This document shows, piece by piece, positions 1-48,211 of a DNA stretch of 48,211 nt. Below the pieces are notes generated by a model, which made no database searches, had not been told where the DNA came from, and saw only the letters and a list, made by a program, of their open reading frames with translations. Position 1 is the stretch's first letter. Every line of letters starts with the position of its first letter. Source of the stretch: Spirochaetaceae bacterium (GTDB taxonomy: Bacteria > Spirochaetota > Spirochaetia > SZUA-6 > Bin103); NCBI GenBank assembly GCA_028821475.1, contig JAPPGB010000081.1, positions 1-48,211 of the forward strand, given 5' to 3'. The translations under genes were made by a program, and so were the position numbers.

Positions 1-93
1 GCCGGGCGGGATTCGCACCCGCTGAGCGACAGCGCCTTTCCACGGCGCACGCAATGGTCCATTGTATCTTGGGGCGTGACCCCAAAGCCCGGC
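1..93 (-). ncRNA. candidate structured RNA (tRNA-like fold, possibly a pseudo-tRNA-Ser)
   Basis: On the minus strand this 93-nt stretch is closed by a perfect 7-bp stem, GCCGGGC (93-87) with GCCCGGC (7-1). Inside are several consecutive hairpins: TGGGG/CCCCA; CAATGG/CCATTG; an anticodon-like arm GCGCC-GTGGAAA-GGCGC that would present GGA (serine) after U33; GCTG/CAGC; and a T-arm-like CGGG-TGCGAAT-CCCG. The length and the GGA loop recall tRNA-Ser. However, the D-arm lacks the conserved GG, the T-loop has G where T55 should be, and the 3' end lies at the window edge. It could be a decayed tRNA, an integration-site remnant or an unrelated structured RNA. Confidence 0.3.
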
Positions 94-368
94 ACGATCA
101 CCATCCCCACCACCGGTACCGCCACCCTTACGGTAACAACCTCGTCCGGGCATAGTGGTCAAAGTGGCGACATAAAGCTTGAGATCAAAAGCGTCTCCAG
201 GGGCCAGATCGGCAACGCGTCGGTCTCAGTGGCGGCAGCGAGTTGAACCAATCGATCGTTGCTGCCCGCGCCACACTTCATCTCGGTGTTCGCACAAGCA
301 GCAGCCATAACTTGGTTCGGGGCCTGACAAGCCGATCCTCCTCGATGGGCGAGAGGCCGCAACTACGG

Positions 369-893
369 ATGGTGTGGCCGGTGCCGCGGCTCGGCTCCGT
401 GCCGGTGCCGGCCCCACCCGCGGGCTACACCATTCGCACCTGCCTCCCAGCGGACGCGCCGCGCTTCTACGAGCTCATGGCGCTGGCCGGTTGGCCGGGG
501 TGGGACGCCGAGCGGCTGTCCTATTCCCTGAACCGGATGCTTCCCGACGGCTGGTACCTGGCGGTACACACGGCCAGCGGGGCGATCGTGGCGTCGGCGA
601 TGGCGCTGCACAACTACAAGGGCACCTATCCGTTCTGGGGCGAGCTCGGCTGGCTGGCCGCCCATCCGGACCACTCCGGCCGCGGACTTGGCTTGGTGGT
701 CTCGTCGTGCGTGGTGCGCCGGTTCGTGGCCGCCGGCTACCGCCTGATCCACCTGCACACCGAGGAGTTTCGGCTGGCGGCGATCAAGACCTACCTGAAG
801 CTGGGATTCGAGCCCTGGATGGGCAGCCCGGACAGCGAAGCGCAGTGGGCGCGGGTTCTGGACCGGCTGGGCTGGACGGCCCGTTACCCGTAG
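369..893 (+). CDS. GNAT-family N-acetyltransferase
   Basis: About 174 residues. The centre and C-terminal half carry the GNAT fold signature: a beta-strand GELGWLAAHPD followed by the acetyl-CoA pyrophosphate-binding loop HSGRGLGL, then a helix ending in VAAGY, and later AIKTYLKLGFEPW, which is typical of GNAT motif B. It is expected to transfer an acyl group from acetyl-CoA to an amine; the substrate cannot be read from the sequence. The frame is open back to 243, but the stretch before 369 (or the ATG at 345) looks non-coding, and GAGAGG lies about 12 nt before the ATG at 369. The gene converges on the methyltransferase gene, overlapping it by 10 bp. Confidence 0.75.
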   Translation: MVWPVPRLGSVPVPAPPAGYTIRTCLPADAPRFYELMALAGWPGWDAERLSYSLNRMLPDGWYLAVHTASGAIVASAMALHNYKGTYPFWGELGWLAAHPDHSGRGLGLVVSSCVVRRFVAAGYRLIHLHTEEFRLAAIKTYLKLGFEPWMGSPDSEAQWARVLDRLGWTARYP

Positions 894-1402
894 ACGACGG
901 CGGCGGGCTGGCCGAGCACCAGGACGTTGCGCGCCCGCAGCCGGGTCGCGGCGACCACTTCTCCGGCCTGCTCGCGCGACATCAGCAGCGCGACGCGGCT
1001 GTCGGCGAACGCGGGACTGTCGATCAGCTCGACGAGCGGTCGTGTCGGCGTCCTGGCGAAGCGGTGCCCGAACGGGAGGTTTGAGACCAGCCGCGCCCCC
1101 TCCGGCAGCCGGTCAAGGGCGAAGTGCTCGAAGCGGATATTGAAGAGCAGCAGGCACCGGCGGTCCGCCAGCCGCTGTCGGGCGACTTGGAACGCCTCCG
1201 GCGCCACCTCCAGGCCGTAGCACGATGCGGCGCCGAAGCGCCGGGCCGCGACGTTCAGGATGGTGCCGGTGCCCATGAACGGGTCGAACACGGTGGTTCC
1301 CGGAGCGGCACCCGCCATGGTGAGCAGCGACGCGGCGAGGTGTCCGCGCAGCGAGCCGGCGCGCAGACCGGCAAGGTTCGCGCTGTCTCCGCTACCACGC
1401 AT
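884..1402 (-). CDS. putative RNA N2-guanine methyltransferase domain (UPF0020/Trm11-RlmL type), short form
   Basis: A 172-residue class I SAM-dependent methyltransferase. Residues around 37-50 read VFDPFMGTGTILNVAA, the SAM-binding motif I of the UPF0020 RNA methylases. Residues around 105-112 read VSNLPFGHR, the catalytic N-x-P-F-type motif of this group. The preceding GSLRGHLAASLL helix is also typical. Relatives such as RlmL and Trm14 carry an N-terminal THUMP RNA-binding domain, which is absent here, so this is either a truncated gene or a stand-alone catalytic domain. The start is supported by GGGAGG 5 nt upstream. An 83-bp dispersed repeat (1418-1500) abuts the 5' end, and a short ORF within it overlaps this start by 11 nt. 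Confidence 0.7.
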   Translation of the reverse strand: MRGSGDSANLAGLRAGSLRGHLAASLLTMAGAAPGTTVFDPFMGTGTILNVAARRFGAASCYGLEVAPEAFQVARQRLADRRCLLLFNIRFEHFALDRLPEGARLVSNLPFGHRFARTPTRPLVELIDSPAFADSRVALLMSREQAGEVVAATRLRARNVLVLGQPAAVVYG

Positions 1403-1466
1403 TGCATCCTCCCTGCACTGGTCCGAAAGAGCCGGCCGGCGGCCGATGCTTGGGCGTCGGTTTCAT
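1392..1466 (-). CDS. possible 24-codon leader ORF carried by repeat copy A
   Basis: Begins ATGAAACCG inside the dispersed repeat and ends TAG 11 nt inside the methyltransferase gene, in a different frame. GGAAAG precedes the start by 3 nt. Equivalent ATGAAA starts are present in the other two copies (3790 and 22249). Whether it is translated is unknown; the arrangement would allow translational coupling to the methyltransferase. Confidence 0.25.
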   Translation of the reverse strand: MKPTPKHRPPAGSFGPVQGGCNAW

Positions 1467-1500
1467 CGTCTTTCCTGTCACGGAGTGACCGTACAGACTC
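1418..1500 (-). repeat. dispersed leader repeat, copy A (83 bp)
   Basis: Aligns end to end with 3741-3824 (about 80% identical by eye) and with the reverse complement of 22215-22298. Shared landmarks, read on the plus strand here, are CTGGTCCG at the left, a GC palindrome GCCGGCCGGC, a GATGC..GGGC.TC imperfect palindrome, TTTCATCG (the ATGAAA start on the minus strand), the palindrome GTCACGGAGTGAC, and ACAGACTC at the right end. It sits between the phytanoyl-CoA dioxygenase-like gene and the methyltransferase and reads toward the methyltransferase start. Confidence 0.8.
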
Positions 1501-1549
1501 GGCGCCGGTCGCGTTCTGGGCGGCACCCCGCCGCGCCGCGCCCTGCCCG

Positions 1550-2362
1550 TCACACCGCGAGCGGCTCGGGGCGGGTCGGGCGCCCGCGGTAGCGGCTGTT
1601 CGGCGGTTCCAGGATCGCCATCTTGCGGTCGTCCATGTCGTCGTAGCGGCGGAACTCCTCGGGGTCGAGATAGGCCCCCGACCAGGAGGTGCCGTGCGGC
1701 GAGAACTTGTAGAACAGCGTGCTGCGCCGGGCATCCGCGGTCCACGGCAGGGTGCCGTGGGTCAGCGCCTCGGTGAACACGATGGCGTCGCCGGGGCGCG
1801 CCGGTATGCGCTTCACGGTAGGGTGGATGCCCCGGCTCAGGTCGCGCCACTGCTCCGGCAGCGGCAGGTTGGCCTTGTGGGTGCCGGGAATGCAGCAGAA
1901 TCCGCCGTCGTTGGGGTGGGTGTCGAACAGCTCGAACGCCACCGCTACGAGGCCGTTGTAGAACCGGCCGTCGTGGTAGCGAAAGAACTGGCTGCCGCCG
2001 GTGGCCTTCCAGCCGCCGTGCAGCATGCCGCCCTTGAACCCCTTGCCGACGTGGGTGTGCACGTTGACGTGGTCGATGCGGAAGGTGGGACGCGCGGAGT
2101 CGCCGTCGACGCTGCGCTCGTGGTTGCCGATCAGCTCCTCCAGCAGCGGGCTGAGCGCCGGCAGGTCGAGCAGGTCGCGCCACGCGCGCGACCAGTGCAG
2201 GGGGCCGCGGCCCGGGTCGACGGGATCGAACTGCTCGGTGGGCACCTGCAGCGTCGACCGCAGCTCCTCGATCTGCGCCTCGCTGACGATATCGCGCAGC
2301 ACCAGGTAGCCGAAGGCGTCGAACAGGTAGCGCTGTTCCTCGTTCATCGCGTGTGAACTCAC
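1550..2362 (-). CDS. phytanoyl-CoA dioxygenase (PhyH) family protein
   Basis: A 270-residue protein that begins with the typical PhyH opening (FDAFGYLVLRDIV, residues about 16-28). It contains a cupin-core segment with GGMLHGGW and, later, GGFCCIPGTHKANLP, which supplies the second metal-ligand His of the family. These are Fe(II)/2-oxoglutarate-dependent oxygenases that hydroxylate small molecules. The Asp of the usual HxD iron motif is not obvious after LHGG, as in a bacterial subfamily with the same HGG sequence, so the catalytic details are uncertain. ATG codons at 2362 and 2347 are both possible starts. It lies on the same strand as the sulfatase upstream, separated by 33 bp. Confidence 0.82.
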   Translation of the reverse strand: MSSHAMNEEQRYLFDAFGYLVLRDIVSEAQIEELRSTLQVPTEQFDPVDPGRGPLHWSRAWRDLLDLPALSPLLEELIGNHERSVDGDSARPTFRIDHVNVHTHVGKGFKGGMLHGGWKATGGSQFFRYHDGRFYNGLVAVAFELFDTHPNDGGFCCIPGTHKANLPLPEQWRDLSRGIHPTVKRIPARPGDAIVFTEALTHGTLPWTADARRSTLFYKFSPHGTSWSGAYLDPEEFRRYDDMDDRKMAILEPPNSRYRGRPTRPEPLAV

Positions 2363-2395
2363 GCCGCCCAGTCTACGCGCACCATCCGCGGCCGC

Positions 2396-3790
2396 TCAAC
2401 CGGCATCGGTCGCCACGGCCGCCACTTCCGGCTTCCGATAGGGGATGGTCGCTTCGTAATCCAACTCGCCGGCAGCGGCGTCGAACTCCGCCTTCAGGCG
2501 CTGCACGAGGTCGGGGTGCGCGGCGGACAGTTCACGGCGCTCGCCCACCTCCTGCCGCAGGTTGTACAGCAGCGGCGGATCGTGTTCGGTGACCGGTGCG
2601 TCCGCGCCGGTGATCGGGTCGCGCAGCACGTCGTTGGTGCGCACGTGGATCTTGTAGTCGCCGGAGCGGTAGGAGAACGGCTCCCGGTAGTGGCCGCTGG
2701 AAAAGAACAGGTAACTGCTGCGCGGGCTGGCGGCGCCGGCGAACAGCGTGTCCGACAGGTCGAGCGAGTCGAGCGGGTAGCCGGACGGCGGCTCGGCGCC
2801 CGTGATCGCCGCGAACGTTGCATACAGGTCGACGTTGACCATGAACGCGTCGCTGACCCCCGGCGCTATGCGCCCCGGCCAGGAGAAGATCGCCGGCACG
2901 CGCGGCCCTCCCTCCCAGCCGGTGCCCTTCTCGCCGCGCAGCGGCCCCGCCGAGCCGCCGAACTCCCGGAACATGCACCACGGCCCGTTGTCGCTGGTGA
3001 ACAGGATCAGCGTGTCGTCGCGCAGCCCCTGCCCCTCCAGGCAGCGCACGACCTCGCCCATCGACCAGTCCAGCTCTTCCACCACGTCGCCGTACAGCCC
3101 TCCGCGGCTCTTGCCCGCGAACGGCGGCGCCGTGAACAGCGGCACGTGCGGCATGTTGTGGGCCAGGTACAGGAAGAACGGCTTGCCGCCGGAGTGGCTC
3201 TCCGTGATGAAGCGCACCGCCTCCTCGGTATAGCGGCGCGTGAACAGCGATTGGCGCGCCGGGTGCTCGATCTGTTCGCGGTTGCGCAACAGCGCCACCG
3301 GCCAGTCGCTCTCCGCGCGCGCGGTGCGGAACGTCTCGTAGTTCTGGCGCTGGCCGTGCACGGTGATTGGATCGTTGCTGCCCTGCGTGCCGTAGAAGTA
3401 GTCGAACCCCTGGTCGAGCGGATGCAGCCCCGGCGCCATGCCGAGGTGCCACTTGCCGATCAGCGCGGATGCGTAGCCGCGCCGGCCGAGCATCTCCGGG
3501 AGCATCGTGCGCGCACGCAGCAATTCGGGATTGTTCATGCCGCCGCGGCACGGGTGCATACCGGTCATCAGGCCCTTGCGGCTCGGCATGCACCACGCCG
3601 CCGACGCGTAGAAGTCGGTGCAGCGCAGCCCGCTCCCGGCCAGTGCGTCCAGGTGCGGCGTGGCGATCACCTCGTTGCCGTAGCAGCCCAGGTCGCCGTA
3701 ACCGAGGTCGTCGCACAGCACGACGATGATGTTCGGAGCACTGGTCCGGAAAGGCCGGCCGGCGGGCGATGCCTGGGCATCGGCTTTCAT
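2396..3790 (-). CDS. type I sulfatase (arylsulfatase A-like)
   Basis: About 464 residues. NIIVVLCDDLGYGD (residues about 20-33) provides the two metal-binding aspartates. CMPSRKGLMTG (from about residue 67) is the C-x-P-S-R signature whose Cys is matured to formylglycine. GKWHLG and FTSDNGP are further sulfatase landmarks. It should hydrolyse sulfate esters. No signal peptide is evident, so it may act in the cytoplasm on imported substrate. The N-terminus is supplied by dispersed repeat copy B: the ATG at 3790 opens the repeat's ATGAAA frame, which runs directly into the sulfatase domain. ATGs at 3826 and 3862 are alternative starts. The protein following at 3834 (glycosylase) is on the same strand just upstream. 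Confidence 0.88.
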   Translation of the reverse strand: MKADAQASPAGRPFRTSAPNIIVVLCDDLGYGDLGCYGNEVIATPHLDALAGSGLRCTDFYASAAWCMPSRKGLMTGMHPCRGGMNNPELLRARTMLPEMLGRRGYASALIGKWHLGMAPGLHPLDQGFDYFYGTQGSNDPITVHGQRQNYETFRTARAESDWPVALLRNREQIEHPARQSLFTRRYTEEAVRFITESHSGGKPFFLYLAHNMPHVPLFTAPPFAGKSRGGLYGDVVEELDWSMGEVVRCLEGQGLRDDTLILFTSDNGPWCMFREFGGSAGPLRGEKGTGWEGGPRVPAIFSWPGRIAPGVSDAFMVNVDLYATFAAITGAEPPSGYPLDSLDLSDTLFAGAASPRSSYLFFSSGHYREPFSYRSGDYKIHVRTNDVLRDPITGADAPVTEHDPPLLYNLRQEVGERRELSAAHPDLVQRLKAEFDAAAGELDYEATIPYRKPEVAAVATDAG

Positions 3791-3824
3791 CGCATTCGAT
3801 TTCACGGAGTGATCGCACAGACTC
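3741..3824 (-). repeat. dispersed leader repeat, copy B (84 bp), fused in frame to the sulfatase
   Basis: About 80% identical to copy A by eye, with the same boundaries (CTGGTCCG to ACAGACTC on the plus strand). It contains a clean palindrome GATGCCTGGGCATC and a weaker version of the GTCACGGAGTGAC palindrome. Its ATGAAA frame (from 3790) encodes a roughly 18-residue basic, Pro/Ala-rich peptide that continues without a stop into the sulfatase. It separates the sulfatase from the DNA glycosylase gene. Confidence 0.8.
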
Positions 3825-3833
3825 ATGGAGAGT

Positions 3834-4382
3834 TCATGGCACCGGACCGGGCGGCGTGGCAACCCCGGCTGCGCTCAGTGCCGCGCACCACTCGGCAGTG
3901 GCCGCCGCGCGGGCCGCCGGCGTATTCCAGTGCAGCGGACGCGGGCTGGTGGACGGCAGGGCGACCGGCTCCACGCCGAGTGCCGCGAAGTGGCGGCGCC
4001 ACTCCCGCCCGCGGCGACCGTTGAGCAGAATCGCAAACGGACCACGCCGTTCCAACAGCAGGCCAATCGGGTTCGGCCGCGCGTCGCGGATGGCGTCATC
4101 CCCCGACCCGGGCCGGCGCACGGCGCCGTAGAGGTCCCAGACGGCAAGGCCACGCTCTCGCACGGCGGCGGTCCGCTCTCCGTAGGGCACCGCCGCATCC
4201 GCAACCACGCCGCAGGCGGCGAGCACGCGCCAGAACCAGTTGTGCGGGTACCCGTAGTACTGCATCGAAGCAAGGGACGCCACGCTCGGAAACGACCCGA
4301 GCACCAGAGCCCGGATCGGCCCGCCGGGAAGGATCGGCGGCAGCCCGCGCAGCAGCGGCGATGAGACCGGAGCGTCGCTCAT
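3834..4382 (-). CDS. DNA-deoxyinosine (hypoxanthine) glycosylase, uracil-DNA glycosylase superfamily
   Basis: A 182-residue single-domain glycosylase. The motif-1 region LVLGSFPSVASL (residues about 27-38) is followed by QYYGYPHNWFWRVL, the signature of the hypoxanthine-DNA glycosylase branch. The C-terminal motif is LPSTSPR. The family excises deaminated adenine (hypoxanthine) from DNA to start base-excision repair. Length and motif spacing are normal. It is transcribed in the same direction as the sulfatase, with dispersed repeat copy B between them, so co-transcription is possible but a functional link is unlikely. Confidence 0.85.
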   Translation of the reverse strand: MSDAPVSSPLLRGLPPILPGGPIRALVLGSFPSVASLASMQYYGYPHNWFWRVLAACGVVADAAVPYGERTAAVRERGLAVWDLYGAVRRPGSGDDAIRDARPNPIGLLLERRGPFAILLNGRRGREWRRHFAALGVEPVALPSTSPRPLHWNTPAARAAATAEWCAALSAAGVATPPGPVP

Positions 4383-4464
4383 TCGGCTACTCGGCGATGC
4401 CGGCCCGGGACCACCCCCGTGCGTCGATGTTCGTCGTCCGAATCAGGGCTTGACCGCCGCGCCG

Positions 4465-6225
4465 CTACTCCACCGCGTCGCAGTATGCCAGCTCCCAGCC
4501 ATGGAATACGACCGCCAGGCCCACGAACCGAACCCGCGGAAACTGCCGCTCCAGACGCTCGTCCGCCAGGTAGCGCCGCAACTGCGCCGTCGCTGTGTCC
4601 ACCGCCGCTGCCACGGCCGCCCCGTCCGCGGGCTCACTGCGCGCCAGGTACTTCAGCTCGATCAGGTAGCCGGCCCGCAGGTGCGGAAAGCGTGCCAGCA
4701 GCGGCTCCAGGCAGATGTCCGCGTGGCCCTTGCCAAGTTCCGCCTCGGAGCGGAATACGTAGTAGTCGGTCACGCTCAGGTACGCCGCCAGAAAACCCTG
4801 TACCACCTTCTCCCCGGCGATGTAGTCGCGAATCCCCGTCTGCCGTGCGATCGCCTCGCCCAGGAACTCCAACGCCGGCCGCCACTCGCCCTTGTTCGCC
4901 ATTCGCATCATCAACTGCTCGAATCGGTACAGGTCGACACTGAACACTTCCACGTCCCGGTAGCCGTCGCGCAGGTAGCCGTACATGAGCTGCTTCACGG
5001 TCTGATTGGGAATCGCCAGCCGCGGCATTCCGTCCACCACTCCACGGATGCTCAGCAGCCCGAAGTAGTGCAGCAGCGACAGGAAGTTCTGCCGGTCGGT
5101 GAGCTGCTGCAGGGGGAAGCTCGGCTGGATGTGCGGCAGGTCCTTCCGCCCCTCGCCGATGACCTCGCGCAGCAGGTCGAAGTTGCCGTTGAGCTGCCGG
5201 CCCACCACCAGCAGGTGGCGCAGCTTGCCGTAGTCGATGCGCACGTTGGTGTCGATCAGGTACCTCGGCACGCCCCGGTTCGGCATCGAGTGCTTCAGGT
5301 AGTAGAGCACCATGTCGGTGTTGTACACGTCGGTGTCGGCGTCCTCGGCGGCGAACCGGTAGCCGTTGTACCACTCGCCCATCAGGGCCATGGCTTCATC
5401 CACGTCCTGGTCGAGTACGCCGTGCTCCCGGTAGGTCTCCACCAAGCGCCGCACCTCCGCCTCGGTGAAGCCGACCATCTCGTTGAAGTCGGGTTCCAGG
5501 CTGATGTTGGTGCCGATGTTGAACCCGCTGGTGACGTCGTCCATGGTCACCGGCGACACCCCGGTGATGAACAGGCGGTCGATGCCGCCGCCGCTACGCG
5601 CCGTGCCGCCCTTGAGGGTGGCGAAGAAGTTGCGGTAGAAGCCGCCGCCGTGCGTGAAGTCCTCGTACGCCTGGGCGCCGTGGCGCGCCAGCACGGTGTT
5701 GGCGAAGTTGTCGTACTCGTCGATCAGCACGTACAGCGGGATGTCGTGGTCGCCCCCGTATCGGAACAGTTCGGACAGCTTGCTGGCGATCGAGGGCGGC
5801 GCCAGGATGTCCCGCACCGCCGCTTCCGGAAACAGGTCGGGATGGCGCCGCAGGGTCCCGCGGAGCTCGATCATGCAGTAGGTCTCGAACTCCCGCTCCA
5901 GCGTTTCCAGCTTGTCGTTGACCATCGAAAAGTTGAAGCGGAGGGTGACGTAGCGGCTCTGTTCCCCGGTCGGCTCCCGCCCGATGTCGGTACCGGCGAA
6001 GGTAGCGTCGAAGTCGCCGGCCCAGAAGCGGTCGTAGTAGTTCTCCAGCAGCGAGACCCACAGCGTCTTGCCGAATCGCCGCGGACGGATCAGGAAGGCG
6101 TAGCGCTCCTGTTCCAACCGCCGCAGGAAGCGCGTCTTGTCGACGTACAGCCAGCCGTTCAGGCGGATGCGCCGAAAGTCGCCCTCGCCGTAGGGAATGC
6201 GCGGGTAAGCGGGAGCTTCGTGCAC
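4465..6225 (-). CDS. AAA-ATPase-like / PD-(D/E)XK nuclease-like protein (DUF1703 type)
   Basis: A 586-residue protein of the two-part AAA_ATPase-like + PDDEXK_9 family that is expanded in Bacteroidetes and Spirochaetes. The N-terminus YVDKTRFL is the family hallmark. RPRRFGKTLWVSLL (about 47-60) is the P-loop, and PLYVLIDEYDNF is the Walker B segment. Near the C-terminus, GKGHADI, followed after about 20 residues by YLIELKYL, gives the D..ExK nuclease core. The cellular role is unknown; such proteins are often multi-copy and horizontally mobile. It starts at GTG (6225) after GAGG. It is flanked upstream by a divergent DUF420 gene. Confidence 0.85.
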   Translation of the reverse strand: MHEAPAYPRIPYGEGDFRRIRLNGWLYVDKTRFLRRLEQERYAFLIRPRRFGKTLWVSLLENYYDRFWAGDFDATFAGTDIGREPTGEQSRYVTLRFNFSMVNDKLETLEREFETYCMIELRGTLRRHPDLFPEAAVRDILAPPSIASKLSELFRYGGDHDIPLYVLIDEYDNFANTVLARHGAQAYEDFTHGGGFYRNFFATLKGGTARSGGGIDRLFITGVSPVTMDDVTSGFNIGTNISLEPDFNEMVGFTEAEVRRLVETYREHGVLDQDVDEAMALMGEWYNGYRFAAEDADTDVYNTDMVLYYLKHSMPNRGVPRYLIDTNVRIDYGKLRHLLVVGRQLNGNFDLLREVIGEGRKDLPHIQPSFPLQQLTDRQNFLSLLHYFGLLSIRGVVDGMPRLAIPNQTVKQLMYGYLRDGYRDVEVFSVDLYRFEQLMMRMANKGEWRPALEFLGEAIARQTGIRDYIAGEKVVQGFLAAYLSVTDYYVFRSEAELGKGHADICLEPLLARFPHLRAGYLIELKYLARSEPADGAAVAAAVDTATAQLRRYLADERLERQFPRVRFVGLAVVFHGWELAYCDAVE

Positions 6226-6355
6226 AGCCGGAACCTCAGTGCCGTCACTCTATCGCTTTCCGGTACGCGCGCTCAACGGGCCGGCTGCGACGGCAAGCCC
6301 GGCACATCGCGGGGACACGCCCATCGCAGACCGCGAAACCAGGTATATTCGCGGT

Positions 6356-6883
6356 ATGAGCGCCGCGACGGTGCGGGATCGGTTCTGGTTCCTGATCATC
6401 GGGATCATGAGCGCCGTGGGCATTGCCGCGGTCGCGTTCGTCCTGACCGGGCCGCGACTGGCATCCGGGCCGGACGTGTCGGCCCTGCCGGCGGTGAACA
6501 CGGCGTGGAACGCTGCTGCGGCCGTGCTGCTCGTGGCCGCGCTGATCGCCATTCGCCGCCGGGCGGTGCCGGTGCACCGGGCCCTGGTGCTGTGCGCGTT
6601 CGCGGCGTCGGCGCTGTTCCTGGCCGGCTACCTGCTCTACCACTCGTTCAGTGAAGGGCCGCAGCGCTACGGCGGCCCGGTTCCCTGGCTCTACTACGCC
6701 ATCCTGATCAGCCACATCATCCTGGCGGTCACCATCGTGCCGCTGGCGCTGGTCACCCTGCGCCTCGGCTGGACCTTCCATCCGAAGCACCGCGCCGTCG
6801 CCCGGATCACCTTCCCGATCTGGCTGTACGTCTCCGTCACCGGCGTGCTGATCTTCGCCTTCCTGCACTGGCTCGACGCATAA
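6356..6883 (+). CDS. DUF420 integral membrane protein (YozB/CtaM-like)
   Basis: 175 residues with four hydrophobic helices, at about residues 11-30, 50-67, 75-95 and 112-135, plus a C-terminal segment ending in FAFLHWLDA. Histidines sit in VHRALVL, LLYHSF, ISHIILAV and FHPKHR, the pattern of the DUF420 family. Firmicute members (YozB, CtaM) help assemble heme-copper oxidases, but no oxidase genes lie nearby, so the role here is open. The frame is open from 6239, but the ATG at 6356 begins the recognisable protein. It is followed 12 bp later by the Nudix gene, so the two are probably co-transcribed. Confidence 0.8.
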   Translation: MSAATVRDRFWFLIIGIMSAVGIAAVAFVLTGPRLASGPDVSALPAVNTAWNAAAAVLLVAALIAIRRRAVPVHRALVLCAFAASALFLAGYLLYHSFSEGPQRYGGPVPWLYYAILISHIILAVTIVPLALVTLRLGWTFHPKHRAVARITFPIWLYVSVTGVLIFAFLHWLDA

Positions 6884-6895
6884 GAGGCTGTCTGT

Positions 6896-7336
6896 TTGCC
6901 ATCGGAAGCCCCCGGCACTTACATCGGCGCCTATGCGCGGTGCCGTGACCCGGAGGGCCGCCTGCTGCTGGTGCGCATGGCGCGCGGGCTGGACGAAGGC
7001 CGCTGGACCCTCCCCGGCGGCGGGATCGAGTGGGGCGAGCACCCGGACGCGGCGGTCGTCCGCGAGCTGGAAGAGGAAACGGGCATATCCGACATCGGCA
7101 GGTTCAAGGTCGCCGCGTGCTACTCCCGCACCTACAAGCGCACAGCGAAGCGCCCCTACCCGCCGGTTCATCACATCGCCATCATCTACGAAATCACACC
7201 AGCGTCGCTCGATCTCAGCTTCGAGCAGGACGGCTCGACCGATCGGTGCGGGTGGTTCACCGAGGCCGAGGCCCGCGCGCTGCCGCTGGTCCCGCTGGCG
7301 CAGTTCGCGGTCAACCTGACCTGGCCGAAGCCGTAG
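6896..7336 (+). CDS. Nudix hydrolase
   Basis: A 146-residue protein. Residues 42-64 match the Nudix box G-x5-E-x7-REUxEExGU exactly, including RELEEETGI. It should hydrolyse a nucleoside diphosphate linked to another moiety; the flanking sequence does not identify the substrate. The start is a TTG at 6896, chosen because AAGAGG lies 8 nt upstream and no ATG is available before the fold begins. It follows DUF420 by 12 bp on the same strand. Confidence 0.88.
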   Translation: MPSEAPGTYIGAYARCRDPEGRLLLVRMARGLDEGRWTLPGGGIEWGEHPDAAVVRELEEETGISDIGRFKVAACYSRTYKRTAKRPYPPVHHIAIIYEITPASLDLSFEQDGSTDRCGWFTEAEARALPLVPLAQFAVNLTWPKP

Positions 7337-7348
7337 CGGCAGCGGCTG

Positions 7349-8335
7349 TTACTCGCCGCGGGAGGCGGGCGGCAGGCGGTAGACGCGGCGGGCGGTGCCG
7401 CTGAACAGGGCGTCCTTGTCGGCTTCGGAGAAGTCGGCGGTGATCAGCTTGAACGCGTTGTACAGCACGCGGTAGGAGACCGACACCTTCTCCACCGGGA
7501 AGTTGCTCTCCAGCATGCAGCGTCCGATGCCGAAGCAGTCGATGGCGTGCAGGTAGTACTCGCGCTGGGCGGTGGCGAATTCCTCGGCCGTGACCGGCTG
7601 CTCGCGCCCGTCCCAGCCGAAGCCGTTGTCGGCCATCGCCATGCCGCCGAGCTTGGCGAACACGTTGGGAAGGGCGGCGGCGGCGGCCACGTCGCGCTTG
7701 GACTGCGCGAGGATCTCTTCCCGCTGCGCCCGGTAGCGCCCGATGCCGACCGGAGTGCCGAAGTGGTCGAGGATGCAGACGGTGTCGGGGGCGCTCTTGG
7801 CCACCGCGATGAAGTCGGCCATCTGGTAGTGATAGTGCCAGCTCTCCCAGGTGAGGCCGCGCCGGCCGAGCAGGCGCACGCCGGCCTGAAACTGCTCCTC
7901 GTGCGCCAGGCCGGCGCGCGCCGGGCCGGGGTTGGTCTCGGTGCCGGGACGGTGGTCGCCGCGTGCGAGCGCGTGCCGGATGCCGCGGAAGCGGCCGCCG
8001 CCCGCGGCCTCGTGGGCGTCCAGCACCTCCGGCACCAGGTCGCCCGCCGTCAGGTCGGCGAAGGACACGATGCCGGCGATCTCCGGGCCGCCGGCGGCAA
8101 CGGATGCGCGCGCCTCCCCGGCCACCCACTCGGTCTCGCCGACCGGGCGCAGGTGTTCGGGGCCGCCGCTCCGGTAGCTGGCGCCGCACTCCACGAACAC
8201 CGTTTGCACGATGTCGTGCCCGGAGCGCAGGTCCTCGTACAACTCCGCCAGCGCGTAGGCGGCGCGCCGGCCGTTCGGCCACAGGTGGTGGTGCGGATCG
8301 ACGATCTCCCGGCCCGGATCCAGTATCTCGCTCAT
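7349..8335 (-). CDS. amidohydrolase family protein (COG3618-like, putative sugar lactonase)
   Basis: A 328-residue TIM-barrel hydrolase. IVDPHHHLW at about residues 11-19 gives the H-x-H motif of Amidohydrolase_2. ILDHFG, FAKLGGM and LESNFPVEK are the later barrel-strand motifs of the COG3618 lactonase/dicarboxylate-lactone group. The ATG overlaps the stop codon of the upstream oxidoreductase as ATGA, so translation is coupled. That pairing suggests the oxidoreductase makes a lactone and this enzyme opens it, as in L-fucose or related sugar oxidation. The pathway is inference and the substrate is unknown. Confidence 0.83.
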   Translation of the reverse strand: MSEILDPGREIVDPHHHLWPNGRRAAYALAELYEDLRSGHDIVQTVFVECGASYRSGGPEHLRPVGETEWVAGEARASVAAGGPEIAGIVSFADLTAGDLVPEVLDAHEAAGGGRFRGIRHALARGDHRPGTETNPGPARAGLAHEEQFQAGVRLLGRRGLTWESWHYHYQMADFIAVAKSAPDTVCILDHFGTPVGIGRYRAQREEILAQSKRDVAAAAALPNVFAKLGGMAMADNGFGWDGREQPVTAEEFATAQREYYLHAIDCFGIGRCMLESNFPVEKVSVSYRVLYNAFKLITADFSEADKDALFSGTARRVYRLPPASRGE

Positions 8336-9348
8336 GCTCCCTGTCCCCCTTCCTGGTCGAGCGGCCCCCCTTCCTCGTCGAGCGGCCGGCCCGGCAGCGC
8401 GCGGCGCCCGTGGACGGCGTCCCAGCGGTCCTGCACGTCCTGCAACAGGCGCATGGTGGGCAGCACCGCCCGTCCCGGCACGGCGGGCTCGCGCCCCTGC
8501 TCCAGCGCGGCCACGAAGTCGCGCGTGCACAATGCGCAGTTGTCCTGCTCGCTGTCGATGCCCGCCGTGCCGGCGCCGGTGGTCAGCGTACCCTCCAGGA
8601 TGTTCAGCCGGTAGGAGTCGCGGTCGGTGACGATCATGGTGTCGTACAGGCGTTCGCGCGAGTAGTAGGAGCCGGAGCACAGCAGGCTCTGGTCGGTCTC
8701 GGTCTCGACCAGCAGCACCACCTCCATCGGGATGCCGGTGTGCGGGTCGGGCGCCGGCATGAAGTGGCTCACCGAGCGGATCGGCGCGCCCTCGACCGCC
8801 AGCATCCACAGGCCCAGGTCGAGCAGGTGGGTGGTGTGGTGCCACAGCAGGTTGTCGATCCAGCTCCGGTGGTAGCCGGTCGCGCCCACGTTCTTGAGGC
8901 GGTGGATGAAGAAGCGCCCGTGGATGTGGCGGATGTGCTCCTCCCCGCTCGCCAGACGCTCGCGCAGCGGGGCGCGCTCCTTGCGGAACCGCATCGGGTG
9001 CACCACGCCGAGCGTGAGCCCGCGGCGCTCCGCCTCCGCCACCACCCGCTCGGCAGCGGCGTAGCTCATCGCGATCGGAATCTCCACCAGGGTCGGCTTG
9101 CCGTGCGCCAGGCACCGCAGCGCCATGGCGGCGTGCAACTCGCTCGGGCTCGCCACGATCACGGCGTCCACCGCCGGGTCGGCGAGCGCCTCCTCCAGGT
9201 CGACGCTCCAGCGCCGGTAGCCGTAGCGCGCCGCGAACTCGGCGGTCGGCTCCGGCCGCCGCCCCACCACGAAGTAGCGTTCCTCCGCGGCCAGCGCCTC
9301 CGAGTGCCACACCCCCATCATCCCGTATCCCACCACGCACACCTTCAT
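8332..9348 (-). CDS. Gfo/Idh/MocA-family NAD(P)-dependent oxidoreductase
   Basis: A 338-residue protein. VVGYGMMGVWH (residues about 5-15) is the Rossmann dinucleotide loop, and the central GKPTLVEIPIA matches the usual E-K-P segment with E followed by I instead of K, so the canonical catalytic Lys of this family is replaced. Later residues follow the beta-sheet domain. The ATG at 9348 is the true start; the longer open frame upstream lacks similarity. The C-terminus carries two copies of PLDxEGG from a 19-bp direct repeat. The stop codon overlaps the amidohydrolase start, so the two form one unit. Confidence 0.82.
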   Translation of the reverse strand: MKVCVVGYGMMGVWHSEALAAEERYFVVGRRPEPTAEFAARYGYRRWSVDLEEALADPAVDAVIVASPSELHAAMALRCLAHGKPTLVEIPIAMSYAAAERVVAEAERRGLTLGVVHPMRFRKERAPLRERLASGEEHIRHIHGRFFIHRLKNVGATGYHRSWIDNLLWHHTTHLLDLGLWMLAVEGAPIRSVSHFMPAPDPHTGIPMEVVLLVETETDQSLLCSGSYYSRERLYDTMIVTDRDSYRLNILEGTLTTGAGTAGIDSEQDNCALCTRDFVAALEQGREPAVPGRAVLPTMRLLQDVQDRWDAVHGRRALPGRPLDEEGGPLDQEGGQGA

Positions 9349-9853
9349 ACCGGTCAGCCTACGCCAACAACCGCCGCCTGTCATAGCTCCTGGCCCATTA
9401 CAGGCGTAATGACGAGACCTGCGTGTCGTCCGCGGCCCCAAAACTGCCATCAACACAGCTCGACATGAGAGCACTGACTACGAACGAATACGGACTTGCC
9501 GTCTCCTTCGTTAGCTCACTGGCTGTGGCGACCAAGCAACCGCGTCGGTCACCATGAGACTTGACGTCCGCCAGTAATCCTGACACCCTAGTAGCTAGAG
9601 GACTCCTTTCGTTGAGAAGCCCACAACATTCGCGGATGGCCACAACCTGTTTCCGTACATCCCATCCACTCCACAGCCATGTGTTCACCGACTCGCGGAC
9701 ACTCGCTTAGAAACAATGTGTGAGTTATGTTGTGACACGCATTGCCACGTCATGAAGGCAGAGCATCGTGGCGTCATGACTATTTTCTTGTCGCCCTGCC
9801 AATTCGGTCCTATTGCGGACCTGTGATTCCCTTCTGTTCATCGGAGCGACAAT
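9349..9853. other. AT-richer left border of the DUF262/HEPN island
   Basis: Base composition drops abruptly here compared with the flanks. A palindrome, CATTAC-AGGC-GTAATG (9396-9411), sits at the transition. A 96-codon minus-strand frame (9398-9688) is open but I recognise no domain in it and do not call it. CGTCATGA occurs twice, near 9750 and 9773, ahead of DUF262 and could be part of an operator. No other gene is evident. Confidence 0.5.
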
Positions 9854-10987
9854 ATGACAGAGAAAAATGACACCTCACTCGACGCTCGTCGCGACTATGT
9901 CAACGACACCGTTAAACCCGAAGACATTGATTTTCAGCGTATTGCCGCGGAGGAAACAGACTACGAGAGTGCACCTCCCGTGTACCACATTAACACCTAT
10001 CCGGCAGACTTTACTCTTGAGGTACTGCACAGCAAGTGGACTTCCGGAGAAATCGAGATACCACCTTTCCAACGGCAGTTCGTCTGGAAGCAAGTCCAAT
10101 CCAGCAAGCTCATAGAGTCGTTTCTCATAGGCCTTCCGGTTCCTGCAATTTTTCTTTACACACAGCGCGCATCCCAGCGGTTCCTGGTGATAGATGGACA
10201 ACAACGCCTGCAAAGTATATTCTATTTCTTCGATGGATTTTTCGGGACAGAACAGCGCGGCAAGCGAACTGTATTCAAACTGAGCGGATTGAGCGAAGAT
10301 AGCAGGTATTTTGGAAAGCGATTTGAAGATCTCGACGAGGCTGACCGTCGCCGTCTTCGGAACAGTGTCTTGCGTTCGTTCATCGTTCAGCAGATCGATC
10401 CCGAGGACGACACCAGTATCTACCATGTTTTCGAGAGACTCAACACCGGCGGTACGTTCCTCGCCAACCAGGAGATCCGTAATTGTGTGTACCGGGGTGC
10501 CTTTAATGATCTACTAAATGAACTAAATATATTACCTCATTGGAGGCGGATCGTAGGCAAACCAAATCCAGACAGCAGACAGAAAGATGTTGAGTTGATT
10601 CTACGTTTCTTCGCGCTCTTGGACCACGATAAATACAAGAAACCGATGAAAGACTTTCTGTCGAAGTTCATGAAGAATAATCAACATCCACCGAACTTGG
10701 TTCTTCAACAGTTTCGCTCTCTATTCACAGAGACGACCGCGGCGGTCGCGGACAGTCTCGGCGACAGGCCCTTTCATATACGGTCTGGACTCAACAGCGC
10801 AGTATATGATTGTGTGATGGTTACCATTGCCAAGAATCTCGAGTCACTTTCGGCTGAGCTTAGACCCCGTTACGAAAATCTCGTAGAGAACCAAGAGTTC
10901 CTCCAATACGTCAATGTTGGAACGACCGACGAAGAAGTCGTTCACAGCCGATTTCAATGGGCAGAGAAAGGGCTGTTCTCGAAGTAG
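9854..10987 (+). CDS. DUF262 domain protein (GmrSD N-terminal-like)
   Basis: A 377-residue protein. IPPFQRQFVW (about 69-78), followed by ESFLIGLPVPAIFLY and IDGQQRLQSI (113-122), is the DUF262 signature; the D-G-Q-Q-R motif is the ParB-like nucleotide-binding or hydrolysing site known from the GmrS part of the GmrSD restriction enzyme. The DUF1524 HNH nuclease domain of full-length GmrSD proteins is absent. Codon use is much AT-richer than the neighbouring genes, indicating recent transfer. The HEPN gene begins 6 nt after the stop, so the pair is an operon. A role in phage or plasmid defence is inferred from the family and the partner. Confidence 0.85.
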   Translation: MTEKNDTSLDARRDYVNDTVKPEDIDFQRIAAEETDYESAPPVYHINTYPADFTLEVLHSKWTSGEIEIPPFQRQFVWKQVQSSKLIESFLIGLPVPAIFLYTQRASQRFLVIDGQQRLQSIFYFFDGFFGTEQRGKRTVFKLSGLSEDSRYFGKRFEDLDEADRRRLRNSVLRSFIVQQIDPEDDTSIYHVFERLNTGGTFLANQEIRNCVYRGAFNDLLNELNILPHWRRIVGKPNPDSRQKDVELILRFFALLDHDKYKKPMKDFLSKFMKNNQHPPNLVLQQFRSLFTETTAAVADSLGDRPFHIRSGLNSAVYDCVMVTIAKNLESLSAELRPRYENLVENQEFLQYVNVGTTDEEVVHSRFQWAEKGLFSK

Positions 10988-10993
10988 CCTCCA

Positions 10994-11470
10994 ATGCGAT
11001 TGACACGTGTTGACCACGCAATAGACGTGTGTCGACGCCACCTTGAGGATAGTCGATCGAGTGGTACAGAGATCGAAGCGTTTTTAACCCGTTATCTCTT
11101 GATCCTGATCTGCTCAGCCTTTGAAGAGAAGATCGAAGACCTAGTGCATTTGCGCGCACGGAAGTCTGATGATGGGGGACTTATCGCATTTGTAGACAGC
11201 ACGGTGGGACAAGTCTTTCGCAGCGTAAAGACCAGCGAGATCGGGGGTCTGCTCAACCGGTTTGGTACGGATTACAAGGATCGGTTTCGTCAAGAACTGA
11301 ACGACAACCAACGTGCGGAGACCTATTTCAATAGTATAGTGAGCAACCGTCACGATACAGCCCATTCGGTGGACTCAAACACGCCGGTTTCGTTTGGCGA
11401 TCTGATCCTGTTCTATGAAGAGGGCCACGTCGTCCTGGATGCTATCAAGGTGGCTCTGCGTCTCGACTGA
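10994..11470 (+). CDS. HEPN-domain putative RNase (partner of DUF262)
   Basis: A 158-residue, mainly helical protein. SNRHDTAHS contains R119-x4-H124, the R-x4-6-H catalytic motif of HEPN ribonucleases, near the C-terminus as in the family. FEEKIEDLVHLRAR at about 43-56 is the N-terminal helix pair. HEPN-like proteins next to DUF262 recur in bacterial genomes as presumptive defence or toxin modules (MAE_28990/MAE_18760-type). It is directly downstream of DUF262 and shares its low GC. It has no obvious ribosome binding site of its own, which fits coupled translation. The RNA target is unknown. Confidence 0.75.
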   Translation: MRLTRVDHAIDVCRRHLEDSRSSGTEIEAFLTRYLLILICSAFEEKIEDLVHLRARKSDDGGLIAFVDSTVGQVFRSVKTSEIGGLLNRFGTDYKDRFRQELNDNQRAETYFNSIVSNRHDTAHSVDSNTPVSFGDLILFYEEGHVVLDAIKVALRLD

Positions 11471-11890
11471 CGTACGTCTGCATGTTGCGGAGCACTTGAG
11501 ACATCTGCGCGTCTGAGCGGAAGGTGGGCAAAGGCGCGTGATCGGAGCAGGATCAAGGCTGCTGCGACGATCAAGCCGAACGCCCATGATCGTATTGCCG
11601 TTGCAGGTCGATCTTCCCGGAGACGACCAAGCAGTCAACGGTAGCGCCTGCGTGACCGCGAGTGTCCACAGCGATCACGGATGCGGAATCCAGCGATCGA
11701 TGCTGCGCGGCATACGCTCCGGCCTCCTGGAGCCGGGGATTCACAGCTCCGTGGTCCTTGCGCTTTTATCAAGCGCCGTGGCACGATCTGCATCCAGTGG
11801 ACGAAGCCAAGGTCATCGACCTCCACGTGAAGACGCCCGATGGGCGAGTCGAGCCGGAGCCGGCGCAGCATGCTGGCGAGGACGGCTGAG
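11471..11890. other. gap between the HEPN gene and the ABC permease operon
   Basis: Composition returns to GC-rich across this stretch. Several short frames are open on both strands, but none resembles a known family; a plus-strand frame ending at 11889 may be a remnant of an interrupted gene. The promoter of the downstream permease operon should lie here, but I cannot point to clear -35/-10 boxes. Confidence 0.4.
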
Positions 11891-12886
11891 ATGGCTCAGT
11901 ATATCAGCCGCCGGTTGCTCAACATGGTCATCACGCTGGCGTTCATCTCGGTCATATCGTTCGCCATCATTCAGTTGCCGCCGGGCGACTACCTCACCAG
12001 CTACATCGCGCAGTTGCGCGCCGCCGGCGAGGAGGTGAACGAGGAGCTGATCGAGAGCCTGCGCATGCAGTACGGGCTCGGCAAGACGCCGGTGCAGCAG
12101 TACTTCAGGTGGGTGTGGAACTTCGTGCAGGGCAACATGGGCCAGTCGTTCATCTACGACCGCCCGGTGAACGACCTGATCTGGGAGCGGCTCGGGCTGA
12201 CCTTCGTGATCGCCACCGCGTCGCTGGTGTTCACCTGGCTGCTGGCGCTGCCGATCGGCATCTACTCGGCGGTGCGGCAATACTCGTTCGGCGACTACCT
12301 GTTCACGTTCCTGAGCTTCATCGGCCTGGCGGTGCCCAACTTCATGCTCGCCCTGGCGCTGATGTTCGCCGGCTTCAAGTGGCTGGGTCTGGACGTGGGC
12401 GGCCTGTTCTCGGTCGAGTACGAGAGCGCACCCTGGTCGATCGCCAAGTTCGTGGACCTGCTGGAGCACCTGTGGGTGCCGACGGTGGTGCTCGGGACGG
12501 CCGGCACCGCGGCGCTGGTGCGCATCATGCGCGCCAACCTGCTCGATGAGTTGCGCAAGCTGTACGTGATCACCGCGCGCGCCAAGGGCGTCGCCGAGGG
12601 TCGGCTCATCATCAAGTACCCGGTGCGCATCGCGCTCAACCCGTTCATCTCGTCGGTGGGCTGGATCCTGCCCACCCTGATCTCCGGCGCCACCATCACC
12701 GCCATCGTGCTCAACCTGCCGACCACCGGACCGATGCTGGTCGACGCTCTGCTGCAGCAGGACATGTTCCTGGCCGGCAGCTTCATCATGATGCTGTCCA
12801 CCCTCACCGTGATCGGCATGCTGATCTCGGACGTGATGCTGGTGCTCGCCGATCCGCGCATCCGCATCGGCATGGCCAATGAGTAA
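11891..12886 (+). CDS. ABC transporter permease, oligopeptide type (DppB/OppB-like)
   Basis: A 331-residue inner-membrane protein starting MAQYISRRLLNMV, the standard N-terminus of this family. Six hydrophobic segments follow. RAKGVAEGRLIIKY (about 231-244) is the cytoplasmic EAA loop that contacts the ATPase, and the C-terminus ends VLADPRIR. The start at 11891 follows a GAGGACGG sequence. The second permease starts 8 nt before the stop. ATPase genes are not adjacent; the nearest are at 35601-38091, and the nearest solute-binding protein is at 18625-20715. Confidence 0.9.
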   Translation: MAQYISRRLLNMVITLAFISVISFAIIQLPPGDYLTSYIAQLRAAGEEVNEELIESLRMQYGLGKTPVQQYFRWVWNFVQGNMGQSFIYDRPVNDLIWERLGLTFVIATASLVFTWLLALPIGIYSAVRQYSFGDYLFTFLSFIGLAVPNFMLALALMFAGFKWLGLDVGGLFSVEYESAPWSIAKFVDLLEHLWVPTVVLGTAGTAALVRIMRANLLDELRKLYVITARAKGVAEGRLIIKYPVRIALNPFISSVGWILPTLISGATITAIVLNLPTTGPMLVDALLQQDMFLAGSFIMMLSTLTVIGMLISDVMLVLADPRIRIGMANE

Positions 12887-14024
12887 CGTGGCCGACCCCG
12901 CCCTCACCGTCGAAGCGGCGGAGCGCGAGGACGCCCGCGACATCGCCTACGCGTCGCAGTGGCGGCTGGTGTTCATCCGCCTGCGCCGCCACCGCCTGGC
13001 GGTCGCCTCCGGCATCGTGCTGGCCGCGCTCTACCTGATGGCCGCGTTCGCGCCGTTCCTGAGCCCGCACGACCCCACCGAGAAGAGCCTGGAGTACCGC
13101 GAGGCGCCGCCGCAGCGCCTGCACTTCTTCAGCGACCGGGGGTTCCACCTGCCGCCGGCGGTGTACCCGTTCACCGCCACCACCAACCGGGTCAGCTTCA
13201 AGCGCGACTACCACGAGGACCGCGCACAGCCCTACCCGCTGCGCCTGTTCGTGCGCGGCTACCGCTACAAGCTGCTGTACCTGTTCGAGTCCGACATCCA
13301 CCTGTTCGGCACCGGCGTGCCGGAGGTGCCGGCGCACCTGCTCGGCACCGACCACCTGGGGCGGGACATGCTGGCGCGGATCATGTACGGCGCGCAGATC
13401 TCGCTCTCCGTGGGGCTGGTCGGGGTGGCGATCAGCTTCGTCCTGGGCATCCTGATCGGCGGGCTGGCCGGCTACTTCGGCGGCTTCGTGGACGAGGCGG
13501 TGCAGCGCGTGGTGGAGGTGCTGCTGTCGATCCCGCAGTTGCCGCTGTGGATGGGCCTGTCGGCGGCGCTGCCGCTGTCGTGGCCGGTGGTGCGGATGTA
13601 CTTCGCCATCACCGTGATCCTGTCGCTGGTCGGCTGGACGCGGCTGGCGCGCGAGGTGCGGGGCAAGTTCCTGTCGCTGCGCCAGGAGGACTACGTGGTG
13701 GCCGCCCAGGTGGCCGGGATGCGCGACCTGCCGATCATCCTGCGCCATATGGTGCCCTCCTTCCTGAGCCACATCGTGGCCTCGCTGACGCTCAGCATCC
13801 CGCTGATGATCATCGGCGAGACCTCGCTGTCGTTCCTGGGCCTGGGCATGCAGGCGCCGGCGATCAGTTGGGGCGTGCTGCTGCAGAGCGCGCAGAAGGT
13901 GCAGACTCTGGAACTGGCCCCCTGGCTGATGATCCCGGCGCTATACGTCATCGTGACCGTGCTGGCCTTCAACTTCCTCGGCGACGGCCTGAGAGACGCC
14001 GCCGACCCCTACGGCCAAACCTGA
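12879..14024 (+). CDS. ABC transporter permease, oligopeptide type (DppC/OppC-like)
   Basis: A 381-residue permease. After a short cytoplasmic N-terminus, the first membrane helix (about 45-65) is followed by a roughly 90-residue insert before LLGTDHLGRDMLARIMYGAQISLSVG, read here in parts; LGTDHLGRD is the DppC hallmark. The EAA loop is QVAGMRDLPIILRH. The C-terminus FNFLGDGLRDAADP is the usual family ending. It overlaps the preceding permease by 8 nt, so the two are co-translated. The long periplasmic insert is shared with the other DppC in this window (28377-29498), suggesting related transporters. Confidence 0.9.
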   Translation: MSNVADPALTVEAAEREDARDIAYASQWRLVFIRLRRHRLAVASGIVLAALYLMAAFAPFLSPHDPTEKSLEYREAPPQRLHFFSDRGFHLPPAVYPFTATTNRVSFKRDYHEDRAQPYPLRLFVRGYRYKLLYLFESDIHLFGTGVPEVPAHLLGTDHLGRDMLARIMYGAQISLSVGLVGVAISFVLGILIGGLAGYFGGFVDEAVQRVVEVLLSIPQLPLWMGLSAALPLSWPVVRMYFAITVILSLVGWTRLAREVRGKFLSLRQEDYVVAAQVAGMRDLPIILRHMVPSFLSHIVASLTLSIPLMIIGETSLSFLGLGMQAPAISWGVLLQSAQKVQTLELAPWLMIPALYVIVTVLAFNFLGDGLRDAADPYGQT

Positions 14025-14096
14025 CCGCGTAGGGGTGCGCCCGCTCCTTCAGCGTGGTGGGTTTGACTGCGGCGATGAACTCCTTACACTGGTGGG

Positions 14097-14324
14097 GTGG
14101 CGCTACTGGAACGCATCAGCCTCGATCCGGAGATCAGGTCCGGCCGGCCGTGCATTCGGGGAACTCGGATATCGGTCGGCGACATCCTCGGTTACCTGGC
14201 CGGCGGCATGTCGGAGGATCAATTGCTCAAGGACTTTCCTCAGCTTGAGCTCGATGACATCCGAGCATGCTTGGCATATGCCGCCGAGCGAGAACAGCGA
14301 ACGATGGGGATTCCCGCAGCCTGA
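14097..14324 (+). CDS. DUF433 antitoxin
   Basis: 75 residues of the DUF433 fold: ISLDPEIRSGRPCIRGTRISV followed by DILGYLAGGMSEDQLLKDFP and LDDIRACLAYA (each written in part), matching the winged-helix-like antitoxins of VapBC45-type systems. It starts at GTG 14097, preceded by a G-rich stretch. The DUF5615 toxin follows 11 bp downstream. It is expected to neutralise the toxin and repress the operon. Confidence 0.85.
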   Translation: MALLERISLDPEIRSGRPCIRGTRISVGDILGYLAGGMSEDQLLKDFPQLELDDIRACLAYAAEREQRTMGIPAA

Positions 14325-14335
14325 ACAGCCTGAAA

Positions 14336-14671
14336 GTGGTTCAACTCCTCTTTGACGAACAACTTTCGGAGAGGTTGTGTTCTCTATTGGCGGATGTGCT
14401 GCCGGATTCGCTCCATGTGCGGGAACCCGACGCAGGTGGTGCGCCTGACACGCAGGTGTGGCAGTTGGCACGGGAGCGAGGTTGCGTGATCGTCACGAAG
14501 GATGAGGACTTTCATCGCCTCAGCGTTCTGCGCGGCGCGCCACCAAAGGTCGTCTGGCTGCGAACAGGAAACGGCACTACCGAAGATGTCGCCAACCTCC
14601 TGCGCCGTCACGCCCCCACAATTCAGCGTTTCGCCGGCGAGCCGAGAACGTCGGTATTGGAATTGGGTTGA
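14336..14671 (+). CDS. DUF5615 PIN-like toxin
   Basis: 111 residues. LLFDEQLSERL at the N-terminus provides the first acidic residue of the PIN-like fold; VIVTKDEDFHRL near the middle supplies the others, and WLRTGNGTTEDVANLL is a typical family segment. It is a putative RNase toxin paired with the DUF433 protein upstream. The GTG at 14336 is chosen because the domain begins immediately after it and the preceding gene ends at 14324; the frame is open further upstream. Confidence 0.82.
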   Translation: MVQLLFDEQLSERLCSLLADVLPDSLHVREPDAGGAPDTQVWQLARERGCVIVTKDEDFHRLSVLRGAPPKVVWLRTGNGTTEDVANLLRRHAPTIQRFAGEPRTSVLELG

Positions 14672-14738
14672 TCCAGTTCGGGGCGCGGACCTCGGCGTTC
14701 AAACAACTCGCGCAGGCATTCCTCGTAGGATCACGACT

Positions 14739-14762
14739 CGGCGCGCGTTTGGCGCGCTGCCG
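14739..14762 (+). terminator. GC hairpin downstream of the toxin-antitoxin pair
   Basis: The sequence can form a 9-bp GC stem with one bulged T (CGGCGCGCG pairing with CGCGC-T-GCCG) around a TTTGG loop, about 68 nt after the toxin stop codon. No T-tract follows, so rho-independent termination is uncertain. Confidence 0.3.
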
Positions 14763-14933
14763 CCGCACTGACGGCTAACGCCGGCCGCGCTTCCTACCCC
14801 CGCCCTTGTCATGTCGTTCGGTCACGTCGCTCGCCCGATCACGCGAAGCACGGCTCGAACAGATAGACGGCGAGCACAACGCCTGAGGCCGTGCCCTCAT
14901 TTCGTCCAGGAACACTCAATAGAGACTATATAT

Positions 14934-14979
14934 CCTCCCAAAGCCATGTAATAGTGATTGACATGGGGGGCTTGGGAGG
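14934..14979 (+). promoter_or_regulatory. long inverted repeat ahead of the lipoprotein gene
   Basis: CCTCCCAAAGCCATGT (14934-14949) and ACATGG..CTTGGGAGG (14961-14979) form an imperfect stem of about 15 bp with an 11-nt loop. A TATATA stretch lies just upstream (about 14926-14932), so the hairpin would fall in the 5' leader of the lipoprotein mRNA. Its right arm contains a GGGAGG that could otherwise serve the ATG at 14992. It may be an operator, a translation-control hairpin or a small inserted element. Confidence 0.5.
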
Positions 14980-15015
14980 TACAACTTCAACATGAATACG
15001 AACAGGGAGTTAGTT

Positions 15016-16215
15016 ATGATCGCAAGCTTACGTTGGCAGGGACCGCGTCGACGGTCACTGAGCGGTGGTGGTTGTGTCCCGGGGGGGGGGTCCGCGTCTA
15101 TTGCGTTGGGGCTGCTTCTCTCCCTGGCACTCGCGGCGTGTAGTGAGGGTGTGACACCTGCTGCGCCACCGCAGCGGCAAAGCACCGTCGTGGTGACCAT
15201 CGCCGCCGTGGCGGACTCCGTGACTGCGGGTGATGCGCTGCAGTTTCGCATCAGTGCAAACCCCGCACCAGAGGCGGAGCTGACCGTTACGGTCACGATC
15301 GCGGCCTGCGACCTGGCGCAGACCACAGCGTCGGTGACGATCGCCGCCGGCAAGTCGCACGCCCCGCTGGCGGTGCCGACGACCGGCGTCGCGCCAGGCG
15401 CGGAGGGGTGCGAGGTCACCGCCACCATCGCTGCCGGGGACGGCTACGAGGTCGGTGCGGCTGCCGATGCGTCGGCCAGCGCGACCGTGAGGTTGCCGGT
15501 GGTGACCATTACGGCGGACTCGGAGTCCGTGGAAGAGGGCAATCCGGTAGCGTTCACGCTGACCGCGTCGCCGCCGCCCGCGTCCGACCTGACGGTCAAC
15601 GTGAGCTGGTCGGGCGGGGACTCGTTCCTGACGGAAACCCCTCCGGCGACGGTCACGATCCCGGTCTCCGGGACGTTCGCGCTCACGGCTTCCACCGACG
15701 ACGACAGCGTCGCCGAGGCGAACGACTCGGTGAAGGTCGCCATCGGTGCCGGCAGCGGCTACACGGTGGGCTCGTCTGACTCGGCCACCGTCGCCGTCAC
15801 CGACAACGACACGACCGGGCCGACTTCTCCAGGGGGGGCGGGGACGCCGACGCCGCCTTCAAGTTCGCTGCCGCTGGTAAACATCAGAGGCATTGGCAGA
15901 GCGACCGAAGGCGGGAACGCGAGATTCCGAATGGTGGCGTCTCCGAAGCCGGCATCCAGCATTACGGTAAGCCTGACGTGGGACGATCCGACAGGCCGCC
16001 TCTCAAGCCCTCCGGCCACGGTCATGATCCCCAAGGCTCCCGAATCTGCACAAAATGCGTTCCGTGATTTCGCCGTGGCAACCGTCCAGAACACCAACAA
16101 AGATGGAAACGCCAGGGTGTCGGTCACAGTCGGTGCCGGCAGCGGCTATGAACCCAACCCCGATACCGACTTCTCCTCGACGTCGATCCTCATCCTGGAC
16201 GACGACGACGACTGA
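15016..16215 (+). CDS. Calx-beta repeat lipoprotein with phase-variable-type G tract
   Basis: About 399 residues. A basic N-terminus and a hydrophobic segment end in the lipobox LALAAC (Cys at about 42), predicting export and lipid anchoring. The mature part has three Calx-beta-like beta-sandwich repeats, ending in GDGYEVG, GSGYTVG and GSGYEPN respectively, with an E-x-N/D pattern (SVEEGNPVAFTLTASPPPAS). The C-terminus is five Asp residues. The ATG at 15016 is favoured by GGGAG 6 nt upstream; the ATG at 14992 is an alternative. Ten consecutive Gs (15081-15090) lie between start and lipobox, so slippage would switch the gene off. It is probably a surface adhesin or binding protein. Confidence 0.75.
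   Translation: MIASLRWQGPRRRSLSGGGCVPGGGSASIALGLLLSLALAACSEGVTPAAPPQRQSTVVVTIAAVADSVTAGDALQFRISANPAPEAELTVTVTIAACDLAQTTASVTIAAGKSHAPLAVPTTGVAPGAEGCEVTATIAAGDGYEVGAAADASASATVRLPVVTITADSESVEEGNPVAFTLTASPPPASDLTVNVSWSGGDSFLTETPPATVTIPVSGTFALTASTDDDSVAEANDSVKVAIGAGSGYTVGSSDSATVAVTDNDTTGPTSPGGAGTPTPPSSSLPLVNIRGIGRATEGGNARFRMVASPKPASSITVSLTWDDPTGRLSSPPATVMIPKAPESAQNAFRDFAVATVQNTNKDGNARVSVTVGAGSGYEPNPDTDFSSTSILILDDDDD
15081..15090 (+). repeat. poly-G (G10) homopolymer tract
   Basis: Ten G residues within the signal-peptide coding region of the Calx-beta lipoprotein. The current length keeps the lipobox in frame. Tracts of this kind mutate by slipped-strand pairing. Confidence 0.9.
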
Positions 16216-16408
16216 GCGTTGCCTCCCGCCGGCGCAGCGGTGCGGGCGTGTCGTCACGCCACTCGGCACGCCGCCACCGCCCGCGGCAGGCCGATTTCGG
16301 CCGCTCCGCCGCCCGCGGAAGCGGCGCCACCGTCGACACCGTTCGGATCGGGTCGAAGTCGTCGTCGAGCAGGCGGATCCGCTTCTCCACCGCATCCGAG
16401 TAGCGCAC
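16190..16408 (-). other. possible small ORF or gene remnant between the lipoprotein and ADP-ribosylglycohydrolase genes
   Basis: From a GTG at 16408, an N-terminal stretch reads like coding sequence (YSDAVEKRIRLLDDDFDPIR) but then degrades into an arginine-rich frame that overlaps the end of the lipoprotein gene on the opposite strand. It may be the 5' fragment of a broken gene. No family is recognised, and the 16216-16447 gap contains nothing else that I can support. Confidence 0.2.
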
Positions 16409-16447
16409 TCCCCGGCCCCGGCTCCGGAAACGCCGGCGGCTTGGCGA

Positions 16448-17494
16448 TCAAGGAGCGATCGAACGCAGGGTGGCGGCGGCGGCACGGAGGGCTTGCAGCT
16501 TGGCGCGGGCGGCGGCTGCGAGGCCGGCGGCGAGGGTTTCGTGCTTGCCACGGTGGTCCTGCAGCTTGGCTTGCCAGCCGGGGCTGATGCCGCCGGCGCC
16601 GGAGAACGCGCCGCTCATGGTGCCGGCGATGCAGCCGATGGCGTCGGCGGCGCGGCCGAAGCGGGCGGCGCAGGTGATGGCCTGCTGCACGTCGCCGCCG
16701 GTGAGTGAGAAGATCGCCAGCGCTACGGGCACCGTCTCGCGCGGGTCGCCCGGCAGCGTGCGCAGCCATCGGTCGCCGTTTCCGCACATCTCGGCGCGGA
16801 AGCGGTCGAAATCGCCGGTGTCGGCGGCGAGTTGGCGGGCCTGGCGAATCAGGTCCGCCATTTCCGCGCCGCTGACCGGCAGGATCACGTCGACGGCGGC
16901 GTCCAGCACCGATGCCACGGTGGCGTCCGTGCGGCACGCCGCGGCGACCGCGGCCGCGACCGCCGCCGCGCCGTCCTGGCAGAAGCCCACGTCGTACACG
17001 TGCATCAGGGTGGCCAGTTCGTAGGCCTGCAGCGCGGCCTGCCACGGGTTGCAGGCGTTGACGATGCCCACCGGTCCCATCGCCACCACGCCGGTGGAAT
17101 GCGGCATGGTGCCGAGTCCGGTGTAGCGCGGCGGGTAGCGTCTCCTCCCTACCGCGCTGAACACCTGCTGCACGGAGATGAAGAACGCGCCGTCCTTGGC
17201 GAATTGCGGCGAGTGGTCGCACATGGCGCGCGCCCAGTCGTCCAGCATCGCGCCGCCGCCGGTGTCGATCAGCATGCGCGCCACGATCTCGACCATGGCG
17301 GTCTCGTCGCCGGGGGCGCCGAACGCCAACACGTCGTGGCTGCCCTGGCCGCTGACCTGCTCGCCGCTGCCGGCGCCGGAGCCGCAGTCGGCACCCTTGG
17401 CGGCAGCACCCGCGGCGTCGCCGAGCGTCGCGCCGGCCAGACAGCCGAGCGCCTTGTCGTACAGGGCGGTCGAACGCAGATCGCCCGCGCTCAT
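16448..17494 (-). CDS. ADP-ribosylglycohydrolase-family protein, probably catalytically degenerate
   Basis: A 348-residue paralogue of the gene immediately upstream. The fold landmarks are present (CLAGATLGDAAGAAAKG near the N-terminus, PVGIVNACNPWQAALQAYELA in the middle). However, the metal-binding motifs are altered: the family's G-T-D-D-T reads GAPGDETAM here, and the C-terminal N-T-D-T motif reads RAADAIGCIAG. Loss of these aspartates suggests it no longer binds the two magnesium ions. Its ATG overlaps the stop of the active-looking paralogue (ATGA), so both are made together and may form a heteromer. Confidence 0.78.
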   Translation of the reverse strand: MSAGDLRSTALYDKALGCLAGATLGDAAGAAAKGADCGSGAGSGEQVSGQGSHDVLAFGAPGDETAMVEIVARMLIDTGGGAMLDDWARAMCDHSPQFAKDGAFFISVQQVFSAVGRRRYPPRYTGLGTMPHSTGVVAMGPVGIVNACNPWQAALQAYELATLMHVYDVGFCQDGAAAVAAAVAAACRTDATVASVLDAAVDVILPVSGAEMADLIRQARQLAADTGDFDRFRAEMCGNGDRWLRTLPGDPRETVPVALAIFSLTGGDVQQAITCAARFGRAADAIGCIAGTMSGAFSGAGGISPGWQAKLQDHRGKHETLAAGLAAAARAKLQALRAAAATLRSIAP

Positions 17495-18525
17495 GCCAGC
17501 ACCTCGCTCAGCGCCTGCGCCGCCTGTTCCTCGCGCTCCAGCCGGCGCAGTGCGCAGGCGGCAAGCTGCTCGGCCAGCTCGTCCTGATCCACCGCCGCTA
17601 CCCGGCGCACCTTGTCCACCCAGTCCTGCCGGATGGCGTCCACGCCCTGCAGGGCGCCGGCAACCGCCCCCGCGACCGACGCTATGGTGTCGGTGTTGCG
17701 CCCGAAGTTGGCCGCGTACACGATTGTCTTCTCGGTATCGCCGCCGGCCAGTTGGAACAGCCCGATGCACTCCGGGATGATCTCGGTGGACAAGCCGTCG
17801 GTGGTGGGATGGAAGAACTCCGCACGCCGCCCGTACACCTCGTCCCGGAAGCGATGGAACTCGCCGGTGGCGCGCGCCACCTCCAGAATGGCGCGCATGC
17901 GGTCCAGCGTCTCGCGGCCGCTCATCGGCATGATCGCGTCGAGCGACGCCTCCACCACCGAGTCGACGGTGGCGTCCGGCTTCATCGCCTCCGCCACCGC
18001 GGCCGCCATCGACGCGGCGCCGTCGTGCACCACGCCCGCCTCCTGCATGTGAATGAGGCTGGCGATGTTGTAGGCCTGCCGCGCCGCCTGCTCGGGGTTG
18101 CAGGCGTTCACGATGCCGACCGGCGAGATGCACATGCCGGAACTGGTGCTCTGCGGCGTGCCGAGGGCCGCCATGCGCGGCGTCACGCCGAGGTCCGCCA
18201 TCTTGACCATGACGTGCGGCACGCCGATGAAGAACTTGGCGGCCTTCTCGCCCACGAACACGTCGCGGTGCCGCACCCACACCCGCGCCCAGTCGTCGAG
18301 CCGTGCGAATCCGTCGGTCTCGATCAGCGCCTCGGCGAGCAGGTCCTTCATGATCGTGTCGTCGGTGCCGTCGGTCTCGAAGTCGTCGATCCAGCCGAAT
18401 CGGTTCTCGATCCGCATGTACTCCATGCCCTCGGTGTCGGTACCGATCGCATCGCCGATCAGCCCGGCCATCAGGCAGCCGAGCGTCTTCCTGTACAGAA
18501 GCGTCCCGCGTACGTCCGTGCCCAT
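17491..18525 (-). CDS. ADP-ribosylglycohydrolase family protein
   Basis: 344 residues, all-helical family. Motifs in order: LGCLMAGLIGDAIGTDTEG (about 15-33), DGTDDTIM (about 51-58) and RNTDTIASVAGAVAGA (near 285-300). These supply the metal-ligand Thr/Asp residues of ADP-ribosyl hydrolases. The family removes ADP-ribose from proteins or small molecules, and some members act on other glycosyl compounds. It starts at ATG 18525 after AGAGGA. It lies 100 bp downstream of a solute-binding protein gene on the same strand and is coupled to the degenerate paralogue downstream, suggesting a catabolic operon for an imported nucleoside- or ribosyl-type compound (inference). Confidence 0.87.
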   Translation of the reverse strand: MGTDVRGTLLYRKTLGCLMAGLIGDAIGTDTEGMEYMRIENRFGWIDDFETDGTDDTIMKDLLAEALIETDGFARLDDWARVWVRHRDVFVGEKAAKFFIGVPHVMVKMADLGVTPRMAALGTPQSTSSGMCISPVGIVNACNPEQAARQAYNIASLIHMQEAGVVHDGAASMAAAVAEAMKPDATVDSVVEASLDAIMPMSGRETLDRMRAILEVARATGEFHRFRDEVYGRRAEFFHPTTDGLSTEIIPECIGLFQLAGGDTEKTIVYAANFGRNTDTIASVAGAVAGALQGVDAIRQDWVDKVRRVAAVDQDELAEQLAACALRRLEREEQAAQALSEVLA

Positions 18526-18624
18526 CAGATCCTCTTTGCTCGTCTCGGAGCGGGAGCGGGATGCATGTCGCACCGCCCCCGCCACGCCCCGGCCGTCAGT
18601 CCGCCGACCGGGGCGGCAGGTCCG

Positions 18625-20715
18625 CTACTCGCGGATGAACCACTGTGACGGCGTGGTCGGCACCCACAGGTAGGTCTCGAACGAGAACGGCAGCGTCTCC
18701 GGCACGTTGCGGATGCGGTTGTTGATCAGGATCGGCCGCACCGCCTTGCCGACCGTGCCGATCATGCCCAGGTATTCGGACAGGAACTCCCACACCTCGA
18801 CGCCGAGGCGCTGGTAGGTCTCCTCGTCGGTGGAACCGACCCAGTCCCACCAGTTCTCGACCAGTTGTACCACGTCGTCGGGCGGCCGCTCGCCGGCCGG
18901 GGGCTCCGGCCCCTGCTTGCCGCCGCGCTGCCACTCCTGGTGGCGGATCCACTGCTCCCACGGGATAGCGTAGCCGTGGTAGCGCTCGTTGTCGAACATC
19001 ACCCGGAACGTTACCCGCGTCTCCAGGTCGCTGTCGGACGGGAACACCGCCACGTCGACCTCGCCCGCCAGGCTGCGCGCCTCGAACAGCTCCTGCGAGA
19101 TCTGCCGCAGGTTGACCTGCAGGCCGACGTCGCGCCAGTTCTCGGCCACGATCTCGCTGACCGTGAAGCCCATGGTGCCGAGCACCGACTCCGAGGAGAT
19201 CAGCAGGTCGATCACGAACGGCTTGCCGTCGGGACCTTCGCGCGTGCCGTCGCCGTCGGTGTCCTTGAGGCCCACCTCGTCGAGCCACGCCATGGCCTGG
19301 TCGGGATCGTACTCGGCGTACTTCTTGCCCCAGGCGGGATCGGCGAACGACGCGCCCGGATCGATGGTCATCTGGGTCGGCGTGGCCAGCCCCTGGAAGG
19401 CGAACTCGTTGACCGCGTTACGGTCGATCGCCACCGACATGGCGCGCCGGAAGCGGATGTCCGAGAACACCTGCCGCTTCACCGGCTCGGGGTGCATCAG
19501 GTTGAACTGGTAGCCGACGCGGGTCATCTTGGTGTCCTGCCACTGCAGCACCCGGTAGTCGCCCTCCTCCTGGTTCTGCACGTACAGCGGGAACTCGTCC
19601 GGGTTCATCATGCGCCCGCCGATGTCGATCTTGCCCTGCATCATCGACAGGATCGCGACCTGCTTGTCGGAGAAGTAGCGCGCCTCGATGCGGTCGATGT
19701 AGGGAAGCTGGTTGCCGGCCGTGTCCACCGCCCAGAAGTAGGGGTTGCGCACCATGTAGATGCCGATCGCGTCACGGCTGTCCAGGGTCCACGCCGACAG
19801 CTCCGGCATCACGAACGGCTGCTTGGGCGACATGTCGCGGCGCGCCATGAAGTGACCGATCCAGTTCTCGTAGCCGTGCTCCTTGGCCAGCGCCTCGGCG
19901 TTCTCGTTGGTGCGCAGGCTGAAATCCTTCATGTAGTGCGCCGGCACGAACATGTCGCCCTGCTTGATGCGCGTCCAGTTGAGCATCTGCATGGTGATCA
20001 GCTTGGACACCGGCCCGGCGAACGAGACGTTCAGGGTGTAGTCGTCGACCGCTTGGAAGTCGGCGAGTTGGCCGGCGATGGTGAAGCGGTTGCGGGTGCC
20101 GTGCGGGATCTCCGAATCCTTGAAGATGTACTCGTAGGCGAACATGATGTCGGCGGTAGTGAACGGCATGCCGTCCGACCACTTCACGCCCGGGCGCAGG
20201 TGAAAGGTCCACTGCGAGCCGTCGGCGGACGCGTCGAAGTCCTTGAACAGCATCGGGATCGCCTCGCTGGTCGACGGGTCCGCGCGGTACGGGAACACCT
20301 TGTGGCCGCGGTGCATGTCGCCCCAGTCGCCGGGACTGAGCCGCGCCACCCGCAGCGTGCCGCCGTAGGTGCCCAGCTCTTCGTACGGCTCGAACACCAG
20401 CGGATCGTCCGGCAGCCGCTCGCCCAGCGGCGGCAGCTCGCCCGCCTCCACCATCTGCGCCAGCATCGGCGCCTCACTGAAGCTGGTGATGTTCAACTCG
20501 GCAGCGGTCGGCGCCTCCAGCCAGCTCTTCGGCCACGTGTACACGCCGCCGATCAGCACCAGCTCGGTACCTCCCGCGGACGCCGCGGCACCCTCCGTGG
20601 ACGCCGCGGCGTCCGCGGTATCCTCCGTGTCCGCCTCCTGCCCGGCGGCAAACGCCACACCGGCCCCCAACACCGACGCCGCCAGCGCCAGCGCACATAA
20701 CCTCACAGATCGCAT
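18625..20715 (-). CDS. ABC transporter family-5 solute-binding protein
   Basis: A 696-residue exported protein. A cleavable signal peptide ends in AFAAGQ (no lipobox Cys), followed by an acidic Ala/Thr-rich linker. Mature landmarks are LGTYGGTLRV, KWSDGMPFTTADIMFAYEYI (SBP_bac_5 signature), RNPYFWAVDTAGNQLPYID and FRRAMSVAIDRNAVN. The C-terminus ends QWFIRE, like the other binding protein in this window. It delivers a peptide, oligosaccharide or similar ligand to a Dpp-type permease; the orphan permeases at 11891-14024 are candidates. The start at 20715 has GGAGGG 5 nt upstream. It is longer than the classical 500-550 residues. Confidence 0.9.
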   Translation of the reverse strand: MRSVRLCALALAASVLGAGVAFAAGQEADTEDTADAAASTEGAAASAGGTELVLIGGVYTWPKSWLEAPTAAELNITSFSEAPMLAQMVEAGELPPLGERLPDDPLVFEPYEELGTYGGTLRVARLSPGDWGDMHRGHKVFPYRADPSTSEAIPMLFKDFDASADGSQWTFHLRPGVKWSDGMPFTTADIMFAYEYIFKDSEIPHGTRNRFTIAGQLADFQAVDDYTLNVSFAGPVSKLITMQMLNWTRIKQGDMFVPAHYMKDFSLRTNENAEALAKEHGYENWIGHFMARRDMSPKQPFVMPELSAWTLDSRDAIGIYMVRNPYFWAVDTAGNQLPYIDRIEARYFSDKQVAILSMMQGKIDIGGRMMNPDEFPLYVQNQEEGDYRVLQWQDTKMTRVGYQFNLMHPEPVKRQVFSDIRFRRAMSVAIDRNAVNEFAFQGLATPTQMTIDPGASFADPAWGKKYAEYDPDQAMAWLDEVGLKDTDGDGTREGPDGKPFVIDLLISSESVLGTMGFTVSEIVAENWRDVGLQVNLRQISQELFEARSLAGEVDVAVFPSDSDLETRVTFRVMFDNERYHGYAIPWEQWIRHQEWQRGGKQGPEPPAGERPPDDVVQLVENWWDWVGSTDEETYQRLGVEVWEFLSEYLGMIGTVGKAVRPILINNRIRNVPETLPFSFETYLWVPTTPSQWFIRE

Positions 20716-20807
20716 CGCTCCCTCCTTCGGACTCGTGCTCATCGCTGCCCTTCAGGCCAACTCAAGGCCTACTGTGTCACGCCCACTCCCCCCTGTCCAG
20801 CCAACGC

Positions 20808-21248
20808 TCAGGCCCGTAGATCTTGGGTGACCTCCCTCACGTACTCGGCAAGCCACGGCTCGCCTTCGCGATGAACTTGCAGCAGGTCGATCAGATCTGT
20901 GCCGTCCCACGACTCGACCGCCTGCACCGCGGCTTCGCGGACTTCCACGTCGGAGTGCGCGAGCGCGCCCCGTACCAGTGCCGCCCGCCACACCGACGAT
21001 CCGGGGTTTGTCAGCCGGCCCAGGCAACGCAACGTGGCTGCCGAGAAACCGGGCCGCGCCGTATCTACGCACAGCGCGGAGACGACGTCGAGTACGGCCG
21101 CCTGTTCACCGGTGTTCAGCGCCCGTTCGAGAATCTGCTCGGCGGGATGTCCGACGCCGTCTTCGACCGGCTGCGCTTCGAACGCCGCGCTCAGCATCGT
21201 ACCGAGCCGTTCCCGAACCTGTTCCCTGATGGAACACCGCTTATGCAA
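20808..21248 (-). CDS. hypothetical protein with HEAT-like helical repeats
   Basis: 146 residues from a TTG start (GAGGG 4 nt upstream; an ATG at 21197 is an alternative). The helical pattern, with phrases such as LRCLGRLTNPGS, VRGALAHSDVEVREAAVQAVESW and TDLIDLLQVHREGEPWLAEYV, resembles two or three HEAT/Armadillo-like repeats. These phrases are given in part. It lies 22 bp downstream of the SIMPL gene on the same strand. No specific function is recognised. Confidence 0.55.
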   Translation of the reverse strand: MHKRCSIREQVRERLGTMLSAAFEAQPVEDGVGHPAEQILERALNTGEQAAVLDVVSALCVDTARPGFSAATLRCLGRLTNPGSSVWRAALVRGALAHSDVEVREAAVQAVESWDGTDLIDLLQVHREGEPWLAEYVREVTQDLRA

Positions 21249-21270
21249 GACGCCCTCGAACCCGGCTGCG

Positions 21271-22083
21271 TCAGTGCAGGGCGAACACGCCGCGCACGGT
21301 GACGGCGATGGTGTCGCTGCCGATGCTGATCGGCGTGTCGACCGCTTCGGCTTTCAGCAGCGCGCCCATGGCTGGCCGCGGGTAGGGGCTTTCAGGCGGT
21401 GCCACTCCCTCGCTGATTTCGAGCAGCGGACCCAACTCCCGGTTCGCTGCTTCGGCCAGTTGCCGGGCGGTCCGGTGCAACCTGTCCACCGCTTTCCGGC
21501 GGGCCGCCTCGAGAATCCGTTCCGGGTCGGAGTGCGCGAATGCGATGTCGCGAAGTGCAAGCTCATCGCCGCCGGCTTCGGACACCGCGTCGATGGCGGT
21601 TCCAAGGGTGTCCAAGTCCCGGTAGGTGACCGTCAGTGTGTGGACGACCCGGTAGCCGGTCAGACGGCGCCGGCCGTCGTCCGTGTACTGGTAGTCCGGC
21701 TGGATGCTGAATCGGCTGGTCTGCATGTCCCGGTCCTCCACACCGAGCCGCCGGAGTTCGGCGATCACCGCCTCGGTCACCCGGGCGGCCCGGTCCCTGG
21801 CCTCGGCCACCGACGGCTGCGTGATCTCGACGCCGATGCCGAGCACGGCTATGTCGGGTACCGCTTCCACGCTGCCCTCGGCTTGCACCACCACCGTTCC
21901 CGGTTGCGGGCGGGCCGGGCCGGGAGCGCCCACGTCCTGCACGTGCGGCGTTGTGCTGCACCCGGCGGTCGCCAGAGTGGCCATCAGCACCACCACCACG
22001 ACGGCACACAATCCGTAAGCCGAGCCGTTTTCCGGTGCTCGCGGGCTTGCCGGGATCAAGGGATTGCGTGCCGTCCTGATCAT
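21271..22083 (-). CDS. SIMPL domain (DUF541) lipoprotein
   Basis: About 270 residues. The signal peptide ends in LATAGC, a lipobox, so it is probably anchored in the cell envelope. The rest is a SIMPL/DUF541 domain: GSVEAVPDIAVLGIGVEI near the start, ARDRAARVTEAVIAELRRLGV, the SRFSIQPDYQY segment and GYRVVHTLTVTYRDLDTLG. These are written in parts. The family includes periplasmic proteins of oxidative-stress or outer-membrane function, with no fixed biochemical role. The ATG at 22083 follows AAGGTG; an upstream in-frame GTG at 22152 is less likely. Confidence 0.82.
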   Translation of the reverse strand: MIRTARNPLIPASPRAPENGSAYGLCAVVVVVLMATLATAGCSTTPHVQDVGAPGPARPQPGTVVVQAEGSVEAVPDIAVLGIGVEITQPSVAEARDRAARVTEAVIAELRRLGVEDRDMQTSRFSIQPDYQYTDDGRRRLTGYRVVHTLTVTYRDLDTLGTAIDAVSEAGGDELALRDIAFAHSDPERILEAARRKAVDRLHRTARQLAEAANRELGPLLEISEGVAPPESPYPRPAMGALLKAEAVDTPISIGSDTIAVTVRGVFALH

Positions 22084-22214
22084 CGTCGTCACCTTGCACG
22101 TCAAGCGAGCGAAGATCAATCGCCGCCGAGGGCGCCCAGGAAGAATCGACACGGCTGCGGGGCCGTGGGCGCCAACCTTGACGCCAGCGGGTTCCCGTTG
22201 TACCTATCTGGTTT

Positions 22215-22298
22215 GAGTCTGTACGGTCACTCCGTGACATGGAAGCCGATGAAAACCGATGCCCGACCATCGCCCACCAGGCGGCCTTTTCGGACCAG
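22215..22298 (+). repeat. dispersed leader repeat, copy C (84 bp)
   Basis: On the plus strand it reads GAGTCTGTACGG to CGGACCAG and is the reverse-complement orientation of copies A and B. It again lies directly upstream of, and oriented toward, a gene start, here DUF433. It contains the intact palindrome GTCACTCCGTGAC and the ATGAAA start at 22249, preceded by GGAAG. Confidence 0.8.
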
Positions 22299-22308
22299 GC
22301 TCCTGTGA
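22249..22308 (+). CDS. possible 19-codon leader ORF carried by repeat copy C
   Basis: Starts ATGAAAACC, encodes a basic Pro/Arg-rich peptide, and stops at TGA 22306-22308. That TGA overlaps the GTG start of DUF433 as GTGA, an arrangement suited to translational coupling. Translation is not shown by the sequence alone. Confidence 0.3.
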   Translation: MKTDARPSPTRRPFRTRLL

Positions 22309-22637
22309 AACCACGTATCGAGACCACCCCCGGAATCGCCGGCGGGAAGCCACGCATCGCGGGCCATAGAATCACGGTAGAGGACATCGTGATCTGGCAC
22401 CGACATCAAGGGAAGTGCAGCGCCCAGATCGCGGATGAGTTCGACTTGACCCCGTCCGAGGTGCATGCAGCGCTTGCCTACTACCGTGATCACCGAGCCG
22501 TGATGGATCGCGCGATGGAACTCGGTCGGCAGTACGTAGATGCGTGCAGGAGCCGGAGTACTTCCAAAGTAACTGAGAAGCTTCGCCAGCGGAAGCGAAG
22601 TCGCGACGAACCGAAGGACCACGTCGAACACCTGTAA
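22305..22637 (+). CDS. orphan DUF433-domain protein
   Basis: 110 residues from GTG 22305: KPRIETTPGIAGGKPRIAGHR, ITVEDIVIWH and FDLTPSEVHAALAYYRDH reproduce the DUF433 pattern. A basic C-terminal tail rich in Arg/Lys follows. No PIN-like toxin gene is adjacent; the next gene is a sulfatase on the other strand. An upstream in-frame ATG at 22239 would add residues encoded by the repeat, but the GTG fits family length better and overlaps the repeat's leader ORF. Confidence 0.75.
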   Translation: MKPRIETTPGIAGGKPRIAGHRITVEDIVIWHRHQGKCSAQIADEFDLTPSEVHAALAYYRDHRAVMDRAMELGRQYVDACRSRSTSKVTEKLRQRKRSRDEPKDHVEHL

Positions 22638-22667
22638 CCGGGCGGCACCGGCGCGGCTGCTCCTCTT

Positions 22668-24083
22668 TCAGCCGGCGGCGGGGTCCACGCGCCACGGCTC
22701 GATGGTGTTGTGGATGGGCAGGTCGGCGATGCGCAGGCCGCTGCGGGCGGGGTCTTCGTTGCGGGCGAAGTGGGCCTCCAGGCGGGCGGTGAGTTCGGCC
22801 ACGGCGGCGGCGCAGGCGGGGTCGCCGTGGCGGTTGTGTTCCTCGTCGGGGTCGTCGGCGAGGTCGTAGAGCTCGTCGGGGAAGTGGCCGTTGGGGCCGG
22901 GGTAGCGCTTGATGAGCTTGTAGCGATCGGTGCGGATCATGCGCGCGTTGCCGTACTCGCAGACCTGGGCGTCGCGCCACTCGCGAGCGGCCGCGGCAGC
23001 TTCGCCGGGCGACTCACTCAGCAGCGGCAGGCAGGAGCGGCCGGTGCGGCCGAGCGTTTGCGCCATCTCACCGCAGTCGCAGCCGGCGGCGTCGGCGAGC
23101 GTCATGAACAGGTCGCAGTGATCGACCGGCTGCCGATGGACCGAAGCGGCGCGGATGCGGCCGGGCCACGCCAGCAGGCAGGGGACGCGTATCGACTCTT
23201 CCAGGAAGTTCTGCGGCGTGGTGGCGTTGCCCTTGGTGTGCAGGCCGTGGTGGCCGTTCATGTGGCCGTGATCCGAGGTGTATACCACCAGCGTGTCCCG
23301 CTCCGCCTGCTGGTCTGCCAGCTCGTCGAGCACCCGGCCCGCCATCTCGTCGATCACGCTCACCGCGGCGTAGTACTGGGCGTTGGCCTCGCGCCGCTCG
23401 GCGCGGTCGGTCGGGTAGTGGAAGCGGAGGCTCCCGTGGGCGCGGCTCGGCGGCACTTGAGGGAGGTCGGCGAAGGTGCACTCCCGGTAACGAGCCACCC
23501 AGCGCTCCGGTTCGCCAATGTGCGGCGTGTGGGTGTTCGTGAAGCCGACGAACAGGTAGAACGGGCGTCCGCGGTCGCGCTCGCGCAGGAAGCGCACGGC
23601 GCGGTCGGCGAGGTGGTGCGCCTGGTTGCCGTGCAGCTCCAGCCGCCGGCCGCCCTCGTAGAACGGCTGCGCGCCGAAGCGCGCGTTGGTGCCCGTCGCG
23701 TTGGAGAACCACGTGTCCCACCCCGGCGGCGCCTGCTGGAAGTGGTTCAGGTGCCACTTGCCGACCAGCCCGGTCTGGTAGCCCTGCCCCTGCAGCACTT
23801 CGGCCAGCGATGTCTGCCCCGCGATGCCGGGATGCCCGGCGCCCAGGTTCTGCTCGCCGATGTGGTCGTGAATGCCGTGCGCCGACGGGATCCTGCCGGT
23901 GTGGAACGACGCGCGCGCCGGCGAGCACACCGGGCACGGAGTGAACGCGTTCTCCATGCGCGCCCCGCTGCGAGCCAGGTAGTCCAGGGTCGGCGTCACC
24001 AGCTCGCGGTTGCCGTACGGCCGCGACGCCCACTGCCCGTGATCATCGCTCAGAAACACCAGGATGTTGGGACGTGCCACCAT
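22668..24083 (-). CDS. type I sulfatase
   Basis: A 471-residue protein: PNILVFLSDDHGQWASRPYG (about 5-24) brings the metal aspartates, CSPARASFHTGR (from Cys 53) is the formylglycine signature C-x-P-A-R, GKWHLNHF is the next active-site strand and YTSDHGHMNGHHGL gives the third metal Asp and His. No signal peptide is seen. The substrate is unknown; the first sulfatase (2396-3790) has a Ser-type signature instead. The ATG at 24083 is preferred because the fold begins there. No formylglycine-generating enzyme gene occurs in the window. Confidence 0.9.
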   Translation of the reverse strand: MVARPNILVFLSDDHGQWASRPYGNRELVTPTLDYLARSGARMENAFTPCPVCSPARASFHTGRIPSAHGIHDHIGEQNLGAGHPGIAGQTSLAEVLQGQGYQTGLVGKWHLNHFQQAPPGWDTWFSNATGTNARFGAQPFYEGGRRLELHGNQAHHLADRAVRFLRERDRGRPFYLFVGFTNTHTPHIGEPERWVARYRECTFADLPQVPPSRAHGSLRFHYPTDRAERREANAQYYAAVSVIDEMAGRVLDELADQQAERDTLVVYTSDHGHMNGHHGLHTKGNATTPQNFLEESIRVPCLLAWPGRIRAASVHRQPVDHCDLFMTLADAAGCDCGEMAQTLGRTGRSCLPLLSESPGEAAAAAREWRDAQVCEYGNARMIRTDRYKLIKRYPGPNGHFPDELYDLADDPDEEHNRHGDPACAAAVAELTARLEAHFARNEDPARSGLRIADLPIHNTIEPWRVDPAAG

Positions 24084-24377
24084 GCTTGCCACTATCTTCC
24101 ATCCGCACGTCATGAGCAATGCCCGGCGGCGGGTCGAACCACCACGGTTGGCTGCTGACCGGCGAGCGACCGGCTGGTAACATCGAGCCTTGGCGAGGCC
24201 CGGCCGGCTCGTTGGCGGCCGCAACCGACGAAGACGCGATGCAGTTTTGATGGTTCCATCTCAGCAGCTCGCCCGTGCCCGCCCGGAGAGGATGCAGCCC
24301 CATGCCTTACCCATACCTGCCTGCGCGCGGGCGATGCCCGTCCGTCGTTTTCGTCGCCCTCACGGCGAGGAGTGACC

Positions 24378-26228
24378 ATGCCGCGCCGGTATGACTACAA
24401 CCGCTCATACCTCACCACGGTAGCGGAAGGGCTCGCGCAGCTCACGGTGGATCAGCTCAGGGCAATGGTCCGGCTGCTGCCGAAGGCGCGCAGGGCGGGC
24501 CGCAAGGCCGAGTTGATAGCCGAGATCGAGCGCCACCTCGCCGGCGACCTGCTGCGCGCGCTGTGGGCGCGGCTCGGCGAAACCGAGCAACTCGCCGTGC
24601 GCGAAGCCCTGCACGGTTCGCCGGGCGAATTCAGCCCGCGCCAGTTCCGCGCCAAGTACGGCAGCCTGCCCGCCGGCGCCGGCATCCGCCGGTGGGACGA
24701 CGCCAAGGTGACGCGGCTGAGCCTGTTCCTCTACGCTCCCGACCTGCGCAGTACCCGCTCGGTCATCCCCGGCGATCTGGACAGTCGCTTGCGGGAGTTC
24801 GTGGCGGAAGCCGAGCCACCGACGCTGAGCGTGTGCGACGATCTTCCCGCCACCGTTGCGCTGCGCCGCTGGCGGCGTTCCCGGGAGACCTTCGAGCAGG
24901 TGCCGTTGGTCCTGCGCGACACCGAGCACCCCGTGCGGCACGAACTGCCGGCAGTGCTGCGCCTGATCGATGCCGGCAAGGTGGCCGTGAGCGCGAAGAC
25001 GTTACGCCCCTCCGCGGCCGCGGTACGGCGCATCGGAGAGGTGTTGGCCGGCGGCGACTTCTTCCCCGCGGCGGACGGTGAGAGCACTTCCCGTTCGCCC
25101 GGGGCCGGCCCGATCCGGGCACACGCGTGGCCGTGGCTGATGCAGGCGGCCAAGCTCGCCGAGCCGCACGGTACGAAGCTCGCGCTGACCCGGGCCGGGC
25201 TCGCCGCGTTCGGCGCGCCGCCGGAGCAGACCCTGCGCCGGCTGTGGCGGCACTGGCTCACCTCCACCCTGCTCGACGAGTTCAACCGCGTCGACGTGAT
25301 CAAGGGACAGGGCGGTCGCGGCCGCCGGTCCATGACGTCGCCGGCCGGGCGGCGGCCGGCGATCGACTCGGCGCTGCGCGCGTGCCCGGTGGGGCGCTGG
25401 GTGAGCTGTGACGAGTTGGGCCGTTTCATACGGGCCGCCGGCGACGACTTCAGCGTGACCCGCGACCCCTGGAGCCTCTATCTGTTCGATTCCGAGTATG
25501 GCAGCCTCGGGTACGACGGCTACCACGAATGGGAGTTCCTGGAAGGCCGCTACCTGCTGTGCGTGCTGTTCGAATATGCCGCCACCCTGGGCATGATCGA
25601 CGTGGCCTACTCCGATCCGCATGGAGCGCGTCCGGACTACACCCAATTGCCGGGCACCTACGACCTGGAGTTCCTGAGTCGCTACGACGGCCTGCACTAC
25701 GTTCGACTCACCGCGCTCGGGGCGTACTGCCTCGGCTTGACGGAGAGCTACACCCCGAGCACTCCGGAGGTTGCCGCGTCGCTCACGGTGTTTCCCGATT
25801 TGCGGGTGCAGGTTGCCGGCGCGCCGCTGACCGCCGCGGAGGCGCTGCTGCTGGAAACCTACGCGACGGCGGAGTCGGAGGGCCTGTGGCGGCTGGATCA
25901 CCGCAGGACCGTCCGGGCCGTCGAGGGCGGTCACGAGGTAGCGGAACTGCGCGCGTTCCTCACCTCCCGAGACGACCAGGACCTGCCGGAAACCGTAGAG
26001 GGATTTCTGCGCACCACGGAGCAACGGGCGCGCGCCCTGAAGCAGAAGGGCAACGCGCTCCTGATCGAGTGCGCCGATCCCGAGACCGCCGCGCTGATCG
26101 CCGCGGACCGGCGAACAGCCAAGCTCTGCCTGCGCGCCGGCGAGCGCAACCTGGTGGTCCCGGCCGAATCCGAGCACGCATTCCGCAACGCGATCCACGC
26201 CCTCGGCTACGGCATGCCGCGCTCCTGA
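24378..26228 (+). CDS. XPB/Ssl2-type helicase-associated protein (SAP + Helicase_C_3-like), without a helicase domain
   Basis: 616 residues. The N-terminal LAQLTVDQLRAMVRLLPKAR and GRKAELIAEIERHL look like a SAP-type DNA-binding helix pair. The middle carries winged-helix-like repeats, and the C-terminal third (about 460-610; LTVFPDLRVQVAG, ALKQKGNALLIECADPE, AFRNAIHALGYG) resembles the Helicase_C_3 domain found beside actinobacterial XPB helicases. There are no Walker motifs, so it would be an accessory factor to a helicase encoded elsewhere. The ATG at 24378 follows GAGGAG by 6 nt. Family assignment is by pattern recognition only. Confidence 0.55.
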   Translation: MPRRYDYNRSYLTTVAEGLAQLTVDQLRAMVRLLPKARRAGRKAELIAEIERHLAGDLLRALWARLGETEQLAVREALHGSPGEFSPRQFRAKYGSLPAGAGIRRWDDAKVTRLSLFLYAPDLRSTRSVIPGDLDSRLREFVAEAEPPTLSVCDDLPATVALRRWRRSRETFEQVPLVLRDTEHPVRHELPAVLRLIDAGKVAVSAKTLRPSAAAVRRIGEVLAGGDFFPAADGESTSRSPGAGPIRAHAWPWLMQAAKLAEPHGTKLALTRAGLAAFGAPPEQTLRRLWRHWLTSTLLDEFNRVDVIKGQGGRGRRSMTSPAGRRPAIDSALRACPVGRWVSCDELGRFIRAAGDDFSVTRDPWSLYLFDSEYGSLGYDGYHEWEFLEGRYLLCVLFEYAATLGMIDVAYSDPHGARPDYTQLPGTYDLEFLSRYDGLHYVRLTALGAYCLGLTESYTPSTPEVAASLTVFPDLRVQVAGAPLTAAEALLLETYATAESEGLWRLDHRRTVRAVEGGHEVAELRAFLTSRDDQDLPETVEGFLRTTEQRARALKQKGNALLIECADPETAALIAADRRTAKLCLRAGERNLVVPAESEHAFRNAIHALGYGMPRS

Positions 26229-26286
26229 CCCTCGCGACTGCCGTGGGGCCGCGCCACGGCAGATGACGCTCGCGTGGTTCCAGCCA

Positions 26287-26808
26287 TCACGTACTCAACC
26301 GGCGGCGAGCATCCGCCTTTGCCCCGCTCCGTAGCCACTCGACAGCGGCATCGACCGAAAGCGTCGGATTGACCCACGCTATGCTTGTCAGTTCCCGGAC
26401 GACAGCCGAAGCATGTCGAAATACTTCGCGCGCATGTTCGTCTCGGGATGCCACCAGTCGATCGGTCGCGAGTGCTGCTTCGATAAGATGCAGATCTTTC
26501 CGAGCGACCGCTCGCCGATTGCCGGGCAAGGAGTCAACAATCCGTTGTCTCAGACTATCGTCGTGTTCAGTCGTATCGGTATAAACTTGTCGTCGCCCAA
26601 ACATCCGCGTGAGCCACTTGGATGAATAGTTGGATCGATGTTGACGCCACTCGTCGAAGATCTCTTTCGTCATCACCACATAGTTTCCGAGCTCCAAGAT
26701 GGCTTCAAGGAACCCGCGACAAGCGCTTGAAGTCGGATGCTCCGACTCACCTGCAGAACCAGCCACATCAGCGTCAATCACTATTCTACGACCGTACCGC
26801 TTTGCCAT
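26287..26808 (-). CDS. PIN-like nuclease, partner of the DUF3696 ATPase
   Basis: 173 residues. RIVIDADVAGS gives D12/D14 at the end of the first strand; E49 lies in MTKEIFDEW; RKDLHLIEAALATDRLVASRDEHAR supplies D105, E110 and D123, the acidic spacing of PIN-like RNases. The start codon (ATG 26808) lies 23 nt inside the end of the ATPase gene, so the two are translated from one mRNA. Base composition is lower in GC than its flanks. A role as nuclease effector of an ATPase-controlled defence module is inferred. Confidence 0.65.
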   Translation of the reverse strand: MAKRYGRRIVIDADVAGSAGESEHPTSSACRGFLEAILELGNYVVMTKEIFDEWRQHRSNYSSKWLTRMFGRRQVYTDTTEHDDSLRQRIVDSLPGNRRAVARKDLHLIEAALATDRLVASRDEHAREVFRHASAVVRELTSIAWVNPTLSVDAAVEWLRSGAKADARRRLST

Positions 26809-28156
26809 TCCCTCTACTACGCTGCGCCACCGCATCGAGATAGGCGCCCTCGGCGAACAGCTCGACATCACCAAAGTCCTCCGGCCAATCACCGAAGGAT
26901 CCGAGTTCGTCCAGATCCGCAGTTTGAATCGACGTCATTCCGTCTTCGGGGTTCCGCGAGAACCAATGCAGCTTCACCAAGTCACGATCAAGCTGACCGG
27001 TGGCCATTAGGGTTCGTACATGGAGCAAGAGCAAGGCGCTGTGGGTCTCCAAAACCAGTTTTACGCCGCGCCTCGCTGCCTCTGCGATGACTATCGCCAA
27101 CTCATACTGAGCGCGCGGGTGCAGGTGTAATTCTGGCTGTTCTATGTACACCAGTTGTCCTTCCTCCGCGACCAGAAGACTAACCAGAACCGGAAGTACT
27201 TGCGAAACGCCAAACCCGACATCGGCAATATTGACATGGTCGCCGTTCGGTAACGCTGTGGTCACTCCCGGTATACGGCCCACCTGTAATTCAATCTGAG
27301 TATCGCTGATAGCGTCCGCAACAACCTTGGTGGTCAGTCCTAAGTTGCCCAACATCGCTTCGATTCTTCCAACTCGGTCATCACCAAGACTCTGCCAATC
27401 AGCAATGATCGTTGCGACGTACCTCTCAAATGTACCTGGGAAGACGGGGCCTGGCGCCGTCCTGTCATATATTCGTTCGGGGTTTCCGCGCAATCCGGGA
27501 ACATGAATCATGCGCAGCAGTTCACCCGAGGTGAACGTGAAAAGACTTGGTAGAACATAGAGTCTATCTTGGCGTCCAACTCGAGCTGGTCTAACGGTAA
27601 GGAAACACCGATGCCTTGATACCACTAGTGGAATCCCCGGCTTGATCAATTCGTTCATCATTTCCGGCAGAAACCTCAATAACGCAGATTCTACCGCCTT
27701 TGGCGCGAGGGACGGCGTCAGGTGTATCGAACGCTTTCCCACATCATCCAGGATCACGTCTACCATCATTGCCCTGATTTCAAGTCCCTTTGCCTCGGTT
27801 ACAGAAAACTCAATCTTGTTCGTGATATCATCGGAAGTTACAATCTCGACACTGAAGTCTCGCGAATTCGACTGAGACCGTGAAATGAACTGGTCTGCCG
27901 ACGTAAACTTCGCGTTTGGGCCATTCATCAGGAGCGGCCCGGAATCATAGCTTGCTTCAAGGGTCTGCTTCATCAACAACAGCGGTTGCATAATGCTCGA
28001 CTTGCCCGAACTATTCGCACCAGCCAAGATTGTTAGTGGTCGGACTTCGATCCGACTTTCACGAGCGAGAGACTTGAACCCTCGCACTGAGATCTCGCTT
28101 ATCCCTTTGTATTGTTGCTCGGTGTGAGGTAATGTTCGTGTCGACCTATTTGCCAT
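26786..28156 (-). CDS. AAA-family ATPase with DUF3696 (OLD-like, no TOPRIM)
   Basis: 456 residues. GFKSLARES and GANSSGKSS (about 46-54) form the RecF/OLD-type P-loop start. GVSQVLPVLVSLLVAEEGQ is the ABC-like signature region, LVYIEQPELHLHPRAQ the Walker B, and LVLETHSALLLLH the H-loop segment. The C-terminal FAEGAYLDAV is the DUF3696 ending. The TOPRIM nuclease of OLD proteins is absent; the overlapping PIN-like gene would supply nuclease activity. The region is AT-richer than adjacent ABC transporter genes, indicating transfer into this locus. Confidence 0.82.
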   Translation of the reverse strand: MANRSTRTLPHTEQQYKGISEISVRGFKSLARESRIEVRPLTILAGANSSGKSSIMQPLLLMKQTLEASYDSGPLLMNGPNAKFTSADQFISRSQSNSRDFSVEIVTSDDITNKIEFSVTEAKGLEIRAMMVDVILDDVGKRSIHLTPSLAPKAVESALLRFLPEMMNELIKPGIPLVVSRHRCFLTVRPARVGRQDRLYVLPSLFTFTSGELLRMIHVPGLRGNPERIYDRTAPGPVFPGTFERYVATIIADWQSLGDDRVGRIEAMLGNLGLTTKVVADAISDTQIELQVGRIPGVTTALPNGDHVNIADVGFGVSQVLPVLVSLLVAEEGQLVYIEQPELHLHPRAQYELAIVIAEAARRGVKLVLETHSALLLLHVRTLMATGQLDRDLVKLHWFSRNPEDGMTSIQTADLDELGSFGDWPEDFGDVELFAEGAYLDAVAQRSRGNGKAVRS

Positions 28157-28376
28157 TATTCACTCCTCCACGTCGCGTCAGTCCGAGCATGAATCAGTTT
28201 TCATGTGACCGAAGCCGACAACATCAGCCCTGCCGAATATGATTGCATCGGTCCACGGACGCGATGACGACATTATGCCTGACGCAAGGGTTCATCGTCT
28301 ACGTTGGAGTACACAAGGAGTAGCGGTTACGCCGCGACACCTACGAATGTGCGGACGGCGTGTCGAGGTATTGAGG

Positions 28377-29498
28377 TTAGAGGTGACGGGTTTCGAAGGC
28401 GTCGCGGACGGCGTCGCCGACGAAGTTGAACGCGAGCATGGCGACGCAGATGAACAGGCCGGGGATCAGCAGCCACGGGTACTGCAGCACCACCCGCACC
28501 TTCTGGGCGTCGGACAGCAGCACGCCCCAACTGGTCAGCGGCGGCGTCAGGCCGATGCCCAGGAAGCTCAGGCTGCTCTCCACGAGCAAGTACTCGGGCA
28601 CGTACAGGGTGGCCATGACGATGATGTGGCTCGAGGCGTTGGGCACGATGTACTTGCCGATTACCCGCCACGGCGACGCGCCCAGCGCCCGCGCGCCCAC
28701 CACGTACTCCATCTGGCGGAGCTGCAGCACCTTGCCGCGCACCTGCCGGGCCAGCCGGCCCCAGCCGATGATCGCCAGGATCACCGCCATGCCGGCGTAC
28801 AGCGCCACGCCCTGGAACTCGGGCGGGATGACCGCCGCCAGCGCCATCCACAGCGGCAGGCGCGGAAACGACGCCAGCACCTCGATGACGCGCTGAATGA
28901 GGTTGTCCACCCAGCCGCCGAAGTAGCCGGACACCGCCCCGATCAGGGTGCCCAGCAAGACGGTGATCGCCACCGCCAGCACCGGCACCGACAGCGACAC
29001 CATGCCGCCCCACAGCAGGCGGGCCAGCAGGTCGCGCCCGAACCGGTCGGTGCCCAGGAAGAATACCGGCGCGCCGTCCACGGTCCCGACCAGGTGCACG
29101 TCCCAGTCGAACAGCCACAGCACGCGGTACACCGGGCCGCGCGCGAACAGCGCCAGCTCGGTCACGTTCGACTCGTCCACCGCGTATTCCCACTGGAACG
29201 TTTCCGGGTGCAGGGCGCGCTCGAAGCCGTACACGAACGGGCGGGTCAGCCGGCCCTCCGCGTCGATGACGCGGACCCGCTGCGGCGGCCAGTAGGCGGC
29301 GTCGCGGTGCTGAACGAACGGGTCGCTCGCCACCAGGAAGCGGCCCAGGAAGGAGAGCGCGAACAGCACCAGCACCACGCCCAGCGCCACCACGCCCACC
29401 CGGTGGCGGGTGAAGCGGCGCCAGGTCTCCAGCGCCGGCGACTCCGGCGCGTCCAGCGCGCCCTGCGGCGGCGCAGCCGCCCGAACCATCTCAGCCAT
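28377..29498 (-). CDS. ABC transporter permease, oligopeptide type (DppC-like)
   Basis: About 373 residues. The first membrane helix (about 38-58) is followed by a long periplasmic insert, then FFLGTDRFGRDLLARLLWG, the DppC hallmark. The EAA loop reads GARALGASPWRVIGKY, and the C-terminus FNFVGDAVRDAFE. The insert length mirrors the DppC at 12879-14024. It is the third gene of a binding protein-permease-permease operon. Start codons at 29498 and 29489 are both possible; the GGGGGAC before the first is a weak ribosome site. Confidence 0.88.
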   Translation of the reverse strand: MAEMVRAAAPPQGALDAPESPALETWRRFTRHRVGVVALGVVLVLFALSFLGRFLVASDPFVQHRDAAYWPPQRVRVIDAEGRLTRPFVYGFERALHPETFQWEYAVDESNVTELALFARGPVYRVLWLFDWDVHLVGTVDGAPVFFLGTDRFGRDLLARLLWGGMVSLSVPVLAVAITVLLGTLIGAVSGYFGGWVDNLIQRVIEVLASFPRLPLWMALAAVIPPEFQGVALYAGMAVILAIIGWGRLARQVRGKVLQLRQMEYVVGARALGASPWRVIGKYIVPNASSHIIVMATLYVPEYLLVESSLSFLGIGLTPPLTSWGVLLSDAQKVRVVLQYPWLLIPGLFICVAMLAFNFVGDAVRDAFETRHL

Positions 29499-29594
29499 CT
29501 TGTCCCCCTGGCAACCCGTGGGGAAGCACCGGCTGCATTCGAGCGGCGCGACGCCGGGTTCCACCTCCGGCTGTTCGCCTCACCGGTCGCCCCA

Positions 29595-30590
29595 TCAATC
29601 GAACCTGATCCGGGGATCGGCCAGCGCCAGCAGCACGTCGGCGAGCAGGTTGCCGATCAACAGCAGGATGCCCAGCACCATCAGGATGGTGGTGCTCACG
29701 TACAGGTCCAGGCTGCGCAGCGAGTCCAGCAGCAGCGGCCCCAGCGTCGGCAGACCGAGCACGATGGAGCCCACCACCTCGCCCGACAGGATGAGCGGGA
29801 ACTGCATCCCGAACAGGCTTATCAGCGGGTTCACCGCCACCCGGAAGGCGTGCTTGAGCACCACCGCCGGTTCCGCCAGCCCCTTGGCGCGCGCGGTGCG
29901 CACGTACTCGTCCTGCAGCCCGTCGAGCATGTTGGCGCGCGTGATGCGCACGATCTTGGCCAGCCCCTCGGTGCCGATCACCAGCACCGGCAGGATCAGC
30001 CCGCGCCCCGCGTCCAGCAGCTTGCCGAGACTCCACGGCGCGTCCACGTATTCGGGCGAGAACAGCCCCTGCGGCGGCGGGATGTCGAAGAAGAACAACA
30101 GCCCCACCAGCACCAGCAGCGCCAGGAAGAAGTTGGGAATCGACAGCCCGATGAACGCCACCACGCTCACCGCGTAGTCGGACACACCGTACTGCCGGTA
30201 GGCGGTCCACAGCCCGATCGGCACCCCCACCACGTACATGAAGATCAGCGCCGACGACGAAATGGCGATCGAGTACAACAGCCGCTGCCCGATCAGGTCG
30301 GATACCGGGCGGAAGTTGTTGAACGACACGCCGAACTCGCCGCGCAGGAAGTTCGCCAGCCAGACGAAGAAGCGCAGGAAGAAGTTGCGGTCCAGGCCGT
30401 ACAGCGTGCGCAACTGGTCGGTGCGCGCCTCGGCGGCGTCGACCGAGTAGTTGTAGGTGACCACGAGCGCCTGCTCGTAGCGGGTGAGCGGATCGCCCGG
30501 CGCGATCTCCAGGATGAGAAACACCACGAAGCTCATCAGCACGAACGTGGGGATGAAGTTCAGCAACCGACGAATCAGGTAGGTGGCCAT
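29595..30590 (-). CDS. ABC transporter permease, oligopeptide type (DppB-like)
   Basis: 331 residues, beginning MATYLIRRLLNFIPTF. Six transmembrane segments; RAKGLAEPAVVLKHAFRVAV is the EAA loop; the C-terminus reads LALADPRIRFD. It lies between the binding-protein gene upstream (167 bp) and the second permease downstream (96 bp), all on the minus strand. It is equal in length to, and similar in pattern to, the permease at 11891-12886, suggesting the two systems are paralogous. Confidence 0.9.
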   Translation of the reverse strand: MATYLIRRLLNFIPTFVLMSFVVFLILEIAPGDPLTRYEQALVVTYNYSVDAAEARTDQLRTLYGLDRNFFLRFFVWLANFLRGEFGVSFNNFRPVSDLIGQRLLYSIAISSSALIFMYVVGVPIGLWTAYRQYGVSDYAVSVVAFIGLSIPNFFLALLVLVGLLFFFDIPPPQGLFSPEYVDAPWSLGKLLDAGRGLILPVLVIGTEGLAKIVRITRANMLDGLQDEYVRTARAKGLAEPAVVLKHAFRVAVNPLISLFGMQFPLILSGEVVGSIVLGLPTLGPLLLDSLRSLDLYVSTTILMVLGILLLIGNLLADVLLALADPRIRFD

Positions 30591-30683
30591 GCTGGTATGG
30601 GGGCAGAAACGACCGGCGGCCGCGCGCGTGGCAGGCGCACGGCCGCCGGACCTTCAGACCCTCAGATCAGGTCGTCTATCGCC

Positions 30684-30714
30684 CCGGGACCGCCGCCTGT
30701 GGCGACGGTCCCGG
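30684..30714 (-). terminator. intercistronic hairpin 1 after the binding-protein gene
   Basis: CCGGGACCG (30684-30692) pairs with CGGTCCCGG (30706-30714), extended inward by CGCC/GGCG. No T-tract follows. Such hairpins between a binding-protein gene and its permease often protect the upstream mRNA or partially terminate, giving excess binding protein. Confidence 0.5.
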
Positions 30715-30727
30715 CCCAACCCGCCTC

Positions 30728-30761
30728 AGTAGGAGACTGCCGCATGCAGCAGTCTCCTACT
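30728..30761 (-). terminator. intercistronic hairpin 2, overlapping the binding-protein stop codon
   Basis: A perfect 13-bp inverted repeat, AGTAGGAGACTGC (30728-30740) and GCAGTCTCCTACT (30749-30761), with an 8-nt loop. The TAG stop of the binding protein is inside one arm. Like hairpin 1, it lacks a T-tract and probably acts in mRNA stability or attenuation. Confidence 0.55.
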
Positions 30762-32679
30762 CCTGGATGAACCACTGGTCCGGCATCAGCGGAATGTGGT
30801 CGGCGTTGTCGATCACGATCTCTTCCGCCGTCGGCACGTTCTGCAGCCGGTTGTGCACGATCACCATCAGCGGCACGTCGTGCGCCGCCCAGATGCCGAG
30901 GTTGTTCTCGGCGCGCAGGCGCTGGTGCTCCTTCATCAGCATGCTCACCTTGTCGGCGTCCACCGTGGTGATGATCTCGTCGGTCAGGTCCCAGATGCGC
31001 TGCAGGTCGTCGGGCGGATCCTCGACGAACAGCGGGCTCTGGTAGCCGGGCATGATCGGCCCTTCGTTGAGCCGGAACTGCGGGAACAGCAGGTCGGTGG
31101 TGCCGAACGTCACGGCGTGGAACTGCAGGTCGCGGATGCCGCTGAACATCAGGCTGCGGGTCTGCAGGTGCAGCCGCGCGTCGATGCCCACCGCCTTCCA
31201 GTCTGCCACCACCATCTCGGCCAGGTTGACGTGCGCGGTGATCTCGGACGCCGCGCCGAGCAGGAAGGTCACGTTGCCGCCGTCCTCGTACTGCAGCATG
31301 CCGTCGCCGTTCTGGTCCTTCAGGCCCAGCTCGCCGAGCAATTGCCGCGCCTTGTCGGGGTCGTATTCGGCGTTGATCTGCGCGATGGTCGCCATCTCGC
31401 CGTCCCAGTAGGGAGAAGCGGTGCTGATGCCGAGGTTGGCCTCCTTGGCGAGCCCCAGGAACAGCAGGTCGTTGATCGCCTCGCGGTTCAGCGCGACGCT
31501 CAGCGCGTTGCGGAACTTGACCGTACGCAGCAACTCGCGCAGCTCGCCGTAGTCCTCGTCCTTGAGGTCGTAGTTCAGCCAGATCTCGTTGCCGGTGGTG
31601 AAATTGTCGCCGATGCCCACGCGCAGCTCGTAGTTGCCGTCGGCCTCGCTCGCCTTCAGCATCGGCAGGTTCTCGAGCACCTGGAAGTTGCGCTCGGCCA
31701 GGTCCACCTCGCCCGCGATGCCGCGCAGGATCGCCGCCTCCTGGTCGGCGAGCATCTGGAAGCGCATCTTGTCGATGTAGGGGAGCTGGTTGCCCGCCGT
31801 GTCCACCTTCCAGTAGTACGGGTTGCGCTCCATGACCGCCTCTTCGGCGGGGTTGTACTTGGTCAGCTTGTAGGCGGTGTGGGTCGGGATGCTGGTGTTG
31901 ACCGGGCCGTACTGGCTCTGGAAGTCCTCCCAGGTCTTGCCGTCGGTGTGGTCCGGGTGGAACTGCTTGAAGTAGTGCGACGGGGCGAGCAGCGCGCCGT
32001 ACTCGGAGCGGGTGGCGCCGTACAGCACGTTCAGGAACCACGGGTTGGGGCCGGCGAACTCGAAGCGGATGGTGTGGTCGTCGATCTGGATCACCTCCAT
32101 CGTCTCGCCGTTCACCTTGTAGCGGGCCGGCACCGTGGGCTGGAAGCCCTGGTTCATCTGCACCTCGTTCCACATGAACATGATGTCGTGGACGCCGAGC
32201 GGTGCGCCGTCGGACCACTTCACGCCCTCGCGCAGCACCACCGTGATGCCGGCCGCGTCGTCGTCCCACTCCCAGCTCTTGGCGATGCCGGGTCCCCAGC
32301 CTTCCAGGCCGTTGGGGGTGATGGTGCCCAGGTCCAGGTAGCTGCGCGAGATCAGGCCGCCGTAGAGGCCGGTCTTGTACAGCACCCACTTGTCGGCGTC
32401 GCCGAGCTGAAAGCCGCGGAAGGTGCCGCCGTAGGTGCCGATGCGGTCCACCACCTCCTGCACCAGCGGTTCGGCCGGCAGCCGCTCGTCGACCGGCGGC
32501 AGGTCGCCGCTGGCCACCATGGCGGCGAGCATGGGCGACTCCGAGTAGCCACCCATCTCGGTGGCCTCGGTCGCTGCCGCGCTGGTCGACTCCTCGCCGG
32601 CCGCTCCGGCGAAGCCGACGCCGGCCAGTGCCGGCAGCAGCAGCAGGGTCAGGATCCAGGTCAATGCTGTTCGTCGCAT
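30757..32679 (-). CDS. ABC transporter family-5 solute-binding protein
   Basis: 640 residues. Signal peptide with hydrophobic core LTLLLLPALAGVGFAG and no lipobox Cys. The mature protein begins with an acidic Ser/Thr/Ala linker, then IGTYGGTFRGF, KWSDGAPLGVHDIMFMWNEV (SBP_bac_5 signature), MERNPYYWKVDTAGNQLPYID and FRNALSVALNREAIND. It ends QWFIQE. GAGGAGG lies 6 nt before the ATG at 32679 and directly against the ATG at 32685, which decides for 32679. It heads the operon with the two permeases downstream. Neighbouring glycosidase-like genes suggest an oligosaccharide rather than a peptide ligand (inference). Confidence 0.9.
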   Translation of the reverse strand: MRRTALTWILTLLLLPALAGVGFAGAAGEESTSAAATEATEMGGYSESPMLAAMVASGDLPPVDERLPAEPLVQEVVDRIGTYGGTFRGFQLGDADKWVLYKTGLYGGLISRSYLDLGTITPNGLEGWGPGIAKSWEWDDDAAGITVVLREGVKWSDGAPLGVHDIMFMWNEVQMNQGFQPTVPARYKVNGETMEVIQIDDHTIRFEFAGPNPWFLNVLYGATRSEYGALLAPSHYFKQFHPDHTDGKTWEDFQSQYGPVNTSIPTHTAYKLTKYNPAEEAVMERNPYYWKVDTAGNQLPYIDKMRFQMLADQEAAILRGIAGEVDLAERNFQVLENLPMLKASEADGNYELRVGIGDNFTTGNEIWLNYDLKDEDYGELRELLRTVKFRNALSVALNREAINDLLFLGLAKEANLGISTASPYWDGEMATIAQINAEYDPDKARQLLGELGLKDQNGDGMLQYEDGGNVTFLLGAASEITAHVNLAEMVVADWKAVGIDARLHLQTRSLMFSGIRDLQFHAVTFGTTDLLFPQFRLNEGPIMPGYQSPLFVEDPPDDLQRIWDLTDEIITTVDADKVSMLMKEHQRLRAENNLGIWAAHDVPLMVIVHNRLQNVPTAEEIVIDNADHIPLMPDQWFIQE

Positions 32680-33110
32680 TGTCATCCTCCTCAGTGATTC
32701 GCCGGCCGGGTCGGTGGCGCAATGGCGCGCCATCCGTGCCGGACGGCTCGGTCTGACCATTACAAGGCCTGCGGCCGCTCGGGTCAAGCTCGTGTACGCG
32801 TTCGACACGCGTTCGACGCCTTCGTACGCATCACGCGCGTTCCCGGCGGCCATTGGGCGGCGCGCGGGTGCCGGGCCGCGGAGGGTCCGCCGGTCACCCC
32901 GAGCGGCTTGGCGGGCACCGGCACGCCACGAGTGGTGCCGTGAGCTTGGGTGCGTACGGTGGACCGGCTCCGTGCGGCGGCAGGCGCGGCGTGCATGGCG
33001 GCGAGTGGCGGGTATGCCTGCACGCGGTGGCATGGCTCGACGTGGCGCGCACGGCCCGGCGCGGCAATTCCGCGGTCGCGCTCCTTGGGGCGCCTTGATA
33101 TGGTGACGGC
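32680..33110. other. divergent intergenic region between the binding protein and propeller genes
   Basis: About 430 bp without a gene I can support. It should contain promoters for both the leftward transporter operon and the rightward propeller gene. I see no convincing -35/-10 pair or operator palindrome; open frames on both strands are arginine-rich and look non-coding. Confidence 0.4.
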
Positions 33111-34562
33111 ATGCAAGTGAACCGCGGAACCTGGAGCATGGAACGCGCGCTGCTGTTCTTTGACGACCAGTACCTGGACCGCCGCGAAAACCTGGACCGC
33201 CGCATCGGGCAACCGGCCCTGGTGCCGGAGGGCACCTGGCGCGACCCCGACCTGGACCCGTCGTGGGGTTATCCGAGCGTGTTCCGCGACCCGGAATCGG
33301 GGCTGTGGCGCTGCCTCTACCAGGCGCAGCTCCCGCGCAGCTTCGTGCCCGAGGGCGGGCGCCTGCGCCACCTGGCCCTGGTGGTGGAGAGCGACGACGG
33401 CGTGCACTGGCGTGCTCCCGACCTGACCGAGGCGGTGCCGATGGCGGGCCGCGTGCGCCCGCACCAAGTGCTGCCGCTGGCCGGGTTCGGTGAGTGGGGC
33501 CCCTGCTTCTACGACGCACGGGCGGAGGACCCGGCCGAGCGCCTGAAGGCGTTCGTCAGCTACCGCGATCCGGGCGGCACCAGCGCGCCGCTGTACGTGT
33601 CCGCCGACGGCCGCTCGTGGCGCCTGCTGCCGGGCCGGAGCTGGCATCCGACCGGCATCGACCCGGCCGTGTCCGGGTTCTGGAACCCGGTGCGCGACAG
33701 TTACGTGATCGCCGCCCGGCCGAGCTGGGGCGACCGCCGCATCGCCGTGTACGAGACGCGCGACTGGCGCACGTTCTCGGCGCCGGAGGTGGCGATGCGC
33801 CCGGACGGCGAGGACACCCCCGCGGCGCAGGTGTACGGCATGCCGGTGTTCCCCTACGCCCACCTGTTCGTCGGCTTCCTGTGGATCTACCACACCACGC
33901 CGGTGGTCGGCGGCGGCAAGTTCATCGAGGGCAAGGTGGACTGCCAGCTCGCCTACAGCTACAACGGCTGGCACTTCCAGCGCTGCGAGCGCGTGCCGTT
34001 CCTGCCCAACGCCGCCCCCGGCGAGCCCGGCTACGGCTGCATCTACCCCTCCAGCCTCGTCGTGACCGGCGACGTGATCCGCATCTACTCCAGCTCCTCG
34101 GAGGGCGAGCACGCGCAACGGCTGTCGGAGCCGGAGTTGGGCGAGGGCCGCCTGCTATTGCACGAGCTGCGCCTGGACGGCTTCGTCTACCTGGAGCCGC
34201 CCGGCGGCCCCGGCTCGCTGACCACCCGCCCGCTGCACCTGCGCGGCGACCGCCTGGCCGTCAACGTGCAGGCGCCGCAGGGCCGGCTGCGGGTGCAGGT
34301 CACCGGCCCCGACTGCCGCCCGCTGGAAGGCTACACCTACGACGACTGCGCCGCCTTCAGCGGCGACGCCCACGCCTGGGAGCCGGTGTGGAGCGGCGGC
34401 CGCACCATCGGCGCCCTCAGCGGCCAAGTAATTCGGCTGGAGGTGGAACTGTTCAACGGCCGCCTGTACGCCCTGCGCGGCGACCTGCACCCCACCTCCC
34501 CCGCCGGCCTCCGCGCCTGGACGGATACCGGGGCGACCCCCGCGACTCTGCAGGAAGCATGA
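33111..34562 (+). CDS. five-bladed beta-propeller glycosidase-like protein (GH32/43-like)
   Basis: 483 residues without a signal peptide. Repeated blade motifs typical of GH43/GH32-type propellers occur: GYPSVFRDPESGLWRCLYQA, LALVVESDDGVHWRAPDL, APLYVSADGRSWRLL, IAVYETRDWRTFS and LAYSYNGWHFQRCE, each with the S/T-D/R-D-G-x-x-W pattern. A C-terminal beta domain follows from about residue 355. No catalytic triad can be assigned by eye. The gene at 38105-39748 has a similar architecture. It is probably an intracellular glycan-processing enzyme tied to the adjacent transporter, but the activity is unproven. Confidence 0.65.
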   Translation: MQVNRGTWSMERALLFFDDQYLDRRENLDRRIGQPALVPEGTWRDPDLDPSWGYPSVFRDPESGLWRCLYQAQLPRSFVPEGGRLRHLALVVESDDGVHWRAPDLTEAVPMAGRVRPHQVLPLAGFGEWGPCFYDARAEDPAERLKAFVSYRDPGGTSAPLYVSADGRSWRLLPGRSWHPTGIDPAVSGFWNPVRDSYVIAARPSWGDRRIAVYETRDWRTFSAPEVAMRPDGEDTPAAQVYGMPVFPYAHLFVGFLWIYHTTPVVGGGKFIEGKVDCQLAYSYNGWHFQRCERVPFLPNAAPGEPGYGCIYPSSLVVTGDVIRIYSSSSEGEHAQRLSEPELGEGRLLLHELRLDGFVYLEPPGGPGSLTTRPLHLRGDRLAVNVQAPQGRLRVQVTGPDCRPLEGYTYDDCAAFSGDAHAWEPVWSGGRTIGALSGQVIRLEVELFNGRLYALRGDLHPTSPAGLRAWTDTGATPATLQEA

Positions 34563-34646
34563 ACGAAGTAGCGTTCAACAGCGAATGTCTTGTTGACGGC
34601 GCCAACGACCGATAGTATTAACGCATGCCAGCGGAGGTAACGAACT

Positions 34647-34997
34647 GTGGCGGCGCGTGATAGGAGCAGCGTGGTGAGGTTCAGTTCAAAGCGCTCTCTC
34701 GTCAGGATTGGACTAAGCGATTCCAGATTCAACAACTTCTTGTCCGGCCTCCGCATCGCGTTCTCGTTCGGTGATGTTGTGGTCTACGAGCCCCGCTCTC
34801 AAGACACCGAGATTGGCGAGGTTTGGGGGTCCGTCGGGAACTTCATCGCTGAGGCGATGCAAGGAGCGGCAGGGGCAAACCCGGCGCTACCGAAACTCCC
34901 CGAAGACCTATTCTCCGCACCTGTCGGCGGCGCAGCAGTGAACGAACAGGAGCGATCGTCGGCGCCTGAAGGTCATGCCCCCGTCGTAGTCTCTTGA
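34647..34997 (+). CDS. small hypothetical protein upstream of DUF2335
   Basis: 116 residues from a GTG at 34647, supported by GGAGGT 9 nt upstream. The sequence has a basic N-terminus and no recognisable domain; the C-terminal half is Ala/Pro/Glu-rich. Its TGA stop overlaps the TTG start of the DUF2335 gene, so the two form a coupled pair. GC content is lower than in the flanking genes. Confidence 0.55.
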   Translation: MAARDRSSVVRFSSKRSLVRIGLSDSRFNNFLSGLRIAFSFGDVVVYEPRSQDTEIGEVWGSVGNFIAEAMQGAAGANPALPKLPEDLFSAPVGGAAVNEQERSSAPEGHAPVVVS

Positions 34998-35482
34998 ACG
35001 CCCGGTTATCCGACTCTCGGCAGCGCCCGTCGGCGCCCCAGTCTCAGGCGAGCGCGAGCACTCCACCTGTACCATCAGCCCCGGCCACGCCCACGGAGCC
35101 TACTCAGGTACAGACGTCAGTTGAAGTTGCAAGTTACAGCGGGCCGCTTCCACACCCGACGATTCTCCAAGGATTCGACGATGTGTTGCCAGGCTCCGCC
35201 GAACGCATCCTCAACATGGCAGAGGCCCAACAGAGACATCAGCATGGAATAGACCGGATGGTGGCACGAGCGGCGCTCATCAACCAACGCATGGGAATCT
35301 TGTGCGCGTCGGTCGTCACACTCGGATCGCTTTCGGCCGCGACCTATCTTCTGGCCACCGGGAAGCCCGTAACGGGACTGATAGCCTTGCTCGTGCCACT
35401 TACTGGATTGGCGTCGCTATTCGTCACCAGCCTCAGCAGGCGGAGCCGACCCCGGAAGAACAATTCCCAGGACGACGGCTGA
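34994..35482 (+). CDS. DUF2335 membrane protein
   Basis: 162 residues. A Pro/Ser/Ala-rich N-terminal linker is followed by SGPLPHPTILQGFDDVLPGS, then AERILNMAEAQQRHQHGIDR, the conserved block of DUF2335. Two hydrophobic helices follow (about 103-120 and 127-145), and the C-terminus is basic. The family is a predicted membrane protein of unknown role, often found on mobile DNA near toxin-like genes. The start is TTG 34994, overlapping the upstream gene's stop (TTGA). Confidence 0.78.
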   Translation: MNARLSDSRQRPSAPQSQASASTPPVPSAPATPTEPTQVQTSVEVASYSGPLPHPTILQGFDDVLPGSAERILNMAEAQQRHQHGIDRMVARAALINQRMGILCASVVTLGSLSAATYLLATGKPVTGLIALLVPLTGLASLFVTSLSRRSRPRKNNSQDDG

Positions 35483-35600
35483 GTATACGACGCCGATGCA
35501 GCCGGTACGCAGATTCGTCTGGTCGTGACCGGCCCGGTCCAATGGTGCCGCAGGGCGGTGGCTGAACACTGCAGGCAATGTTCGGTGAGGACCGCGGACG

Positions 35601-36707
35601 TCAGCCGGTGGCCGGGATCTCGACGCCGCGCAGGGCGAGGTCGGGGGCGAAGTGGCAGGCGACCCACTGCTCGTGGCCGGCGGGGGTGAGTTCGGGGACG
35701 TCGGTGCTGCAGCGCGGCATGCGGTCCGCCTGCGGGGCGTAGGAGCAGCGGGTGTGGAACCGGCAGCCGCTCGGCGGGTTGGCCGGCGACGGCACGCCGC
35801 CCTCCAGGATGATGCGCTTGCGCTGCACGTCGGGGTCGGGCACCTGCACCGCCGACAGCAGCGCCTCCGTGTAGGGGTGCTGGGGGTTGCGGTACAGGTC
35901 CTCGCCGCGCGCCAACTCCACCAGCCGGCCCAGGTACATCACCGCCACCCAGTCGCTGATGTGCTCCACCACCGACAGGTCGTGCGCAATGAACACGTAG
36001 GTCAGCCCCAACTCCGCCTGCAGGTCCTCCAGCAGGTTGAGCACCTGGCCCTGAATCGACACGTCCAGCGCCGACACCGGCTCGTCGGCGATCACCAGCT
36101 TCGGGTTCAGGGCCAGGGCGCGCGCGATGCCGATGCGCTGCCGCTGGCCGGCCGAGAACTGGTGCGGGTAGCGGGCGCGCTGCTCGGGACGCAGCCCCAC
36201 CTGCCCCATCAGGGTGACCACGCGCTCCTCGATCTCCTCTTTCGAGCCGCCAATGTTGTGGATCAGGAACGGCTCGGTCAGGATCTGCTGCACCGTCATG
36301 CGCGGGTTGAGCGACGAGTTGGGGTCCTGGAAGATCATCTGCACTTCGCGGCGCACCCGTTTCAGGCGCTCCCGGTCCAGCGTGGCCAGGTCGACCATCG
36401 ACTGTTCGGCCGCGAGGCCCTCCGCCGCCAGCCGCTCGCTGCGGAACAGCGCCTGCCCCGCGGTCGGCTCCTCCAGCCGCAGGATGGTGCGCCCGACGGT
36501 GGTCTTGCCGCAGCCGCTCTCCCCCACCAAGCCCAGTGTCTCGCCCTCGCGCACCGTGAAGGAGACGTCGTCCACCGCCTTCACCTCGCCCACCTTGCGG
36601 CGCAGGATGCCGCCCTCCACCGGGAAGTACTTCTTGAGGTTCCTGACCTCCAGAAGCGGGGCGGCGACGCCGCGCACTGCTCTGTCCGCGGCCGGAGCGC
36701 CCTTCAT
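35601..36707 (-). CDS. oligopeptide ABC transporter ATPase (DppF/OppF-like)
   Basis: 368 residues. [12 protein letters not shown] (Walker A), [20 protein letters not shown] (signature) and [14 protein letters not shown] (Walker B) are intact. The C-terminal oligo_HPY domain carries the Cys cluster [20 protein letters not shown], probably an iron-sulfur or structural motif. The ATG at 36707 overlaps the stop of the last of four mini-ORFs (ATGA) rather than the stop of DppD. An in-frame upstream ATG at 36779 would read through the repeat array. It energises transport with DppD and a DppB/C pair, probably the one at 28377-30590. Confidence 0.9.
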
Positions 36708-36790
36708 ACGGCGGTCTCGCTCAGCCAGCGTTGTGGCAGGTGGTTCGGCTGCGCCGCTCCGGAACGGTCCTTGGGGCATGGAGCCGTCAT
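36704..36790 (-). CDS. mini-ORF 4 of the coupled array (28 codons, most divergent unit)
   Basis: Starts [11 protein letters not shown] and ends WLSETAV, with the TGA overlapping the DppF ATG. It appears to be the ancestral DppD tail, since its ending differs from the other units and it borders DppF directly. Confidence 0.5.
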
Positions 36791-36873
36791 CCGCCCGCCT
36801 CGCTCAACCAGCAACGCGACAGGTGGTCCGGCTGCGCCGCTCCGGAACGGTCCTTGAGGCATGGAGCCGTCAT
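36787..36873 (-). CDS. mini-ORF 3 of the coupled array (28 codons)
   Basis: Starts [11 protein letters not shown] and ends [11 protein letters not shown], the same tail as the end of DppD. It is joined by ATGA overlaps to mini-ORFs 2 and 4. Confidence 0.45.
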
Positions 36874-36956
36874 CCGCCCGCCTCGCTCAACCAGTAGCGC
36901 GGCAGGTGGTTCGGCTGTGCCGCTCCGGAACGGTCCTTGAGGCATGGAGCCGTCAT
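36870..36956 (-). CDS. mini-ORF 2 of the coupled array (28 codons)
   Basis: Identical in sequence to mini-ORF 1: starts [11 protein letters not shown] and ends [11 protein letters not shown]. It is joined by ATGA overlaps on both sides. Confidence 0.45.
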
Positions 36957-37039
36957 CCGCCCGCCTCGCTCAACCAGTAGCGCGGCAGGTGGTTCGGCTG
37001 TGCCGCTCCGGAACGGTCCTTGAGGCATGGAGCCGTCAT
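36953..37039 (-). CDS. mini-ORF 1 of the coupled array (28 codons)
   Basis: Starts [11 protein letters not shown] and ends [11 protein letters not shown]. Its ATG overlaps the DppD stop codon. The product would be a short peptide ending like DppD itself. Confidence 0.45.
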   Translation of the reverse strand: MTAPCLKDRSGAAQPNHLPRYWLSEAGG

Positions 37040-38091
37040 CCGCCCGCCTCGCTCAACCAGCAGCGCGACAGGTGGTTCGGCGCCGGCTCGAAGATGGGCG
37101 GTTCCTCGGCACACCGTTCCATGCGCTGCGGGCAGCGGTCGGCGAATCGGCAGCCGGGTGGCGTGGCGCGCGGGTCGGGCACCAGCCCCTGGATCGGCTG
37201 CAGGCGCTGGCGCACCTGCGCCCCGAGCACCGGAATCGAACGCAGCAGCCCCCGCGTATAGGGGTGCCGCGGCTCTTTGAACACCGGCCGCATCGGGCCG
37301 TATTCCACCACCCGCCCCAGGTACATCACCGCCACCTCGTCCGCCATGCCCACCACCACGCCGAGGTCGTGGGTGATCATGATGATGGAAATGCCGAACT
37401 CGCCCTGCAGCCGTTGCATCAGCTCCAGGATCTGCGCCTGGATGGTGACGTCGAGCGCGGTGGTCGGCTCGTCCGCGATCAGCAGCGATGGGTTGCACGA
37501 CAGCGCCATCGCGATCATCGCCCGCTGCCGCATGCCGCCGGAGAGCTGGTGCGGATACTCCACCGCACGCCGCTCGGGATCGGCGATGCCCACCTGGCGC
37601 AGCATCTCCACCGCCCGCGTACGCGCCTCGCCCGCCGGCTTCTCCTGGTGGAGCTGGATCGCCTCCATGATCTGGTTGCCGATGGTGTACACCGGGTTCA
37701 GGCTGGTCATCGGCTCCTGGAAGATCATCGCGATCTCGCCGCCGCGGATGCGCCGGTAGGCACGGCTGTGCGGGTCCATCTGCGCCAGGTCCACCTCGCT
37801 GTCGTCCTTGCGGCGGAACCGCAGGCTGCCGCTGATGGCGGTGGTGGCGGGCGGCACCAGCCCCATGATGCTGAGCGCGGTCACGGTCTTGCCGCAGCCG
37901 CTCTCGCCGACCAGCCCCAGGGTGCGGTTGCGCCCCACCGCCAGGTCGACGCCGTCCACCGCGCGCACGGTGCCGCGGTCGGTATGAAACCAGGTCTTCA
38001 GGTCGCGGATCTCCAGCAGTGGAGCCTGCCGGTCGGACGTTGCGGGCACCGTGACGGTCGCGCTGTCGGGAGGCCGGTCGGAAGCAGCCAT
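37036..38091 (-). CDS. oligopeptide ABC transporter ATPase (DppD/OppD-like)
   Basis: 351 residues. [16 protein letters not shown] (Walker A), HQLSGGMRQRAMIAMALSCN (signature) and LLIADEPTTALDVT (Walker B) are intact, and the oligo_HPY region has PPGCRFADRCPQRMERC. It ends [13 protein letters not shown], the tail duplicated in the adjacent mini-ORF array. It lies 13 bp downstream of the propeller gene at 38105-39748 on the same strand, so they may be co-transcribed. It hydrolyses ATP with DppF to drive import. Confidence 0.92.
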   Translation of the reverse strand: MAASDRPPDSATVTVPATSDRQAPLLEIRDLKTWFHTDRGTVRAVDGVDLAVGRNRTLGLVGESGCGKTVTALSIMGLVPPATTAISGSLRFRRKDDSEVDLAQMDPHSRAYRRIRGGEIAMIFQEPMTSLNPVYTIGNQIMEAIQLHQEKPAGEARTRAVEMLRQVGIADPERRAVEYPHQLSGGMRQRAMIAMALSCNPSLLIADEPTTALDVTIQAQILELMQRLQGEFGISIIMITHDLGVVVGMADEVAVMYLGRVVEYGPMRPVFKEPRHPYTRGLLRSIPVLGAQVRQRLQPIQGLVPDPRATPPGCRFADRCPQRMERCAEEPPIFEPAPNHLSRCWLSEAGG

Positions 38092-38104
38092 TGCGGTCAG
38101 GCCG

Positions 38105-39748
38105 CTACCCCTGGCCCACGGTGTCGGTGGCGGCGGTGAAGCCGGGGCCGCCGGCGGCCACGTAGCCGTGGCTGGCGCCGGAGCGGTCGGGGCTCACCCA
38201 GAACGAGTACAGCGCCGCGTCGCGCAGGTGAAAGCGCAGGCGCACCGGGCGGCCGGCCACCTCCGCCAGGGTGCCGCCGTTGTCCCAGGTCACCGCCTGC
38301 TGCGTGGCACCCCCCGTCACCGGCACGCAGCGCTCGCGGGTGAACCGCCCGATCGGGTTGCCGGCCTCGTCCAGCACCTCGGCGCGCAACTCGCCGCCCT
38401 TGGCGGCAGCGTTCACGAACAGGTGGCTGCCGCTGAAGCGTAGCGGGCGGGTGGTCAGCCTGCCGCCCTCCGCGTCGGCGTCGTGCGACACGAAGCCGTC
38501 ACGGCGCAGGGTGGCCAGGCCGGTGCTGCCGCCGGCGTACATGTGCGTCCCGAACTTGGGCGACACCCCGGAGAAGGCGCCGAAGTAGATGTGCAGCTTG
38601 TCGCCGACGACCAGGCAGCAGCCGCCGCAGGAGTGGATGTAGTCGCAGTTCCAGTCGCGCAGGCGGTGGGTGCCGGCCACGATCGGCGTGCGGTCGCGGC
38701 GGTCGAAGTGGAAGCCGTCGCGGCTGTAGCCCACCAGCAGCTCGGTGATCTTCGGGAAGCCGCCCGCGTCGCAGATCTCGTTGGGCGGCCCGCGGTGGAT
38801 CATGAAGAAGCCCAGCACCAAGCTCTCGTAGCCGACCGCGTCGATATTGTAGAGCTGCGTCCGGTGGCCGTGCTCCGGCGACGGCGGATCCAGGTCGTCC
38901 GCGCCGGACCAGTGCGCGACGTCGTCCCGCTCCCAGGCGGCGCCGGCGAACAGGTCGGCGTGCTCCCGGTAGCCGCGCAGCCGCCCCACGGCCGGGTCGC
39001 TGGTGCGCACGCTGTACACCCAGCGCTTGCGGAACGGGTTGTAGAAGATGGTGGTGTTGTCGCCGCAGGGGCCGGTGGCCGCACGCTCGGTCCAGTGGAT
39101 GCCGTCCGGCGACGAGTAGGCGTGGCCGCCGGTCCACCCGGTGGTGGTGTGCGGGCCGCCCAACTCGCCGTAGCGGAAGCCGCCGCCGCGTTGGCGGTGG
39201 TAGGCGAACATCTTGAAGCGCTCGTCGGCGCGCTCGGCCTCCAGGTCGAGCCACACCCCCACCCCGTCGCGCTGAAACTGCTCCCGCAGCGGCAGCACGC
39301 GGTTGGTGCCGGGTTCCACGTCCAGGTCCGGACGCTCCCAGTTGATCCCGTCGCGGCTGGTGGCCAGCGCCGTGCCGTCGAACCAGCCGGCGTGGTACCA
39401 CAGCTTGAACAGGCCGTCGGCGGGGTCGTAGAAGGCGCCGTCCTTGAACGGGCACGCCACCGGGCACATGCCGAAGTTCATCTCCAGCGGCGTCTCGGGC
39501 ACCAGCACCGGGCTCGCCTCGTGCAGGAGCGGCGTGTGGAACACCCGCCGCAGCGTGCTGTCGGCGATCAGGAACTCGTCCACCAGGAGCTGCCGCCCCA
39601 CGTCGATCGGGATCACCGCCGGCGGGCGCTCCAGCCAGGGCACCGGCCCCGGCTCCCGCGACGTGCGCGACAGGCCGCGCGGCGGCCACTCTCCCGGCTG
39701 CTCGATGCCGTTGTAACTCAGGCCCCCGTTGTAGCTCACGCCGCTCAT
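38105..39748 (-). CDS. beta-propeller glycosidase-like protein (GH32/43-like)
   Basis: 547 residues. After a Gly/Tyr-rich start, VGRQLLVDEFLIADS opens a propeller with blade motifs GLFKLWYHAG, ALATSRDGINWERPDL, AYSSPDGIHWTERA, ELLVGYSRDGFHFDRRD and YIHSCGGCCLVVGDKLHIYFG. A beta-sandwich follows from about residue 430. No signal peptide or clear catalytic triad is seen. The domain order matches the gene at 33111-34562, so the two are distant paralogues. It sits divergently from the GH32 gene (52 bp apart) and just upstream of DppD, a strong hint of a shared glycan pathway. Confidence 0.65.
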   Translation of the reverse strand: MSGVSYNGGLSYNGIEQPGEWPPRGLSRTSREPGPVPWLERPPAVIPIDVGRQLLVDEFLIADSTLRRVFHTPLLHEASPVLVPETPLEMNFGMCPVACPFKDGAFYDPADGLFKLWYHAGWFDGTALATSRDGINWERPDLDVEPGTNRVLPLREQFQRDGVGVWLDLEAERADERFKMFAYHRQRGGGFRYGELGGPHTTTGWTGGHAYSSPDGIHWTERAATGPCGDNTTIFYNPFRKRWVYSVRTSDPAVGRLRGYREHADLFAGAAWERDDVAHWSGADDLDPPSPEHGHRTQLYNIDAVGYESLVLGFFMIHRGPPNEICDAGGFPKITELLVGYSRDGFHFDRRDRTPIVAGTHRLRDWNCDYIHSCGGCCLVVGDKLHIYFGAFSGVSPKFGTHMYAGGSTGLATLRRDGFVSHDADAEGGRLTTRPLRFSGSHLFVNAAAKGGELRAEVLDEAGNPIGRFTRERCVPVTGGATQQAVTWDNGGTLAEVAGRPVRLRFHLRDAALYSFWVSPDRSGASHGYVAAGGPGFTAATDTVGQG

Positions 39749-39800
39749 CCTACAACGCCCGCCGCCACGTGGTAAGTTCGTCGAACGGTGCCCGCGTCCG

Positions 39801-41495
39801 ATGGAGCGAACAAGGATGAAGCAGATGCAAAGGAACTTCACCGTTACAGCCGAGTACCTGGTTGTACCGGTCCGCAACGCCGGCGACGGTGGCGCCGGCG
39901 ACAGCGACGAGGGCCGGCTCAGGCTCGTTGTCGACGGTCGCACCATCCTGGACTACGGCGTCAACTCCGCGTCCGGCCCCGGCGACGTGGACTGGTACGC
40001 GTTCTTCTCGCTCGCCCGCTTCCGGGGCAGGCAGGCGCTGGTGTCCGCGTCCAACGTCACCGAAACGGGCTTCGAGCTGATCCGGCAGACCGATGCCATC
40101 CCCGGCGCCGAGGCGTTCTACACCGAGCGGCTGCGCCCGCAGTTCCACTACACCTCCCGCACCGGCTGGCTGAACGATCCCAACGGCCTGATCTGGTATC
40201 GCGGCGAGTACCACCTGTTCTACCAGCACAATCCCACCGCCCTGCCGTGGGGCAACATGACTTGGGGGCATGCGGTCAGCCGCGACTTCGTGCACTGGAC
40301 CGAGCTGCCCAAGGTGCTGTTCCCCGACGCCGCCACCGGCACCTGCTACTCGGGCGCGGCGTTCATCGACCACCACAACCATCTCGGCCGCAAGACCGGC
40401 GCCGAGGAGGTGATCGTCGCCTTCTACCTGCGCACCGGGATCGGCCTGTGCCTGGCGTACTCCAACGACCGCGGGCGCACCTTCACCGACTACGAGGGCA
40501 ACCCGGTGCTCAAACACGACGGCGCGCGCATCGACACGCCGCGGCCGTTCTGGCACGGGCCGACCGGCAGATGGGTCGCCCCCACCTACGATTTCTTCAC
40601 CAACGACCAGGGCAAGCTACGCCGCTGCGTCGGCTTCTACAGCTCCGCCAACCTCACCGACTGGCGCTTCGAGAGCCGCGTCGAACAGGACGGCTGGGGC
40701 GACGAACTGTGCGGCTGCGTCGACTTCTTCCAACTGCCGCTGGACGGCGATCGCGAGCGCCTCATGTGGGTGATGATTCTGATCGACGGCAGCTACATCG
40801 TGGGCGATTTCGACGGCTCCACGTTCTTCACCCTGGCGGGCAAGCCGGCGGTGACCGACGACCGCATCAAGTCGCTGGTAATCCAGGGCGAGTACTACGC
40901 CACCATGACCTGGCACAACGTGCCCGACCTGCGCCGCGTGCAGATCACCTGGATGAGGAAACCGGGCTTCTATCCCGGCATGCCGTTCAACCAGCAGATG
41001 ACCGCCCCGTCCGAACTCTCCCTGCACACCACCGAGGACGGCCCCCGGCTGCGCATGCTGCCCGTGGCGGAGTTGGAGGCGCTACGCACCCGCACCCACG
41101 AGTGGACAAACGTGCCGCTCAACGCCAAGGACAACCCGCTTGCGGAAATCACCGCCGACCTGCTCGACCTGGAAACGGAGATCCGGGTTGCGAAGGGTAC
41201 CGTGATCTGCCTGCAACTGCGCGGATTCGACGTCACCTACGACGCGGACACCGAGACGCTCTCCTCCTGCGGCACCGCCACCCGCCTGCCCCCGATCGGC
41301 GGCGTGGTACGGCTGCGCGTCCTGCTCGACCGCACCTCCATCGAGGTGTTCGCCAACGACGGCCGCGTCTACATCCCCCGCGTCGTGTTCCCGGAACCCG
41401 ACAACCACTCCCTCAGCATCTTCTGCACCGGCACCACCACCACGGCAACCCGCCTCCGCGTCCACGAACTCAAGTCCAGCTGGCCACGAGGCTGA
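39801..41495 (+). CDS. glycoside hydrolase family 32 protein with altered active site
   Basis: 564 residues with a propeller (about 110-410) and a C-terminal beta-sandwich ending in RTSIEVFANDGRVYIP. WLNDPNGL keeps the nucleophile D126. The usual R-D-P motif reads D245-T246-P, and the E-C-P motif reads C304-G305-C306-V307-D308, so the transition-state stabiliser and the acid/base Glu are missing at their normal places; E302 or D245 might substitute. It has no signal peptide. Starts at 39801, 39816 and 39825 are possible. It resembles levanase/fructanase genes, but fructan hydrolysis should not be assumed. Confidence 0.8.
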   Translation: MERTRMKQMQRNFTVTAEYLVVPVRNAGDGGAGDSDEGRLRLVVDGRTILDYGVNSASGPGDVDWYAFFSLARFRGRQALVSASNVTETGFELIRQTDAIPGAEAFYTERLRPQFHYTSRTGWLNDPNGLIWYRGEYHLFYQHNPTALPWGNMTWGHAVSRDFVHWTELPKVLFPDAATGTCYSGAAFIDHHNHLGRKTGAEEVIVAFYLRTGIGLCLAYSNDRGRTFTDYEGNPVLKHDGARIDTPRPFWHGPTGRWVAPTYDFFTNDQGKLRRCVGFYSSANLTDWRFESRVEQDGWGDELCGCVDFFQLPLDGDRERLMWVMILIDGSYIVGDFDGSTFFTLAGKPAVTDDRIKSLVIQGEYYATMTWHNVPDLRRVQITWMRKPGFYPGMPFNQQMTAPSELSLHTTEDGPRLRMLPVAELEALRTRTHEWTNVPLNAKDNPLAEITADLLDLETEIRVAKGTVICLQLRGFDVTYDADTETLSSCGTATRLPPIGGVVRLRVLLDRTSIEVFANDGRVYIPRVVFPEPDNHSLSIFCTGTTTTATRLRVHELKSSWPRG

Positions 41496-41527
41496 CGCAT
41501 TCGTCTTAATGAAATCGACCAGGAATT

Positions 41528-41779
41528 TCACGAATGGGCAATCGACACGGCGTCCAGCGAGTCCTTTGCGATTACCGCGTGCGCGTAAGCGGTGCAGGCA
41601 CGAATGTCCACCGGCTCCAACTCAGGGCAGTCCTTCAAGATCGCATCCGTGGCCACTCCCTGGCTCAACAAGCTGAGGATCAGCTCCACCGAGATCCGCA
41701 AATCACGGATAATCGGCTTGCCGCCAAAGACGTCGGGCCGTGCCGTGACACGCTTAAGCAATTCAGGGTTCGTGGGCAT
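41528..41779 (-). CDS. orphan DUF433 protein
   Basis: 83 residues: RVTARPDVFGGKPIIRDLRI, SVELILSLLSQGVATDAILK and LEPVDIRACTAYAHA follow the DUF433 pattern. It has a strong AAGGAGG ribosome site before the ATG at 41779. No toxin gene is adjacent; the gene downstream is the GH32 protein on the other strand. The antitoxin role is inferred from the family only. Confidence 0.8.
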   Translation of the reverse strand: MPTNPELLKRVTARPDVFGGKPIIRDLRISVELILSLLSQGVATDAILKDCPELEPVDIRACTAYAHAVIAKDSLDAVSIAHS

Positions 41780-42033
41780 GTATCCTCCTTGAGCAGCGAT
41801 TCAGCCACTTGCTCCCTTGCGACTCGGCGAGTGAGTTCCGGGCTCGTCCATCGGCTCCTCATGTGATCTGTTGACAGGATGCTGTGAATTGAAGGCCTGA
41901 CGCACGCGGAACGTCCAGACCGAGGGTGAATCGTAATCAGCCAGTGGTCAACCGATCCGGCTACCAACCGCTTCCAACTGCTACCAACTGATGGGGCCTT
42001 GCACGGCGGTGACTTCGTTACGATACTGGAGGT

Positions 42034-42261
42034 ATGGACTCTTCAGCCAAGCCGGACCTGCCTGCCGGTGCCGCGCACGTCCCCGCCGCTGACGCGCGGC
42101 GCGCGCGGCTGCGCATCGACAGCGGCAGGGACGAGCAGCTTGAGCTCGATTTCGACCAGCCGGCGGACGCGGTGAATCAGGACTGGGACCTGGTGCGTGA
42201 CGTGGAGCCCGCGCTCCCCGGCCCGGCCCGGCCGCACCCAGCCAAGCTCTCCTGGGACTGA
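42034..42261 (+). CDS. small hypothetical protein upstream of the SHMT-like gene
   Basis: 75 residues, acidic and Pro/Ala-rich, with a central LRIDSGRDEQLELDFDQPAD. No domain is recognised. It precedes the SHMT-like gene by 80 bp on the same strand. It is plausible as a gene because of its size and codon pattern, but this is not certain. Confidence 0.45.
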   Translation: MDSSAKPDLPAGAAHVPAADARRARLRIDSGRDEQLELDFDQPADAVNQDWDLVRDVEPALPGPARPHPAKLSWD

Positions 42262-42341
42262 GTCGCCTGCCCACCATCCCGCCGGCGCCGGCTGCCGACA
42301 AGACGAAGCCTGAGACTTCCCTGGACCACGAGTACCGGCAC

Positions 42342-43640
42342 ATGAACCAGGGCCTCGATCGGCGCGACCCGTTGATCGCCGATGCGCTGGCCGGTGAACG
42401 GCGGCGCCAGCGAGAACAGATCGAGCTCATCGCCGCCGAGAACATCGTCAGCCGCGCCGTGCTCGACGCACTCGGTCACGAGGTGACGAACAAGGCGCTG
42501 GAAGGCTACCCCGGCGCGCGCTATCACGCCGGCGGGAACTACGTCGACGTGGCCGAGCAGGCGGCGATCGAGCGCGCCTGCGAACTGTTCGACTGCTCAT
42601 ACGCAAACGTGCAGCCGCACTCCGGCAGCCAGGCCAACCTCGCCGTGTTCTTCGCGCTGGTCCGCCCCGGCGACCGGGTGCTCAGTCTCGACCTCGCTGC
42701 GGGCGGCCACCTGAGCCACGGGTTGCGTTCCAACCTGTCGGGCCGCTGGTTCGAGGCCCACCACTACGGCGTCTCCCGCGAGACCGGCATGATCGACTAC
42801 GACGAGGTCGAAGCGAAGGCACTGAAGGTAAGGCCGCGGGTCCTGATCGCCGGCGGATCGTCCTACCCGCGAGAACTGGATTTCGAGCGGCTGGCCCATA
42901 CCGCGAAGAAGGTCGGTGCCCACTTCGTGGTGGACATGGCGCACTTCGCCGGCCTCGTGGCGGGCGGCGCGCACCCGTCGCCGATACCGCACGCCGACAT
43001 CGTCACCACGACCACCACGAAGACCCTCAGGGGGCCGCGCGGCGGCGTGATCCTGGCGCGCGAGGAAAGCTGGAAGCGGAAGCTGCAGTCCGCCGTCTTC
43101 CCGGGCGTTCAGGGCAGCCTGCACCCGCAGGTGATAGCCGCGAAGGCGGTCTGCCTGGGCGAGGCGCTGCAGCCGGAATTCAGGCGCTACGCCCACCAGG
43201 TCAAGCGCAACGCCGCGAAGCTGGCCGCGGTCCTGGCTGCCGGCGGCGTGTCCATCGTCACCGGCGGCACCGACACTCACCTGGTGCTGCTCGACCTGTC
43301 CGCGACGGGAGTGACCGGCCAAGCCGCGGAGCGCACCCTCGAACGGGCCGGCATCACCTCCAACAAGAACCCGATCCCGTTCGACGTCCGCAATCCGGCC
43401 AAGTGGAGCGGGCTGCGCCTGGGTGTCGCCTCCACGACCACCCGCGGCTTTCGGGAGCCCGAGATGGAAACCGTCGGAGGAGTGATTGTCTCCCTGCTGA
43501 GACCGCACGGCGCCGGCACCGTGGATGAAGCACGGCGGACGGTGGCGGAACTCTGCCGCGCGTTCCCCATCTACTCCCCAGCAGCCTCGTGTAGATCGTC
43601 CGCCGGCAGCGAGACCCCCGAAACCGCCCCGCACGGATGA
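42342..43640 (+). CDS. serine hydroxymethyltransferase-like PLP enzyme (divergent)
   Basis: 432 residues of the SHMT fold: IELIAAENIVSRAVLDALG, GYPGARYHAGGNYVD, NVQPHSGSQANL, GGHLSHG, VVDMAHFAGLV and TTTTTKTLRGPRGG are in family order with the PLP-binding Lys227. Three conserved residues differ from standard GlyA: Y at 62 is H, E at 66 is N, and the His before the Lys (226) is Thr. The first two positions bind substrate and folate in the known enzymes, so the reaction may differ, for example alpha-methylserine- or threonine-type chemistry. No glycine-metabolism genes are adjacent. glyA is not assigned for this reason. Confidence 0.85.
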   Translation: MNQGLDRRDPLIADALAGERRRQREQIELIAAENIVSRAVLDALGHEVTNKALEGYPGARYHAGGNYVDVAEQAAIERACELFDCSYANVQPHSGSQANLAVFFALVRPGDRVLSLDLAAGGHLSHGLRSNLSGRWFEAHHYGVSRETGMIDYDEVEAKALKVRPRVLIAGGSSYPRELDFERLAHTAKKVGAHFVVDMAHFAGLVAGGAHPSPIPHADIVTTTTTKTLRGPRGGVILAREESWKRKLQSAVFPGVQGSLHPQVIAAKAVCLGEALQPEFRRYAHQVKRNAAKLAAVLAAGGVSIVTGGTDTHLVLLDLSATGVTGQAAERTLERAGITSNKNPIPFDVRNPAKWSGLRLGVASTTTRGFREPEMETVGGVIVSLLRPHGAGTVDEARRTVAELCRAFPIYSPAASCRSSAGSETPETAPHG

Positions 43641-43680
43641 CAGCCGTGCGGAAGTTCTCGTTCCCGTAGAGTCGCGCCAA

Positions 43681-44010
43681 TCAGGCGTCCTCGTTCTCAC
43701 GGATGCTGGCATTGATCTCCTGTTGGTGGGAACGGACATATGCCCACGCGTTGGTCAGATCTTCCGCCCTGAGCGTCGGGTAGGCGCCGAGCAACTCAGC
43801 CTCGCTGGTGCCAAGCCCTCGGGCATGCTCCAGTATCCAGACCGGTATTCTGGTTCTTACGATGCAGGGGTCTCCTCCGCACACCTTGGGGCTACTCTCG
43901 ATTCCGGGAAGAGCGTCTCCCACGTCGCGCGCAACCCACTGCAAGACCTGTGCCTTTTCCGCTCTCGTCATGGTTGTCAGAAGCTTCTCGACCTGTCCGA
44001 GCGCACCCAT
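43681..44010 (-). CDS. DUF433 protein with an N-terminal extension
   Basis: 109 residues. An N-terminal helical stretch (about 1-36) precedes SSPKVCGGDPCIVRTRI, PVWILEHARGLGTSEAELLG and RAEDLTNAWAYVRSHQQEI, the DUF433 core. The ATG at 44010 follows GGAGG by 6 nt; a GTG one codon earlier is less likely. It is divergent from the AAA gene at 44235 and has no adjacent PIN-like toxin. Confidence 0.8.
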   Translation of the reverse strand: MGALGQVEKLLTTMTRAEKAQVLQWVARDVGDALPGIESSPKVCGGDPCIVRTRIPVWILEHARGLGTSEAELLGAYPTLRAEDLTNAWAYVRSHQQEINASIRENEDA

Positions 44011-44234
44011 CACCTACCTCCCGAGAGAGCCGGCCCCGCCTTGAATCCTGCACTCTCGCCGTCAAACTTGCCCCCCCTGCGAGTCGATGTCAACGCGGGG
44101 AATGGTTGCCGGGTTGCGGTCAGAACGAGAGTGAACGCCTGCCACGATACGCTGTCTCAGTCTCTTGGAGCGACGAGGCCGACGAGGCCCGCACGACGGG
44201 TGACAGCCGCGCCGCTCTCTGCGACCATGGGGCA

Positions 44235-45824
44235 GTGCGCACGTTCAATACCGAGGGACCCGTTGTCGCCGCGGACCACTACCACATTCCGCCGCTGGAG
44301 CGGATCGATCTCGACGTGGTGCTCGGTCTGGTCCGGGACAAGAAGTACTTCGTCCTGCACGCACCGCGGCAGACCGGCAAGACCTCGGCGCTGCTTGCGC
44401 TCCGTGACCTGCTCAACAACGGCGTGGAGGGCGATTACCGCTGTGTGTACGCCAACGTCGAGGATGGCCAGGCGACGCGCGAGAACGTGGCCGAGGGCAT
44501 GCGCACCGTGCTCGCCGAACTGGCGCTCCAGGCAAGCCTGACGCTGGGCGATGACACCCTGGAGGAACTCTGGCCGGCGGTGCTGGAGCGCGTGGGGCCG
44601 GCCCAGGCACTGCGGCACGCTCTGTTGCGTTGGAGCATGGCCGACCCGCGGCCGTTGGTGTTGCTGATCGACGAGATCGACGCCCTGATAGGCGACACGC
44701 TGCTGGCGGTGCTGCGGCAGTTGCGCACCGGCTACGTCGACCGCCCGGCGCGCTACCCGCAGAGCATCGTCCTGTGCGGCGTGCGCGACGTGCGCGACTA
44801 CCGTATCCACTCGACCGCCGAAAACCGGACGGTGCTCGGCGGCAGCGCCTTCAACATCAAGGCCAGATCGCTGCGGCTGGGCGACTTCTCGGAGCAGGAG
44901 GTACGCGCTCTGCTGGCGCAACACACCGCAGCGACCGGGCAGCAGTTCACGGAAGGGGCGGCGCGGCTGATCCTGACGCGCACCGCGGGGCAGCCGTGGC
45001 TGGTGAACGCCTTGTGCCGCGAGGCATGCTTCGATGACCAGGCGGGACGGGACCGCTCCCGCCCGGTCTCGGAGCGCGCCATCCTGGAAGCGCAGGAGCG
45101 CCTGATTCTGGCGCGCGTGACCCACCTCGACAACCTTGCCGACAAGCTGCGCGAGGAGCGCGTGCGGCGCGTGGTGGAGCCGCTATTGACCGGCGCTGTC
45201 GAGACTGTCTGCTCGGAGGAGGATCTGGCCTACGTCCGCGACTTGGGCCTGTTGGCGGCGGCCGACGGCGGACCTCCGCGCATCGCCAACCCGATCTACG
45301 CCGAGGTGGTACCGCGCCACCTGAACTACGCGGTTCAGGAGACGCTGCCGCAACGGATGGCGTGGTACGTGGACTCGGACGGGCGCCTGGACGTGGCAGG
45401 GCTGCTCGCGGCGTTCCAGGAGTTCTTCCGGGAGCACTCCGAGCACTGGGTGCAGCGCTTCGAGCAGTACCACGAGGCCGGCCCGCAGTTGCTGCTGCAG
45501 GCGCACCTGCAGCGCATCGTCAACGGCGGCGGGCGCATCGAGCGGGAGTACGCGCTCGGTCGCGGGCGCACCGACCTGCTGATCGTGTGGCCGCAGGGCG
45601 GACGTGAGCGGCGCTTCGTGGTGGAGTGCAAGGTGCTGCACAAGGACCTGGAGCGGACCATCGCCGAGGGCGTGAAGCAGACGCGAAGCTACATGGATCG
45701 CTGCGGGGCCGCGGCGGGCCACCTGATCGTGTTCGACCGCGCACCCGACCGCCCCTGGGCAGACAAGATCTTCCGCCGCCCGCCGTCTGACGACGGCACA
45801 CCGGTCACGGTGTGGGGCATGTAG
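44235..45824 (+). CDS. AAA-ATPase fused to a PD-(D/E)XK nuclease-like domain
   Basis: 529 residues. FVLHAPRQTGKTSAL (about 39-53) is the Walker A, PLVLLIDEIDALIGD the Walker B, and IVLCGVRDVRDY the sensor-like segment. The C-terminal domain has LGRGRTDLLIVWPQG followed by RRFVVECKVLHKD (about 455-467), the D..ExK core. It starts at GTG 44235. It has the same domain order as the DUF1703-type gene at 4465-6225 but from a different subfamily (AAA_14-like). Such proteins are often strain-specific. It converges with the AAA_21 ATPase at 45946. Confidence 0.82.
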   Translation: MRTFNTEGPVVAADHYHIPPLERIDLDVVLGLVRDKKYFVLHAPRQTGKTSALLALRDLLNNGVEGDYRCVYANVEDGQATRENVAEGMRTVLAELALQASLTLGDDTLEELWPAVLERVGPAQALRHALLRWSMADPRPLVLLIDEIDALIGDTLLAVLRQLRTGYVDRPARYPQSIVLCGVRDVRDYRIHSTAENRTVLGGSAFNIKARSLRLGDFSEQEVRALLAQHTAATGQQFTEGAARLILTRTAGQPWLVNALCREACFDDQAGRDRSRPVSERAILEAQERLILARVTHLDNLADKLREERVRRVVEPLLTGAVETVCSEEDLAYVRDLGLLAAADGGPPRIANPIYAEVVPRHLNYAVQETLPQRMAWYVDSDGRLDVAGLLAAFQEFFREHSEHWVQRFEQYHEAGPQLLLQAHLQRIVNGGGRIEREYALGRGRTDLLIVWPQGGRERRFVVECKVLHKDLERTIAEGVKQTRSYMDRCGAAAGHLIVFDRAPDRPWADKIFRRPPSDDGTPVTVWGM

Positions 45825-45945
45825 CACCGAGCAAGTGCCGCCCGGCCGGCCAAGTGCGAGTCAGTCCCCTTCTCGCGGTGGGAAGTACGCCCTCACCCCT
45901 GGCCACCGATGGGCCGTACACGGTGGTCATTACAGTGCAAGTGGA

Positions 45946-47193
45946 TCACTCATCAATGAGCCCGCGGAGCAGCAGACTCTCGATTATGCCATCTTCGGAT
46001 CTGCTTGCGAGCGCGTCGGTAATCTCGGCATCCTCGTAGAGCGGACCGGTTGCCTCGAATGGCTCGACTACCGTTCCCTGCGGCCCGAGGCGGACGTTGA
46101 ACAGACCGATGTTCCGCGGCTCGGGCGCCTCGCGCTGCAGCTTCAGCATCGCGTCGGCCAACAGCGGAGAGTGTGTCGTGACGACAATCTGCCTGCGCTG
46201 TTGTGCGACCAGCGAGAACAGGAGCTGGGCGATCAACTCCAGACGCCGCGGGTGCACGCCATTCTCAGGCTCCTCGAAAGCAAGCAGAGAGCCGCCCCAC
46301 GGGTTCACGGCGATGGTGCAGAGCGCCAGTACGCGTAGCGTTCCCTCCGACAGGACCCGCGAGGAGTAGTTGACGCCTGCCTGGCGCACCGTCAGGTTCA
46401 ACGTGCCCCGCCGTTCATCGAGTTCGACACCCAGCGTTTCGATGCTTGGTACGATCGAGCGCACCGTGCGGCGGATCGCGTCGAAGTGCTTTGGACTCTC
46501 AGCCCGGAGTTTGTAAAGCAGCGCGGCGATATATTCCCCGTGGAACCCGATGTCGAACACATCTGCCGGAGACTCCTCCTCCCGCATCTCCCTCCGTGGC
46601 TCGAAGTAGTAGGTACGCCAGTTCAGCAGCTCCGCGCGGACATACTCCAGCCACGGATAGCCGGCGCCGCTCAGACTCCGATCGGACAGGACCGAGTGAT
46701 TCAATCCAACCTGCTCCTCTCGTGGATGGGACGGCTTTCCCTTTCGCCGGATGCGGAAGTTGGAACCAACCCGCTCGATCGCGGCGGTACCCTTCGGTTG
46801 TCCGGAAGCGCCAAGCTGGGCCAGGTACTCATCGGCAACGGTGAGTTGGCCTGACCTGAAGTCGAACTTCGGTTCGATCCGATAGCGGTATCTTCCCCTC
46901 TCGACTGACATGTCTGCTTCCAGCGTGAAGCTGGCGGACCCTCGCCGTACCATCTCGGGTAACCCCCCCGAAGAAAAGGAGAACGCCTCGAATGCGTACC
47001 CCCGCACCGGAAGGGGACCGCCAAGGGCGTCAAACAGCGTACGCGCAGTCCCCATCCACGAGAGCGCCTGCAGCGCATCGAGCAAGTTACTCTTGCCTAC
47101 CGCATTGGGACCGAACAAGACAGCGAGCCGTGGCAACTCGACGGTTACCTCACGGAGAGACTTGAAATTACGAACGGTCAATGTGCTAAGCAT
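45946..47193 (-). CDS. AAA_21-type ATPase (RecF/SMC-like)
   Basis: 415 residues: TLTVRNFKSLREV and LFGPNAVGKSNLLDAL (P-loop at about 28-35) at the N-terminus, VLSEGTLRVLALCTIA as the signature loop, SLLAFEEPENGVHPRRLELIAQ as Walker B, and IVVTTHSPLLADAM as the H-loop. No nuclease domain is attached, and no partner gene is on the same strand nearby. Single ATPases of this type often belong to defence systems with a separate nuclease, but none is identified here. Confidence 0.85.
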   Translation of the reverse strand: MLSTLTVRNFKSLREVTVELPRLAVLFGPNAVGKSNLLDALQALSWMGTARTLFDALGGPLPVRGYAFEAFSFSSGGLPEMVRRGSASFTLEADMSVERGRYRYRIEPKFDFRSGQLTVADEYLAQLGASGQPKGTAAIERVGSNFRIRRKGKPSHPREEQVGLNHSVLSDRSLSGAGYPWLEYVRAELLNWRTYYFEPRREMREEESPADVFDIGFHGEYIAALLYKLRAESPKHFDAIRRTVRSIVPSIETLGVELDERRGTLNLTVRQAGVNYSSRVLSEGTLRVLALCTIAVNPWGGSLLAFEEPENGVHPRRLELIAQLLFSLVAQQRRQIVVTTHSPLLADAMLKLQREAPEPRNIGLFNVRLGPQGTVVEPFEATGPLYEDAEITDALASRSEDGIIESLLLRGLIDE

Positions 47194-47387
47194 TACGTGA
47201 TCCTGAGTCGGCGCGACCCTCCCCTTCGCGCCACCATGGTAGCCTGCGCGTGCCGGCAGAGGACAGACCGCACACCGGGCGCACAGGGCGATCCCATGGT
47301 GATGAGGACTGAAAATCCCTGGAGGCAGTCTCCATCGCAGGCGCGCTGCTCATCCTCGCCGCGCTGCACCGCCAGCTTGCGGGTCGC

Positions 47388-48211
47388 TCAGGGAGCGCCG
47401 CCGCGCGCCGCCGCCACCGGCGGCTCCCACAGCACGTCGAGCGCCGCCGCCACGTTCAGCGATTCGCCGAACCACTCGGGAGTAGCGGTGTGCGGACCGA
47501 TGCTGATGCCGGCCGCCGCCAGGCGCTCCACGGTCGGCGCCAGTGGCGGCCCGACACCGTCCCAGCGCGGCGCCGGTGGCACCGCCGGCAGCGGCTCGCC
47601 ATTCGGGCGCAGGAACAGGAACCCCCCGGCGCCGTCAGCGACCACCTGAAACCCCTCCTCGTGGACCGCGCGGTGGTGGAATTTGCACGCAAGAACCAAG
47701 TTGGAGAGCTGCGTCTCCCCGCCGTCGGCCCAGTGCATGACGTGATGGGCGTCGCAGTGGCGGGACTCGCAGCCGGGGAACTGGCACTGGTTGCGATCCC
47801 TGCTCTGCAGGGCACGGCGCAGCGCGGTCGGGACGGTGCGGGTCCTGCGGCCCACGTCGAGCACCTCGCCGTCGGCGCCGTGGCGCAGCTCCACGAGGCC
47901 GGCATCGCAGGCGACGCGGCGCGCTGCCTCCTTGCCGACGTGGATGCCTCCTGCTTGTTCGATCACCGCCTGCCCGGCGTCGCGGCCAGGCATCGCGACC
48001 GCCAGACCGCGGTCGGGCGTCGCCTCGGTGGCCGGTAGTTTCTCCGCGTGCTCGATGGACACTTGCTCCGCCACCCCGTCCAGTAACGCTGCCTCGCTGC
48101 CCGGCGCAGTTTCCGCGGAAACGTGCCGCGCGGCCGTGGCGGCCTCGCGGCAGCACAGCCCGTCAGCCTCCACGTGCACCGTCACCTGGAAGCGGTCGCC
48201 GCTGCTGCCCG
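47388..48211 (-). CDS. HNH endonuclease, DUF222 type (5' end outside the window)
   Basis: At least 274 residues; the frame runs off the window edge, and GDRFQVTVHVEADGL at the edge matches the end of a DUF222 domain. The C-terminal part carries CQFPGCESRHCDAHHVMHW, ADGGETQLSNLVLAC and KFHHRAVHEEGF, which give the HNH metal site. Genes of this family are repetitive and mobile in many genomes. The cut is at the 5' side, so the start codon is not seen. Confidence 0.9.
   Translation of the reverse strand, partial: GSSGDRFQVTVHVEADGLCCREAATAARHVSAETAPGSEAALLDGVAEQVSIEHAEKLPATEATPDRGLAVAMPGRDAGQAVIEQAGGIHVGKEAARRVACDAGLVELRHGADGEVLDVGRRTRTVPTALRRALQSRDRNQCQFPGCESRHCDAHHVMHWADGGETQLSNLVLACKFHHRAVHEEGFQVVADGAGGFLFLRPNGEPLPAVPPAPRWDGVGPPLAPTVERLAAAGISIGPHTATPEWFGESLNVAAALDVLWEPPVAAARGGAP

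Follow-up and report, generated by a model that had tools for sequence, protein, structure and literature searches.

Locus and genomes compared

The window analysed in this study is a stretch of 48,211 nucleotides, corresponding to C81, one of the 183 contigs in the draft genome (G000; 5.73 Mb, 95.7% complete) of a Spirochaetaceae bacterium. In PMC5649159, MPNH00000000 appears as bin103 among the tabulated bins of Aplysina aerophoba, a sponge, and the window organism is probably a sponge-associated spirochaete. The genomes used for comparison were G001 (same genus, 81% complete), G002 (same genus) and G003 (same family, sister genus). Genes were called with a custom, simple codon-usage caller and not with Prodigal.

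The features considered here are listed in Table 1. They include a short methyltransferase (MTase) gene, preceded by a copy of a dispersed repeat (copy A), a phytanoyl-CoA dioxygenase-like gene (PhyH1) and a sulfatase gene whose 5' end contains another copy (copy B).

Table 1. Features of the repeat copies and adjacent genes in the window.
Feature	Position	Strand	Remarks
Truncated MTase, UPF0020 domain	884-1402	-	172 aa; corresponds to the C-terminal half of its 336-aa orthologue in G002
Start codon and first ~12 codons, probably of PhyH2 origin	1361-1402	-	28/42 identity to the G002 PhyH2 start; ends at junction TGCGC, common to the MTase
ATGAAA open frame within and beyond copy A (MKPTPKHRPPAGSFGPVQGGCNAW)	1392-1466	-	overlaps the MTase ATG by 11 nt
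Shine-Dalgarno-like AGGGAGG	1408-1414	-	between copy A and ATG; counterpart GAAGGAGGAG before the PhyH2 start in G002
Repeat copy A	1418-1500	-	80 nt of the unit at 1418-1497 (consensus 81 nt), with GAG before it at 1498-1500
PhyH1, phytanoyl-CoA dioxygenase-like	1550-2362	-	syntenic upstream neighbour in G002
Sulfatase ORF	2396-3826	-	repeat-encoded N-terminus MSLCDHSVKSNAMKADAQASPAGRPFRTS-APNIIVV; G002 DNA reads ATGAGTACTCCGAAC, MSTPN
Repeat copy B	3741-3825	-	in frame at sulfatase codon 2, adding 27 residues; G002 has the clean empty site
Repeat copy C, after TTGAG	22213-22298	+	open frame ends overlapping the GTG of the DUF433 ORF 22305-22637

Other parts of the window also resemble sequences found elsewhere or are repetitive. 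Its first 50 bases (1-51) match several G002 contigs with 92-94% identity, in some cases near contig starts (C4, C49, C32; also C55, C92), and this match may represent a separate repeat and a point of assembly breakage. The AAA-ATPase-like/PDDEXK_9 gene at 4465-6225 has many paralogues in G002 and G003 (DNA identity of 73-87%), and a tandem array of an 83-bp unit, the repeats of which are 75-89% alike, occupies 36701-37115.

A high-copy repeat family

A preceding sequence-only reading of this DNA had placed a repeat copy directly 5' of the MTase gene, where it indeed lies, and had called it the second copy. The copy is real, but its number was understated. BLAST with copy A yielded 40 scored copies in G000 from 92 candidates (copy A included, the others being 82-92% identical to it), while a profile built from 39 copies gave, at E<=0.01, 110 matches in G000, 28 in G002, a single one in G003 and none in G001. 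This copy number is far beyond chance. In total, 79 copies were inspected; L036, one of a near-identical pair, was left out of these counts.

The distribution of the repeat is narrow. BLAST across 61 genomes gave matches in G000 and G002 only, and a 23-base pattern was found in one record of genome_contigs (84,980 species, a set that may omit close relatives of the window), namely MPNH01000020.1 of Spirochaetaceae bacterium bin103. The sister genus carries a single, diverged copy (L067, G003:C2:1004463), preceded by ATGAG. A phage origin was also considered and was rejected, as the pattern occurred in none of the viral contigs. Among the titles and first lines of abstracts listed on mobile promoters, Rickettsia palindromic elements (RPEs), PATE (ends-only derivatives of IS200/IS605 elements), sponge spirochaetes and in-frame repeats, none described the 81-bp repeat.

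The mobile unit is about 81 bp long (TCTGTACGGTCACTCCGTGAC...CTTTTTCGGACCAG), with GAGTCTGTACGGTCACTCCGTGACATGGAAGACGATGAAAACCGATGCCCAAGCATCGCCCGCCGGCCGGCTTTTTCGGACCAG as the consensus of 40 copies. For the study of its hairpins 66 copies were aligned (61 of the 79 from G000, 4 of the 28 from G002 and the one from G003), those with large indels or ragged ends having been dropped beforehand. Since, among 66 copies compared, the closest pair differs by 4.8% and the median divergence is 25%, the spread of the repeat seems to have been prolonged and not very recent. The unit equals 27 codons and is open in two forward frames (four of six frames overall), which is not striking in GC-rich DNA. The ATGAAA frame at copy A, the 11-nt overlap of which with the MTase ATG had been described correctly, is a by-product of this open frame. 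Very probably, the repeat constitutes a high-copy, non-autonomous mobile DNA family, so far confined to one genus apart from the one match in its sister genus.

Empty sites and target preference

Ten sites (copies A and B, L095, L007, L108, L021, L008, L022, L027 and L124) were compared with G002. The left junction was clean at three of them (B, L095 and L027) and the right junction at one (B), the others being rearranged or non-syntenic. Copy B has a two-sided empty site: G002 reads ATGAG|TACTCCGAAC and the window ATGAG-[81 bp]-TGCTCCGAAC, so that at the junction ATGAG|TACTCC corresponds to ATGAG[81 bp]TGCTCC. The empty sites of L095 and L027 in G002 are ACCATCATGGAGTGAG| (...GAGTGAG|) and TTCTACCGCCAGTAG| (...CAGTAG|), respectively, with divergence or a few additional bases on the right side. 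In all three readable empty sites (ATGAG, GTGAG and GTAG) the AG before the unit is host sequence, and therefore the mobile unit is taken to be about 81 bp long, with the left GAG as its target. By analogy with these empty sites, the GAG before copy A is probably target sequence as well.

Regarding the remaining sites, L007 lies in a 1.16-kb and L124 in a 370-bp stretch present only in G000, L021 and L108 in G000-only intergenic DNA, and L008 and L022 are without usable synteny. One weak profile match, L123, falls within DNA that aligns with G002; it may be common to both genomes or spurious. Beside copy L108, tandem TTCATTGGCGGTTGG-like units, partly masked as N and absent in G002, were observed (L129, ~1200-1500, G000:C88). 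A further comparison (L128, G000:C72, with L134, G002:C58) revealed stretches of 150-210 bp and ~1.2 kb in G000 that are nearly absent in G002, the genes being otherwise collinear; these are likely to represent other mobile families.

The left edge reads TGAG in 37 of the 79 copies. T precedes GAG in 37 of 59 copies, compared with a frequency of 13% in the flanks (p = 1e-18), and the base before TGAG is A or G in 31 of 37. No target duplication was found at copy B, where a 2-bp duplication of AG is indistinguishable from the unit's own CAG end. The unit would thus insert immediately 3' of a host AG, with (A/G)TGAG preferred, and would not duplicate its target. We infer that a single-strand transposase of the HUH/Y1-like type moved it in trans and has since been lost or is missing from the assembly. 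The Y1 transposase TnpA (PF01797) was found in none of the four draft genome assemblies (the control was positive in 5 of 14), and the search for Y2_Tnp gave no match, its control being silent too. Among the half-length profile matches, no left and right end were seen to flank a gene as a pair.

Position of the copies relative to genes

In 12 of the 79 copies the beginning coincides with the stop codon of the gene upstream, and seven open with an ATG or GTG that reads in frame into a coding ORF (one copy belongs to both groups); 51 are intergenic and 10 lie inside a called gene. Copies at TGAG are inside genes in 4 of 37 cases, compared with 312 of the 475 TGAG sites present in 101 kb of G000 (Fisher p = 4e-11). 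Outside genes, starts account for 6 of 33 TGAG copies versus 7 of 163 sites (p = 0.01) and stops for 9 of 33 versus 21 of 163 (p = 0.06). The RTGAG target overlaps both start (ATG/GTG) and stop (TGA) codons, which explains the copies found there. Insertions within genes would mostly be purged, and because of this, together with the overlap of RTGAG with start and stop codons, the survivors would be located at the ends of genes, behind stop codons, within 5' leaders or as in-frame N-terminal extensions. The latter are possible because the unit consists of 27 codons and is open in two forward frames.

The sulfatase gene with copy B illustrates such an extension, with a predicted N-terminal peptide such as ADAQASPAGRPFR. 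Pfam families were recognized in 9 of the 10 repeat-bearing ORFs scanned and in 8 of the 9 that are N-terminally fused (L004 had none). Apart from the sulfatase, the fused ORFs encode a pterin-binding enzyme (L013), an ABC-2 permease (L026), an FGE-sulfatase (L032), an OppC-type permease (L033) and proteins with the POR_N (L110), MR_MLE (L011) and AP_endonuc_2 (L023) domains. Another copy (L018, ~1499-1584, G000:C102:78800) is located inside the long open frame of a VCPO-like haloperoxidase (FG-GAP) and is read in another frame (ESVRSLRDLEDDES...); it is apparently the only case of an internal in-frame insertion. At the level of DNA comparison, in-frame insertion is proved for copy B only.

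The downstream gene is co-directional with the repeat in 54 of 76 cases (p = 3e-4). This orientation would fit a functional regulatory leader, acting by uORF coupling or as a structured RNA and kept by selection upstream of genes, as would the open frame of the repeat that overlaps the next start codon in copies A and C, and the pairs of its two palindromes, which are kept in 87% of the cells of the 66-copy alignment. However, covariation in these palindromes is weak, being equalled by 21-47 of 500 shuffles, the stability of the consensus fold does not exceed that of shuffled sequences (z = -0.45), RNAalifold of 39 copies gave 10 pairs with almost no covariation, and a search of window positions 1-6000 against Rfam (E<=1) gave no match. 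Coding selection on the peptide was likewise rejected: substitutions show no codon-position constraint, and 77 synonymous changes were observed among 40 copies versus 81.9 +- 7.6 expected. A hint in the opposite direction comes from stop-creating changes, of which 3 were observed and 7.8 expected (p = 0.04). Overall, there is no visible constraint on the protein frame or the RNA fold of the repeat. Target choice and purging account for its position, and a regulatory role of this kind is unlikely.

A methyltransferase gene with a probably borrowed start

The short MTase contains UPF0020 as its sole domain (PF01170, E = 1.7e-10). Its G002 orthologue, encoded in an equivalent neighbourhood that lacks the repeat, has ~170 more residues at the N-terminus, and residues 40-329 of this long form align with PDB 3tma (E = 1.8e-6). 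That entry is annotated only as 'methyltransferase'; we take it to be the THUMP protein TrmN. As the alignment spans residues 40-329, the long form was presumably ancestral. By the same alignment, the N-terminal half of the orthologue, which is absent from the window protein, is TrmN-like, and it gave no Pfam match, THUMP included, at E<=10. The earlier description of a protein deprived of its THUMP domain was thus accurate in that the protein is half-length and retains UPF0020 alone, but the word THUMP finds no counterpart in Pfam. The remaining domain is conserved, with a dN/dS of 0.20 relative to G002 (0.20-0.27 for its neighbours), and most of its divergence may predate the truncation.

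Comparison with an orthologous locus lacking the repeat, as proposed in the sequence-only reading, gave the long form in G002, and no repeat-free orthologue of the short form was encountered. The neighbourhood is preserved on G002 contig C73, where window positions 343-1369 correspond to 7028-8069 and positions 1547-3742 to 10168-12351. Between these syntenic blocks G002 has 2.1 kb, comprising the N-terminal half of the MTase and a second PhyH-like gene (PhyH2, named from a reading of its sequence and not from a Pfam result). The missing MTase half, which had also been suggested as a target for searching, is therefore present in this segment, and it had no match in the rest of the G000 genome.

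The MTase ATG is located at 1402-1400, 15 nt from copy A; the repeat is thus as close to the start as had been claimed, but the distance given, 16, was one too many. The ATG and the codons following it (ATGCGTGGTAGCGGAGACAGCGCGAACCTTGCCGGTCTGCGC) resemble the start of PhyH2 in G002 (ATGGCAGACACGGGAGACAGCGTGAGCGTTGCAGAGTTGCGC), with 28 of 42 bases identical in the ATG-anchored comparison. This value ranked first among 19,918 positions of the G002 segment (L064), and 28 was not attained at any of the 210,336 control positions, which came from six other loci. TGCGC, common to both genes, together with the kept frame, marks the junction to the MTase codons CTG CGC GCC GG. Around copy A, the intergenic DNA shows only a weak alignment with G002 (15 of 500 shuffles were as good), and free local alignment of the 46-nt leader with all of L064 scored 26 at the PhyH2 start and 28, the top score, elsewhere (null mean 25.5); the proposed identification of PhyH2 therefore relies on the ATG-anchored comparison together with synteny.

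Because the spacer, the Shine-Dalgarno sequence, the ATG and the first codons match the PhyH2 start, copy A would have entered the leader of PhyH2, upstream of its Shine-Dalgarno sequence. A separate deletion of ~2 kb would have removed the rest of PhyH2 and the N-terminal half of the MTase, fusing the first ~12 PhyH2 codons in frame to the catalytic domain, so that the truncated MTase would use the start of a neighbour. It had been proposed that insertion of the repeat truncated an older gene and supplied a new start. The truncation is real; the start appears to come from PhyH2, with copy A lying ~50 bp upstream of the deletion junction and not at it, and it seems to be the deletion, not the repeat, that cut the gene. 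The repeat may have helped to cause this deletion. Taken together, the joint reading of a mobile 81-bp family preferring RTGAG, copy A in a PhyH leader, a separate ~2-kb deletion and a borrowed MTase start is considered highly probable.

Insertion of the repeat inside the MTase gene itself, cutting it and providing its start codon, would agree with the position of the repeat 15 nt before the ATG and with the long form of the repeat-free orthologue. However, the spacer, Shine-Dalgarno sequence, ATG and first codons belong neither to the repeat nor to the MTase but match the PhyH2 start, and PhyH1 keeps the upstream position that it has in G002 while PhyH2 is absent from the interval, which makes this quite improbable. 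The family is also abundant and could recombine, and a repeat does lie within ~50 bp of the deletion; recombination of a copy in the PhyH2 leader with another within the MTase might have deleted the 2 kb between them and left a single copy at the junction. Such an event predicts MTase sequence directly after the end of the repeat, whereas the PhyH2 start intervenes, and no relic of the repeat is found in the G002 segment L064; recombination is a very improbable origin of the locus. Finally, a misjoin at a repeat common to many contigs, conceivable in a draft of 183 contigs with a repeat at the site, is extremely improbable, as the flanking genes, PhyH1 and an acetyltransferase-like ORF on opposite sides, are those of G002, no two of the 66 copies compared are less than 4.8% apart, and the deletion junction lies outside the repeat.

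If a catalytic domain was indeed re-started from the first codons of its neighbour, as the preferred reading of a separate deletion holds, the locus would be an instance of gene birth by deletion. The repeat family is more interesting than the truncation of the MTase itself. Bacterial repeats that enter coding sequences in frame are known mainly from Rickettsia, and a target overlapping start and stop codons would be a simple rule by which a repeat survives and extends N-termini without destroying genes. Automatic annotation will miscall such N-termini. More tentatively, the family may be a genus-specific, transposase-less module that targets translation starts and stops (RTGAG), spreads 27-residue N-termini and stop-flanking leaders, and rewrites N-termini without breaking genes.

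Comparison with known systems

The window MTase shares the UPF0020 domain with the TrmN/RlmKL-like THUMP methyltransferases, and its long G002 form aligns with 3tma over most of its length; the window protein differs from them in lacking the N-terminal half and in starting with codons apparently derived from another gene.

As regards the repeat, MITEs (ERIC, BOX and REP) are likewise short and dispersed near genes, and some of them form in-frame fusions as the 81-bp repeat does. However, no terminal inverted repeat is visible in its consensus, and window positions 1-6000 gave no Rfam match at E<=1.

Elements of the IS200/IS605 family, according to PMC7290912, have no terminal inverted repeats, produce no target duplication, insert 3' of a fixed tetra- or pentanucleotide and carry hairpins near their ends; a PATE-like element of 271 nt is described in the same source. 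The repeat resembles both in the lack of target duplication (copy B), in its insertion 3' of a fixed short sequence and in showing no visible terminal inverted repeats. In contrast to them, it is accompanied by no TnpA (PF01797) in G000 or its three relatives, no autonomous element with its ends was seen, and its 81-bp unit is far smaller than the PATE-like element. It appears to work like an ends-only IS200/IS605 element, but it is not filed as one, because the required transposase was not found in the four genomes.

RPEs, as described in PMC10969869, are small, high-copy, non-autonomous repeats of ~150 bp with an open frame, whose in-frame insertion into protein genes of unrelated kinds lengthens the products by a peptide. 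The 81-bp family is likewise small, high-copy and non-autonomous, with in-frame insertion in unrelated genes (start fusions in 7 of 79 copies); this likeness is one of description, and the family differs in its length of 81 bp, its preferred left target and its clustering at start and stop codons. Judged by these comparisons, the family is best regarded as a mobile repeat that is new and almost confined to one genus; its nearest counterparts are RPEs and ends-only elements of the IS200/IS605 type.
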